64,000 bases of DNA from Tachypleus tridentatus (lineage: Eukaryota > Arthropoda > Merostomata > Xiphosura > Limulidae). Every line of letters starts with the position of its first letter. Within the stretch, counting starts at the first letter, position 1. Shown here in pieces: positions 1 to 64,000 of this stretch. Below the pieces are notes generated by a model. It searched no databases. It saw only the letters and a list, made by a program, of their open reading frames with translations, and had not been told where the DNA came from. Position numbers and translations under genes: made by a program. The stretch is taken from contig NC_134827.1 of NCBI RefSeq assembly GCF_004210375.1, forward strand, positions 106,005,285-106,069,284, given 5' to 3'.

Positions 1-340
1 AAACTAAAACAAGTCTTACCATTTTGTCTTTCTCCTTTTACAGTTTTGACGACATATTTTAGCTTCTTGTCTGGAGGTGTATATAATCTTGTTTTAAGCC
101 TTTTTTACATCCAAATAAACATCCTTAATATATTATTGGCTTTGTTGTAAATAAATCGTTTAAAAACTTGTTTATATCAGTAAAATATCGTCTAATATGG
201 TAATAACCTAAAGGAAAATTTTACGGCTCAATAATCAGATATTTTCGACAATAATTTATATAAGATGACTTCCAGTGGGCGTTACGTATGCTAGAAATAC
301 TCAGAAATATTTGTTGTTGATATTGGTTCACTAATATGTG

Positions 341-454
341 TGTTTTCTTTTTAGCAAAGCCACATCGGACTATCTGCTGAGTCCCCCGAGAAGAATCGAA
401 CCCCTGATTTTAGCGTTGTAAATCCGTAGACTTATCGCTGTACCGAAGGGAGAC
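341..454 (-). repeat. SINE B' copy
   Basis: Reads as the reverse complement of a tRNA-like head (gaatcgaacccctgat is the B-box region) joined to a tail ending in a gtggctttgct-type sequence. Near full length. Confidence 0.7.
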
Positions 455-892
455 AATACACTAACATATGTACACGAATTCCCTACGTTAGATGCACCCG
501 TGTAATATTTATGAGTTTTGCGTCTGGTGAGAAACAATATTGGTAAGAACATTAAGTTAAACACAATAAAAAAAGAACATTAGACAACAAACTAAACAAG
601 GTGATCCAGGTGGCGCTGTATATCAATTAAATAATTATATCCACATACCTCAATAATTATAGCGTTCACAGTCAATTTTATTCACCTGAATAAAATATCA
701 TAAATGGGCTATGTTCAATAATACATTGTGGGGATAACCCTCACCACTACCCTTAATACACTGTGGGGATAACCCCCACCACCACCTTCATATAATTAAA
801 ACTGGCTTTTATTGTTGAAATCAGTCTTCGTGGAGAGTTGAATTTATGATGTTTCATTCACCATAAAAAAAACAAAACGAGGTGTCTGGTGA

Positions 893-1208
893 TGAACAAA
901 TTTTCAAACTGCTTCCAAAAAACTAATTCAGACGTTCAAACTGTTTCCCCAAAACTATATCAGATATTCGAACTGCTTCCAAAGAGTTAATCTAGATATT
1001 TAAACTTTCTCAAAAAGAAATTTAAGTGTTCAAACTTCTCTCAAAACACTAATTCGTTTTGCTTGTTTGAAGTTTAGCACAAAGCTTCACAGTGCTGTAT
1101 CTGTTTTCTGCCCACCACCGGTATTCAAACCCTGTTTCTAACGTTGTAAGTCCGTAAACATTCCGCTATTTCACCTCCCAGATCTTCAAATTACTTCCCA
1201 AAAACTGA
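893..1208. repeat. Degenerate 35-37 bp tandem repeat split by a SINE
   Basis: About five diverged units of the type ttcaaactgcttcc..aaaactaattcag run from 893 to about 1056 and resume at about 1182-1208 after a SINE B copy. The array therefore predates the SINE insertion. Confidence 0.6.
1061..1179 (-). repeat. SINE B copy inside a minisatellite
   Basis: Contains tagcacaaagcttcacag, tctgcccaccaccggtat and the head region gttgtaagtccgtaaaca in reverse orientation. Flanked on both sides by units of the same tandem repeat. Confidence 0.7.
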
Positions 1209-1334
1209 TGGAGGGGGCTATTACCCGAAGTCACTTTATTGACTGCAAAAAGGACTGGGGTAGAGTCCTCATGTTGAAATTTACTGTTGACTATAGACAG
1301 CCTATCAGAAATATGTCTTTATTAATAACCTAGG

Positions 1335-1575
1335 ACATCTGCTCGCATATAAGATCAGGGGTTCGAATCCCGTTACCGAACTGGTTGCTCTTCAGCCGTG
1401 AGGGCGTTATAAGAAAGAATCAATCCCTCTATTCGTTGGTAAAAAAATTAGCCTACGAGTTGCTAGTGGGTGATATTGACCAGTTGCCTTCGGTCCAATC
1501 TGTCATTGTTAAATTATGGTCGACTATCGCAAGCAGTCCTCGTGTAGTTTTGCGAGAAATTCTAAAACAAACAAT
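1335..1575 (+). repeat. SINE A copy, diverged
   Basis: Carries the B box ggttcgaatcc, the body (gccgtgagggcgttataa, ctattcgttggtaaa) and the tail gcgagaaattctaaaacaaac. The head is eroded. Confidence 0.7.
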
Positions 1576-1611
1576 TTATAAAGAACATGACACTAGAATG
1601 ATTGGTTTGTT

Positions 1612-1833
1612 GCGCTAGCCGTCCATAATTTAGTAGTGTAAAACTAGAGGGAAGGCAGCTAGTCATCACCACCCACCGCCAACTCTCGGGCTACTCTTTT
1701 ATCAATGAATAGTGGGATTGACCGTCATATTATAACGTCCCCACGGGTGAAAGGGTAAGCATGTTTGGTGCGATGGGGATTCAAACCCGCGACCCTCGAA
1801 CGCCTTAACCCATCTGGCCATGCCGGGGCCTCT
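1612..1833 (-). repeat. SINE A copy, tail-truncated
   Basis: Starts at the body (gcgctagccgtcc) and runs to the head end ggccatgccggggcc. The last ~40 bases of the 3' tail are missing. Confidence 0.8.
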
Positions 1834-2219
1834 TTATAAGTTACTTAAATGAAATGTCTACTTCACGTTGAACGTAGAGTTAGATGTTAGAAATGGAATT
1901 TCAACCCCTATTATGCTTCACGTATCCCAGCCAGTCTGATGAGCCCTGGTATTAGGCGAAAGTCCTTCTCGGCCCTGGATGTAGCAGATATAGTATGTTT
2001 TGACACATTTTATACATTCCCATTGACTTTCACTCATAGGTTTTTAAAATTTTATAAATAAAATTTACCATCTAAAATATTTATGTACATCAATAAAAAT
2101 ACTCTCGCTTCGCGCGTCGCTCAGTTAGTTGGCTTCACAACCAGACATCTATATAACAAGTAAAGGTAATAATGCTACCTGTGATACACTCAACACGAAA
2201 CTTAGCCTTCGTTTGTCAG

Positions 2220-2478
2220 TTTTTGTTTGTTTTGAATTTCGCGCAAAGCTATCTGCGCTAGCCGTCCCTAATTTAGCAGTGTAAGACTAGAGGGAAGGCA
2301 GCTAGTCATCATCACCTACCACCAACTCTTGGGCTACTCTTTTACCAACGAATAGTGGTATTTACCGTCACATTATAACACCCCCACAGCTGAAAGGGCC
2401 AGCATGTTTGGTGCGACAGGGATTCGAACCCGCAACCCTCGGATTACAAGTCGAACGTCTTAACACACTTCGGCCATG
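2220..2478 (-). repeat. SINE A copy
   Basis: Begins gtttgttttgaatttcgcgc and ends cacttcggccatg. B box in reverse orientation is gggattcgaaccc. Near full length with a short tail deletion. Confidence 0.85.
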
Positions 2479-2599
2479 TTTGTCAGTTACACCTATTTAC
2501 AGCTGAAGTTGGTGTCAAACTAGGACTCTTTTTTTTCTGGTTTCTAATGCATTTAAACTCGATATTTGGAAAGGGTGGAGGACCTTCTCGAAACTGATC

Positions 2600-2707
2600 A
2601 AACCAGCGATAAGTTTTCGGACTTATAACGGTAAAATCCTGGGTTCGATTTTCCGAGAAGACAGAGTGCAGGTTCTCCATTGTATGTATAGCTTTGCACA
2701 AACAAAG
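2600..2707 (+). repeat. SINE B' copy, diverged
   Basis: Shows ccagcgataagttttcggac, the B box gggttcgatttt and the tail gtatagctttgcacaaacaaa. Confidence 0.55.
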
Positions 2708-3046
2708 GCTTCTGACTCATAACACCAGACAGACTGGTTTACGTTAACAGATGTACGTGTGTTTTGTTAGATTATTCGTCAAGCAGTTCTTGGAGTTGTG
2801 GTTGCTGTTGTAACATATACATGTCATTGACTGAGAGTATCCCTTTATAAATATAACAACCTCTACATTAAAGTTTGGATTCATCCCGTTGCCAAGCAAC
2901 AGTCGACAACACAGAGTGACCCCCACTGTGCGTTGGCTAACAGTATGTCCCTAAAAGCAAGCCGTTTGAAATAAGCGCACGCAATTTCTGTACTTATATT
3001 ACATTTAAAACAAACTTAACGATTTAGCTCCTAAGTGCTGATAATT

Positions 3047-3130
3047 GTTTGTTTTTGGTTAAGTACAAAGTTACACACTGGGCTATCTGTACTCTGCCCA
3101 TCAAGGGTATTGAAATCAGAAAATATGCCA
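3047..3130 (-). repeat. SINE B fragment
   Basis: Tail half only: ttaagtacaaagttacacac through gcccatcaagggtattgaaa. The tRNA-like head is lost. Confidence 0.6.
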
Positions 3131-3459
3131 TTTAGCCACTAGCGGAAACGGGGTGGGCTCTACTGATGAGCCATAAAATTAATTTAATTTTTATTATTCG
3201 TTAGAAACCGAGTCTCGATAGGTGGCGTGGGCAGAGCTTTACGTAACTTTGTGGTTAATTTTAAAATAAACAAACAAATGTTATTTGTTTTACTGATTTC
3301 TTTTACAGTATCCATATTTTACTAGAATTTATTCGTGATGACGAGAAACCCACTTGAAGTCAAAATTTATTTTTAACACTTTAATTAAACTAAAGTACAG
3401 AATAACGTTACGACCTTCTCAGGTCACCTTCATGTTAATCTGAATTTGTTAACATTACT

Positions 3460-4516
3460 ATTCTATTGTTATCCTTTTCACAAAATCGTTAATGTTCTAT
3501 TGGTGTTTTTGACAAAATCATTAATATATATCTTGTATTGTTGCCTTTTTTTCATAAATTGTTAATATTCTGCGTGGGTGTTTTGTTATAGCAAAGCTAC
3601 ATTGGGCTGTCTGTTGAGTCTAACAAGGGGAACCGAACCCCTGATTTTAGCGTCGTAAATCCGAAGACTTACCGCTGTATCAGCAAGAGGCCGTTAATAT
3701 TCTATTGTTGTTGTTGTTTTCACAGAATCATTAATATTCTATTGTTGTTGTTTTCACAGAATCATTAATATTCTATTGTTGCTGTTTTCACAACAGATTG
3801 TTGTTGTTTTCACAGAATCATTAATATTCTATTGTTGTTGTTGTTTTCACAGAATCATTAATATTCTATTGTTGTTGTTTTCACAGAATCATTAATATTC
3901 TATTGTTGTTGTTGTTTTCACATAATCATTAATATTCTATTGTTGTTGTTTTCACAGAATCATTAATATTCTATTGTTGTTGTTTTCACAGAATCTTTAA
4001 TATTCTATTGTTGTTGTTGTTTTCACAGAATCTTTAATATTCTATTGTTGTTGTTGTTTTCACAGAATCATTAATATTCTATTGTTGTTGTTGTTTTCAC
4101 ATAATCATTAATATTCTATTGTTGTTGTTTTCACAGAATCATTAATATTCTATTGTTGTTGTTGTTTTCACAGAATCATTAATATTCTATTGTTGTTGTT
4201 TTCACAGAATCATTAATATTCTATTGTTGTTGTTGTTTTCACAGAATCATTAATATTCTATTGTTGTTGTTTTCACAGAATCATTAATATTCTATTGTTG
4301 TTGTTTTCACAGAATCATTAATATTCTATTGTTGTTGTTTTCACAGAATCATTAATATTCTATTGTTGTTGTTGTTTTCACAGAATCATTAATATTATAT
4401 TATTGTTGTCCTTTTCACAAAATAATTAATATTCTATTGTTGTTGTTGTCAGAGAATCATCAATATTATATTATTGTTGTCCTTTACACAAAATCATTAA
4501 TATTCTGTTGTTGTTG
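3460..4516. repeat. Minisatellite, 34-37 bp unit
   Basis: About 25 units of an AT-rich monomer made of aatcattaatattctattg followed by (ttg)n and ttttcacag. Length varies mainly by 3 bp through the ttg run. The leftmost units (3460-3560) are diverged; a SINE B' splits them from the homogeneous part at 3693-4516. Confidence 0.9.
3579..3692 (-). repeat. SINE B' copy inside the 34-37 bp array
   Basis: Contains atagcaaagctacattgggc, the B box ggggaaccgaacccctg and cgtaaatccgaagacttacc. Flanked by gttaatattc at 3561-3570 and 3693-3702, which could be a target duplication, though the host array repeats that word anyway. Confidence 0.7.
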
Positions 4517-4889
4517 TTTGTATTTATCTAGTAGTCTCTAAACCTATCTTCACTCTATGAATATTGACAAAAGAAAAGAAACCATCAAAGTACGTTCAGT
4601 ATACAATTTTGTTTATAGTTTTGGTAAAAGCTAATGATGAGGTACTCTACGAAGTTCTACAGAGTCTGAGAATCGTCCAGAGTGGAACCAAGATACACAT
4701 AGTAGTGTAAACAATGATCTGACTTATCATAAGTATAAATAAACAGATGTGTGAGAACAGAATCTCATGTAGCTCTCTTCTTCTGATTGACTGAAGAACC
4801 AGTCGTGGCTCGAGGTTATTTTGCCTTACTGGGAACCAAGAGTTTATCATTTGGAAATCGTTGCCACAAATTATTGAGTCTGTGTCTGC

Positions 4890-5030
4890 ACGCGCGATAC
4901 AAGAAAGACAGCCAAATCCCACTATTCGATTGGGCTCGTTTGAGTAGCCCAAGAATAACCAATTGGTGTTATTTATTAGTTACCTTATATATCTCTAGTT
5001 TATCAGCTCAAAATTAGGAACCACTAGTGT
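4890..5030 (+). repeat. Eroded SINE A-like copy
   Basis: Aligns by eye with the SINE A body: gccaaatcccactattcg, gagtagcccaagaataacc and a decayed tail aaaattaggaaccac. No head is recognisable. Confidence 0.45.
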
Positions 5031-5514
5031 ATATATTCCTGTATCTGAATATCCAAAACAAATGAGATTGATGTGATATTCTTCTGGTTCTCTGATGTAT
5101 TGATTTGTCTTATCCAGAGTATGTAACTTTGTCGATGGACAGATATGTTTTATTTTTCACTAGATTTTTGTTATAACGTCCTATCTGGAGTACTTGTCCT
5201 CTCAAAGGAAGTTATATAAATTTGTAATTAATGAAAGGTTATCTTAGGATATGAAAAATTCGTTTCATTATATGCACTTGTAAAAACACAAACACGCCCA
5301 TAAAAACTTCAAAACACGAAACCAAAAGTGTGTACTTACTCCCACATGGACCTAACGAACCTCCAAACCAGTGTTGGTGAGGATTCATCCCAACCCTGTG
5401 TAGTAGTTACATAGACATAACAGATATTACTGTTATATTTATATAGATACGTTACTGATGGCTCATTGTGTAGCTTAAAAACAAACAGTTACATTGTTAA
5501 AGAACGTTGTGTTT

Positions 5515-5610
5515 GTCTGTTATTAAGAAAGCTTTACAATGGACTATATGTGTTGTTCTGACTGCGGCTATCGAAACTTGATATTTAGCGTTATAAGAGC
5601 TCAAATTTAC
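5515..5610 (-). repeat. SINE B copy, diverged
   Basis: Shows aaagctttacaatggacta, cggctatcgaaacttgat and tagcgttataag, matching the SINE B tail-to-head order in reverse. Confidence 0.5.
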
Positions 5611-6084
5611 ATTCTTGGTAGCGGGGTAAAATCAGATGAACAGAGAACACAATACTTTAATGCATGACATGATGCGTTTAAGCGGTGTAAATTTCTGAAG
5701 CCCCAACATTCTAACTTCCACGTGGCTTGTCTAGATGGCACAATGAGATCCACTACACGTGGTTTCTACCTAACTTTATTATCAGGCTTCTAAATCAACA
5801 CGTGAGTAGATGAAAGATGATAGTCGAATCATGCGCGATTGTTTATTGAAGATCAAACTCTTAGTAAGTGAGCCACATAACAAACTTTTGTTGTTGTTTG
5901 TAAGTGAAACAACGAGTGATGTATAAAGATCAAATTGTGAGTTTTGCCTCTTAGAACAAGCACGTATTTATTTCTGTGTTATTGAATAAACATAAATTAA
6001 TTAATTAATTAACCGGTGAAAACAATAACTGTATATTCGAAATATTTTAAGAGCCTTTTACCTTTAGCATTCAATTCTGGAATA

Positions 6085-6198
6085 AATCCGTCTAGCAAAT
6101 CCAGAAAGCCAAATCGAAAAATCAGGGGTTCGATTCCCGTCGGTGGACTCAGCGAATAGCCCGATGTGGTTTTGCTATATGAAAACACACAAACACAC
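6085..6198 (+). repeat. SINE B' copy
   Basis: B box aggggttcgattccc, then gtggactcagcgaatagccc and a tail gatgtggttttgctatatg ending in an acac run. Confidence 0.65.
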
Positions 6199-6420
6199 AC
6201 ACTCTCTCACTTAAACAAATATTCTTCTCTAAAACATTCTATTAAAAAAAGTGAATTATTATGATTTTACTTACACATTTTACCGTAAAAAAGTTTTACA
6301 CATTTTCATAATTGTATCAGGAGTGGCTTAATTAATAGCGTGCCTGTAATTTTAATGCAAGGATTCATGGTTCTTGAAAACCGAAATAAATCGCTTTGTG
6401 CGAAAGTTCTGCGAAAGATT

Positions 6421-6693
6421 TGGTTTTGTTTTGAATTTCGCACAAAGCTACACGAGGGCTTTCTGCGCTAGCCGTCCATAATTTAACAATATAAGACTAG
6501 AGGAAAGGTAAGTAGTCATCACCACCCACCGCCAACTCTTGAGCTATTCTCTTCCCAACAAATAGTGGAATTTACCGCAACTTATAACACCCTCATGGCT
6601 AAAAGAGCGAACATGTTTAGTGTGACCTGGATTCGAACCAGTGACCCTCAGATTGCGAGTCGGGCAACCTAGTCACCAGGCCATGCTAGGGCC
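6421..6693 (-). repeat. SINE A copy
   Basis: Full-length but diverged: starts ggttttgttttgaatttcgc, ends ccaggccatgctagggcc. Confidence 0.85.
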
Positions 6694-7276
6694 TTCTACG
6701 AAAGGAAACCAAACATTCTTGTTTCATGTACTTCATAACATAAGATAATATTTGTGATAATAATACTATCAGACACTACAAATACTCTACTTATCATTCA
6801 TTTGTTTGTTTGCTTTCTTCCTTCTACAACTCAGCTTGTCTTCCTTGATCTTGAACTGAGGCCAACAGTCGACAGCATCCATTGCCAATTCCTGGGCTAC
6901 TCGGGTCTAATAATAGAATTTAACAACCGTTATTAAACGCAACCACCATCTTTAAGAACAGAGTATTCTTTTTTTGCAGCAAAGGGAAGCCAAACATAGG
7001 CCCTCAAATTCACAGCTTATCTCTCTAACTAGTAACCACTAGACCACACTTGTTCCAGTATCCAAAACAGTTCGCTTTATAGACTGGCTGAAAACCTTGA
7101 CAGTGATAGGACGACTTTTTTTTCAAATAACCATAACCCAAACAGATGTGATGAACCTGCCAGAAGATAAACTGAAAGATTTATCTTATACCACCACTTA
7201 GTACGATATGCTGTATTTTTAGGCTTAACCTTTCTTTTTATTTTAATACCAACAGTAATAAAAACATTTAGGCCTT

Positions 7277-7725
7277 ACGGTTAGGGGGCGCTCGACTCGC
7301 AGTATTCAGGTCGCAGTTTTGAATCCTTGTCGCCAATCCTGCATGCCCTTCCAGCCATTTTTTTTTAATTTCGCGCAAAGCTACACGAGGGCTATTTGAG
7401 CTAGCTGTTCTTAATTTAGCAGTGTAAGACTGGAGGAAAGGCAGCTAGTCACCACCACCGACCGCCAACGTTTGGGCTACTCTTTTAGTGGGATTGACCG
7501 TAACATTATAATGCCCCCACGGCTGAAAGGGCAAGCATGTTTGGGATGACAGGTATTCGAACCCTCGACCCTCAGATTACGTGTCGAACGCCTTAACCCA
7601 CCTGACCATGCCGGCCCCTTTAAGCCATAGGGACGTTTTTATCTCACGGTCAATCCAATTATTCGTTGGTGAAGGAGTAGCCTAAGAATTAGCGGTTGGT
7701 GTTGACTAGTAAACTTCACTTTGAT
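7277..7725 (+). repeat. Older SINE A-like copy interrupted by a second SINE
   Basis: The head (gctcgactcgcag, ttttgaatccttgtcgcc) and start of the body (cccttccagccat) lie at 7277-7357. The body resumes at about 7621 with aagccatagggacg and cggtcaatccaattattcg. The gap is filled by an opposite-strand SINE A, and agccat is repeated at both edges. Confidence 0.65.
7358..7617 (-). repeat. SINE A copy nested in an older SINE
   Basis: Runs from a T-rich tail plus aatttcgcgcaaagctacac to the head end ccatgccggcccc. Inserted in the copy spanning 7277-7725. Confidence 0.8.
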
Positions 7726-8067
7726 ATTTGACTGATAAATTAGGGAGAAGATAGGAGCCACCAGGTAAGTTTGCCCAGGAATTACCGATGAAGCATTAGC
7801 ATCTAAGGCGCCCCAACGGTCGTAAGCGCCCTTGAGACTAAAAAAATAAAAATAAAACTTATATAAACACGGAATAAATTTTATTATATTTTAATTCAAA
7901 GTAATATGAAGGAGAAATTTAACCTGGTAACGATTTATTATGTCGATAATAAACTGAAACATTCTGTTTAAAATAATGAGTAGCAACGTAACGACATTGG
8001 GTATCTATTAGACCCATGCTGTTGCTTTGCTTACAAAAAGTTAAACTTTTATTAGCTTTCCCCCATC

Positions 8068-8155
8068 CGTAACTCAGTGACAAATATGAGAGCTTATGAC
8101 GCTATATATTTGGTTTCGATACCCCCTCATGAGCAGAGTACAAACAAATGATATT
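8068..8155 (+). repeat. SINE B fragment, diverged
   Basis: Contains gtaactcagtgacaaatatg, ggtttcgatacccc and gagcagagtacaaac, in SINE B order. Low-similarity remnant just upstream of the first hig exon seen. Confidence 0.45.
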
Positions 8156-8282
8156 AATGGTTACAAAACATTTACAAAGAGCCACGTTGTTCTATTATGA
8201 CCTCCTCAAGTTATATTTATGATTTCTAAAATTCAGAAAGTAAGAACAAAAAATTATAATTGCCTTTTGTTATTACCACCAG

Positions 8283-8540
8283 ATGGAGGTCGTTTTGAAC
8301 CCATACTACGTCAGTGTTCTTTGCGACTGACAGATGCTGAGGTGATGGTCAGTTACGAGGGAAGGGCACTAATAATGGACAAAGAAATTGCCCTTCCTCA
8401 CGCTAGTAAGCTGAACTTCAGATGTTCCGAAGTTGGAATGTTCAAGTTTGTAGGGCAGAAGACCATAACTTGCTCTGATGGACATTGGAGTTCCACTTTT
8501 CCCCGGTGTGTGGCCACAACTCTGCAGCAAAATTTCTCAG
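8283..8540 (+). CDS. hig: hig-like exon A: first CCP (sushi) module
   Basis: An 85-codon internal exon of a Hikaru genki-type protein. Hikaru genki is known as a secreted Ig/CCP protein of the synaptic cleft that organises acetylcholine receptor clusters in flies. The exon follows a T-rich acceptor ending ttaccaccag and ends at donor g|gtatga; both flanking introns are phase 1. The peptide carries four cysteines in CCP spacing (RQCSL, NFRCSE, ITCSD, PRCVA) with the usual G-W (DGHW) before the last Cys. No methionine start belongs to it, so the N-terminus lies upstream. The hig assignment rests on module order (one CCP, Ig, further CCPs) and family resemblance by eye. An alternative would be another CCP/Ig matrix protein. 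Confidence 0.85.
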
Positions 8541-9124
8541 GTATGATACAGTATCATTCAGCGCACCAATGAACTTACATCATAGATTTAGAATAAATTA
8601 AAAATTCAAGTAGTTTGATATTTAAAGTCAAAACTCTCTATTCACCCTCTCAAAAGAATTTATTCCTTCTGAAACTGAACCTGTTTGGTATTATCGAAAT
8701 TAAAATGTTTACATGAAATTTTGATTGAAATTGATTTTAAAATGAGGCCAAACAGAACTCTTATTTTATAAAACATATTCGATCTGCTCCAACAACTTAT
8801 CGACTAAGTTTTATAGTGCAAATAGTGACGTAAAATTTGGTTTCAAGAGTAGATGGAGACAGTCTTCTGTATCTGGGGTATACACGAGGTTATTTCCTCA
8901 AAACAAGAGATATTCTACCTTTGAAAATCTGCAGGGGACATGTCCCTCCTGAAAATTAAATATGTGAATGTGAGAAGCCTTAATACTTACAAATAAGAAT
9001 GGATATCAAAGTTCGGTCTTTGTCATTTCACTGTTATCCCAAAAGACTGTTTGTTATAAACACAAAGCTACACAAATCTGACTGTTTGCATTGCGAATTC
9101 GCAGAAATACCAATGCCTCAGTGG

Positions 9125-9228
9125 TTGGGGCGTTGTTAAATACAAAGCTACACAATGAGCTATCTGTGTTCTGTCCATTACGGGTATTGAATCCCGGATT
9201 CTAGCATATCGGTGTATCACCGGACATG
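9125..9228 (-). repeat. SINE B copy
   Basis: Shows taaatacaaagctacacaat, tctgtccattacgggtatt and tatcggtgtatcaccgg. Confidence 0.65.
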
Positions 9229-9449
9229 GTGGTGTTTTTTTCATAAACTAGATCTCTCTCATGAAAGGTACATCAAACAAAACAGGTTGATTTCATTAAC
9301 AGAAATAAGAGCATGAGAATATACATACATTTTGTGTTCTATTTTTTAACTCTAACTATAAAATCTAACTATATTTTAGAATATTTTTTCTTGTCTTCTT
9401 TAGGGATTCCCTAACTTTTAAAGCAAGAACTCCCCACACATACAAGACC

Positions 9450-9708
9450 CGGCATGGCCAGATGGATAAGCACTCGACTTGTAATCCGGGGTTCGAATCC
9501 CCGTCACACCAAACATGTTCGCCCTTTCAGTCGTGAGGGCGTTATAATGTGACAGTCAATCCCACTATTCATTGGTAAAAGAGTAGCCCAAGAGTTGGCG
9601 GTGGGTGGTGATGACTAGTTGCCTTCTATTTAGTTTTACACCGCAAAATTAGGAACGGCTTGCGCAGATATCACTCATGTAGCTTTGCGCGAAATTCCAA
9701 AACAAAGA
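9450..9708 (+). repeat. SINE A copy, full length
   Basis: Starts cccggcatggccagatgg, B box gttcgaatccccg, ends gcgcgaaattccaaaacaaa. A box and B box are both readable, as expected for a tRNA-derived internal pol III promoter. A few bases missing near the anticodon-like region. Confidence 0.9.
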
Positions 9709-10452
9709 AACAATATTAACCCAATTAAAGTTTAAAATACCGATTAGGTCACGTGCTGCTCCAAGTAACACTTCTGTCTTCTGTACGTGTGTGTGTGGAA
9801 CTCGTCTGTCCTGAAAAGCTTTATCTCAAATAAGCATGTCGATCTGACAGAGCAGAAGTCATCTGATTTTTTTTCCACTCGTGTTTTCTAGCAGATTAAT
9901 CAAAGTTTCTTGACAGGCATAACCATCTTTCTGATTGGACGGATACGTTGACGTCACGACGTTTGATGGATGGCAGTTTTGAATTACGTGATGGAACTTG
10001 ATGATCTGTTTCAAGGTTTAATCATTATTTGAAAATGAAACTGTTCTTAATACTTTAAATTGTAAAAAATTCAACTGATTACTTTTTAAAAATTCAAATT
10101 AAGTAATAGTTCGATTCTTCTAAAGATAAAGAAGTGAAGTGTGGAATATAATACTTATAGGTTAAAGGTTAGATATTCTCTGTTAGGAGAAAATATACGC
10201 TGAAAATACTGTCATTTTTGTAACTTATTTGTTTTTATTTTTACATTATTTGTTTTTATTTTTACATTATTATTGCCAAGTTTTAAACTAAAAAATATTA
10301 AACAAACAAAGAATCAGCTAAAAGATAAATGTATCAAGTAGAAATGAGCCAGACGAAGGTCTCAAGTTATGAAACTAAATAAAGCAGATAGCGTGGAATA
10401 TTTTGGTTACACTTAACTGGATGTTGTTAACTTATCGCCCTCTGGTGGATAG

Positions 10453-10612
10453 TGCAAGCCCCACCAACTATCAACTACAACGTGATTTCCGGAGATGCTG
10501 ACGTTTCTGAAACCGGAGATGTGGTCATTATACCAAACAGTATAGTTCACTTAGACTGTTTGTTTCAGAGAGAACATGGAAGTCCTGAATGGGCATGGTC
10601 ATCTACTCAAAG
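10453..10612 (+). CDS. hig: hig-like exon B: N-terminal half of the Ig domain
   Basis: Encodes the first half of an immunoglobulin-like domain: PPTINYNVISGD, then IPNSIVHLDCLF with the B-strand Cys, then PEWAWSS with the conserved Trp. Upstream intron phase 1, downstream phase 2, so the Ig domain is split between two exons. Donor is caaag|gtcagc. A second in-frame acceptor (tgcaag) would start the exon 6 bases later, dropping two residues; I cannot decide between them. The downstream half is exon C, 4.5 kb away. Confidence 0.85.
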
Positions 10613-10794
10613 GTCAGCCTCCCTTTGAACTCTGATTTAAGTAAAACTTTACTATTATATATATTTTAAATTGATTTTTATATTTCACTTAGAGTTACAA
10701 TACAGAAACCGAGATGAAAGTATTTTCAGTAAAATGAAAAGAAAATGTATATTTTTACCACGAAGATATGAATTAAAATAAGTTTAGTGTTAGA

Positions 10795-11185
10795 GTTTGT
10801 GAAATCATGTGTATTTTAACCCTAAATTCAAAAACGTGTACTTTAACCCCTAATTTAAAAAAAATGTGTATTTTAAACCCTAATATTCAAAAACGTGTAC
10901 TTCAACCCCTAATTTTTTAAAAATGTGTATTTTAACCCTAAATTCAAAAACGTGTACTTTAACCCCTAATTTTTAAAAAATGTGTATTTTAACCCTAAAT
11001 TCAAAAACGTGTACTTTAACCCCTAATTTTTTTTTAAAAATGTGTATTTTTAACCAAAATTCAAAAACGTGTACTTTAACCCCTAATTTTATAAAACGTG
11101 CATTTCAACCCTAAATTCAAAAACGTGTATTTTAACTTCTAATTTTAAAAAAGTGTATTTTAATCCCAAAATGTAAAAACGAGTA
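10795..11185. repeat. Minisatellite, 57-60 bp unit
   Basis: Six to seven units. Each consists of two related half-units, gtgtattttaaccctaaatt and acgtgtactttaacccctaa, separated by A runs of variable length. The half-units differ consistently, so the dimer is the repeating unit. Confidence 0.85.
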
Positions 11186-11609
11186 TCTTACTCCGGTTCT
11201 TTTAAAAACCTTGTAATTACAAAAACAAAAGCTTCATAATAATAAATATGTATACAAAAACCTTTATTTTATTAAAAACTATTCAAACAGTGATAACTGA
11301 ATGGTAGATTTACAAAAAATACAGTATTGTATACGTCATTAAATGGTTCTTCCGCTGTAAATACTGTCACCAGATGGCGTTTAGCCATACTTCATTGTAG
11401 ATACGTATAACCCAAGGCAGATCTTTTTTTTTTTTCCATTTCACAATCTCACGAGAAAAATCAGAACATTATTTCTAATAAGGAACTTATAAGTGTCGTT
11501 TTGTACGTCTATTAATAAGAAATTTGCTAAAAATCGTTATAACTTGGGATGGAATAACCCTTTTGTTATGTGCATTCGATAAACAATATTCAACAAACCA
11601 GATTAAATT

Positions 11610-12016
11610 GTTTGGTGCGCTTGTTTGTTTCTTTTTTAGTTATGCACTCAGTTTGTTTGTTTGTTTGTTTTTTGGAATTTCGCACAAAGCTACTCGAGGG
11701 CTATCTGTGCTAGCCGTCCCTAATTTAGCAGTGTAAGACTAGAGGAAGGCAGCTAGTCATCACCACCCACCGCCAACTCTTGGGCTACTCTTTTACCAAC
11801 GAATAGTGAGATTGACCGTCACATTATAACGCCCCCACGGCTGAAAGGGCGAGCATGTTTGGTGCTACAGGGATTCGAACCCGTGACCCGCGGATTACGA
11901 GTCGCACGCCTTAACACTCTTGGCTATGCCGGGTCCTGCACTCAGTTACCTAAGGAGATCGAAACCCGGTTTCTGGAGTTGTAAGTCCACAGACGTACTG
12001 CTGTGCCACTGTGAGG
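11610..12016 (-). repeat. SINE B copy interrupted by SINE A
   Basis: The tail part (ttgtttgtttcttttttagt) lies left of 11653 and the head part (gagatcgaaacccggtttct, gtaagtccacagacgtactg) lies right of 11937. Confidence 0.6.
11655..11936 (-). repeat. SINE A copy with an 11-bp target duplication
   Basis: Full length, from tgtttgtttgttttttggaa to ggctatgccgggtcc. The word tgcactcagtt at 11643-11653 and 11937-11947 is a clean target-site duplication. Confidence 0.9.
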
Positions 12017-12149
12017 CAGATCAAATTATACTTATAAAATACGTTAGCTACCGATAACTTTTGAAAGTAAATACGTTTTTCAAAGAACTCTGAAATATTT
12101 TTTCAATAATGGCGGATAACCTCAGGGGGTGAAAGTTTTAATGGGTGAG

Positions 12150-12310
12150 TTGTTTTTCAGGAGCGCTGGTTGTTTCTAAGGCAGAGCTCAGTACGTCAGA
12201 ACTGAAGACCCGAGTTCGAAACCGTCTTACACAAAATATTCTTCGCACTTTAAGCTTTGGATGCATTATAGTAGTAACAATCAATCCTTTAGTGCGGATG
12301 GTGGGCGGTA
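12150..12310 (+). repeat. SINE C-like element (tRNA-like head)
   Basis: Contains taaggcagagctcagtacgt, a B-box-like gagttcgaaacc and a body ttcgcactttaagctttgga that recurs in diverged form at 21942-21970. No tail related to SINE A or B could be seen. Confidence 0.45.
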
Positions 12311-12371
12311 AAGCGCTACTGAAATTGTTTCTACAAACCATGATCCCCCGAATTCGTAAATTTAACTGAGC

Positions 12372-12625
12372 TAGGCCCGACATGGCCAGATGGATGAGGC
12401 ACTCGACTCGTAATACGAGGATCGCGGGTTCAAATCCCCGTTAAACCAAACATGTTCGTTCTTTCAGCCGTAGGGGCGTTATAACGTGACGGTCGTTGGT
12501 AAAAGAGTAGCCCAAAAGTTGGCGGTGAGTGGTGATGACTAGCTGCCTTTCCTCAAGCCTTACACTGCTAAATTAGGGACGGTTAGCGCAGATAGTCCTC
12601 GAGTAGCTTTGCGCGAAATTATATA
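12372..12625 (+). repeat. SINE A copy
   Basis: Starts ggcccgacatggccagatgg, B box gggttcaaatcccc, ends gtagctttgcgcgaaatt. About 20 body bases (around the ctattcg motif) are deleted. Confidence 0.9.
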
Positions 12626-12737
12626 AAAAAAAACTGAACTAATAATCGACTTTCAGCAAAGCGTATTTTATGACCCATAGTGAATCATGTTGTCTTAAAA
12701 GTTTGTTTGTTTGAATTAAAAGTTAACGGCTCTGTTC

Positions 12738-14495
12738 TTTCTCTATCTATGTTTACATCTTTTGTCTCACTGTCTTCTCTCACTATCTATGTTTACATCT
12801 TTTGTCTCACTATATCTTATCTTCCCTCACTATCTATGTTTACATCTTTTGTCTCACTATATCTTATCTTCCTCACTATCTATGTTTACATCTTTTGTCT
12901 CACTATATCTTATCTTCCCTCACTATCTATGTTTACATCTTTTGTCTCACTATATCTTATCTTCCCTCACTATCTATGTTTACATCTTTTGTCTCACTAT
13001 ATCTTATCTTTCTCTCACTATCTATGTATACATCTTTTGTCTCACTATATCTTATCTTCTTCCTCACTATCTATGTTTACATCTTTTGTCTCACTACTAT
13101 GTCTTATCTTCACTCACTATCTATGTTTACATCTTTTGTCTCACTATATCTTATCTTTCCTCACTATCTATGTTTACATCTTTTGTCTCATTATATCTTA
13201 TCTTTCTCACTATCTATGTTTACATCTTTTGTCTCACTATATCTTATCTTTCCTCACTATCTATGTTTTGCATCTTTTGTCTCACTATATCTTATCTTTC
13301 TCTCACTATCTATGTTTACATCTTTTGTCTCACTATACTTATCTTTCTCTCACTATCTATGTATACATCTTTTGTCTCACTATATCTTATCTTCTCTATC
13401 TCACTATCTTTGTCTCACTTTATCTTCCCTCTATCTTTTCTTTTCTCACTATATCTTATCTTTCTCACTATCTATGTTTTACATCTTTTGTCTCACTATA
13501 TCTTATCTTTCCTCACTATCTATGTTTACATCTTTTGTCTCACTTATCTTATCTTATCTTTTCCTCACTATCTATGTTTACATACGTCTTTTGTCTCACT
13601 ATATCTTATCTTCTTCCCTCACTATCTATGTTTTATATCTTTTTGTCTCACTATATCTTATCTTTCCTCACTATCTATGTTTACATCTTTTTTGTCTCAC
13701 TATATCTTATCTTTCTCACTATCTATGTTTACATCTTTTGTCTCACTATATCTTATCTTCCCTCACTATCTATGTTTACATCTTTTGTCTCACTGTCTTC
13801 TCTCACTATCTATGTATACATCTTTTGTCTCACTATATCTTATCTTCCCTCACTATCTATGTTTTACATCTTTTTGTCTCACTATATCTTATCTTCTCAC
13901 TATCTATGTATACATCTTTTGTCTCACTATATCTTATCTTCCCTCACTATCTATGTTTACATCTTTTGTCTCACTATATCTTATCTTCTCTCACTATCTA
14001 TGTTTACATCTTTTGTTCTACTTTATATCTTATCTTTTTCCTCACTATCTATGTTTACATCTTTTGTCTCATTATATCTTATCTTCATTATATCTTATCT
14101 TCCTCACTATCTATGTTTACATCTTTTGTCTCACTATATCTTATCTTCCTCACTATCACTATCTATGTCTTTATCATCTTTTGTCTCACTATATCTTATC
14201 TTCCTTCACTATCTATGTTTACATCTTTTGTCTCACTATATCTTATCTTCTCTCACTATCTATGTTTACATCTTTTGTCTCACTATATCTTATCTTCCCT
14301 CACTATCTATGTTTACATCTTTTGTCTCACTATATCTTATCTTCCCTCACTATCTATGTTTACATCTTTTGTCTCACTATATCTTATCTTCCCTCACTAT
14401 CTATGTTTACATCTTTTGTCTCATTATATCTTATCTTCCCTCACTATCTATGTATCTCTATTCTCTCTCTTTCTTGTCTCTCACTCTCTCTTCTT
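12738..14495. repeat. Pyrimidine-rich minisatellite, ~47 bp unit
   Basis: Roughly 37 units of tcactatctatgtttacatc + ttttgtctcactatatctta + tcttccc, with 1-4 bp indels between units. The plus strand has almost no G and no AG dinucleotide. All three plus-strand frames stay open for over 1.6 kb purely because the unit lacks stop codons; it is not a gene. Confidence 0.95.
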
Positions 14496-14535
14496 TAAAT
14501 AACGAGACCAAAACAACAGTTCTGTCTACTTTACT

Positions 14536-14870
14536 AAACAAACAAGAAATCACACTGACTCAGTAGATAAATGTTTCCAGAGATAACAGCGTGTGTTGCT
14601 ATAAACAAACAAGAAATCACACTGACTCAGTAGATAAATGTTTCCAGAGATAACAGCGTGTGTTGCTATAAACAAACAAGAAATCACACTGACTCAGTAG
14701 ATAAATGTTTCCAGTGATAACAGCGTGTGTTGCTATAAACAAATATGAAATCACACTGACTCAGTAGATAAATGTTTCCAGTGATAACAGCGTGTGTTGC
14801 TATAAACAAACATGAAATCATACTGACTCAGTAGATAAATGTTTCCAGAGATAACAGCGTGTGTTCCTGT
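14536..14870. repeat. Minisatellite, 67 bp unit, five copies
   Basis: Five near-identical copies starting with aaacaaacaagaaatcacac and ending agcgtgtgttgctata. Copies differ by single substitutions (for example agagataacagc versus agtgataacagc). Confidence 0.9.
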
Positions 14871-15128
14871 AAATGTAGCGCTCCTACTTCTCGTGAGATC
14901 CAAAATGGAACCTCCATAAACCCAGTCCATCTTTCTGTCTTTGATAAAAGTTTTAGTTCTGTGTTCACTCACCAGTCTATTCAGGACCCACAAAAATAAT
15001 ACAGTTTTGTTGTTGTTGTTGTTTTAAACATAAGCATGCTTTGCACACTTTCTAGACATTTAACATATATGAAACCAAACACAGTTGTTTCTCTTGAAGA
15101 ATTACATATTGGTTTTGGTTTTTTCTAG

Positions 15129-15277
15129 ACAATACCCTTGCGGGTGGTCATTGTCCAGTGATGAAAGAAACTGGAAATACCGATTGTCCATCTACTATGC
15201 TAAAGAAGAGGACAGTGGGTTTTACAGCTGTTCCACTCCGATGGGCGAGAGCAACAACATTACCGTGGTTGTGAAAG
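15129..15277 (+). CDS. hig: hig-like exon C: C-terminal half of the Ig domain
   Basis: Completes the Ig domain: RLSIYYAKEEDSGFYSCST holds the D-x-G-x-Y-x-C motif of the F strand, followed by a G-strand ITVVVK. One N-glycosylation sequon (NNIT) is visible. Acceptor ttttctag, donor aaag|gtgata. The frame closes exactly with exon B (two bases carried over) and leaves one base for exon D, restoring phase 1 at the module boundary. The split-Ig design lets the following CCP exons all stay phase 1-1. Confidence 0.88.
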
Positions 15278-15726
15278 GTGATATATCATAAGTGACCCGT
15301 TCTAAGTTTTGTTATAACTTAAACGTATGGTCAGTGCCTTTAACTGACATGTCAGAGAAGTTAGCGTGTCTAAGATTCGAGACGTAATGTTCCAAAATAA
15401 ACTCTGCAGTTTCTGGTGAGGGTGTATGTTGAAAGTGACAATAAATTTAACTTTTTAATTAAAAGAGATGATTAGCACAGAATTAGGAGTAACCTTTCCT
15501 GAACTCCAGACCTTTGACCTGCCCATTTAACCCACGTGTTGTTTAAGCTGTTATTCAGATTGAAAATTCCAACTCCTATTGCTGAAAACACAGTACCATG
15601 TACACAGACATACTTGATGGAGATTAAGTCCTATGTACTGTATAAAACGACTTGAGACATAAGAATGTTCAAAATATTTTCCCATTTTGTTGTTGTTGTT
15701 CACTTGACACAACCTAATGGCCATGG

Positions 15727-16005
15727 AATAATGTTGCATGTTATTTACATTGAATAATGTTGCATGTTATTTACATGGAATAATGTTGCATGTTATATAT
15801 TTACATTGAATAATGTAACATGTTATTTACACTGAATAATGTTGCATGTTATATATTTACACTGAATAATGTAGCATGTTATTTACACTGAATAATGTTG
15901 CATGTTATATATTTACACTGAATAATGTTGCATGTTATATATTTACATGGAATAATGTTGCATGTTATTTACATTGAATGATCTTGCATGTTATTTACAC
16001 TTACG
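15727..16005. repeat. Minisatellite, 26-32 bp unit
   Basis: About ten units of ttgaataatgttgcatgtta + tttac, with alternating short (ttattt) and long (ttatatattt) forms. Confidence 0.88.
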
Positions 16006-16039
16006 ACTCTTGAAATTATTTTATCTCCCTTGGGAAGTA

Positions 16040-16560
16040 TTCTAGGAGCCTAGTTAGAGTACTCGAGTCGTAACCTACGTGTTCGAGCCCCGTCAGTGAG
16101 CATACTCATCCTTTCCATCGTTATAGTGTGACGGACAATCCCACTCTTCTTTAGTAAAAAGAGTAAAGGGTGGTTATTAGTTCCCTTCCCTCTAGTCTAC
16201 TGCTCCTAAATTAGGAAGGCACGTGCAGATAACCATCGTGTAGCTTTTGTTTGTTTGTTTGGAAATTTCGCACAAAGCTACTCGAGGGCTATCTGTGCTA
16301 GCCGTCCCTAATTTAGCAGTGTAAGACTAGAGGGAAGGCAGCTAGTCATCACCACCCACCGCCAACTCTTGGGCTACTCTTTACCAACGAATAGTGGGAT
16401 TGACCGTCACATTATACACCCCCACGGCTGGGAGGGCGAGCATGTTTAGCGCGACGCGGGCGCGAACCCGCGACCCTCGGATTACGAGTCGCACGCCTTA
16501 CGCGCTAGGCCATGCCGGGCCCCATCGTGTAGCTTTGCGTAATACTGAAAGGAAACCAGG
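16040..16560 (+). repeat. SINE A copy interrupted by a second SINE A
   Basis: Head region tagagtactcgagtcgtaac, B box gttcgagcccc and body lie at 16040-16248. The tail (tagctttgcgtaatactg) resumes at 16522. Confidence 0.8.
16249..16521 (-). repeat. SINE A copy, nested, 15-bp target duplication
   Basis: Full-length copy from gtttgtttgtttggaaattt to ggccatgccgggcc. The word ccatcgtgtagcttt stands at 16233-16247 and again at 16522-16536. Several CpG-type differences in the B-box region (gggcgcgaaccc) set it apart from other copies. Confidence 0.92.
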
Positions 16561-17050
16561 TTCGACATTTGGTCACAAGTTTCAGTTTCAAGGCTAATCA
16601 GACGTTTTAATTTGTCGTGGATATTTCATAAGAATGAAGTAGACATTGAGGACTGAAATGAAACGTAAATATTTGTGACGGTCATGCATGTAGACACAGT
16701 CGATGGCTTAACAACAACGTCTCATATTTTAAATAATCATTTCGTGTATATTTTGAAAAATAAATATTGAGCACTGTTGTATTTTTATATATTAAATTGT
16801 TTCATATGTTACACATAAATTTCAGTGTTTTATGACGTTCCTTATGTACATAACAATGTAATTGTTAACAGATAGTTTTCATAAGTTATTGACTTTTATA
16901 CTTTAATAATGTTACGTAGATCCTAATGTACTTTGGTTTGATTTATTGTATCCCAATTCTTGTAGTTGTATCAAAAATGTCTGTTATATTATCGTGTCAA
17001 AACTTTCAACACTGTTGGCTGTTGACTGTTGACTGTTGGCTGTTGGCTGT

Positions 17051-17311
17051 TGGTGTATCAAGATGTCCTCTATTTCATTGCTCCAAAGATTCTATAACCG
17101 TAAAGTATCAACTCATTGTTGTTGGTGTATCAAGATGTCCTCTATTTCATTGCTCCAAAGATTCTATAACCGTAAAGTATCAACTCATTGTTGTTGGTGT
17201 ATCAAGATGTCCTCTATTTCATTGCTCCAAAGATTCTATAACCGTAAAGTATCAACTCATTGTTGTTGGTGTATCAAGATGCCCTCTATTTCATTGCTCC
17301 AAAGATTCTAA
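17051..17311. repeat. Minisatellite, 72 bp unit
   Basis: 3.6 near-identical copies of a 72-bp unit beginning tggtgtatcaagatgtcctc. The unit is a multiple of three without stops, which creates overlapping reading frames of no significance. Confidence 0.92.
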
Positions 17312-17332
17312 CGAACTTTGCTAATTAATTAG

Positions 17333-17598
17333 GGGGCCGGCATGGCTAGATAGTCAGGGTGCTGGGCTTGCGGGTTCAAATCCCCATCGCACTAAACATA
17401 CTTGACCTTTCAGCCGTGGGGGCGTTATAATGTAACAGTCGATATGACTATTCTTTGGTAAAAGAGTAGCTCAAGATTTGGTGATGGGTGTTGATAACTA
17501 GCTCCCTTCCTTCTAGTCTTACTCTACTAAATTGGGGACGGCTAGCGCACATAGCCATCGTGTATCTATGCATGAAAGAACCAAAGAAAGAAACTAAT
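17333..17598 (+). repeat. SINE A copy, diverged
   Basis: Starts gggccggcatggctagatag, B box gggttcaaatcccc, decayed tail tgtatctatgcatgaaagaa. Confidence 0.85.
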
Positions 17599-17778
17599 TA
17601 TTTGGTGCGTTTTCGTGAATCCAAACTTCAAAACTTCACATGCACATTTACTAATGCTAATAATTAATTAGCCACTGAGTTTGTTCATTATTGCTTTAAA
17701 TAGTAGTTTTTAATGAACTTCGAGCACCTCTTCGTATTTTTTGGTGATTCCAGCTGTCTTATGTTCTATTTTTAAATA

Positions 17779-17895
17779 CACTGCTGGAAAAAATCTTAAG
17801 GCCAATGAACATAAAGAAAAAAATATGAATTTTTCGCTGTTAGACTCAACCACTTATTTGAGTAGAGCTTCGAAAGATGAAAATAAGAAAAGCGA
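17779..17895 (+). repeat. Tc1 left inverted repeat, outer part
   Basis: Pairs with 20900-21014 in reverse complement: cactgctgg, cttaaggcca, gttagactcaaccactta and gagtagagctt are shared. The inner part of this repeat is at 19590-19671, beyond the PLE. Confidence 0.85.
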
Positions 17896-17949
17896 AAAGA
17901 AAAAAATATATATATATATAAAATCGGCTCGTTTGGGTTGAAGAGCGAA

Positions 17950-17980
17950 CAACGTTTCGACCTTCTTCGATCATCGTCAG
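17950..17980 (-). ncRNA. Possible degenerate hammerhead-like motif of the PLE
   Basis: Read on the minus strand it gives ctgacga, then gatc-loop-ggtc able to pair, then gaaac. This follows the order of the hammerhead core (CUGANGA - stem II - GAAA). Penelope-like elements are known to carry hammerhead ribozymes in their terminal repeats. One extra base sits between ctgacga and stem II, and stem I is not convincing, so activity is doubtful. Confidence 0.3.
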
Positions 17981-18129
17981 ATTCACAAAGAAAGAAAGAG
18001 GTAACTGACCGGAAGCTGACCACATGTTTGAAAGGGGTTGTTTAACTGAGTGTCGGAATGTAGAGGGCGGTGTTAGATGTTTGAATATATAGTTTTATAT
18101 TATCTATTTTATTATATTTAATATAGGTA

Positions 18130-19530
18130 TTAAGGTGTTCCTTTGTATTGGTTTATTTTTGGTTTAAGTTGTTGTATAAGTAAGGCTTCTTTAATTTTGC
18201 GTTTGTTTATGTTTGTTTCTTTATTTAGTATTTGAGTGTTTTCTATGGTTATGCTGTGTTTATTTGACTTGCAGTGTTCGAAAACATGTGAAGGTGACTT
18301 TTTTATGTTCTTTGAATCTGGTTTCCATTTTTCTACTTGTTTCTCCAATATAGAAGTCGTGGCAGTTATCACATTGTATTTTATAAATAATGTTGGTGTG
18401 GTGTTTGTCAGTGTAGTTTTTACATACTATAGACCTCAGTTTTGTGCCTGGTTTTTGAATAAATTTGGTATTAATTGGAATGTCATATTTTGTTACTAGT
18501 TTTTGCCAAATGTTGGTTATTTTTCCACTGATGTCAGGAATATATGGTATACAGCAGTATATGGTTTCGTGATTTTTTGATTCGTGAGATATATTTACTT
18601 TAGTTGGTTGATTTTGCTTTCTGTCAAGGTGTGTGCGTATAATGTTTTCTACGGTTTGTGGAGGAAACTTATTGATGTTGATGAAGTATTGTTTTATTTT
18701 GTCTAATTCATCGTTAATTTTATCTGGTGAGCATAGTTTTATGTCTGTGTTTATTTGGTTTCTTACTAAGTTGAGTTTTTGTTTTGTTTCATGTCCTGTG
18801 TATAGTCCAGTATGGGTGATTTTTCGGTGGATTTCTGTTTTGAATTGTGTGTCGGTTCTTGTAATTTTGAGGTTAAGAAATGGTATTTGATTGCTGTCTT
18901 CCTGTTCACATGTGAAGTTAATGTTGGGATGTATAGGGTTAATGTGATTGAAAAAATTAAGTATGTGTTCTGTAGATTTGAATCCCGCAACCGTGTCATC
19001 TACATATCTGTACCAGTATAGTGGTGGATGTAATGCTGTGTTAATTGCTTGTGTTTCAACTTGTGTCATAAAAAATATTGGCCAGGACTGGTGATACTGG
19101 GTTGCCCATGCTTAGGCCATTAGTTTGTATATAGTTGTGGTTGTTGAACATGAAGTTTGTCTTTATCGTGGTGAATTCTATGAGGGTTGCTAACTGGTTA
19201 CTGGGAATTTCTATAGTTGGGTTAGGGTCTCGGATATAGAGTTCTAAGGCTATCTTGCAGGCTTCAGTGGTTGGAACTTCTGTAAAGAGGGATATAACAT
19301 CGAATCTGGCCATTAAGGCTTTATGATTAAGTTGATTTAGATTAGACTTGAAATTAAAAGAGTCTTTGATGAATGAGCTGGCTGATGTTACATATTTGGA
19401 GAATGCCCATGCTATGTATTTACCAAGATTGTTATTAAACGATTCATATGCGTACATTATTGGTCGTAATGGACAATCTGGTTTATGAGGTTTGAGGATG
19501 CCGTATATCTCAAAATTACAAGAACCGACA
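18130..19530 (-). pseudogene. PLE reverse transcriptase / GIY-YIG endonuclease, broken
   Basis: Reading right to left: RT fingers and palm start around 19510 (LKPHKPDCPLRPIM), the catalytic-A region RFDVISLFTEVP near 19300, SMGNPVSPVLANIFY near 19100, the YVDDT active-site box near 19005 and FLNLKI near 18880. The C-terminal GIY-YIG domain reads IIYKIQCDNCHDFYIGETSR near 18390-18330, and the tail ends about 18130. Frames change near 19070 (between SPVLANIFY and the YVDD part) and near 18295, in a run of T. The N-terminal part of the protein, before the RT fingers, is absent. Inactive retroelement remnant; the family call is by motif order. Confidence 0.85.
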
Positions 19531-19589
19531 CACAATTTAAAACAGAAATCCATATATATTTCTCTACAAGTGGGTTTTCTCGACATCAC

Positions 19590-19671
19590 TAAAAAATAGT
19601 GATTTAATAGGGAAAATGTGAACACTATGAAATTAGCCTAAATACAAGTTGGTGAAAAGTTTAAGGCCATA
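19590..19671 (+). repeat. Tc1 left inverted repeat, inner part
   Basis: Contains aatagggaaaatgtgaacac and the inner direct repeat ggtgaaaagtttaaggccat. Matches the reverse complement of 20816-20896. Confidence 0.85.
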
Positions 19672-19716
19672 CAAAAATAAGTCCTAAACAGGGTAGGAAA
19701 TGCCCAACAAGAGATC

Positions 19717-20703
19717 TTAGTAGTGAGTTGCACGACCGTCATTGCGAATAACTTTAAACATTCGTTTTGGCATGGTCGATATAAGCGTTTGCAGAAGGCT
19801 GGCTCGAATGTTATTCCAAGTGGTAAAGATGGCTTCACGAAGATCATGCACTGTTTGGAATTGACGTCCATTTCTATAGACTTCCCTTGCCATCCACCCC
19901 AAACATTTTCAATGGGGTTCAGCTCGGGCGAATACGCTGGATGGTCCAAAAGAATCACATTATTCACCATGAAAAATTCCTTTGTTCTGCGGGCATTGTG
20001 AATTGCTGCGTTGTCCTGCTGAAAGATCCAGCCATTTTTACACAAGCGAGGGCCTTCAGTCAATAAGGATGCTCTCTCAAACATGAAAATGTAGCCAGCT
20101 GCTGTTTGACACTCCTATATAACATGAAGCTCCATTATTCCATGGAAGGAGTAAGCACCCCAGATCATGATGGAACCTCCTCCACTGTGTCGTGTAGAAA
20201 ATGCCTCCGGTGAGATATCCTTATCGTGCCAGTAACGTTGGAAGCCGTCTGGACCATCTAGGTTAAATTTTTTCTCATCAGAGAACAAAACCTTCGTCCC
20301 ATGTTTGGTGCTTCTCAGCAAAGTTTAACCGAGCTGTTTTGTGGTGTGGAAGGAGGCGTGACCTTTGAAGACGTTTACGGTTTTTAAACCCTTTCTCTCG
20401 TAGATGCCGTCTTATTGTTCTTGAGCTGCATTCTGCGTCCATAAGGGCCTTAATCTGGTTCGACAAATGGCTGGTGTCTTGCTGGACAACCCGTCGAATC
20501 CTCCTGCTCAAAGCAGGCGAAATTCTTTTGGGCCGACCACTTGAAATTCTCGTTCCGTATCCCTCAGGGTCTTTTAAGAAATTTACAACAACAGTTTTAC
20601 TTCGCCCAATCTCACCAACGATGACACGTTGAGAGAGATCTTGCTTTTGCAGCTCGGCAATTCTGCCACGTTCAAACTCTGTCAACTTTTTAGCCTTTGC
20701 CAT
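19717..20703 (-). pseudogene. Tc1-family DD34E transposase, decayed
   Basis: Starts MAKAKKLTEFERGRIAELQ at 20703, with an N-terminal paired-like helix-turn-helix (TEFERGRIAELQKQDLSQ) and a GRPKR AT-hook-like linker. The catalytic domain shows [10 protein letters not shown] (first Asp), QQDNAAIHNARR (second Asp) and SPELNPIENVWG (Glu); 34 residues separate the second Asp from the Glu. It ends with a stop at 19717-19719. A frame change lies near 20300, an in-frame stop near 20115 and another frame change near 19900, so no active enzyme is made. Reconstructed span of about 329 codons fits the usual Tc1 length of about 340. Confidence 0.9.
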
Positions 20704-20815
20704 GTTTTTACCCAGTGTAACACAAGAGATGTCAGTGGGAGATTTGACAACGCTAATGCTTGAACACAAATGACTAAATTTCGTTACGTGTTTACCGATT
20801 AACGCTTCGTTTCAG

Positions 20816-21014
20816 TATGGTCTTAAACTTTTGACCAGCTAGTATTTAGACTAATTTCGTAGTGTTCACATTTTCCCTATTAAGTGCTAAAAAAGATTTT
20901 ATTTTTATTTTCCCTTTTCTTTCAAAGCTCTACTCAATAAGTGGTTGAGTCTAACAACGCAAAATGCATATTTTTTCTCCATGCTCACTGGCCTTAAGAT
21001 TTTGGCCAGCAGTG
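20816..21014 (-). repeat. Tc1 right inverted repeat (199 bp)
   Basis: Uninterrupted counterpart of the split left repeat. Inner site tatggtcttaaacttttgac at 20816 and outer site ccttaagattttggccagca near the end. Confidence 0.88.
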
Positions 21015-21235
21015 TATCCAACATCAGTGCCTAGCCTAGTAGCCGTTGCTAATGGTTCCCCTTCTATATTTTGTTACCGACCTTCCCTAACTACAAGCAG
21101 TTACCAGTTGATCACTTTTTGTTTTATTTGATTCTCTAAACCACTTGTGACCTTGTGTTCTGTGTGTCAGACTACATATCAAACGGTCCATGGTTCATGT
21201 TCTCCTGTACCCCTAAAAATCGCTTTCCGCACTTT

Positions 21236-21936
21236 AGTTTGTTTGTTTTTTTATTTAACGCAAAATTACACCAGGGCTATCTGTGCTATCCGTCCCTAAT
21301 TCAGCAGTATAAGACTAGATAGAAGGCAGCTGGTCATCACCACCCACAGCCAAGTTCCAGTGCTGGATCAAGACGATCGTATGGCCTGGGCACCTTCTGT
21401 TCGTAGGCCCTACAAGCCGTATAAGTTAAACCAAAAGTCGGATAAATTATAGATATATAAATCATAAATTCTAGTTTGAAATTCAAGTATTTATATACGT
21501 GTAATGTACACTTGCTGTTTATGTGTGTTAATACACTGTAGTTAAATATCAGCTGTATATTCATGTGAACGTAAGTACACAAACTAATACAAAATATTTT
21601 GTATAACTTAAAGATGTAATAAAGTTTTTACAGTAAAAAATGTGTGTTTAATATTTTTGTGATTGTTATTTTTTTGGCAATCTAAGATTAACTTTAAAAA
21701 AAAATTCATAGACCCATAGTTTTGTTAGCCCTTAAATTTTCTTAGGCCCTAAGCACTGTGCCTATTGTACCTAAGAAATAATCCCGCCCTGCTGCCTACT
21801 ACTGGGCTACACTTTTACCAACTAATAGTGGGATTGACTGTAACTTATAACGCCTCCACGACTGAAAGGCAAACATGTTTGATGTGGCGGGGATTCGAAC
21901 CCGCGACTTTCGGATGACGAGTCGAGCCATGCTAGG
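21236..21936 (-). repeat. SINE A copy split by a hAT-like insertion
   Basis: Tail and part of the body are at 21236-21357 (ggctatctgtgctatccgtc, agaaggcagctggtcatcac). Body and head continue at 21792-21936 (tgggctacacttttaccaac, ggggattcgaacccgcgac, gagccatgctagg). Confidence 0.8.
21358..21791. mobile_element. Non-autonomous hAT-like insertion (~434 bp)
   Basis: The termini cagtgctgga and, inverted, cagggcggga look like hAT ends (CAG-type imperfect inverted repeats). Subterminal words (gtaggccctac; ttaggccctaagc) recur on both sides. No transposase is encoded. The flanking SINE letters gcc-a-act appear on both sides, consistent with a mutated 8-bp duplication. Confidence 0.5.
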
Positions 21937-22017
21937 TAGATCTTCGCGCTTTGGAGCTATGGATGCGTTATGAAAATCCACAATCCAGTCGCACATTTGT
22001 TTTATTTCTTTTAACAG

Positions 22018-22194
22018 ATGTGGAGTGTCCACCTATACAGTCTGTGGACCGTCATCGTGTGATGGCTGTTGAAGGAAACAAGATGCACAGCAAGGCACAC
22101 TTTGCATGCGTGGAAGGATACAGGTTAAAGGGGTCCAAAGACATCACGTGCACAGCTTCTGGAAAATGGTCTGACGATCCGCCTACCTGCCAAC
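22018..22194 (+). CDS. hig: hig-like exon D: second CCP module
   Basis: One complete CCP/sushi module in a phase 1-1 exon: VECPPIQSV (Cys1), HFACVEGYRLKG (Cys2), ITCTASGKW (Cys3 and the conserved Trp), DDPPTCQ (Cys4). Acceptor tttaacag, donor caac|gtatgt. CCP modules are about 60-residue beta-sandwiches held by Cys1-Cys3 and Cys2-Cys4 bonds; in Hikaru genki they follow the Ig domain, as here. The remnant of a tRNA-like repeat ends less than 25 bases upstream of the acceptor tract. Confidence 0.9.
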
Positions 22195-22432
22195 GTATGT
22201 TAAATACAAAACAATTAACTTAAAAAATAATTGATAAACCCGAAGAACAGTGTTTTTAATGAACATTTTGTTTTTACGAAGACAATATTTTTAAATTATT
22301 TTTCATGCACTCAGTTGGAATGGATATATTTTGTATTGTTTTGAAAAGGTTTCAAGTATTCATTCCGTTTTTGTTGTTGCTGTTTTTATTTTAGATTAGG
22401 CTTAGGATTTGCTGATATGGTTCTTGGTAACT

Positions 22433-22552
22433 AGGTTTGTTTGTTTCTTTGTTTGTTGTTAAACACAAAGCAACACAACGTGCTATCTGTTTCGATTTCG
22501 ATATTCGTTATGGGCACAGCACGGATAGCTCTTTGTGCTTAAGAACAAACAA
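22433..22552. repeat. Two SINE B tails facing each other
   Basis: The left half (gtttgttgttaaacacaaag, gctatctgt) is a minus-strand tail. The right half (cacggatagctctttgtgct, taagaacaaacaaacc) is a plus-strand copy. The RNA could fold back on itself. Confidence 0.6.
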
Positions 22553-22779
22553 ACCGATCTTACCAACATCTAAAATAACACTGCACAACAATTTTTTGGA
22601 AAAGTTTTGCTTCCTGAAAAGTTTTTGCTGATTGTGACAGGTGTCTGGTGGGTATGCACAAATATAGTTTTGGTTTTGCTTCATCACGTAGGAACTCTGA
22701 GAAATACAGTTAACTGTTTACCGGCAATAACGTATTTAATTGCGTTAATGTTTCTTATACGCTATTAAGTTCAACATAA

Positions 22780-22985
22780 TTAAAAGTGTTTTGCTTCTGA
22801 TTTTCGTTTGTATTCAGTGTCCGGTGCATCACGTTGCAGTGTCGAACAGTAGTCAGCAAGCATTGACGGATTCCAGTTGTCCTGATATCGTTTTTCCATT
22901 GTAGCAATGTCCCGGTGAAACCTTTCACCTTAATGAAACGGTACGTGATGGGCAAATTTGGATGTGATTTTCGTGATCAGCAGCC
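22780..22985 (-). pseudogene. C-terminal remnant of a repeat-encoded hypothetical protein
   Basis: On the minus strand, ERFHRDIATMEKRYQDNW is followed by NPSMLADYCSTLQRDAP and a stop at 22780-22782. I recall this GERFHxDI-x-MExRYQ-W-x-MLADYC ending from many multi-copy hypothetical proteins in arthropod and cnidarian genomes, probably transposon-borne; the function is unknown to me. Upstream residues show an in-frame stop right before GERF and frame breaks, so only a fossil fragment remains. Confidence 0.5.
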
Positions 22986-23284
22986 AAAAAATCTATAAGG
23001 AACACCCAGCAGTGTTCAAGAAGCAAAAACTTTGTTGTGCAGTGTAATCCTTCTAAGATGACAAAACAACTCCTTGAAGTTAAACGACTCGCGATATAAT
23101 TCAAGAATTGTATGCCTAACAATTCATCGAATGATAATTTGACCTGAAAAGTGGTCTCCAAGCTAAGATACCAGAAAAAAAACATTGTGGCTTAAACGAC
23201 GGACAGCAACTAGAAGTCATTGTATCACCTAGCTCAACGTACAACGATGGCAAATATAAACCAAGTTAAATAGATAAATAATTC

Positions 23285-23408
23285 GTTAAGCCTACTACAC
23301 TCCTACGGTGGCACAACGCTATAATTCGGGACTCCATCCCCGCTACACACGAAGCACACATGGATCCGTTTGCACCTTTGTGCTAAACAAGGTTTAAAAA
23401 ACAAACAA
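23285..23408 (+). repeat. SINE B-like copy, diverged
   Basis: Reads tacggtggcacaacgctata, a degenerate B box gggactccatcccc and a tail ctttgtgctaaacaaggttt ending in aaacaaac. Confidence 0.4.
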
Positions 23409-23691
23409 ATCGGGTAAAATTCAAAACACAGACAAAAAAGTTTTGGATAAAAACCTGTAACTTGGATTCACGAGATAACAAAGTAGAAATTAACGTATTT
23501 TAACTTTCGCATTAACATACGATTCTTATGTTAGTTGTCTGCAATAAACGGTTAATTATCGTGAGGGTTTTTTTTAATATTATTAACTAATTTGTTTGCC
23601 CATTGTACTTTCCAACAATATAGTTTTAGTATTTGATTTCACAATTCAGTTGTTGTTGTTTTTCCTTTTTACTACGAAGAGTAGACTAGGT

Positions 23692-23942
23692 TTGTTTGTT
23701 TGTTTGTTTTCTGAATTTCGCGCAAAGCTAGACGAGGGCTATCTGCACTAGCCGTCCCTAATATAACAGTGTAAGACTAGAGGGAAAGGAGCTAGTCATC
23801 ACTACCCACCGCCAACTCTTGGGCTACTCTTTTACCAACGAATAGTGAGATTGACCGAAACATTACAACGCCCCTACGGTTGAAAGGGCGATCATGTTTG
23901 ATTACAAGTCGAACGCCTTAACTCATCTGGCCAAGCCAGGCC
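23692..23942 (-). repeat. SINE A copy with a short target duplication
   Basis: From ttgtttgtttgttttctgaa to ggccaagccaggcc, lacking about 25 bases around the B box. The word gactagg occurs at 23685-23691 and 23943-23949. Confidence 0.85.
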
Positions 23943-23954
23943 GACTAGGTGTGT

Positions 23955-24012
23955 GATACTAGTGGTGGGAACAGCACAGATAGCTCATTGCATAGCTTTG
24001 TGCTTGACAAAA
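23955..24012 (+). repeat. SINE B tail fragment
   Basis: Contains tggtgggaacagcacagata, gctcattgcatagctttgtg and cttgacaaa. It may be the right part of an older copy broken by the SINE A at 23692. Confidence 0.55.
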
Positions 24013-24581
24013 AAAGCACAGATGCGTTATAAAAGCAAATATTAATCTATCTCCCATTTGATTAAAGGTTACTGCGTTGGGGGCAAGTGCTGCGTTCTCT
24101 CTCCTTTCTCTGGTCAGTAGTTCTAACTCTAAAATAGCTCTACTAAAATATTGGTATCTGATCTGCACGTTTAGCCCGTGTCCTGTGGTTTTCAGATTTA
24201 AAATGAATATCAACATTTTAAACATTCCACCGATTTTCAGTTCCCTTGAGCAGAGCCCAGATTTTCCAAATCAAGGCAATGTGGCGTTTTCTAATCCGTG
24301 CTCGAGGGTTGATAACCACGCGTGTGTGTTTTTCTACTACAAAAACGCATTAAAACTGAGAATTCCATGTCACTATGAAAACATTGTCTACATAATGCAC
24401 TCCGTAGTGGTATAGAGCGTGTCATAAAAAACAAAACCAAAACCGATTTCAACAATCTCATATAATCAAGCATTGCGCTGCGCATGAGTAATAGAACAAA
24501 CGGAGGTTATTTGCAGGACATCATTGCAGAACATCAAACTAAATAATTGCAATAAAATATGAAACTAACCATGATTTATGT

Positions 24582-24660
24582 CAGTGGTTCGCAGCCCGCT
24601 GGTGGTCCGATATGGTTCTTCAAGTGTAGTGTGGCTCAAAAGGCAAGTCAAAATATAATT
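24582..24660. mobile_element. Possible hAT-type terminus
   Basis: Begins cagtggttcgcagcccgctg, close to the CAGTGGTTCTCAA-type ends of hAT elements. The opposite end was not found, so this may be a one-sided relic. Confidence 0.3.
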
Positions 24661-24714
24661 CAGGACGTCAGGTGTTAACACTTTTACTAAAAAAGCAGAG
24701 AACAAAGTTTCAAC

Positions 24715-25208
24715 TTTACGTCAAAGTTGGAGATACTAAAGACTGATACATCAAAACTGGAGATACTATAAACTATCACATCAAAGTTGGAGACACTAAA
24801 GACTGATACATCAAAACTCGTGACACTATAAACTATCACATCAAAGTTGGAGACACTACAGACTGATACATCAAAACTCGTGATACTATAAACTATTACA
24901 TCAAAGTTGGAGACACTAAAGACTGATACATCAAAACTGGAGATACTATAAACTATCACATCAAATTGGAGACACTAAAGACTGATACATCAAAACTCGT
25001 GATACTATAAACTATTACATCAAAGTTGGAGACACTACAGACTGATACATCAAAACTGGAGATACTATAAACTATCACATCAAATTGGAGACACTAAAGA
25101 CTGATACATCAAAACTGGAGATACTATAAACTATTACATCAAAGTTGGAGACACTAAAGACTGATACATCAAAACTGGAGATACTATAAACTATTACATC
25201 AAAGTTTT
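24715..25208. repeat. Minisatellite, 60 bp unit
   Basis: About eight units made of two related ~30-bp halves: ctggagatactataaactat + cacatcaaa and ttggagacactaaagactga + tacatcaaa. Two units carry a 1-base deletion that breaks the frame. Confidence 0.92.
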
Positions 25209-25565
25209 AGATTCTTTGATGTTTTCATTGTTTTTGTGCGCCATACTTACAGGGGAAACTTTAATTTGTGTTTTCATCAGATTATTTAGGTTTTAAATGT
25301 TCATTGTACATGTTCATTCAGTGATTAGAACAATAGCTGGGTCATTGATTTGACCAATCTTCCAGATTATAGGTTGCTCAAATGATGTGTTCTCTGCTAC
25401 ATGGTTGATGTTCTTTGGTGGATTTCATGCAAGTGGTATTTTATCAAAAAAAACAATTAAAAGGGAATAAAAATTTTTATTTCAATGGATATTTAATTGA
25501 CTTTGTGGAAGTAACATGAACTCAAACTGTTCAGTACGTGGGTTAATAATTTAATTATTTGTGTA

Positions 25566-27202
25566 TACTAACGCAGTGATGTATCGCCACAGATGCTATA
25601 CTAACGCAGTAGTGTATCGCCACAGATGCTATACTAACGCAGTGGCGTATCGCCACAGATGCATACTAACGCAGTAGTGCATCGCCACAGATGCTATACT
25701 AACGCAGTGGCGTATCGCCACAGATGCATACTAACGCAGTAGTGCATCGCCACAGATGCTATACTAACGCAGTGGCGTATCGCCACAGATGCTATACTAA
25801 CGCAGTAGTGTATCGCCACAGATGCTATACTAACGCAGTGGTGTATCGCCACAGATGCATACTAACGCAGTAGTGCATCGCCACAGATGCTATACTAACG
25901 CAGTGGCGTATCGCCACAGATGCATACTAACGCAGTAGTGTATCGCCACAGATGCTATACTAACGCAGTGATGTATCGCCACAGATGCTATACTAACGCA
26001 GTAGTGTATCGCCACAGATGCTATACTAACGCAGTGATGTATCGCCACAGATGCTATACTAACGCAGTGGTGTATCGCCACAGATGCTATACTAACGCAG
26101 TAGTGTATCGCCACAGATGCTATACTAACGCAGTGGCGTATCGCCACAGATGCATACTAACGCAGTAGTGCATCGCCACAGATGCTATACTAACGCAGTG
26201 GCGTATCGCCACAGATGCATACTAACGCAGTAGTGCATCGCCACAGATGCTATACTAACGCAGTGGCGTATCGCCACAGATGCTATACTAACGCAGTAGT
26301 GTATCGCCACAGATGCTATACTAACGCAGTGGTGTATCGCCACAGATGCTATACCAACGCAGTGGTGTATCGCCACAGATGCTATACTAACGCAGTGGTG
26401 TATCGCCACAGATGCTATACTAACGCAGTAGTGTATCGCCACAGATGCTATACTAACGCAGTAGTGTATCGCCACAGATGCTATACTAACGCAGTGATGT
26501 ATCGCCACAGATGCTATACTAACGCAGTGGTGTATCGCCACAGATGCTATACTAACGCAGTGATGTATCGCCACAGATGCTATACTAACGCAGTAGTGTA
26601 TCGCCACAGATGCTATACTAACGCAGTGATGTATCGCCACAGATGCTATACTAACGCAGTGGTGTATCGCCACAGATGCTATACTAACGCAGTGGTGTAT
26701 CGCCACAGATGCTATACTAACGCAGTGGTGTATCGCCACAGATGCTATACTAACGCAGTGGTGTATCGCCACAGATGCTATACTGGTGATGTATCGCCAC
26801 AGATGCTATACTAACACAGTGGTGTATCGCCACAGATGCTATACTAACACGGTGATGTATCGCCACAGATGCTATACTAACGCAGTGGTGTATCGCCACA
26901 GATGCTATACTAACGCAGTGGTGTATCGCCACAGATGCTATACTAACGCAGTGGTGTATCGCCACAGATGCTATACTAACGCAGTGATGTATCGCCACAG
27001 ATGCTATACTAACGCAGTAGTGTATCGCCACAGATGCCATACTAACGCAGTAGTGTATCGCCACAGATGCTATACTAACGCAGTGGTGTATCGCCACAGA
27101 TGCTATACTAACGCAGTGATGTATCGCCACAGATGCTATACTAACGCAGTGATGTATCGCCACAGATGCTATACTAACGCAGTGGTGTATCGCCACAGAT
27201 GC
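25566..27202. repeat. Minisatellite, 33 bp unit, about 50 copies
   Basis: Unit: tactaacgcagtngtgtatc + gccacagatgcta. Variants with gtggcgtatcgccac form a perfect 6-bp dyad with a 3-base loop. A shortened monomer (gatgcatac for gatgctatac) alternates with full ones at 25619-25935 and 26124-26290, giving a two-monomer higher-order unit. The array stays open on both strands because 33 is divisible by three; it is not coding. Confidence 0.95.
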
Positions 27203-27410
27203 GAATCCAACGCATCAAGAACGACATTTTTACCACCCTCATGGTACATTACTGACCATCTGATAGTAGAAAGTCCCCACAACTAGACCTATTCGGGAAT
27301 GTTACGTCTAACTTTTAAAGGAAAGTTACTCCTACAGGAAAGTTGTTAAATGATGTAAAACCAACACACTGTTTCCAAAAAGAAAGGCTTCAGCTCAGTT
27401 TACTACATTG

Positions 27411-27680
27411 CCCGGCATGGCCAGGTGGGTTAAGGCGTGCGACTCGTAATCTGTGGGTTGCGAGTTCGCATCCCACTCGCATCAAACATGCTCGCCTTTT
27501 CAGCCGTGGGGGCTTTATAATGTGACGGTCAATCCCACTATTCGTTGGTAAAAGAGTAGCCCAAAAGTTGGCGGTGGGTGGTGATGACTAGCTGCCTTCC
27601 CTCTAGTCTTACACTGCTAAATTAGGGACGGCTTGCACAGATAGCCCTCGAGTAGCTTTGCGCGAAATTAAAAAACAACA
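27411..27680 (+). repeat. SINE A copy, full length
   Basis: Starts cccggcatggccaggtgggt, ends gtagctttgcgcgaaattaa with an aacaac tail. Among the best preserved copies. Confidence 0.92.
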
Positions 27681-27976
27681 ACACAAAAACATTTTGCTAC
27701 AAGGAAGTGTAAGAACTCGAGAAGTGTAAATTTGGAACGACGCCATTAACTGCAAGGTTAAATTATTTACGATTCCAAAAGAGGACCTGTCGACCCTCTA
27801 AGTCCTCATATAGATGTAACTATGTTTACGTTTATATTTTACTCAGACTTAATATCTTTGTAAATTAAACAATTTTCCAAAACCATCGCTATTCTATCTG
27901 TAGAGATTTCTGTATTTTTTATTATCTGTGTTTCTTTTATTTACTTCTATATATATGCGTTTTCACTGTCCAATAG

Positions 27977-28153
27977 TCATCCAGTGTCCACCTTTGACCC
28001 CAAACGCTCCGCATCTAAAGCTCAGCACTCACAACCGGACATACGGTGAGCGTGTCACATTCTCGTGTCCTACAAGATACAGACTTGTGGGGGTGACGTC
28101 TTTACAGTGTTTGAAAAACGAATCCTGGTCAGACGACCCTCCTATATGTGAAG
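27977..28153 (+). CDS. hig: hig-like exon E: third CCP module
   Basis: Complete CCP in a phase 1-1 exon of the same length (177 nt) as exon D: IQCPPLTPN (Cys1), VTFSCPTRYRLVG (Cys2), LQCLKNESW (Cys3, Trp), DDPPICE (Cys4). Acceptor gtccaatag, donor gaag|gtaagc, a near-perfect donor. An N-glycosylation sequon (NRT) and a second (NES) are visible. Equal length and shared D-D-P-P-x-C ending suggest D and E arose by exon duplication. Confidence 0.9.
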
Positions 28154-28254
28154 GTAAGCCTACGTCATCACTTTAAAATCAAGTCTTGGCCAGAATGATA
28201 AGTGATCACTCAATATTTGTTGTTTTTACTAAGCTATACAAACAGCTAAACCAC

Positions 28255-28388
28255 ATAGCAGTCCTTAATTTAGAAGTAACGTTAAACATGGAAGGCAGGT
28301 AGTCAACAACACCCAATGGAATTGATTGTAACATTATAACCCCCACATTTTCGGTGACAGTATTCAAACCCACGACATCAGGCCCCGC
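28255..28388 (-). repeat. SINE A copy, strongly eroded
   Basis: Recognisable only by order: tagcagtccttaatttagaa, ggaaggcaggtagtcaacaa, ttgattgtaacattataacc, gtattcaaacccacgac. Confidence 0.55.
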
Positions 28389-28449
28389 CAGACCCACAAA
28401 TTAGTGGCACATAATCATGTTCCAAAGAGTAAAGATCCTTTATTTCAGA

Positions 28450-28555
28450 TCTGTGGTTGGTCCTTGGTTCAGTATACGACTCGCAGTTTAACACCGTGCA
28501 AATTTGTGGTTAGTCCTTGGGACAGTATACGACTTGTAGTTTAACCTGTCCAGTG
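28450..28555. repeat. Two-copy direct repeat
   Basis: Both units contain gtggt(t/-)agtcctt-type sequence followed by cagtatacgactygyagttt; a third relative lies at 28797-28845. Confidence 0.6.
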
Positions 28556-28966
28556 CCGTAGACGAAATAACTCTTCCAAGCCGATCGGTAACACAGTGCC
28601 ACGGACGAGTTAATTCGTTCTCAATGATACCTAACTTCAACGCTAGATGTCAACACCATACATGCATTTGACCTACTTACAAATTGCTTCACTTTCGATC
28701 CAAAATGGCGTCACAATAAAAGTTACAAAATGAAGAAGCATTGGAGTTGTATTGTAGCAGCTGAAATACTTGGCAGTCAACAGGTTGAGATTATGCAAGT
28801 TTGTGGCTATTCCTTAGTACGGTATACGACTTACAGTTTAAGATCAGATACTTGTGTATGGAAGTGCATTAAATTAATATAGTATTAAAGTGACAGTGAT
28901 TTATAAGTGTCATTTGTTGGGTAACATACTAAACGTTTCAACACAACATACCTGAAAAAGATTGTT

Positions 28967-29239
28967 TGTTTGTTTTGAATTTCGCGCAAAGCTACTCGAA
29001 GGCTATCTGTGCTAGCCGTCCATCATTTAGCAGTGTAAGACTAGAGGGAAGACAGCTAATCATCACCACCCACCGCCAACTCGTGGGCTACTCTTTTACC
29101 AATGAATAGTGGGATTGACCGTCACATTATAATGCCTCCACAGCTGAAAGTGCAAGCATTGTTTAGTGTGACGGGGATTCGAACCCGCGACTCTCAGATT
29201 ACGAGTCGCAAGCCTTAACACGCTTGGCCATGCCGGGCA
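28967..29239 (-). repeat. SINE A copy, full length
   Basis: From gtttgttttgaatttcgcgc to ggccatgccgggc. Confidence 0.9.
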
Positions 29240-29503
29240 CGGCAGATAGTCCAAATTGAAATTATTTGAAAACTAATAATGATCAGGCTTTAGTAATTAA
29301 AGTTGAATAAATAAATGACATTTGTAGTTCCACGACATCTTTGTTTCTGTTTCTTTTGGACGGTTGAAAGTTAAGTTAGATGGTGGGTTAATTGAAAACG
29401 TGCATATGTAAACACAAGAGCGAGTACCGATACTAGACATACAATCTCATACCTCTTAATCAAGGCCGCTGTTACTTTACCTTCTGCGTTAGCCTCTGAT
29501 TTC

Positions 29504-29774
29504 GGCCCATCATGGCCAGGTGGTTAAGACACTCGACGTATAATCTGAGGGTCACGGGTTCGAATCCCTTTCACACAACCATGCTCACCCTTTCAGCCGT
29601 TATAATGTTACGGTCAATCCTACTCTTCGTTGGTAAAAAAGTAACCCAAGAGTGGGTGGTGATGACTAGATGCCTTCCATCTAACCTTACATTGCTAAAT
29701 TAGGGGCGGCTAGGGCATTTGGCCCTCAAGGCGTTTTTGTCGAACGTCTTAATCCACCTGGCCATGCCGAGCCA
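29504..29774 (+). repeat. SINE A copy, plus an opposite-strand head scrap
   Basis: Head cccatcatggccaggtggtt, B box gggttcgaatccc, body to ggggcggctagggcatttgg at 29731. Then an opposite-strand head fragment cacctggccatgccgagcc at about 29755-29774 follows, so the 3' tail is missing or replaced. Confidence 0.8.
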
Positions 29775-29995
29775 CGAGTGAGTTAAACTCTATTTAGAAG
29801 AGTTATTAGAATTTCCTGAAACACTAAAATGAAGAACCGCAAATAAACTAATATTGTAATTAAAAACAGAAGACGTTTTTTTAAAAATTCATAACTTTAC
29901 AAGATAAATTAATATTTTCTTAGGTTTAGTTTGTTATTTTGCCAAGAATTGTGTCTATAAAATAAATATCATCTAATTCATTAGGTGTCTTTTAG

Positions 29996-30166
29996 CTATT
30001 TCCTGTGTAGCTCCATTACCACCTCCTAATGGCCGAGTTTTTGAATCAGGACGCTACCTAGCGGGAGATACAGTAACTTATACTTGTCTCACTGGATTTA
30101 TACTAGTTGGTGAATCAGTAGCGGTTTGTAACGATGTCGGTGAATGGTCACAACCGCCACCAACGT
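29996..30166 (+). CDS. hig: hig-like exon F: fourth CCP module
   Basis: CCP module in a phase 1-1 exon: ISCVAPLPPPNGRV (Cys1), VTYTCLTGFILVG (Cys2), AVCNDVGEW (Cys3, Trp), QPPPT followed by a Cys codon split by the next intron. I chose the acceptor gtcttttag because the alternative one 15 bases downstream (cctgtgtag) would remove the first cysteine; both are in frame. The donor is cgt|gtaagt, a consensus match. Confidence 0.88.
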
Positions 30167-30619
30167 GTAAGTAGAAATGTATTTTACTTATTATTATTAT
30201 TTATTCTAGCAAAGTGTAGATTACAAAACGTGTTTATTTTCGTATGCTGTTACGTTCAAAAGTCGTATCAATAGTTCTTTATACTTCATCACAGACTAAG
30301 AAACAACACAAACTACGTGATCAACGATTAACGAGAAAATATACGTCATCAGGACATCTTGATCTATGCCTAGTAATAAAAAATGCGACATCCCAATGGA
30401 TTTTCTTCAAAATAAAATTATAAATGTCATATTAAGATTTATATTTTATAACACAAGTTTTATTTAACATTTATTTTCGATTAAATACTTAAAATAATTT
30501 AATCGGTTTTTAGCCCCCTGCTGAAATCTTATGTGAACGAATTAATCTTCTGTCTGCGCAGACAGAACTTGTCAAAGCATTCGCCCTCTTGGTCTTTGAA
30601 AATTGGGATGAGCGACAGC

Positions 30620-31040
30620 CCACTGTCCCCGCCGTCTCCACTACCTAGACTTACACTCTATGGCTGAGAGAGTAAACATGTTCTGTTTGATTTGCTTTGA
30701 ATTTCGCGCAAAGCTACACGAGAACTGTCTGCGCTAGCCGTCTCTAATTTTGCAGTGTAAGACTAGAGGGAAGTCAGTTAGTCATCACCACCCACCGCCA
30801 ACTCTTGGGCTACTCTTTTACCAACAAATAGTGGGATTGACTGTTATATTATAACGTACCCACTGCTGAAAGTGCAAGCATGTTTAGTGTGACGGGGATT
30901 CGAACCCGCGACCCTCACATTATGAGACGAGTGCCCTAGCCACCTAGCCATGCTGGGCAAACATGTTCGGCAAAGCAATTTGAACCCGCAACCAGCAAAT
31001 TACAAATCGAGCACCCTAATCACGAGGCAATACCAGGCCA
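30620..31040 (-). repeat. Older SINE A interrupted by a younger one
   Basis: Left part decays around ggctgagagagtaaacatgt (30663-30683). The head part resumes at 30959 with acatgttcggcaaagcaatt, a B box tttgaacccgc and gaggcaataccaggcc. Confidence 0.65.
30684..30958 (-). repeat. SINE A copy, nested, 10-bp target duplication
   Basis: From tgtttgatttgctttgaatt to agccatgctgggc. The word aaacatgttc at 30674-30683 and 30959-30968 flanks it. Confidence 0.88.
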
Positions 31041-31127
31041 AGCCTGGTTAATAAGAACTAAAACTTGTTGACATAGTGATAAACCACCAAAGATGAAAGG
31101 TCACACTCTTTTTTTCTCTCTTAGCCC

Positions 31128-31248
31128 CCCCCCCGCTGGAACAGCGATAAGGCTTCGGAGTTGTAACACTAAAATCAGGGATTCGATTGTCCTCGGTGGA
31201 CAGAGAAGATAGTTCGATGTGGCTTTACTATAAGAAAAACATAAACAT
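31128..31248 (+). repeat. SINE B' copy
   Basis: Reads gctggaacagcgataaggct, B box agggattcgattgt, cggtggacagagaagatagt and a tail gatgtggctttactataaga. Confidence 0.75.
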
Positions 31249-31251
31249 TTG

Positions 31252-31372
31252 TCACACCTTAAAACCTTCAAACTTTGAAGCTCAAGCTAGATGGTCAAAA
31301 AACAAGCACAGAGGTCAAACTTTAAACCTTCCAACTTTGAAGCTCAAATCAGTTGGTCGCACATATGCTGTC
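31252..31372. repeat. Two-copy direct repeat, ~62 bp
   Basis: Both units contain ttaaaccttc(c/a)aactttg followed by aagctcaa and a tggtc word. Confidence 0.7.
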
Positions 31373-32010
31373 CATCACAGGCATAGGACAATGGGACTTT
31401 GCCCCTCCAAAACTAATTCTTTTCTTCAAAAGGATTTCGATTTTTAATTTTATGCAAAACCATTTTTTCTAACAACACTTTTGGGGGGAACATGCCCCTA
31501 GATCCCCCCCCTAACAATATCATGCTTTGCATGCTGAGTGCACTTCACACGCTATGACTAATCATTTCACAACCGCAGGTACAAAGTTTTAATTTGAGTG
31601 TATTGTAATCACCCAGTTTGCCCCACACACACACACACACACTTACCGTTTAGCTACTGGAGGCAAATACTAATACGACATTCTTATAACCTTAGTTTTG
31701 TGTTTGTTTATTCAATAAAAAAATCTTGCTTTCTGGAGCGGGTCTCTCTATTTATTGGCAAATCATCCAATGTCTTAGAACGACCCATTTCATGAATCAG
31801 CTGTTACATCAGGCAGTCCATTTGTAGATATGTTTAATTTAAACAAACACAGCAATAACTTCATTTATTTAGGTTTATCCGCCTGTCTGAAATAGTCAGA
31901 CTTATACCTGTAGTCATTACTTTATGTGGCCTGTCTATCTACTTCGTTTTTGTATCAAAGTTTGTAATATCGAAAATATGTCATTTGTTTTTTGGTTGGT
32001 TGATCAGGTT

Positions 32011-32120
32011 ATTACTAACTACCAAGCCACACAATGGGGTAGCTGTGGTCTACTCACCACGGGTATCAAACCCCGATGTTTAACGTCGTAAGTCTGCATA
32101 TTTACCGCGAGCCATTAGGG
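32011..32120 (-). repeat. SINE B copy
   Basis: Contains ccaagccacacaatggggta, accacgggtatcaaacccc and taacgtcgtaagtctgcata. Confidence 0.65.
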
Positions 32121-32177
32121 GATTTGGGTGTCATTTGTTGTTTGTGTGCGTGGGCGTTATTTATGGTTTGTTATTTT

Positions 32178-32271
32178 AGACCCCTTATGGGGGAGAGCGG
32201 ATGAATCTTCAACGCGACAGTCATAGAATCAATTCCCAGCAGTGTGGCTTTGTTGTAAAGAAACAAACAAA
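32178..32271 (+). repeat. SINE B' fragment
   Basis: Contains gagcggatgaatcttcaacg, agaatcaattcccagcag and the tail gtgtggctttgttgtaaaga, ending in acaaacaaac. The middle is shortened. Confidence 0.5.
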
Positions 32272-32430
32272 CGTAAACGTTTAGTACAATTTTTATAAAG
32301 AAATTGGACTGCTGATTAACCATTAATTAGTCATTCTAATTAATTGTTGTTGTTTTCTATGTCAAATTTTTCTTCTTGTAATTTTTCACATAAAAGAATC
32401 ACGGGATTGTTTCGTATTCACCTCTTACAG

Positions 32431-32627
32431 GTAGACCAGTCTGCGAGTTTCCAGGAGAACCAGTTAATGGTTACATACTCCCGACAAAGTTCCACTATGA
32501 TATCAATGAAATTGTCTTAGTTTTATGCAATAAAGGCTATCGTCGACTTGGTTTCATGAAACTGCGTTGTACCCCGACAGGTCTTTGGTCAAATCCATTA
32601 CCTCACTGTCGTCCTTACAACAGGTGA
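32431..32627 (+). CDS. hig: hig-like exon G: fifth CCP module and probable C-terminus
   Basis: The first two bases complete the last Cys of exon F; then a CCP follows: PVCEFPGEPVNGY (Cys1), IVLVLCNKGYRRLG (Cys2), LRCTPTGLW (Cys3, Trp), PLPHCRPYNR (Cys4) and a TGA at 32625-32627. Acceptor cctcttacag. With this end the seven exons give 428 residues. The stop overlaps a consensus donor, cag|gtgaag at 32623-32624, so a spliced form that continues into a further exon cannot be excluded; I saw no matching CCP exon downstream in the window. Confidence 0.85.
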
Positions 32628-33859
32628 AGAGAAAGTCTGCCCCGCCTCCCTACTGTGGATCCAACCAGCTATTGGTTAAATCAATTTGTGATAAATCTTG
32701 AGTTTCGCAAGTTACACAACTTTTCGAACAAACTCACCAAACATTCTCTGATTGGACATCATTGCGAAGTTTTATATACAACCTTATCTGTTGTAAATAC
32801 AACAATGAAGTAATATAGAACTTTTATTCATAATTATAAAGTAAAATGTATTTTTATTTTCATTTGTTCCATTATCGTGCATGAGTTGCTTTTTGTGGTG
32901 TGATTACCGTTTGTTCTCAAAATCATTTTAAATTTGGTTTGGTCCAAGGCATGCGTTCTCAAACAGGGTGGCGGAGGGGGCTCTTATGAGATCAGAAATA
33001 TTAAATTGAATTACAGTTTGTTATAGGTGCTTAGCTTGAAAATAAACTATGTGCGCAGAACGATATTGTTCTAGCAAAAATTTTACCCAATTTCTCTATT
33101 TTGGAAAAGGAAATGTTAAAAGTATGTTTAATTCAAAACACAGTGATTCCATGTTTTAAAAATAACAAATGAAGTAGTCTTGTAGACACGTCGTTTTCAA
33201 ACCTTGGACTCTATGATGACGATCTCGACACACTAATTCCTAAAGAACCACGCCCACCCTAGCTGCTGTAAAGATTGTTCTTCATTGGAAAGGACAAAGT
33301 GAACTAATGATTGACAGCTCCTTAACCAATGAAGTAATCTGAAACATTGTTCAAATACCTATTTGGTTAAAGAGTTGTCTTGTCTTATGAGACAAATAGA
33401 ATCAAACGTTGCATTAAACACGAGTCTACTCCTCGCCTTTATTATCTTATTAATCGAAATACTTTTGTTACCTGTTATACCGATTTTCCTGTGCGTAGGA
33501 ATACATGCACGTAATTAGGCTGCTGTGAATTCTTCCGTTCAATATGCAAGTAACGTTTCAAACTGCGATACGGATTAAACGTGTAATAATTTTCAGATCT
33601 AGAACATTCTGTCTCAGTAACTGATGTTATCTTCATCGTGGCTAGAACTTCCATTCAGTGACCTTAATATTTTAGGCCTGTTTGTAATTACTTGCACTTT
33701 CGTATGGAACAATGTTAAATTTTACACTCTTTGCAGCCCTAAAAGGACGGGTGTAACGTCTATATAATTCTGCATACGTACTTTAATACGATATTAACTT
33801 AATGTTCGGATATTATTATGTGTTATATTCCGATATGTTTGACTTTACAGATAGGTGTG
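32628..33859. other. hig 3' flank / 3' UTR region
   Basis: AT-rich, without recognised genes. A polyadenylation signal aataaa lies at 33041-33046. At about 32948 ggcatgcgttctcaaacagg resembles a hAT-type end, too weak to call. Confidence 0.5.
33041..33046 (+). promoter_or_regulatory. Candidate poly(A) signal for hig
   Basis: AATAAA hexamer 414 bases after the presumed hig stop, on the gene's strand. Other weaker variants may be used. Confidence 0.35.
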
Positions 33860-33973
33860 GGTGTTGTTTTTTATAACAAAGTCACATCGAACTATCTGCT
33901 GAGTCCACGGAGAGGAATCGAACCCCTGATTTTCGCGTTGTAAATCCGTAGACATACTGATGTACCGAGGGGT
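33860..33973 (-). repeat. SINE B' copy
   Basis: Contains ataacaaagtcacatcgaac, gaatcgaacccctgatttt and gttgtaaatccgtagacata. Followed by (gt)n at about 34004. Confidence 0.75.
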
Positions 33974-34591
33974 GGGGTTTTTGGGTAGATGTTTGTTGCT
34001 GTTTTGTGTGTGTGTGTGTTTTGTTTTGTTTTGTAAAATGTTTCAAACAAGTTGAAGATAAAATATTTGTTAGTGGTTATTACGTCTCCTATCACCAACA
34101 TAGAAGAGTATTTAGAAATTTATACAATTCAAAATTCTGTTCCCTTAAATATGTTTTGAAATTAACAAGTTGTCTCGTGAAACTGAGCACGCATTTTGCA
34201 AAATTGATGAATTAAACAAATGTTTAAAACGACCGTTGAAATAGCCTGACAACGTAAGATACGAATGAAACAATATTTATGATCTCACTTCTTGTATTTC
34301 AAGTTAGATGGTTGCTGTTACTTCAAAATCGTGACGATTCGATGCACGTGACTTATTGACTGGGTTTCTGTTTCAGTTTCTAGCACTACGTTTTCATTTG
34401 TTTGTTTTCCTAAGTGCAGAAAAACTATTGTTTTTACCGTTTGTTTCAAAATAAAATATGTTAATATAAAATAACGATTTTGTGTAGTTATTAAGATTAC
34501 GACACAAAGAGACGACAAATATTTCCTCGTCAAATTCAAGTCGATTGAAATGAAGAAGGAATAAACAGAACGCACGTGGAACCACTTCAAC

Positions 34592-34860
34592 CCCAGCATG
34601 ACCAGGTGGTTAAGCACTCGACTCGTAATCTGAAGGTTGCGGGTTCGAGCCCCCGTCACACCAAATGTGCTCGCCCTCTAAGCCGTGAGGGCGTGATTAT
34701 GTGACAGTCAATCCCACTATTCCTTGGTAAAAGAGTAGCTCAAGAGTTGGCGGTTGGTGGAGATGACTAGCTGCCTTTCCTCTAGTCTTACATTGCTAAA
34801 TTAGGGACGGCTAGCGCAGATAGCCCTCGAGTAGCTTTGCGCGAAATTCAAAACAAACAA
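34592..34860 (+). repeat. SINE A copy, full length
   Basis: Starts ccccagcatgaccaggtggt, B box gggttcgagccccc, ends gcgcgaaattcaaaacaaac. Confidence 0.92.
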
Positions 34861-34874
34861 CTTCAGTACATACA

Positions 34875-34930
34875 ACACGTGCTCGATACGTTCAGAACTG
34901 CACGTGCTCGATACGTTCAGAACTGCGAGT
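34875..34930. repeat. Short tandem repeat, ~28 bp unit
   Basis: cacgtgctcgatacgttcag occurs twice in tandem with aactg, followed by a diverged third unit (gagtactcatacgtgcttaa). Confidence 0.7.
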
Positions 34931-35134
34931 ACTCATACGTGCTTAACTGCTGTTCTAAGCTGTTGTTCACCAATAAAATTATGACACGTGTATAAAATAC
35001 AGGCTTAATTATGACGCATCTTCAGAATGTGAGAACCACAAAGGCTATACGAAATAAACAAATGTTGTTGTTTTTTACTATCACTTACACTAACAGTCAG
35101 TCAACTAATTTAAGACTTATCAGATATCGCGTGT

Positions 35135-35250
35135 TTTTAGTTGTTGTTGTTTAAATAGCAAAACAGCATCAGTTTATGTGCAGTATCCACCGAAGGGGAT
35201 CGAACCCTTGATTTTAACATTTTTAATCCGTAAACTTACCGCTGTCCTAT
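35135..35250 (-). repeat. SINE B' copy, diverged
   Basis: Contains aaatagcaaaacagcatcag, aggggatcgaacccttgatt and aatccgtaaacttaccgctg. Confidence 0.7.
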
Positions 35251-35651
35251 TATCAAACAGAAATATATATTTTTAAAGGAAATTTCTCTTTTCTTCTCAC
35301 GTTTGGTGTAATCTGTAACTGAACTATACGATTGAATTACCCTACTGGGGCCTCGCGTTTTCAAAAAAAAAAAAAAAAGAATTCCCCTTTTTGTCATAAA
35401 ATAACAGAAGTCACTGGCACCCTACTACACACCATCCTAAGAGACTGACTACAGCTCTTATAAAGCACTATCAACGTTTAAAATGCAAAGAAATAATGTG
35501 TGATATATTCGAATCCAGCTGGTCAGCCCCGAAATCCAAAGCGATATAAGAGGGCAAACCTGAGTCCTGTTTTTATTTCAAGCATCTCAGTATCGTTTAG
35601 TTAGGGTTAGCAAAGGAACTTTAAAACACCATATACGTAATAAAGGTATGG
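35251..35651. other. Gene-free stretch
   Basis: AT-rich, with a poly-A run of 16 at 35365-35380. Nothing else recognised. Confidence 0.5.
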
Positions 35652-35753
35652 ACTGTTTGTTTGAAGTTAAGCACAGTGGGCTCTCACCACGGGTATCGAA
35701 ATCCGATTTCTCGCCTTGTGCGCCCACGTACATAGGGCCATTGGGTGGCAAAG
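35652..35753 (-). repeat. SINE B copy, internally deleted
   Basis: Contains gtttgaagttaagcacagtg, caccacgggtatcgaaatcc and gggccattgggtggc. Confidence 0.55.
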
Positions 35754-35963
35754 GGATGGGCCAAGCTCTTAACAACATATTATTTTATCATCACGTATTA
35801 GACTGGTTAGACATAATTAATGTTAATAAAAGTGTAATACAACTAAAAGGGAAGCATTGCCCATCTGAACTTATAATAAATCGCCTTGCCCTAAATTAGA
35901 AAATACAATAATTTGTATAGTAGCAATTATCGGGGCGGTACGATTATTTAGCCCCGCCCTATA

Positions 35964-36070
35964 GTGGCTGAGTGGGAATTCTGCAGGCTTACGGCCCTAA
36001 ACATCGAATTTCGATACCCGTGGTGGGCATGACACAGACAACCCATTGTGTAGCTATGCGCTTAACTATT
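35964..36070 (+). repeat. SINE B copy
   Basis: Contains gtggctgagtgggaattctg, aatttcgatacccgtggtgg and a tail cattgtgtagctatgcgctt. Confidence 0.7.
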
Positions 36071-37009
36071 AATTAAGCACATTAATATTTACGTTAAATA
36101 GTCTAAAGTAACAACGTAACTTTGTAAATACATACATACACGTGCGTGCATGCACTCTTAGTGGCGGTAGCTCATGACGTGACGTCACTTGTTCTTAGGG
36201 TGGTATTGTCAGTCTATGACATCGCTTAACTTTTCAAAGTCACGTGCTCTAACAGCGTTAGGAACTTCTGTTCAGAGGTACAGAAAGAAGGTTCATTCAC
36301 ACTTCAGACAAAATCATTAGAGAATCCAATAGAATTACAGCGACCTAACAACTAAATTGGAAAGTCAGGAAATCCATAATTTATCGTGCAGGACTGGCGA
36401 TCTTCACGACACGGGTAACGAGTCTATCAAGATATACCGGCTTTGTTTTCTCTAGATTTCTTCCGGCTGTGGACTCGACTGTCGTTGACTGGTATTTCAG
36501 GAACTGTTAATGCAGCCTTCAAATAAGAATGATGGCTGCCAAGATGGTCGTCAATTACAGCTTATATCTCCATAAGCTTAATGATTATTGTAGCTCCGTT
36601 ATGAGCAGCTGAAACTTGGCGCGAGAGACAGAAGATGAACATTTATCGATTTGGGAACAGTTGCAGAAAGGAGAAAGATCCATTTATATGGATTTCAGAG
36701 TTTATTACTGAGGATATCAATTGAATTAAAATATCTGGGAATATCTTATTCAGACACGCTTTAAGCAAGATCAGTTATGTTACTGGTCTGAGCGATTTCA
36801 CGTTCAAATCGAAGTAAAACAAGTGCACGTTTAGAATAAGAATTGTTTTTTAGATCCAGAAACAAGAATTTATGGAATAGTTTATAAGGGAAAAATCGTT
36901 TCGCGTGCTAAGCCTAAACAAAACGCTTCGTATATTGAATCTTGTATAAATAATTTGAATAATACTTTTATAACATTAATTACACTGTATGAAATATTTA
37001 AAACCGGAT
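36071..37009. other. Gene-free, repeat-poor stretch
   Basis: One of the few stretches without SINEs or tandem repeats. It holds a 10-bp palindrome gtgacgtcac (CRE-like TGACGTCA core) at about 36178-36187 and ccaagatggtcg near 36540. It could be a regulatory or distal exon region, but nothing coding is visible. Confidence 0.4.
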
Positions 37010-37014
37010 ATAGA

Positions 37015-37262
37015 TAGGTAGTTTGATTGTCTGGATTGCCAATCCAAAGATTCTTGGTTCGCATCCCGTTGCCGGAAAACCACGCTTTGTATATTGGGGC
37101 AAACGTAAGTGCAGTGTAAGAGTATTGGTCGACTCACACTATTCGTTCAGATAATAGTAGCCTAAAAATTGGTGGTAAGCACTACTGGTTAGCCCCTCCC
37201 TGTTTTGTCAGCTCACAGTTAGGGACCGTTACAACAGGGAAATAAATTATGTGGGTCTGTGC
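37015..37262 (+). repeat. SINE C-like element
   Basis: Head-like tctggattgccaatcc and B box ggttcgcatccc. The body runs parallel to SINE A (ctcacactattcgttcagat, tagtagcctaaaaattggtg, cagttagggaccgttacaac) but is clearly divergent. Confidence 0.5.
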
Positions 37263-37417
37263 AAACTTCTAAAATACTATAGAGAAAGTTGGATATCTTT
37301 ACGAGGAAAAATATGCGTATTAACTTATATCCTACACCAGGAAATAAGTTTGCAAAGTTTGAGTTAAGGTTTCAGTTTCTAACGGCTGACATGGTCGTCA
37401 ATTCAAATTAGTTTCGT

Positions 37418-37668
37418 TTTTTTAATTTCGCGCAAAGCTACAAGAGGGCTATCTGTACTAGCCGTCCCTAATTTAGCAGTGTAAAACTAGAGGGAAGACA
37501 GCTAGTCATCACCACCCATCACCAATTCTTGGGCTACTCTTTTACCACCGAATAATGGGATAGGCCCTCACATTATGACGCCCCCACGGCTGGGAGGGTG
37601 AGCTTGTTTGGTGGGACTGGGATTCGAACCCGCGACCCTCAGATTACGAGTTAAACACCTCAACCAAC
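37418..37668 (-). repeat. SINE A copy, head eroded
   Basis: From tttttttaatttcgcgcaaa to attacgagttaaacacctca. Confidence 0.88.
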
Positions 37669-37806
37669 CTTCACTTTTGAACTTCTTATGTTTTTGATGA
37701 TGTTAATACGTTCCCTGTTTCTAACTAATTGTCGGTGGTATTTAGGTCGTTTGGGTGGACCTGCGAGGGTCAGGTGCAATTTTGACCTTTTAAAGTTGAA
37801 TAAGTT

Positions 37807-38039
37807 TGGTTTAAATTTCGCGCAAAACTGCACGAGAGTTATCTGCGCTAGCCGTCCATAATTTAGCTAGTCATCACCGCTCACCGCTAACTTTTGGGCT
37901 ACTCTTTTACCAACGAATAATGGGATTGACCGTCACATTAAAACGCCCTCACGGCTGAAAGGGCCAACATGTTTGATGTGACGGGGATTCGAACCCTCAG
38001 ATTACGAGTCGAGTGATCTAACCACCTGGTCATGACGGA
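37807..38039 (-). repeat. SINE A copy, internally shortened
   Basis: From aatttcgcgcaaaactgcac to ctggtcatgacgg. About 30 bases around the gactagaggg motif are missing. Confidence 0.85.
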
Positions 38040-39017
38040 CAAATTCCTGTTTATCTTCTAATCTAAAGGGCAGCCTGATGCTAAGTTAATATTAACCACT
38101 CGTTATAATGTTTCGTTTGCATTGTTGCAACGCTTTGTTAAATACTTTGTAACATATCCTAACAACGTGTATATTCCAGTCTTCAGTTTCGGATTTTTAC
38201 ACGCCTCTGATTTTGAATCCACATTGAAAAAGAACGTAGAAAAATTGTGCAATTTACGTGATTTGCATCATACGTTTTAGGTCAAGTTTTCGATGCTTCG
38301 CCGGTTTTCAGAATAGTTTTGGTATTATAGGAAGGACTCTTCGACAGTGACTTCTTGGAGACAAAAGGTAGATGCGAATGCTTGCTTTATGTGCTCCTGG
38401 TACAAAGCTCTGTTATTTTATTCGTAAAGATGAACTACTCTTCACTTATAATTCAAAGATGTGCAAGTTTATTTACACGTCTCAAAGAACTCAGAAATAA
38501 GAAGAACAAACGTTTAGTTTGAGCTTTCAATTCATGTTTTTTTGTCTTCTGTCAATGTTACGTTATTAAAATCTCTAACTTAACGTTTTTTTCCAGCTGA
38601 TTTTGTTGTGATAGGCACTGACTGATCTGTGGTCGGGTGAAGCTAGGGCTAAAGAAATCAATATTGTAAAACTCGTCGTGTTTGCTTCACACTTAATTAC
38701 GTCACAAAAATGGCATGGTCTTTTGAAAGCGCATAAACGTGGTCTCTGTTGTTCTTAAAACAAGAATTATCCAGTGCCCCCTATAAAGCATTAAAGGGAC
38801 AATCTATTAATTTAATACAGTATTTCTAAAACCGGCTGGATTTTACCTTACTACAAGATTGAATCCGGAACGTCCACGTTCTCTCAATCTATACAACAAT
38901 ACGTGTGGAGCGACAATGACCCGATATGTTTAGTGTGTGTGCTGGGGAAGTGGGTGGTATAGACTATTAGACAGTACTGTTATTCACCTATCATTCACTT
39001 TTACTTTATATATGTAT
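38040..39017. other. Gene-free stretch
   Basis: AT-rich single-copy-looking DNA. No coding or repeat feature seen apart from short simple runs. Confidence 0.5.
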
Positions 39018-39114
39018 GTTTTCTTACAGCAAAGCCACATTGGGCTATCTGCTGAGCCCACCCTGATTTTAGCGTTGTAAGTACGTAAACATACCGCTGT
39101 ACTAGCAGGGAGCG
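39018..39114 (-). repeat. SINE B' copy, internally deleted
   Basis: Contains cttacagcaaagccacattg, cccaccctgattttagcgtt and gtacgtaaacataccgctgt. The B-box segment is deleted. Confidence 0.7.
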
Positions 39115-42100
39115 AACCTTTACTTTCTTATAAAATATTAGCCGGTACATTATGACTCATTAAATATAACATTTAGCATATTAGTAATTATTATTACTTC
39201 CATTCAACTATCCACCCACACACCCACACAGGCCCTGAAACATTTCGTGCCATATACCTCCAGTTGGCTAATCATAAAAAAACTTTAGTTAAAAATATAT
39301 TTTGAAACACCATATTCAACGGAAGAGCGAATTGCTTCACGTTTGTCTGTTGTTTTCTTTTAACCTTTTCTTATGTCCTTGTTTTAAAGTGAGAAAAAAA
39401 GATAGAATGCGATGCGAACCGATAATCTCACGAGGAAATTAAAGTAGATAATAGAACATAAGGTAAATCTCGCGTGTCTGTTGACTGCACTTGAAAATCC
39501 ATCCAGTTCGTCACGATGATTGGATACGCTAGTCGACTGATAGCAGTATTGTGAAAATTAAAGTTGAGGGCTACATGATTCAGCTCAGGACTTCAACATG
39601 GAATCTTTCATGATATTGTTTTACTCTTCCAATATTACAACAAGATAGAACGTACTGCGTTCATTTGAAAAGATTCAGAATTATTCGTACTTCTCAATAT
39701 AAATTACCGTTCTGTGTCTTATTATGTTTCATAGCTTTTCTTATTTTACAGAATAAAAACTCTTTTAATTACGAGTCGAACTGTTCTCTCCGCTTGTGTA
39801 TAAATACACCAATATGGGTATCTATGTTTAATTTGACTACATCGTGGCAGCATAACCACCAAACGTGATTCGGTTAACTTGTAAATGTTAAAACAGAACA
39901 CACTGTTCCGTCGAACACAAGACTGGAACTAGAGAAAGACATAACATGATTCAACGTGTTCACTTGTAGGCGTTAAAATAAAATACACTGTTCCTTCTAA
40001 CACACGACTGGCACTAAAAAAGGACAAAATACGGTTTAGCATGTTAACTTGTAGGTGTTAAAACAGAACACACTGTTCCGTCTAACACAAGACTGTCACT
40101 AGAGAAAGACAAAACATGGTTTAGCATGTTAACTTTTAAGTGTTAAAGTAGAACACGGTGTTTCTTTTTACACAGAATATTCTTTTCGCGATTCGTGGCA
40201 CTCGCACGTTTTGCATACGTCACAGCAATACAAATTGCAATGTGATTCATCACTTATGTGATTTAATTTTTAGTGTCTACTGACTGACTGACAGACAACT
40301 CATTACTGTATGTGAGTGGTTAAACAGGCGACCCCTTCAGGCAGCTTTCGATCTCCTTTCGGGGAAATTATATGATATATTTAAATACAGTGAGTGAAGC
40401 GAAAAAGTAAACAAAAAACAACAATATATTATATTTTTCCTCTTTAATCCATTTTAATAAATACAACTTGAAAGAAAACTTCCGCAGTATCGTTCTGCTT
40501 CTCAGTTGTTGTTGTTTTGTGTTTTTTCTTTTGCAAATTCTGGAAAAATCTCCAAACAAAAAGTCCAAGTCAAACCCGACAATATTCCGTTTAATTAGTA
40601 ATCTCATTTGTTTGTTTAAATATGTTTTAAATAAATGATCAAAGAACTATCATATGCTTTCTGATTAACACATTAAAATAAACTGTTTAGTTTGTTTTTG
40701 CGAAAAGATTCCAAACAACCGATCAACAAAGACGTAAAAAAATAACTAAAGTATGGACTGAAATTACACACTTGGGGGAAAATAATCAAATAACAAGAAT
40801 TTACAGAAAAATTACACAATTATTATAAATGTTTGTATATTTGGTAACATAAAACTTTGCAAAATGTGTTATGGCCATAAAACTGCCAAAGTTATATATC
40901 AGAAGTTTAAACCAAACAAGCAAGATGTAAAGTCAGCAAACTAATCTGACAAAAATGAAATCATGTTGTGGCATTGAGGTTGTTCTTATTTACCTTTGTC
41001 TAACTTACCTGTGCTTCGTGACCGCGACTGGGATACGACTTGCTGCAAGTCTCTTTCTGGGAGGTTCTGGTATCCCAAGTTGATCCATATTCCTTAGTTT
41101 GTTAATGTCATTAAGTACAAAGGATATTCCAGTCTTGAAAATTCTAAATCATTGACCAGAAACCACATTTATAACATGAGTACATGAAATTTTTTTATCG
41201 AAAAAGGCTGTAACGTATCCTTCAAAAAGCGAACAATTTTCAACCACAGTATACTCCCTATGTAACTTTAATGTTAAAATATAGTTTTGATACAATCCGT
41301 TTTACCACAACTTTATATCGTTTGTGGTTGTCGCATGACTTGCCAATTTATAAATTCAAAATTGTTTTAATATAACTTAATCAACCCTCTCTCTATATAT
41401 ATATATGTGTGTGACATTCAGGTATCAATATGTTCGTAGCAGTTTATGACATACTAGAAATAAAATGACAATTAGAAAAAAATATCTTAAAAACTCGTCT
41501 CTTTGCTTGGGTAAATTCGAAGAAAGAAACATTTCAGTTTTCTCCGTAAAGAACAGCTTCGTGATTAAAATAAGTATAACATCGATTTCCCCGGAGTTCC
41601 TCCAGGAACGAATGAGACCACATGGTGATTACCAGGACAAACTGCCTAAAGACTCATTTGTTAGTGAATAGATTAATTAGTTTCGAGTTTAGATATGCCA
41701 ATGAACATGAAAACACGCATGGAAATGAAAGGAGACTACAGAGAGTTATTCAGTTGCATTAGTACGCTTTTGAATATGAAAATCAACAAAACACGTGACC
41801 ACCACAGAAGATATAAAATCGCGATAAAACAGAATGTATCAGAACTACATTTTGACAATGTTTGGCGTTCGAAGTTAATACAAATCCTGAAAAACGGATA
41901 ACTTTTAGAAAGGGTATGTAAGGATTAAATTTTCCCAAAGGGGGAATATCTCTCGTTCTTAATGACATTGAAAAACGAAGAATTTATGAATGATTGGACT
42001 GTTTAAACCGCCATTAAAAAATGGCGGTTCTCATATACTAAATACATTGTAGAGAAACTAGGGATGTGTGGCGTGTTTAGGGCATGACGTCTTTTCGACG

Positions 42101-42439
42101 AGACCTTTTTCAATGAAAACTACACAACAAGGCTATCGTCAAGACGCACGGTCGTCAAGTAGAGCCTGACCAAACATGGACTGTTGCTGATTAACGTGTT
42201 GCTATTGAAATGAATGACTAAAGAGGCTTAACACTTATTGACAGTGACAGAACAAGTGACTTATTATAAAAGCTTTTAAGTGCTTGCTGCCCTGACAGTT
42301 AAAATGGATTATTATAAAAGTTCGTGGCTGATAAATGACAACTGAAATCAGTGCTTATAAAACTAATTAGTGGTTTATACGTTACAGTTAAAAGTCAACA
42401 ATTATAAAAACTAATTACTGGTTGATACGTCATAGCTGG
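39115..42439. other. Gene-free stretch with one tandem repeat
   Basis: 3.3 kb, AT-rich. The only clear structure is a three-unit tandem repeat at 39868-40155; an (AT)n run is near 41395. Short open frames (for example 41465-41671) have no recognisable motif and no splice context. Confidence 0.5.
39868..40155. repeat. Tandem repeat, ~87 bp unit, about 3.3 copies
   Basis: Each unit carries gttaacttgtaggtgttaaa, cacactgttccgtctaacac and agactggcactagagaaaga, diverged by a few percent or more; the last unit is decayed. Confidence 0.8.
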
Positions 42440-42705
42440 TTTATTTTCAATTTTTCGCAAAACTACACGAGGACTATCTGCGCTAGCCGTCCATAATTTT
42501 GCAGTGTAAGACTAGAGGGAAGGCAAGTAGTCGTCACCACCCACCGCCAACTATTGTGCTACTCTTTTACCAAGGAATAGTGTGATTGACTGTAACATTA
42601 TAACGTTCACATGCTGAAAGTACGACAACGTTTGATGCGATGGGGAATCGAACCCGCTACCGTCAGATTACGAGACGAGCGCTCTAACCACCTGGCCCGT
42701 CATAG
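42440..42705 (-). repeat. SINE A copy, diverged
   Basis: From ctggtttattttcaattttt to aaccacctggcccg. B box in reverse is ggggaatcgaaccc. Confidence 0.85.
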
Positions 42706-43965
42706 TTAAACCCAGTGACCATATAACCTTTTGGACGTTGGTACGTAACAGATCACGCGCATCATTATTGATACATACCAGGTCACGTGCATCATTACAG
42801 AAAGTTCCCAAACGTCATTGCGCAAGGACAACTATTTAAATAAACAATCGATTATCGTGTTTCGCTAACACTTATCTGTCTTCGGATATGTCTCCAAAGC
42901 TCATTAATTAGTCATTAGCTTTTGTTATTTACAGTGTATTGTAAGCCAGTAATACCAGATAATTGAAACACAAGATCATATCGTGTAATACGGGCGTCAT
43001 AAACGTAAAACTGCCTTTCAAATGTCGTACACGTGCCAGTAAACAAAAGATCATTGAACCCTACAACGGAAATTGCACGTGTACGTCAAACGAATGTACT
43101 CGGAATTACCAATGATTTCCTAAAAATAAGTAATTAGGATATATTTGAATGAATGATAACAATAATAAATTTATTAACAGTAAAGACAGGAATAAACCGT
43201 AACTGGTTATCTCTGAATTGCACAAAGCGCAAATATATACAATTTGCTAGAAGCTATGATTTTATATCTCGCAATCTGTTTTACTTGGATTCACATAAAT
43301 TTTATTAATTATTTTATGGCATTTGTTATGGAATGAAATTAATACAAATTAATTAATTCAGTCCAATTAAGAACTTTAATGGTTCAATTTATTCCAAACG
43401 TTAGCTGCTGGGTCAAACGAAAAGCTATGGTTTGATCGAACGCTGAGCAAGCGATGCCATATGTTACCAACATCTCAAGGACACTACGCCGTAATCAGGG
43501 GGGGTAGATAAATTTATTGGAAAAAAAAAAGAAGATGGAAAAAAGCAAAATTCCGAAATTTAAATATTGGGAATGCTGGAGTCATGCATTCACATTTGTA
43601 GTAAAGAAAGCTCCAAATGTCTAGCTGCTTGTTCTTCAGTTCCGTGATGATTCAGCAACAATCGAGGCTTATGACATTACAGTTCGAAATTCGATCCCTG
43701 CAGTTAAATTTCCGCTTAAATAAGCAACCTAAACTATACTAGGTGGCGTTGGTCGAACGTTTTCTCTTTCTTCGTAGTTCAGATAATTAAACATTATATT
43801 TGAAAGTAAGTTTTGAAAATTATTATTACCTACACTCGGATACATAAAGAACGTTTAACATTCTCATGTTTTTTTTTGTTTTTTTTGATGGTAAAGTAGA
43901 CTGAATATTGTGAGAAACTGGAACAACGAAATATAGTATCGAAATGATATTCAACTGACGGTACG
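42706..43965. other. Gene-free stretch
   Basis: AT-rich. A possible SINE relic (attcgatccctgcagtt) lies near 43690; otherwise nothing recognised. Confidence 0.45.
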
Positions 43966-44131
43966 ATTTGTTTTGAATTTCGCGCAACGCTGTACGAAGT
44001 CTGTCTGAGTCAGCAGTCCCGAATTTAGCAATGCTAGAAGAAAGCAAGAAGCTAACACCGTGTTCAGTGAGAGGGAGTTCGAAATTACGAGCCTCATATT
44101 ACAAGTCGAACCCCCTAACTACCAGACAATA
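43966..44131 (-). repeat. SINE A copy, large internal deletion
   Basis: Tail and start of the body (tttgttttgaatttcgcgca, gaatttagcaatgctagaag), then directly the head part (gagttcgaaattacgagcct, taactaccagacaatac). Confidence 0.65.
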
Positions 44132-44194
44132 CAACGGTTCCTCTCCCCAAATTGATATTTCGGTTTATTCTAATTACTTCAGATGTTTGATTTT

Positions 44195-45521
44195 TGTTGA
44201 GTGTTTCCAGTCAATGTGTTGTTTACTTGTTATGTTGAGTGTTTCCAGTCAATGTGTTGTTCATCTGTTATGTTCAGTGTTCCCAGTCAATGTGTTGTTC
44301 ATCTGTTATGTTGAGTGTTTCCAGTCAATGTGTTATTCATCTGTTATGTTGAGTGTTCCCAGACAGTGTGTTGTTCATCTGTTATGTTCAGTGTTTCCAG
44401 TCAATGTGTTGTTCATCTGCTATGTTGAGTGTTTCCAGTCAATGTATTGTTCATCTGTTATGTGGAGTGTTTGCAGTCAATGTGTTGTTCATCTGTTATA
44501 TTCAGTGTCTACAGTCAATGTGTTGTTCATCTGTTATGTTCAGTGTTTCCAGTCAATGTTTTATTCATCTATTATGTTTAGTGTTTCCAGACAATGTGTT
44601 ATTCATCTGTTATGTTGAGTGTTTCCAGTCAATGTGTTATTCATCTTAATGTTAAGTGTTCCCAGATAGTGTGTTGTTCATCCGTTATGTAGAGTGTTTC
44701 CAGTCAATGTGTTTTTCATCTGCTATGTTGAGTGTTTCCAGTCAATGTGTTGTTCATCTGTTATGTTGAGTGTTTCCAGTCAATGTGTTATTCACTTGTT
44801 ATGTTGAGTGTTTCCAGTCAATGTGTTGTTCAGTTGTTATGTTGAGTGTTTCCAGTCAATGTGCTGTTCATCTGTTATGTTGAGTGTTCCCAATCAATGT
44901 GTTATTCATCTGTTATGTTCAGTGTTTCCAGGCAATGGGTTATTCATCTGTTATGTTGAGTGTTCCCAGACAGTGTGTTGTTCATCTGTTATGTTGAGTG
45001 TTTCCAGTCAATGTGTTGTTCATCTGCTATGTTGAGTGTTTCCAGTCAATGTGTTGTTCATCTGTTATGTTGAGTGTTTCCAGTCAATATATTGTTCATC
45101 TGTTATGTTGAGTGTTTCCAGTCAATGTTTTGTTCTTCTGTTATGTTCAGTGTTTCCAGTCAATGTGTTGTTCACTTGTTATGTTGAGTGTTTCCAGTCA
45201 ATGTGTTGTTCAGTTGTTATGTTGAGTGTTTCCAGTCAATGTGCTGTTCATCTGTTATGTTGAGTGTTCCCAATCAATGTGTTGTTCATCTGTTATGTTC
45301 AGTGTTTCCAGTGTTATTCAATGTTCAGTGTTTTGGGTTATTCATCTGTTATGTTGAGTGTTCAATCCAGATGTTCAGTGTTTGTGTGAGTGTTCAGTGT
45401 GTTGTTCATCTGTTATGTTGAGTGTTTCCAGTCAATGTGTTGTTCATCTGTTATTTTGAGTGTTTCCAGTCAATGTGTTGTTCATCTGTTATGTTGAGTG
45501 TTTCCAGTCAATGTGTTGTTC
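44195..45521. repeat. Minisatellite, 38 bp unit, about 34 copies
   Basis: Unit ttgagtgtttccagtcaatg + tgttgttcatctgttatg. Variant positions (tttcc/ttccc, ttgttc/ttattc, ttgag/ttcag) are shared by blocks of neighbouring units. One scrambled patch lies at 45300-45410. Confidence 0.95.
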
Positions 45522-45587
45522 AATTTTTTAAAAATATTTTCATTCTTGATTTCAACGTAAATCACGTGACAAAAGCACGGAAGTAAA

Positions 45588-45853
45588 CGGCCAGATAGTT
45601 AAGACACTCGACTTGTAATCTGAGGGTTGAGTTCGATTCCCCGTCGCACCAAACATGCTCGTTCTTTCAGCCATGTGAGCGTTATAATGTGAGGTTCAAT
45701 CCCACTATTCGTTGGTAAAAGAGTAGTACAAAAGTTGGCGGTGACTGGTGACGAATACCTGCCTTCCATCTAGTCTTACACTGCAAAATCAGGGCCGGCT
45801 AGCGCAGATAGCCCTCGTGTAGCTGTGAGCAAAATTCAAAAACAGACAAACAA
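45588..45853 (+). repeat. SINE A copy
   Basis: Head acggccagatagttaagaca, B box gagttcgattcccc, tail gagcaaaattcaaaaacaga. Confidence 0.88.
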
Positions 45854-46142
45854 TCGTAAACAAAATATATCAATTTTTTCAAATTTTAATTTCTTAAATC
45901 AGCATTAAAAATTACATTCAATTATTTTTCTCTTTGAACCTGATGCATGAAACAGAAAGTATTGCCCATCTTTAAATAAAACAAATCTCAAAATAATTGA
46001 TGAGAAATTATAACTAAGATTATAAATTTACCCTAATCTTACTTAGAATAATTTCAGTTTGAAAGTAGACTGATATAGATCCTAATGAATAATAAATGTG
46101 TGAGCCCTCTCCACGATTGGTATTGGTGGCGCACAAAAATAT

Positions 46143-46412
46143 TTGTTTGTTTGTTTCGAATTTCACGCAAAGCTACTCAAGGTCTATCTGCGCTAGCCGT
46201 CCCTAATTTATCAGTGTAAGACCAGTGGGAAAGCTGCTAGTCATCACCGCCCACCGCAAAGTCTTGGGCTACTCTTTTACCAACGGATAGTGGGATTGAC
46301 CGTCACATTATAGCGCCTCCACGTTTGAGAGGGCGAGCATGTTTGGTGCGACTGAGATTCGAACCCTCGACCCTTGGATAGCGAGTTAAGCGGCCTCTAG
46401 CCACCTGGTCGT
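46143..46412 (-). repeat. SINE A copy, left parent of the duplication junction
   Basis: Diagnostic bases: tttcacgcaaagctactcaa in the tail half, and ccagtgggaaagctgctagt and ccaccgcaaagtcttggg in the body half. Confidence 0.92.
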
Positions 46413-46448
46413 TCAGAAGTAATTTTACTCGTCTATAGCCTCGGACTC

Positions 46449-47036
46449 CATAAACTGTCTACAAAAATAAATAGTGGAGGATGGATAATTTCTAAACTGT
46501 CTACAAAAATAAATAGTAGAGGATGGATAATTTCTAAACTGTCTACAAAAATAAATAGTGGAGGATGGATTATTTCTAAACTGTCTACAAAAATAAATAG
46601 TGGAGGATTGATAATTTCTAAACCGTCTACAAAAATAAATAGTGGAGGATGGATAATTTCTAAACTGTCTACAAAAATAAATAGTGGAGGATGGATAATT
46701 TCTAAACTGTCTACAAAAATAAATAGTAGAGGATGGATAATTTCTAAACTGTCTACAAAAATAAATAGTGGAGGATGGATAATTTCTAAACTGTCTACAA
46801 AAATAAATAGTGGAGGATGGATAATTTCTAAACTGTCTACAAAAATAAATCGTGGAGGATGGATAATTTCTAAACTGTCTACAAAAATAAATCGTGGAGG
46901 ATGGATAATTTCTAAACTGTCTACAAAAATAAATAGTGGAGGATGGATAATTTCTAAAATGTCTACAAAAATAAATAGTGGAGAATGGATAATTTCTAAA
47001 CTGTCTACAAAAATAAATAGTGGAGGATGGATAATC
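46449..47036. repeat. Minisatellite, 42 bp unit, 14 copies (duplication unit 1)
   Basis: Unit aaactgtctacaaaaataaa + tagtggaggatggataatttct. A 14-codon period stays open on both strands and gives spurious repetitive reading frames. Confidence 0.95.
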
Positions 47037-47267
47037 TGCAATATATTACGATTTTTTTAAACTTAATTAATCACTTGATTTTCGTCTCAACCACTTAGAC
47101 TTATGATAGAAAATAATTCCACGTTTTTTCTTCACTGTAAGGGCCACCTGCACAAACACACACATAGACATTATGGTGTTGACTACGCCCCCTATCACTT
47201 TCTGAGGTGACTGATATGATGGTCTCAAACTAATATATTTCTTAAACTACAAAAGTAATTGTAAAAA

Positions 47268-47425
47268 TTGAAATACTTCCACAGTATTGAACTCATGTTC
47301 GAAAAGATCGTCTTGTAAGCTCTATGTCAACTTCCTTTTATAATTGAAATACTTCCACAGTACTGAACTCATGCTGGAAAAGATCGTCTTGTAAGCTCTT
47401 TGTCAACTTCCTTTTATAATTGGGT
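47268..47425. repeat. Two-copy direct repeat, ~78 bp
   Basis: attgaaatacttccacagta and gatcgtcttgtaagctct occur in two adjacent units with few differences. The same pair is present in the second duplication unit (49535-49690). Confidence 0.85.
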
Positions 47426-48324
47426 GAAAAAGAAATACAGGAAATATAATATTCGTGTGTGAGCAAGGTGGTATATGCGTTTGTTATTAAACTTCGTTCA
47501 ATATAATTAGCTCGTGCGAAACGGTATTAGGATTATAAAACTGTTTCGTTTCTTTTTATTTCACTGCACTTTTCACTCATTATTAGTGGAACTCGTTTGT
47601 TCTAAACAAATTAATACGGCTCAGAATTTACCCTAGATGAAACAGCCAAACATTAAACGTCATTGGTGTACAATAAATTCTCTCTAATTAGGACACATCT
47701 AACGCTGATTAAATTTAATCAGCCAGCTCGGATTTTTCATTCTTTCTTTCTTTATATGTACATACATATATACAGAGACGTACACACACACTTGCTTCAA
47801 TACGCGAAGAGTTTGTATGGAAAGTCTTCAGATAAGGAAAGAAATAAGCAAAGCTGACCTTAAGATAAGACAACAAAGGTAACTGCCAAGGGTCCTTCGT
47901 TATGATGGATCTGCATAGATTATATTTTTACAAGCGATTCTTAAATATGAATCGGAGAAATCTTGAAACATATTATTGACTTATTAATGAACTTAGTACG
48001 TCTCTCTGTCGTACAGTTTCCGCCAAAGGTGATTTTTATCTTATGATAATTTTGTTTACAATTTTATATTGCGTAACACTATGATGTGTCGTAAACGTTT
48101 CATCTTCCTTAGGTTTCTGCATTGAAAAATATGGTCAGAATGTAATGATTCTGTTGAACGCCTAAATTATTTTAAAATACAATCAGTGTTATTAAAAATT
48201 GGAAACGGAAAAAGAAAGATCAGTATATAACATATAATGACTTTAAAAGTGTTTGTTTAGTAATTAATTAATAATTAAAATTTGGTGATGGATAAATTAA
48301 CAGTTCTTAGATAACAATGTAAAG

Positions 48325-48597
48325 TTTGTTTGGTTTGTTTTGAGTTTCGCGCAAAGCTACTCGAGGGCTATCTGTGCTAGCCGTCCCTAATTTAGCAGTG
48401 TAAGATCAGTGGGAAAGCTGCTAGTCATCACCGCCCACCGCAAAGTCTTGGGCTACTCTTTTACCAACGAATAGTGGGATTGACCGTCACATTATAGCGC
48501 CTCCACGTTTGAGAGGGCGAGCATGTTTGGTGCGACTGAGATTCGAACCCTCGACCCTTGGATAGCGAGTTAAGCGGCCTCTAGCCACCTGGTCGTT
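48325..48597 (-). repeat. Hybrid SINE A at the duplication junction
   Basis: The left 75 bases (tttcgcgcaaagctactcga, tatctgtgctagccgtcc) match the right-hand SINE at 50589. From about 48407 (cagtgggaaagctgctagt) it matches the left-hand SINE at 46143. Confidence 0.93.
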
Positions 48598-50671
48598 CAG
48601 AAGTAATTTTACTCGTCTATAGCCTCGGACTCCATAAACTGTCTACAAAAATAAATAGTGGAGGATGGATAATTTCTAAACTGTCTACAAAAATAAATAG
48701 TAGAGGATGGATAATTTCTAAACTGTCTACAAAAATAAATAGTGGAGGATGGATTATTTCTAAACTGTCTGCAAAAATAAATAGTGGAGGATTGATAATT
48801 TCTAAACCGTCTACAAAAATAAATAGTGGAGGATGGATAATTTCTAAACTGTCTACAAAAATAAATAGTGGAGGATGGATAATTTCAAAAGTGTCTACAA
48901 AAATAAATAGTGGAGGATGGATAATTTCTAATCTGTCTACAAAAATAAATAGTAGAGGATGGATAATTTCTAAACTGTCTACAAAAATAAATAGTGGAGG
49001 ATGGATAATTTCTAAACTGTCTACAAAAATAAATAGTGGAGGATGGATAATTTCTAAACTGTCTACAAAAATAAATATTGGAGGATGGATAATTTCTAAA
49101 CTGTCTACAAAAATAAATCGTGGAGGATGGATAATTTCTAAACTGTCTACAAAAATAAATAGTGGAGGATGGATAATTTCTAAACTGTCTACAAAAATAA
49201 ATAGTGGAGGATGGATAATTTCTAAACTGTCTACAAAAATAAATCGTGGAGGATGGATAATTTCTAAACTGTCTACAAAAATAAATAGTGGAGGATGGAT
49301 AATCTGCAATATATTACGATTTTTTTAAACTTAATTAATCACTTGATTTTCGTCTCAACCACTTAGACTTATGATAGAAAATAATTCCATGTTTTTTCTT
49401 CACTGTAAGGGCCACCTACACAAACACACACATAGACATTATGGTGTTGACTACGCCCCTATCACTTTCTGAGGTGACTGATATGATGGTCTCAAACTAA
49501 TATATTTCTTAAACTACAAAAGTAATTGTAGAAATTGAAATACTTCCACAGTATTGAACTCATGTTCGAAAAGATCGTCTTGTAAGCTCTATGTCAACTT
49601 CCTTTTATAATTGAAATACTTCCACAGTACTGAACTCATGCTGGAAAAGATCGTCTTGTAAGCTCTTTGTCAACTTCCTTTTATAATTGGGTGAAAAAGA
49701 AATACAGGAAATATAATATTCGTGTGTGAGCAAGGTGGTATGTGCGTTTGTTATTAAACTTCGTTCAATATAATTAGCTCGTGCGAAACGGTATTAGGAT
49801 TATAAAACTGTTTCGTTTCTTTTTATTTCACTGCACTTTTCACTCATTATTAGTGGAGCTCGTTTGTTCTAAACAAATTAATACGGCTCAGAATTTACCC
49901 TAGATGAAACAGCCAAACATTAAACGTCATTGGTGTACAATAAATTCTCTCTAATTAGGACACATCTAACGCTGATTAAATTTAATCAGCCAGCTCGGAT
50001 TTTTCATTCTTTCTTTCTTTATATGTACATACATATATACAGAGACGTACACACACACTTGCTTCAATACGCGAAGAGTTTGTATGGAAAGTCTTCAGAT
50101 AAGGAAAGAAATAAGCAAAGCTGACCTTAAGATAATACAACAAAGGTAACTGCCAAGGGTCCTTCGTTATGATGGATCTGCATAGATTATATTTTTACAA
50201 GCGATTCTTAAATATGAATCGGAGAAATCTTGAAACATATTATTGACTTATTAATGAACTTAGTACGTCTCTCTGTCGTACAGTTTCCGCCAAAGGTGAT
50301 TTTTATCTTATGATAATTTTGTTTACAATTTCATATTGCGTAATACTATGATGTGTCGTAAACGTTTCATCTTCCTTAGGTTTCTGCATTGAAAAATAGG
50401 GTCAGAATATAATGATTCTGTTGAACGCCTAAATTATTTTAAAATACAATCAGTGTTATTAAAATTGGAAACGGAAAAAGAAAGATCAGTATATAACATA
50501 TAATGACTTTAAAAGTGTTTGTTCAGTAATTAATTAATAATTAAAATTTGGTGATGCATAAATTAACAGTTCTTAGATAACAATGTAAAGTTTGTTTGGT
50601 TTGTTTTGAGTTTCGCGCAAAGCTACTCGAGGGCTATCTGTGCTAGCCGTCCCTAATATAGCAGTGTAAGA
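48407..50671. repeat. Tandem segmental duplication, unit 2 (2.27 kb)
   Basis: Second copy, 81 bases longer overall, mainly because of 84 bases (two units) more in the 42-bp array. Confidence 0.92.
48633..49304. repeat. Minisatellite, 42 bp unit, 16 copies (duplication unit 2)
   Basis: Same unit as 46449-47036. The first five units match one-to-one with that array including private variants (for example gattatttct, aaaccgtct). Confidence 0.95.
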
Positions 50672-50851
50672 CTAGAGGGAAGGCAGCTAGTCATCACCAC
50701 CCACTGCCAACTCTTGGGCTACTCTTTTACCAACGAATAGTGGGATTGACCGTGACATTATAACGCCCCCACGGCTGAGAGGGCGAGCATGTTTGGTGCG
50801 ATGGGGATGCGAACCCGCGACCCTCAGATTACGCTTGGCCATGCCGGGCCC
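50589..50851 (-). repeat. SINE A copy, right parent of the duplication junction
   Basis: Carries the common body gactagagggaaggcagcta, unlike the left parent. Ends cttggccatgccgggccc; a short deletion removes part of the head. Confidence 0.92.
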
Positions 50852-51112
50852 TTCTCTCGTTCGGTGCACTCTTCCCGTTCCCACGGCAAACAATGTAAAG
50901 CATAATTTCTTGTACAATATTTATCGTATGATAAAACAATAACTTTGTTTTCCTAATACAATTGCTGAAATAACAATACAAACTGATTTTTCCTCTCTGT
51001 GTACTGTATAAGTTTTACAACTCTAGTTTGGTAAACTAATAGTAGATCAACTAACTTGGTTGTTACTGCTGTTCCCCAACAGATAAATTTACAAATTTAC
51101 AGTTCTAAAAAT

Positions 51113-51128
51113 CAGATGGCGCTGTGAT
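51113..51128 (+). promoter_or_regulatory. Possible promoter-proximal motif of POLR1H
   Basis: cagatggcgctgtgat sits about 155 bases before the POLR1H start codon. It contains an AGATGGCGC core of CTCF-like or YY1-like type. No TATA box is obvious. Weak inference. Confidence 0.25.
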
Positions 51129-51280
51129 CCAGTCTTGTATTTGTTTTATGAATGTGATATAATTCAAGTTTAGGTGTGTGTTTTAGCCTAATTTTAATCA
51201 TTGTATTATAATAGCGGCTACGCTTCTACTTAAACGTTTATGCTGTTTGATAATTGTATTGTTGTGCCATTTTCAATAAA

Positions 51281-51416
51281 ATGTCTAAGTCTACTCAAGA
51301 AAGCAACTTTTTAGGAGAGTTGGACTTTTGCAGTGAATGTGGTGCCATTTTGCCATTACCTGGTTCTTCGGACGTTGTATGCTGCAAGGTTTGCCAGTTT
51401 AGCATAGATGTCCGTA
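51281..51416 (+). CDS. POLR1H: POLR1H exon 1 (RNA polymerase I subunit RPA12), N-terminal zinc ribbon
   Basis: Starts at ATG 51281 (aataaaATGtc). Encodes residues 1-45 plus one base: the N-terminal zinc ribbon C17-x2-C20 (CSECGAILPLPG) and C35-x2-C38 (CCKVCQF). RPA12/POLR1H is the small Pol I subunit whose N-terminal ribbon docks on the second-largest subunit and whose C-terminal, TFIIS-like ribbon supports RNA cleavage and backtrack rescue in the nucleolus. Donor gta|gtaaga, phase 1. Summed over four exons the protein is 124 residues, about the size of the human protein (126). The start choice follows family length. Confidence 0.95.
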
Positions 51417-52268
51417 GTAAGAAAACTGTTTGTTTGTTTTAGTGTTTTTTTTTTGTTACTTATTTTCATAAACTTGGTCTCTTTAAATAAAAGAGAAACA
51501 CAACTGGATAATAACTCCTTACATTGTTAGTATCCTTAGCAAACTTATAGATTGTGCTATTCAGTTACAATAAGCTATCAAAATTTCGAACTTAAAAGCC
51601 ACTTTTTTTTTTTTTTATTACTGGGCAAGGAATGAATAGTTCAGTGCCAAAAACTAATGTAACAACATTTGAAGCTTATTTCGGTTTGTGTAAAATGGTA
51701 TTTACAAGCATTTTGTCACACACAGATTGAGTAAACAGAGATCAAAATAAGCAAACGAATATTGTGCAAATTCCAAGACAATATAAGACCGTTTGCCAAG
51801 AAAATGTGTGGAAAATAAATTCCCCTTGGGAATTAAATATCTCAGTCTGGTACACAATTTAAAAAAAGAAAACTGTCTGTTGCATTTTATTAAAAGGAAA
51901 ATATTCTCAGTTAACTGTTTGCTTTTGATGTATATTACACAATTAACATAGTTAATCTTTTTAACTTTGTCAGTTATGAAATGAAGACTTATTTTGAGAT
52001 GTTTCCACTTAGATGCATAATACATGAAATTTTGTATTGAATACAACAAGCACTGAGTCAATTATAAACACAACAATCTTTAACATTCAACATATTCAGT
52101 GTTTTAGGAAGTGTTGATGGGATTAATTCATATTTTACAAAACATAAAAGTTGATTACCCATAATTCTTAACGTATCTTTAATTGAGTGACAATGTAAAT
52201 CACCATCTACTTAGAGTTCTTTCTTAAATTGTGATGATTATATTTAAAACAAGCTTTCTGTTTTTTAG
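51417..52268 (+). other. POLR1H intron 1 (852 bp)
   Basis: gtaaga...ttttttag; AT-rich, with a T run of 14 at about 51604. No repeat family or gene recognised. Confidence 0.75.
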
Positions 52269-52372
52269 CATTCGATGGCATTAAGACGTCCTCTCGTCTA
52301 GTCTTCAACGATCGAAAAAAAGTGTTAAAGGTTTATGTCAACAAGAAAGCTGAAGACAGTGCTGGTCCACTT
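52269..52372 (+). CDS. POLR1H: POLR1H exon 2, linker region
   Basis: Residues 46-80: TFDGIKTSSRLVFNDRKK followed by VLKVYVNKKAEDSAGPL. This is the linker between the two zinc ribbons, the least conserved part of the family. The first codon is completed across the intron (A|CA = Thr) and the exon ends on a whole codon before donor gtgaga (phase 0). Confidence 0.93.
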
Positions 52373-53167
52373 GTGAGAAATTTTTTTCTATTATTATTCA
52401 TACCAAAAAAAAAAATATTCCAACCACTTGTAAAAAAAATAAAATAAAAAAAAAGATATTCTTATATCCTTACCTGCAACATTAGATATCAGAATTTATA
52501 ATTTTCTATATTACACTGGTTTGTCCATGATGCTTTCCTTTAACAAGTTCCTCCTTATTGAGTAATACATGTATAAGAAGACAGTTGGTGCTGAGTAACA
52601 ACAGATTGTTGTATTCAAGTGCATGGCAACATTTATAAAATGGGACAGAATATTTCCAGATACAATTCAAAAGGAAACAGTATAGATTTTGCAATGTTGG
52701 ATCAAAGCAAATGCAGGCAGATCTCAGTTTTGTTTTTGTTGAGAAATAACATTAAAACAACAACACGAAAGTAATTCTATTCTGCTTCACCAGGACACGT
52801 AATAAAAAAAAACATCATCTCCAGTGTTAACATGCATACGTTATGTACAAGGAGCATGCAAAAGTGAGCATTGAATTTCAGTATTTCTTTATTGTTTTTA
52901 TTTAGTTTACATTCTATGAAAGTGGTAATACTAATAGTATTCCTGTGAAAATGAATAAACCATGAGTAAGTCATTTAAAAGTTTTCATTAACATTATTAT
53001 AACAAGATATATTTGAATTTCCATGTTATACTTCATGTCATCCAGTTACAGTTTTTATAACACTTGCAGAAAAATGCTTGTCCGTTTGTTAGTTGTTTTT
53101 AATTGAAGTCAACACAATATCTACTTTCTTTAGATATAACATAATAGAACTTACAAAATTACAATGA

Positions 53168-54322
53168 AATAAAGTTCCTGATTCAGTAGTTGGAAGGTAT
53201 GACCATAAAGTATCTGATTCAGTAGTTGGAAGGTATGACCATAAAGTTTCCGATCCAGTAGTTGGAAGGTATGACCATAAAGTTCCTGATTCAGTAGTTG
53301 GAAGGTATGACCATAAAGTATCTGATTCAGTAGTTGGAAGGTATGACTATAAAGTATCTGATTCAGTAGTTGGAAGGTATGACCATAAAGTTCCTGATTC
53401 AGTAGTTGGAAGGTATGACCATAAAGTTCCTGATTCAGTAGTTGGAAGGTATGACCATAAAGTATCTGATTCAGTAGTTGGAAGGTGTGACCATAAAGTT
53501 CCTGATTCAGTAGTTGGAAGGTATAACCATAAAGTATCTGATTCAGTAGTTGGAAGGTATGACCATAAAGCATCTGATTCAGTAGTTGGAAGGTATGACC
53601 ATAAAGCATCTGATTCAGTAGTTGGAAGGTATGACCATAAAGTTCCTGATTCAGTAGTTGGAAGGTATGACCATAAAGTTTCTGATTCAGTAGTTGGAAG
53701 GTATGACCATAAAGTTCCTGATCCAGTAGTTGGAAGGTATGACCATAAAGTTCCTGATCCAGTAGTTGGAAGATATGACCATAAAGTTTCTGATTCAGTA
53801 GTTGGAAGGTATGACCATAAAGTTCCTGATCCAGTAGTTGGAAGGTATGACCATAAAGTTTCTGATTCAGTAGTTGGAAGGTATGACCATAAAGTTTCTG
53901 ATTCAGTAGTTGGAAGGTATGACCATAAAGATTCTGATTCAGTAGTTGGAAGGTGTGACCATAAAGTTTCTGATTCAGTAGTTGGAAGGTGTGACCATAA
54001 AGTTTCTGATTCAGTAGTTGGAAGGTGTGACCATAAAGTATCTGATTCAGTAGTTGAAAGGTGTGACCATAAAGCATCTGATTCAGTAGTTGAAAGGTGT
54101 GACCATAAAGCATCTGATTCAGTAGTTGAAAGGTATGACCATAAAGCATCTGATTCAGTAGTTGGAAGGTATGACCATAAAGTATCTGATTCAATAGTTG
54201 GAAGGTGTGACCATAAAGTTCCTGAATCAGTAGTTGGAAGGTATGACCATAAAGATTCTGATTCAGTAGTTGGAAGGTATGACCATAAAGTTCTGATTCA
54301 GTAGTTGGAAGGTATGACCATA
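53168..54322. repeat. Minisatellite, 36 bp unit, about 32 copies
   Basis: Unit gattcagtagttggaaggta + tgaccataaagttcct. Three alternating spacer types (gttcct, gtttct, gtatct/gcatct) and two body types (ggtatgacc, ggtgtgacc) occur in blocks. It gives a 347-codon minus-strand frame that is only a by-product of the 36-bp period. Confidence 0.95.
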
Positions 54323-55333
54323 GTTACAGGCATTCTATTTGTCCTGCAGTCAATGCTATTAAACCAACAATGTGACACATCCCCTTATAGCCTATCCTAT
54401 ATTTGTGTTCATTCATTAGAAATATTAGTTTTTGTTTGATTTTGCATGTAAATTTCTTAAAACTTGATTATTAACTTGATTGATTAGTTATATAAGCATC
54501 AGTTAAATCATAATGTCACGTGAAGTGATCAGTAAGCTAAGTCACAGTTGTTAAGTATTATAACTCACATTGGATGAGCCTCCAATTAATTGTGTTATGA
54601 ATTATAGTGTAAAATAGTCTAAAACTGAGTTAAAGGTGATTTAAACTGAGAAGTTTATTGAATGTAAATATTTCAAATTTATTATGTTTGCCAAGAAGAT
54701 TCATGTATACAGTTTACTTTCTTAAAACAAATATATTTTAATATACAAACAAAAGTACAATTTATAATAATGGTTATTACAAGGAATGATTTATATACAA
54801 ACTTACAAACAATATTGAGTCTTCTATCCAATACAGAACTTCCTTTATCTTATTGAGGGTTCACATTGAGTTAATTATTTTGAGTTGATGTATACACAAT
54901 TCATTTAACAGGGAGCTAGCTCGCTCTGCACAGATCACATGAGAGTTTTTCACCACTGAAGTTAAATGGTTTGTAACCTATAAACGTTTCTGGTCAGCTA
55001 TATATAATTTCCTGATTAATAATAATTAATTAGTTACAGCTTCTGAGGTTTATAGTGTCCCAACAATATACACTGTCTCACCACGCCACATGTTGCAATG
55101 GCTACCTTTAATATTTGTCAGGCAAGATTCTAGAAATTTCAGCTACAGCAACAGTACTGACAATCATTAGCATTTACCGACACACATAGTACATTGTTGA
55201 TTCTTACCCTTAAAAATCATAAACTTGAATGAATCGGCAGGAATTTCACAATACACATTTAACAATACAAGTTGCATATATTTCTAAATATATGTTTAAC
55301 TGAAACAAACATATAATAGTAAATATTTAGTGT

Positions 55334-55455
55334 TGCATAGAATAATCATTAATATAAATTATAATTAAACTGTAGATGTCACAGAGAATAATCATTAATC
55401 TAAGTTATGGTTAAATTGCAGATGTCACATAGAATAATCATTAAACTAAGTTATG
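55334..55455. repeat. Tandem repeat, ~49 bp unit, 2.5 copies
   Basis: Each unit carries agaataatcattaat, taa(a/g)ttat(a/g)(a/g)tta and gatgtcaca. Confidence 0.8.
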
Positions 55456-55528
55456 ATTACTGTTGTGAAACAATCAATTACTTGCAGTTTTTCCATCCAA
55501 ATGATTGAAATATTTCTGTTGTCATTTT

Positions 55529-55802
55529 GGCCTGGGATGGCCAGGTGGTTAAGGCACTCGACTCATAATCTGAGGGTGATGGATTCAAATCCCCATCACA
55601 CCAAACATGCTCGTCCTTTCAGCTATGTGGGCATTAAAATGTTACAGTCAATCCCACTATTTGTTGATAAAAGAGTAGCCCAAGAGTTTGAGGTGGGTAG
55701 TGATGACTAGCTGCCTTCCCTCTAGTCTTACACTGCTAAATTAGGGACGGCTAGTGCAGGTAGCCCTTGAGTAGCTTTGCGTGAAATTCAGAACAAACAA
55801 AC
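55529..55802 (+). repeat. SINE A copy, full length
   Basis: Starts ggcctgggatggccaggtgg, B box tggattcaaatcccc, ends gcgtgaaattcagaacaaac. Confidence 0.92.
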
Positions 55803-55946
55803 TGTCATTTTTCAGTATTTTTCAATTAATTCAAGCTTGTTAAATTTAATTGATAAGGGTTGCTACTCGTAAAAATAATCAACCATCAAAATTAGTGTTT
55901 GCAGTTCTTCCAACCATTCAAGCCTCATGTAAGAATAATTGATTAG

Positions 55947-56020
55947 GTTAAGATAATCAACTACCACAATGGGCTGTCTGTGCTGTGCCACTTCAGAGAT
56001 CAAGTTTAGCCCTAAAAATT
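55947..56020 (-). repeat. SINE B fragment
   Basis: Contains aactaccacaatgggctgtc, tgtgctgtgccacttcagag and a decayed end. Confidence 0.45.
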
Positions 56021-56429
56021 ATCAATGAGCCATTGGAATATTATTGGTATGAAAGGTATCCTGTAACAACATCTTCTGTCCAAAGCCAAAACATTTCATT
56101 GGATGTTTACTGTCTTAACTCTTAGTTACATTTATAACCTGTTGATTGTGAAAATAACCTAAAAATATATCACTAGGTTCCTGCAATTTGGAAAACCTAT
56201 GTTTTGCTTGTGATAACTTTAAATATGTAACATGTAAAATGTAAAAAAACATTACTAAAATGTAAAGATTTCACAAAAAATAATAATTTGATTATGAAAG
56301 CTAACAGCTAGGTTCTATACAACGATGTTGTATCACAACAGATACAAAGTCACAGTGGAACAGAATGTGTCAGAACTACATTCTTATATTGTTTGGTATT
56401 CCCCAGTGGAACAGCTGTAATCACAAACA

Positions 56430-56533
56430 AACCAGTATGTGGACCTACAATGCTAGAAACTGAATTTTGATACCCATTGTGGGCAGAGCACTGATAGTGC
56501 ATTGTGTAGCTTTGTTCTTAATCACAAACAAAC
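56430..56533 (+). repeat. SINE B copy
   Basis: Contains gacctacaatgctagaaact, ttttgatacccattgtgggc and the tail cattgtgtagctttgttctt. Confidence 0.7.
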
Positions 56534-56689
56534 CAGTTTTTTGACATTTTATTGATAGTGGGATGACACCATAATATTACTTGTTTTCTGGAAGAGTATG
56601 TAGCAACCCTTTCCAACAAAATATATTCATACACTCAGATCAGTAAGTTAGAATTTCCATTGTATTTAGTGGTATTAGAAAAAAAAATA

Positions 56690-57230
56690 TGGATCAACTT
56701 AGAGTATCAAAACCATCCAGAAAAAGACATGCAACAAGTAGTACACCATCCATTACAAGCAAAATAATACATCTTACAGCAGGTGATAATCCAGGAAAAC
56801 CAAATGTACGTAGCATAGGCCATCCACTTTAATCCCAGCCAACATAATCAAGATAGATCTCTGCCTGGAAAAGCAGCACAAAACACATCTGCACACATTG
56901 CTTCCATAATGCATTTGCTCAACTGGAGAATGAACTGGATATTTACACTGTTCCATATAAAGGACACGTATCAAGTCACTAGATGCAGGAACTATGGATT
57001 TCCATGCAATTAGACTATTGAATTAGATGCTTGGAGCTGATGTCCTCTTACACCAAATTGCTTATGGAAAGAATGTAGTGAAAGAGGGTAAGCTTTAGAT
57101 AAGATTTTTACAATGGAGCATTTTGCTGTGGAACTAGTGACAAAATGCATGGTCATCAAAAATAGGACAACAGGACATAACAACATAAACTGTGGCAATG
57201 TTATGAGGCTCCAAAATCATTTTGATAAAG
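56690..57230 (-). other. Unidentified segment with decayed reading frames
   Basis: Slightly richer in GC than its surroundings, with two minus-strand open stretches (57010-57198 and 56774-56974) that could be one broken frame, for example FNSLIAWKS passing into IRVLYMEQCKYPVHSP. I do not recognise a family. A decayed transposable element is the likeliest source. Confidence 0.3.
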
Positions 57231-57338
57231 GGTACTCAACCTGTGGTTAATGTTTCTTGTAGCATTGCTATGTATTCAATTTATTAAAGTTTAAGTAAGA
57301 TTTTCTCAGTAAATAATGTCATATTTTCTCTTGTGTAG

Positions 57339-57448
57339 GTGGATAGAAACTGTTCAAAGTGTGGTCATGAAGGAATGACCTATGCCACTCTTCAGACCAG
57401 ATCTGCAGATGAAGGTCAAACTGTTTTCTATTCCTGCCCAAGATGCAA
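57339..57448 (+). CDS. POLR1H: POLR1H exon 3, C-terminal TFIIS-like zinc ribbon
   Basis: Residues 81-116 plus two bases: C85-x2-C88 (CSKCGHEGMTY), the RSADEGQTVFY hairpin with the acidic Asp-Glu pair known in TFIIS-type ribbons to reach the polymerase active site, and C113-x2-C116 (CPRC). All four zinc ligands and the acidic pair are intact, so the gene should be functional. Acceptor ttgtgtag, donor caa|gtacgt, phase 2. The signature also fits RPB9 or TFIIS loosely, but RSADEGQT together with the short length and the N-terminal ribbon is that of the Pol I subunit. Confidence 0.96.
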
Positions 57449-57774
57449 GTACGTGAACACTAGAAAAAGTGTTTTAATTAGTACTTTAATAGCTAATATA
57501 ATAAGGAATTAATGATCCTTTATATATACATTTGTATAACTTGTCTTTTTAAATTAACACTTTCATGTAGAAAGCAGTCTGCCATCATTCACTTTTATTC
57601 ATTCTTTGATTTATCATTAATTGTAAATTAATGGTCCATCATAGAATTTTTTTGCTTTTATGTACTTTTGTGCAAACAAATTTAATATGTGTAGCAAACT
57701 AATAATTGAACCAACTAATTATCAATGACAGTGCAGTATTTCTATATCATAAAAATTGAGAAAAGAAATTTGTT

Positions 57775-58260
57775 TGGCCCCTCGGTGTGGATTCCTGTAT
57801 GTGGTGAGGGGACCTCCCAGGGAAGGTTCTGTTCTTTCAGTTTACCTCCTCTGAGATCTAAACATCCACTCGCGTGTTTGGTGACCCATGTAAGGGAGGA
57901 GAGGATCCTGGTGGTTGAGAGGTCCAATCCTAACACACACTTTGACCTGGAATTCCTGTAGATGGGCAGCCTTGGGGTGGCCCCCTTGGGTCAATTGGCT
58001 GGTCCATTTGGGCTAGGGTCAACCAAGTTTCAATGTTGGATATTCTCAACAAGTGTTGTGGACATTGTTTCTGATGCTGGTGTTTGGGTACAGTGCTCAC
58101 GAAACCCTAGCATTGTTGTAGTGTCCTTGTTTGGCATTGTAGTGCATCCCCTCGTCGGGCTCGTGGGTGGGTCAGTGGACACCAAAATTTCATTTTTTAT
58201 TAAGGATCCTCCAAATAAAAACTTAAATAAAATAGTGAAAAAAACAGTCCATAGATAAAC
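57775..58260 (+). repeat. GC-richer block, probable part of an unclassified retroelement
   Basis: Composition breaks sharply from the AT-rich intron: cctcggtgtggattcctgta, ggggacctcccagggaaggt, cagccttggggtggccccct. A 98-codon plus-strand frame from 57962 (MGSLGVAPLGQLAGPFGLG) and an overlapping minus-strand frame exist; neither has a motif I know. It looks like the 5' region of a non-LTR element, but the family is not identified. Confidence 0.35.
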
Positions 58261-59116
58261 AACCACGTCTTGAAGATTCTGAGCAGCAATCTTCAACATC
58301 TGTAATGTCTGTAGTTTTATAATTTGAATTGGTATCCTGGTGACAGTTTCTTTACTTTTCATAAGTGTGAAAATTGATACACTAATTTTATATATTTAAA
58401 TAAGACCTTTAGTAGTAAGTCCAGCAACTTAACTGTGCATATCCTTCTATGGTTGCTCTGGACAAGTTCCTAAGGTTCCCAAAGTTTCCAGTGGTAATCT
58501 GGCTAGCAAGCCAAAGAATATTTATTTTCCTCTTGACACAAATTCAGAGGTGGCATACTAGATTCAAGTCTGTACCATACCACAGAATATTCCCGTCAGT
58601 TTATAAAACTAACAATCGATCCCTTAGCATGGATAGTAAAGTTTTGTTGACTAGCCACTGTCTCTCTGGTCAGTTGTTCAAAACTAGGGATGATAGTCTT
58701 AGTAACCTTGCAATAAATCCAAAAAAGAAAATTCATTTTCATAAACAAAACGTACATTGACATTGAATGAGAATTATCCTAAGTTATTGTTTCTACCGAA
58801 CTTTAAACCATTTTCAGTATGTTTGTTGTAAAACTTGAGTTAGAGTTTTTATTACCACTTTGGTTGTGAAAGTAATTTTGATGCTGCTGTTTAAGTGTTG
58901 TTGATAATACAAAGTTTGAAAACTATCACAGATGTTTCAAATTTGTAATTTTATTGATTGAACCAGTCAACTCCTTACTCTGAATCTTGTCACATTGCAT
59001 GAGTCATGTACAATCTATGCTGTGTAGTTGTCATGCTTATAAAGATGACATATATTTAATATGTTCTATCTTATTATGAAACCCCCCCCTTCTGAAGCAC
59101 AACAGTACCCCTTTGG
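58261..59116. other. Unassigned intronic DNA
   Basis: Includes an open stretch 58449-58760 without recognisable motifs, possibly the continuation of the preceding block. A C run of 7 is at about 59082. Confidence 0.4.
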
Positions 59117-59322
59117 ACTTACGACACTAGAAACTAGCTTTGTGCTTAATTACAAACAAACAAAATCGTATCGTCAAATAAACTAAACAACAAATACTGA
59201 TACACATAAATGTTGACTACAACACTAGAAACTAGCTTTGTGCTTAATTACAAACAAACAAAATCGTATCATATCATAAGTCAAATAAACTAAACAACAA
59301 ATACTGATTCACATAAATGTTG
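59117..59322. repeat. ~105 bp tandem duplication containing a SINE B tail
   Basis: acactagaaactagctttgt through acaacaaatactgat(a/t)cac occurs twice in direct succession. The second copy has an extra atcata. Each copy contains the SINE B tail agctttgtgcttaattacaa. Confidence 0.85.
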
Positions 59323-59359
59323 ATATTATATTTTGATGATTTTTCTTTGTACATTTCAG

Positions 59360-59384
59360 GTTTCAAGAAACTGAAAATTCGTGA
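59360..59384 (+). CDS. POLR1H: POLR1H exon 4, C-terminal end
   Basis: Completes Lys117 (AA|G) and adds FQETENS before TGA at 59382-59384. Acceptor gtacatttcag. The FQE-x-E-(N/D)-S ending is typical for the C-terminus of POLR1H proteins, which confirms this very short last coding exon. Confidence 0.93.
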
Positions 59385-61917
59385 TAATGTAGACAAGAAA
59401 ATAACTGAAGAATGAATGTGTGTGAAGTTTTCCAGTAGTATACTGATGTATATATTAAACTGAAGAAAATTAATACTGAATCTTGAATATGACTACTGTC
59501 GTATACAGCCACGTGGCATGCATTGTGTTTAATGGTGTGTCTTATTGTCAGATGTCGACTGAAAATTTGCTGTAGTGATTAGACGTAGTAACATCAGGCT
59601 CTTTGTTTGTGGTTTATAATGTCAATGAATGCAATAGTGAAATAACTTTATAAGAAATTATTAATAATACAGCTTTGCATATATGGAACTAAACTATGAA
59701 GAATTGGTAACCACAGTGTTAGAATAAATTGAAAATATGAAATTTATTACTGCCTATAGCAAAAAAAAAGTTAGTATGACATTTGTTGAATGTTTGAAGT
59801 ACTGAGATCATAAGACTAATCCTAATAAAGGTCTTCACCCATTGTTTCATATTTACACATTTTGTCACCTTAACTACTTTTAATGTTTGAGATTCAGCCA
59901 GTTTTTGTACAAGCTTTCAGCAACCCCTGTAATATCAATAGCAGGCTGATGGAGTTATATAGTACAAATTATGACCACTAGGTGATTTTATTAAAATATT
60001 TGGGCTGAATAATGGAAACAGAGACCTTATAATTAAAGAAAAAAAAAGCTACCATGCAAATAGCACAAAAAATTTTGGGTTATTCCTAATTCTTCTGTCA
60101 TGTTTTGTACTTTAGTTATATTGTCAATAATCATATCTCATTCTAACTATTTAAAAACAGATAGCTGTATGTGTACATTTGTGATTTAAAAAAAAAGAAA
60201 GAAGATATTTCAAAATTCTTCTCTCGGTAGGATTAGATGTCATATTAGTCTCATATTATGGTTGACATGCAGTATTAATCCTGCCAAGTTATTACAATGT
60301 TGCTATTACTTGTTTAGGCTTAGGATTCATATTTATTAAACTTCTAATATCACAGAAAAACAAAAGTAATTATTGAAAATAAGATAAATATTGCTTAATG
60401 TTTTTGTAAGAAACTTTCGTATCTACCATTTTGTTACTTCTGAATAAGTCTTCATATCGTAAAGCTTCTGTTAAGAATTTTTCACAAGTGGGCAGTTTCC
60501 ATTTTGAGATGTGCATCTTATATGCTTACATAATTTTATATAAACCAAAACTAAATGTCACCTGTTTTGAGCGTGCAACGTTATTGTGAGAAACAAAATT
60601 AACTGTAACAACATGAAAACAACTCGAGCACAAGTGTTGAAGAATGAGCAGCCATTCTCAGTGTTTCGTGATGCTTGAGAAGTCATAGGGGGCCGTTTCA
60701 TATTTACTTTAATCGTGTCCAACCTCTACTTTATTTCTTCAAAACTGGTGACTGGGAGAGAAAAGAAAGATTACACCTTCACGGAACAAGAGACCAAAAT
60801 CCTGGTGCAGTATCCCACAATCTTATACTACCTACATTACTGACCATTCTTATTATGTACAACCAAGAAGAGATTAACTGTTATATCAACTTGTATAAGT
60901 TATTATATCGTCCTTCTGCTTGGGTCTTTTCCATTTTCTAGCAAAGCAACAACTCTAAAACTAGGATGAGTCTTGTCATATATTTACTATAGATCTCCTG
61001 GTGAGAGAGCTATTAGTCTGAAAAAGTTAACAATAGTAGTTTAACTGTCACAAAGTAAATGGCAAAAATGGAGAAACAGGATAACCTTACAAAACTAATC
61101 TTTTACACCAACAGGAATTACTGTCTGACCTACAATTCAAACACTGGATATTCAAAATTTGTTCAAACAAAATGTAACTGAGACAGTAACATTCCAAACA
61201 GTTGGATTCATTATCAATTCGAGCTCACAAAAGAGAGAGGGTGACCCAGAAGACGTTTCCTTCACCAACTAAGAAGTTCTAAGCTCAGCTACAAAAGTCT
61301 TTGGTAAATTACAATAACGAATAAATATTTCAGGGACTAGAAATAAAAAAACAAAAATATTAAGTTATATGATGTTCCTGTTTAAACTTGCAACAGTCAT
61401 GTTCCAGATCTTGTGTTTGTCACTCGTTAGTGGCCAGCACAGTAATTTTATTGAAAATATCTTGTGCAAAGTGCGGGAAAGCTAAGTTTAAACGACTTAT
61501 CTTCACAGACTTTGTACATACCCTAAACTCTGTATATGATCAATGGCTTCCAAAACCACATTTAAGCTTCGGTATTTCATGTGTGTATGATCTAATAAAA
61601 CTTGATTCTAAAACAACTGACAATTTTGTAATGTAGATGAAAAGTTTTTTGTTTTTTTTATAGTAATCAAAGACATAACTTTGTTAACTGCTGTGACTTC
61701 TGGGTTGAAGTTTAAGATATTCATATATAACAGTAAAGTCTAAGTCGTTTATGGTGCTCACAGAAACAGCAATTTGTTGACTGTTACACGTCAACTGATA
61801 CATTATTCGAACACCAAGTATCGAGCATAATGTGAACGCACCAGGTAATTAATCTTCAAATCTGGTTTGTTGTTGTTTTTTCCAACAAAGATGGGCTGGT
61901 TTCTAAAATTCATATTT
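59385..61917. other. POLR1H 3' UTR and gene-free flank
   Basis: AT-rich. Open stretches at 60675-60941 and 61388-61636 have no recognisable motif. No SINE or array seen between 59400 and 61917, the longest repeat-poor stretch beside 39.2-42.4 kb. Confidence 0.5.
59723..59728 (+). promoter_or_regulatory. Candidate poly(A) signal for POLR1H
   Basis: AATAAA 339 bases after the stop, followed 33 bases later by an A run (59761-59769). A second AATAAA is at 59824-59829. Confidence 0.5.
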
Positions 61918-61978
61918 CTAGTACGGCTAATGCAGATAGCCCTTATGTAGCTTTGAGCGAAATTCCAAAACCAGCAAT
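61918..61978 (+). repeat. SINE A tail fragment
   Basis: tagtacggctaatgcagata, gcccttatgtagctttgagc, gaaattccaaaacc: only the last 60 bases of a copy, i.e. strongly 5'-truncated. Confidence 0.75.
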
Positions 61979-62154
61979 CAAAAGTGAAATATTATTTTAG
62001 CCACCTCATCAATTTTTAGCTTTAAACCATATTTTAAAATTTAAATGTCAAATTGTACTATAGAATACACTCGTTGGTTAGCTGTTGTGCTGTATAATAC
62101 GTATATAAGCTTGTAATTAAGACAATATTGTCGCATGAGGTCGAGATACCATAG

Positions 62155-62304
62155 AATGTGGTTCGGTTAGGGAGCTTGACTCGTAATCTGAGGGTTGCAG
62201 GCTCGAACTCTCGTTCCACTAAACATGCTTGGTCTTTCGCTTACAAAGTAGAGACGGCTAACGTAGATAGTTCTTATGTAGCTTTGAGCGAAATTCGAAA
62301 CCAT
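62155..62304 (+). repeat. SINE A copy, internally deleted
   Basis: Head with B box gctcgaactctcg, body start aaacatgcttggtctttcgc, then directly the tail gacggctaacgtagatagtt. Shares the gtagctttgagcgaaattc tail variant with the fragment at 61918. Confidence 0.8.
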
Positions 62305-62390
62305 TGTAAGTCCTCTTAAAAACAGAATAGTTTGGTATTCTATTTTTTCTTAAAATATATATTTAAAAAACTTGTATTAAAAGATATAAG

Positions 62391-62535
62391 GCCCGGCATG
62401 GCCGCGTGGTTAAGGCGCTCTATTCGAAATCCGAGGGTCACGGGTTTGAATCCCGTCACACCAAACAGGCTAGCACTTTCAACCGTATGGGCGTTACAAT
62501 GTGACGGTGAATCCCACTGTTCGTTGGTAAAATTT
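62391..62535 (+). repeat. SINE A copy, 3'-truncated
   Basis: Clean head ggcccggcatggccgcgtgg, B box gggtttgaatccc, body to cactgttcgttggtaaaatt, then unrelated sequence. Confidence 0.88.
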
Positions 62536-63317
62536 ATCCACACCTAAATGTAAATTAAATAAGTAAACTCGTCATGTCAGTTACTCTGTATTAATGCCGT
62601 AAGCTAAATATCATCCAGAAAATCCATCTTGTTACTAAAAAAGGAACATCGAAATTACCACATTTGTTTTTCTTTCAAAACGATTGACTAAATCATCTAA
62701 CGTCACCTTAATCAGGGTACAGTTGTGGCTTCTGAACTAGCGACATCTTGAAAGAAGTTATGAAATCGCCTTTAAGAATTGTTTCCAGTTGCAATGAAAG
62801 CGAACTTTATGAGGAAATTCGAACTTTACCAGAGAAAGTGTGGAGATGGAAAATGAGTGTATCATAAAGTACGAATATACAAGAGGTTAACATGTTCAGG
62901 ATGGACAGTGGTTTCAGTTAGAATACATACTAATTTCTAAAACCTAGCTCTGAAACAAACAATTGTTAACTTGGTTACAGCTATCTTTGTTATGTTTTTA
63001 ACAACTTCGCCTGTGGTAGCTTTTACTACGCCTAGTGCTACTTCTGTGAAATAATTTTATTGGGGGAAAAGATTGTCCATGAAATTCAAAAGTTTAATAT
63101 AAACAAGATGGATAACATGACGATGAATGGAGAGCCGATCTAATAAACTATCAGATCTGTCGAAAAGACGGTTGATCTGACAAAATTAGGACCTCTTATA
63201 TAAGTCCTTAAAACTGTAGCTGTGTAAAAAGTAACGTAAAATTAAGTAAATTTATACACGACACATATGTCGTAAATTCTCCTTTTCTTTATCACTGGAA
63301 GCTATTCCATTTTTTAG
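62536..63317. other. Gene-free stretch
   Basis: AT-rich, nothing recognised. Confidence 0.5.
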
Positions 63318-63442
63318 TCTTGTTGTTTTGAATTAAGCACAAAGCTACACAATGGGCTATCCGTGCTTTGCCCACCACGTTTATCGAAACCCGAATTTTG
63401 GCATTGTAAGTCCGCAGACATACCGCTGAGCTACTGGGGACC
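63318..63442 (-). repeat. SINE B copy, best preserved
   Basis: Contains aattaagcacaaagctacac, aatgggctatccgtgctttg, cacgtttatcgaaacccg and cattgtaagtccgcagacat, gctgagctactgggga. Useful as the reference copy for this type. Confidence 0.85.
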
Positions 63443-64000
63443 CATCTCTCAATCGACATGTGTACTACAAAATAAGATCCATGAAACGTGTTTCAAAGCA
63501 GCACTATAAAATTGGTCGCCCTTTAACCACTAAAGAAATCCAAAAGTGTCATCCTGTGGAACACCGGTTGTCCAATATGCAGTTTTACGTTAACAAGAAA
63601 TAAACGACCAATTTTTTTATTTTTTTCCAATCCCTGGATTATACCGCTAGGCTGAATTATTGTTTTCCAATTCTCCGACAGAGCGTATAACTTTGCCACG
63701 TGTAGTAGATAAATGGGTGTTAGTAAGAATCAGTTTTCTATTGAAAATGTCGTGTGTGAGGCGACTTTTACTTATTTCGAATTCTACACAGTGTGGTAGT
63801 GGGTTCTTAGAATACTGTAGTGAACAAGTCAAGACTTTCTTTACAAAGTAAGATTACAAAGTTACATTTATATGTATATAAACTGAAGTTGTAATGTACA
63901 TTATATGATGTCTTATAAGTGTTCCTACACTAAGAACTAGGTTTTAGAAAGTCTGAAAAAAAGTCCAAGTTCCATGCAAATTGATATAAATTAAAAATAC
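63443..64000. other. Gene-free end of window
   Basis: AT-rich; no feature recognised. Confidence 0.45.

Follow-up and report, generated by a model that had tools for sequence, protein, structure and literature searches.

A duplicated segment between direct SINE copies

The locus analysed here raises the question of how a segment of about 2.2 kb, lying between two SINEs of the same orientation, came to be present twice, and whether recombination between those SINEs doubled it. We compared the window, by which we mean the whole 64,000-bp stretch of DNA under analysis, with itself, keeping matches of at least 300 bp that lie more than 600 bp apart (E <= 1e-20). One long direct match was found, 46142-48558 against 48325-50824, with 94.2% identity over 2502 columns; 87 of these are gap columns, most of which come from a difference in minisatellite length. 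It is the sole match in this set that cannot be ascribed to a minisatellite or to a pair of dispersed SINE copies. One SINE family has three copies in the same orientation within 46.1-50.9 kb, which we call S1, S2 and S3, and both the S1-S2 and the S2-S3 interval carry the same body. The arrangement is as follows.

46142-46414, minus strand: S1, putative left parental SINE, whose T-rich tail is at the left and whose head, containing a GGTTCGAATC-like B box, is at the right
48325-48598, minus strand: S2, hybrid SINE at the junction, of right-parent type to 48375 or 48395 and of left-parent type from 48407
50591-50888, minus strand: S3, putative right parental SINE; its head has lost an internal stretch and is separated from the right target-site duplication by additional sequence
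46212-48395: tandem unit 1 (2184 bp); the tied placement of the switch moves both ends by up to 20 bp to the left
48396-50661: tandem unit 2 (2266 bp)

The segment between two same-orientation SINEs is thus present as direct tandem copies, as in a SINE-SINE duplication, and the doubling described in the initial annotation is borne out by the single long tandem self-match; apart from the interval that it gave for the switch, its coordinates and cited motifs were correct. Unit 2 is longer than unit 1 by 82 bp: it has two more 42-bp minisatellite units, which add 84 bp, and two single-base gaps take off 2 bp. The window has 30 direct SINE pairs within 6 kb of each other, three of which are formed by S1, S2 and S3 and one of which is only 390 bp apart. 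Self-comparison, which covers matches of at least 300 bp that are more than 600 bp apart, showed no further duplicated spacer. The tandem duplication is apparently non-coding: the body holds no reading frame of 80 or more amino acids except those which run through the minisatellite.

The SINE family

S1 and S3 appear to belong to a single tRNA-like SINE family that is abundant in the window. They are 88% identical over 234 aligned columns, and the family covers 6720 of the 64,000 bp of the window in 34 interspersed matches, some of which are fragments. S1 was assigned to the minus strand because its T-rich tail lies at the left and its B-box head at the right. A GGTTCGAATC-like B box is visible in the family consensus, and we take this motif to be the Pol III B box. 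ARAGORN and Rfam gave no match anywhere in the window, the tRNA-like SINE head included. An exact 50-nt core of the SINE had no matches in viral contigs and none in prokaryote contigs, and pieces of 20-21 nt from three places in the SINE, searched as text on both strands, had no match in the literature covered by that search. According to the part of the source available, SINEs make up a small share of the repeats in the horseshoe-crab genome (PMC7815833), and this does not speak for a horseshoe-crab origin of the SINE. In S3 itself, about 38 bp of extra sequence (50851-50888) follow the usual end of the head (ccgggcc) and precede the right target-site duplication, which would fit a retrotransposed transcript that had begun upstream.

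A hybrid SINE at the junction

The hybrid structure of the duplication is demonstrated in its sequence. We scored as informative those sites at which S1 differs from S3 and S2 equals one of them. There are 29 such sites in S2 (48341-48560) and, with 3 for S3-like and 1 for S1-like, they read 33333313111111113111111111111. A single switch from right-parent to left-parent type fits 27 of them and leaves two misfits, so that the middle SINE does combine the tail half of the right-hand copy with the head half of the left-hand copy, as had been proposed. Only 11 of 100,000 shuffles match this fit, a figure that serves as a guide only, since adjacent sites do not count as independent trials. No gap crosses the switch when S1, S2 and S3 are aligned together, and the breakpoints therefore lie at homologous positions.

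48376-48406: interval that holds the switch, with two equally parsimonious sub-intervals, 48376-48391 and 48396-48406

A switch between 48375 and 48392 leaves 48395 and 48470 as misfits, and one between 48395 and 48407 leaves 48392 and 48470. We aligned 21 copies of the family from the window, with S1, S2 and S3 among them and fragments excluded. In this alignment S1 is odd against the family at 48470 and at 48395, and S3 is odd at 48392, where one other copy (at 23694) departs from the family as well. Either placement of the switch therefore needs one nearby private change in addition to that at 48470, and by the family consensus the misfit sites are probably private mutations. Site 48406 is private to S2. 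The interval 48396-48406 given in the initial annotation is thus one of two best intervals, with which 48376-48391 ties, and its claim of base resolution does not hold, the switch being located only to a 31-bp interval. The stretch of perfect identity between S1 and S3 at the switch is 11 bp (46212-46222) or 16 bp (46192-46207), according to placement, and reaches 31 bp if both nearby private changes postdate the duplication.

Flanks and target-site duplications

Target-site duplications were examined in the three SINE copies; that of S3 is clear, that of S1 is weak, and S2 has none, as expected for a hybrid.

50579-50590: left target-site duplication of S3, aacaatgtaaag
50889-50900: right target-site duplication of S3, aacaatgtaaag
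48313-48324: aacaatgtaaag, left target-site-duplication copy ahead of the hybrid S2, without a partner at the right end of S2

The 12-bp direct repeat around S3 is perfect, and none of 2000 shuffles reached it. The right end of S2 carries no matching copy of the target site, and the longest word common to the two ends of S2 is 4 bp; its head and right flank equal those of S1 (0 of 76 sites differ). The target-site duplication is thus intact at the putative parent S3 and disrupted at the hybrid S2. This pattern of aacaatgtaaag, together with the S1-like flank of S2, would be expected if S3 had inserted once into a single-copy locus and S2 had taken its left side from S3 and its right side from S1. 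For S1, the candidate is the 9-bp word acaaaaata at 46133-46141 and 46461-46469, which 15 of 2000 shuffles reach.

The right copy of acaaaaata falls inside the first 42-bp unit of the minisatellite described below, and the array may have grown from this site.

Origin of the duplication

We consider it very probable that the locus arose by SINE-mediated tandem duplication, through an exchange between S3 and S1 with the hybrid S2 at the junction. The ancestral locus would have had the order S1, body, S3, with two minus-strand SINEs in the same orientation about 2 kb apart; we infer this order because the target-site duplication of S3 is intact and S2 has no matching right copy. In a misaligned exchange, S3 on one chromatid or template would have met S1 on the other, and the left part of S3 would have been joined to the right part of S1 within what is now 48376-48406. 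Such an exchange would have doubled the body, leaving the hybrid S2 between the copies. Later drift would then have added about 0.94% of substitutions and two 1-bp indels, and taken the minisatellites to 14 and 16 units.

The site classes, the flanks and the target-site duplication give good support to recombination between two directly oriented SINE copies, and the density of the SINE family in the window adds to this in terms of available substrate. Against a single exchange stand the two of 29 sites that require private mutations; the weakly visible target-site duplication of the left parent (9 bp) also counts against the SINE-mediated origin, and the shortness of the junction homology (11 or 16 bp) counts against classical crossing-over in particular.

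Crossing-over or template switching

The initial annotation attributed the duplication to non-allelic homologous recombination (NAHR) by unequal crossing-over. Recombination from SINE to SINE stands, but crossing-over is inseparable here from template switching or annealing, because the two SINEs, about 88% alike overall, are perfectly identical at the switch over 11 or 16 bp (31 bp at the most). Classical RAD51-dependent NAHR in mammals is described, in the part of the source available, as needing more than 100 bp of perfect identity (PMC9675761), and the junction here falls well short of that length. The same part of that paper gives junction homologies below 40 bp for the majority of homology-driven rearrangements between transposable elements in human, with a partner similarity of about 80% and, for Alu, a median of about 15 bp, and its authors consider most such human events likely to be RAD51-independent (PMC9675761).

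Given that the duplication is real, there is an even chance that it arose by template switching (of the MMBIR or FoSTeS type) or by short-homology annealing between the SINEs and not by meiotic crossing-over. The short perfect identity between partners of this similarity favours such a route, as do the human and Alu junction lengths just cited. The junction is nevertheless clean and in register, with no extra insertion, deletion or further jump of the kind that would speak for template switching, and the sequence by itself does not tell the two routes apart. Because the junction sits within the range reported in PMC9675761, we hold unequal crossing-over and template switching or annealing to be about equally probable.

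Repeats within the duplicated body

Both tandem units contain a 42-bp minisatellite and a shorter tandem pair.

46451-47035: 42-bp minisatellite, copy 1, 14 units
48635-49303: 42-bp minisatellite, copy 2, 16 units
47266-47422: 76-bp tandem pair in the body of unit 1, with its unit 2 counterpart at 49533-49689

Minisatellite units 1-6 of the two copies share their variants, in matching order, save that unit 4 of copy 2 has one further change; the last unit is identical between the copies. When the arrays are aligned by unit, the best position for the two extra units is inside copy 2, which leaves six differences in the 14 matched units. An alignment by base places the gap at the end and leaves 12 differences in 585 positions; the unit-level placement fits better. 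The members of the 76-bp pair differ from each other by four mismatches in 81 positions. As the pair is present in both units and no unit-to-unit difference is listed inside it, it should be older than the 2.2-kb duplication.

Divergence between the units

Outside the array, units 1 and 2 differ at 15 of 1595 sites (0.94%; 95% CI 0.53-1.55%) and by two 1-bp indels. None of these differences falls in the SINE head and the spacer ahead of the array (0 of 76). The body past the array has 12 in 1283 sites as well as both indels, the left part of the middle SINE differs from S3 at one of 75 sites, and the right part of S1 differs from the middle SINE at two of 161. With neutral rates of a few substitutions per billion sites per year, a divergence of 0.94% corresponds to about one to a few million years; it is also inside the allelic diversity of some arthropods. 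The initial annotation had counted only a few substitutions between the copies, which is correct, and had concluded that the event is young and may be polymorphic. This does not follow, because a divergence of 0.94% fits alleles or a fixed duplication at least a million years old.

The same divergence bears on whether the tandem copies are real. Two diverged haplotypes of a single-copy region could have been set in tandem by the assembly, with a false join inside the SINE. A difference of 0.94% and unequal minisatellite lengths are possible between two alleles, the junction lies inside a repeat that is matched 34 times in the window, and a false haplotype join at the SINE would yield the identical string. 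On the other hand, S3 and S1 overlap perfectly over just 11 or 16 bp (31 bp at the most), which would give an assembler little to join on, and the window is without any N. We regard such an artefact as unlikely.

A conversion tract between the copies was sought in the positions of the differences along the unit and none was seen, as these positions do not deviate significantly from an even spread (P = 0.22, Kolmogorov-Smirnov (KS) test). The densest cluster, with six differences in 255 bp, was equalled or exceeded in 8174 of 20,000 random draws. A duplication of the body by slippage, or by end joining of unrelated breakpoints, with S2 becoming a hybrid later through gene conversion, is extremely improbable: the two off-switch sites could be short conversion tracts and nothing else speaks specifically for it, whereas at the unit boundary the hybrid is in register, the spread of the differences gives no sign of conversion, and the explanation is less parsimonious than exchange between S3 and S1.

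Relation to known systems

The event is a member of a well-known, Alu-like kind and adds no new mechanism. As in the human Alu-Alu rearrangements of the TEMR-HR class, so far as the available part of the source describes them, it involves a close pair of SINEs in direct orientation that are roughly 80-90% alike, a short in-register junction homology with a full-length chimeric SINE at the junction, and a size inside the reported range of 93-25,425 bp (PMC9675761). It differs in that the SINE belongs to another, tRNA-like family in another organism, presumably an arthropod, and in that it is a duplication; the same part of that paper stresses deletions, with duplications and inversions too few for a significance test in one comparison (PMC9675761). 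It also resembles the retrotransposon-mediated NAHR at the mouse Abp genes, where repeats are proposed, in the portion of the paper at hand, as the substrate of tandem duplication (PMC3669608); unlike that case, no gene is evident in the duplicated unit here and there are two copies only. A phrase search of the literature for chimeric or hybrid SINEs gave, among the matches listed and as far as their texts were available, one paper on Entamoeba repeats (PMC2657916), the rest dealing with the sine function. Nothing relevant on horseshoe crab SINEs was found in the literature covered by the search.

The locus offers a readable case of SINE-mediated duplication from a host that is presumably not a mammal, the mammals being the group in which such events are best described, and, as hybrid SINE, target-site duplication and minisatellite markers all agree, it could serve as a calibration locus.

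Neighbouring genes and other features of the window

51281-51400, plus strand: likely start of RPA12 (POLR1H), which lies about 620 bp beyond the right end of unit 2

The start codon at 51281 opens 40 residues, 33 of which match RPA12, a subunit of Pol I (PDB chain 7ob9_I, E = 5.6e-09); Pfam gave no match for this RPA12-like piece. As the duplication lies upstream of the likely RPA12 start codon, an effect on that gene may be imagined, as speculation. It is highly unlikely that the SINE family drives turnover of host copy number by Alu-like short-homology exchange and that, in addition, the duplication still segregates and alters the regulation of RPA12.

Elsewhere in the window, sushi/CCP domain matches were found on the plus strand in three reading frames, at 8201-8569 (E = 1.5e-4), 21936-22220 (E = 1.1e-10) and 27904-28173 (E = 1.3e-9); these are probably exons that belong to a single multi-sushi gene and are separated by long introns. 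The sushi domains, the SINEs and the RPA12 match together suggest that the host is an animal. On the minus strand, 18260-20808 gives weak reverse transcriptase and GIY-YIG matches, both under the Pfam cut-off, which are presumably fragments of a Penelope-like element. They adjoin Tc1/Tc3-like transposase pieces on the same strand, and possibly one element is inserted in the other. Long minisatellites with units of about 33-47 bp and up to 50 copies are present at 3694-4519, 12735-14453, 25564-27202, 44195-45522 and 53169-54322.
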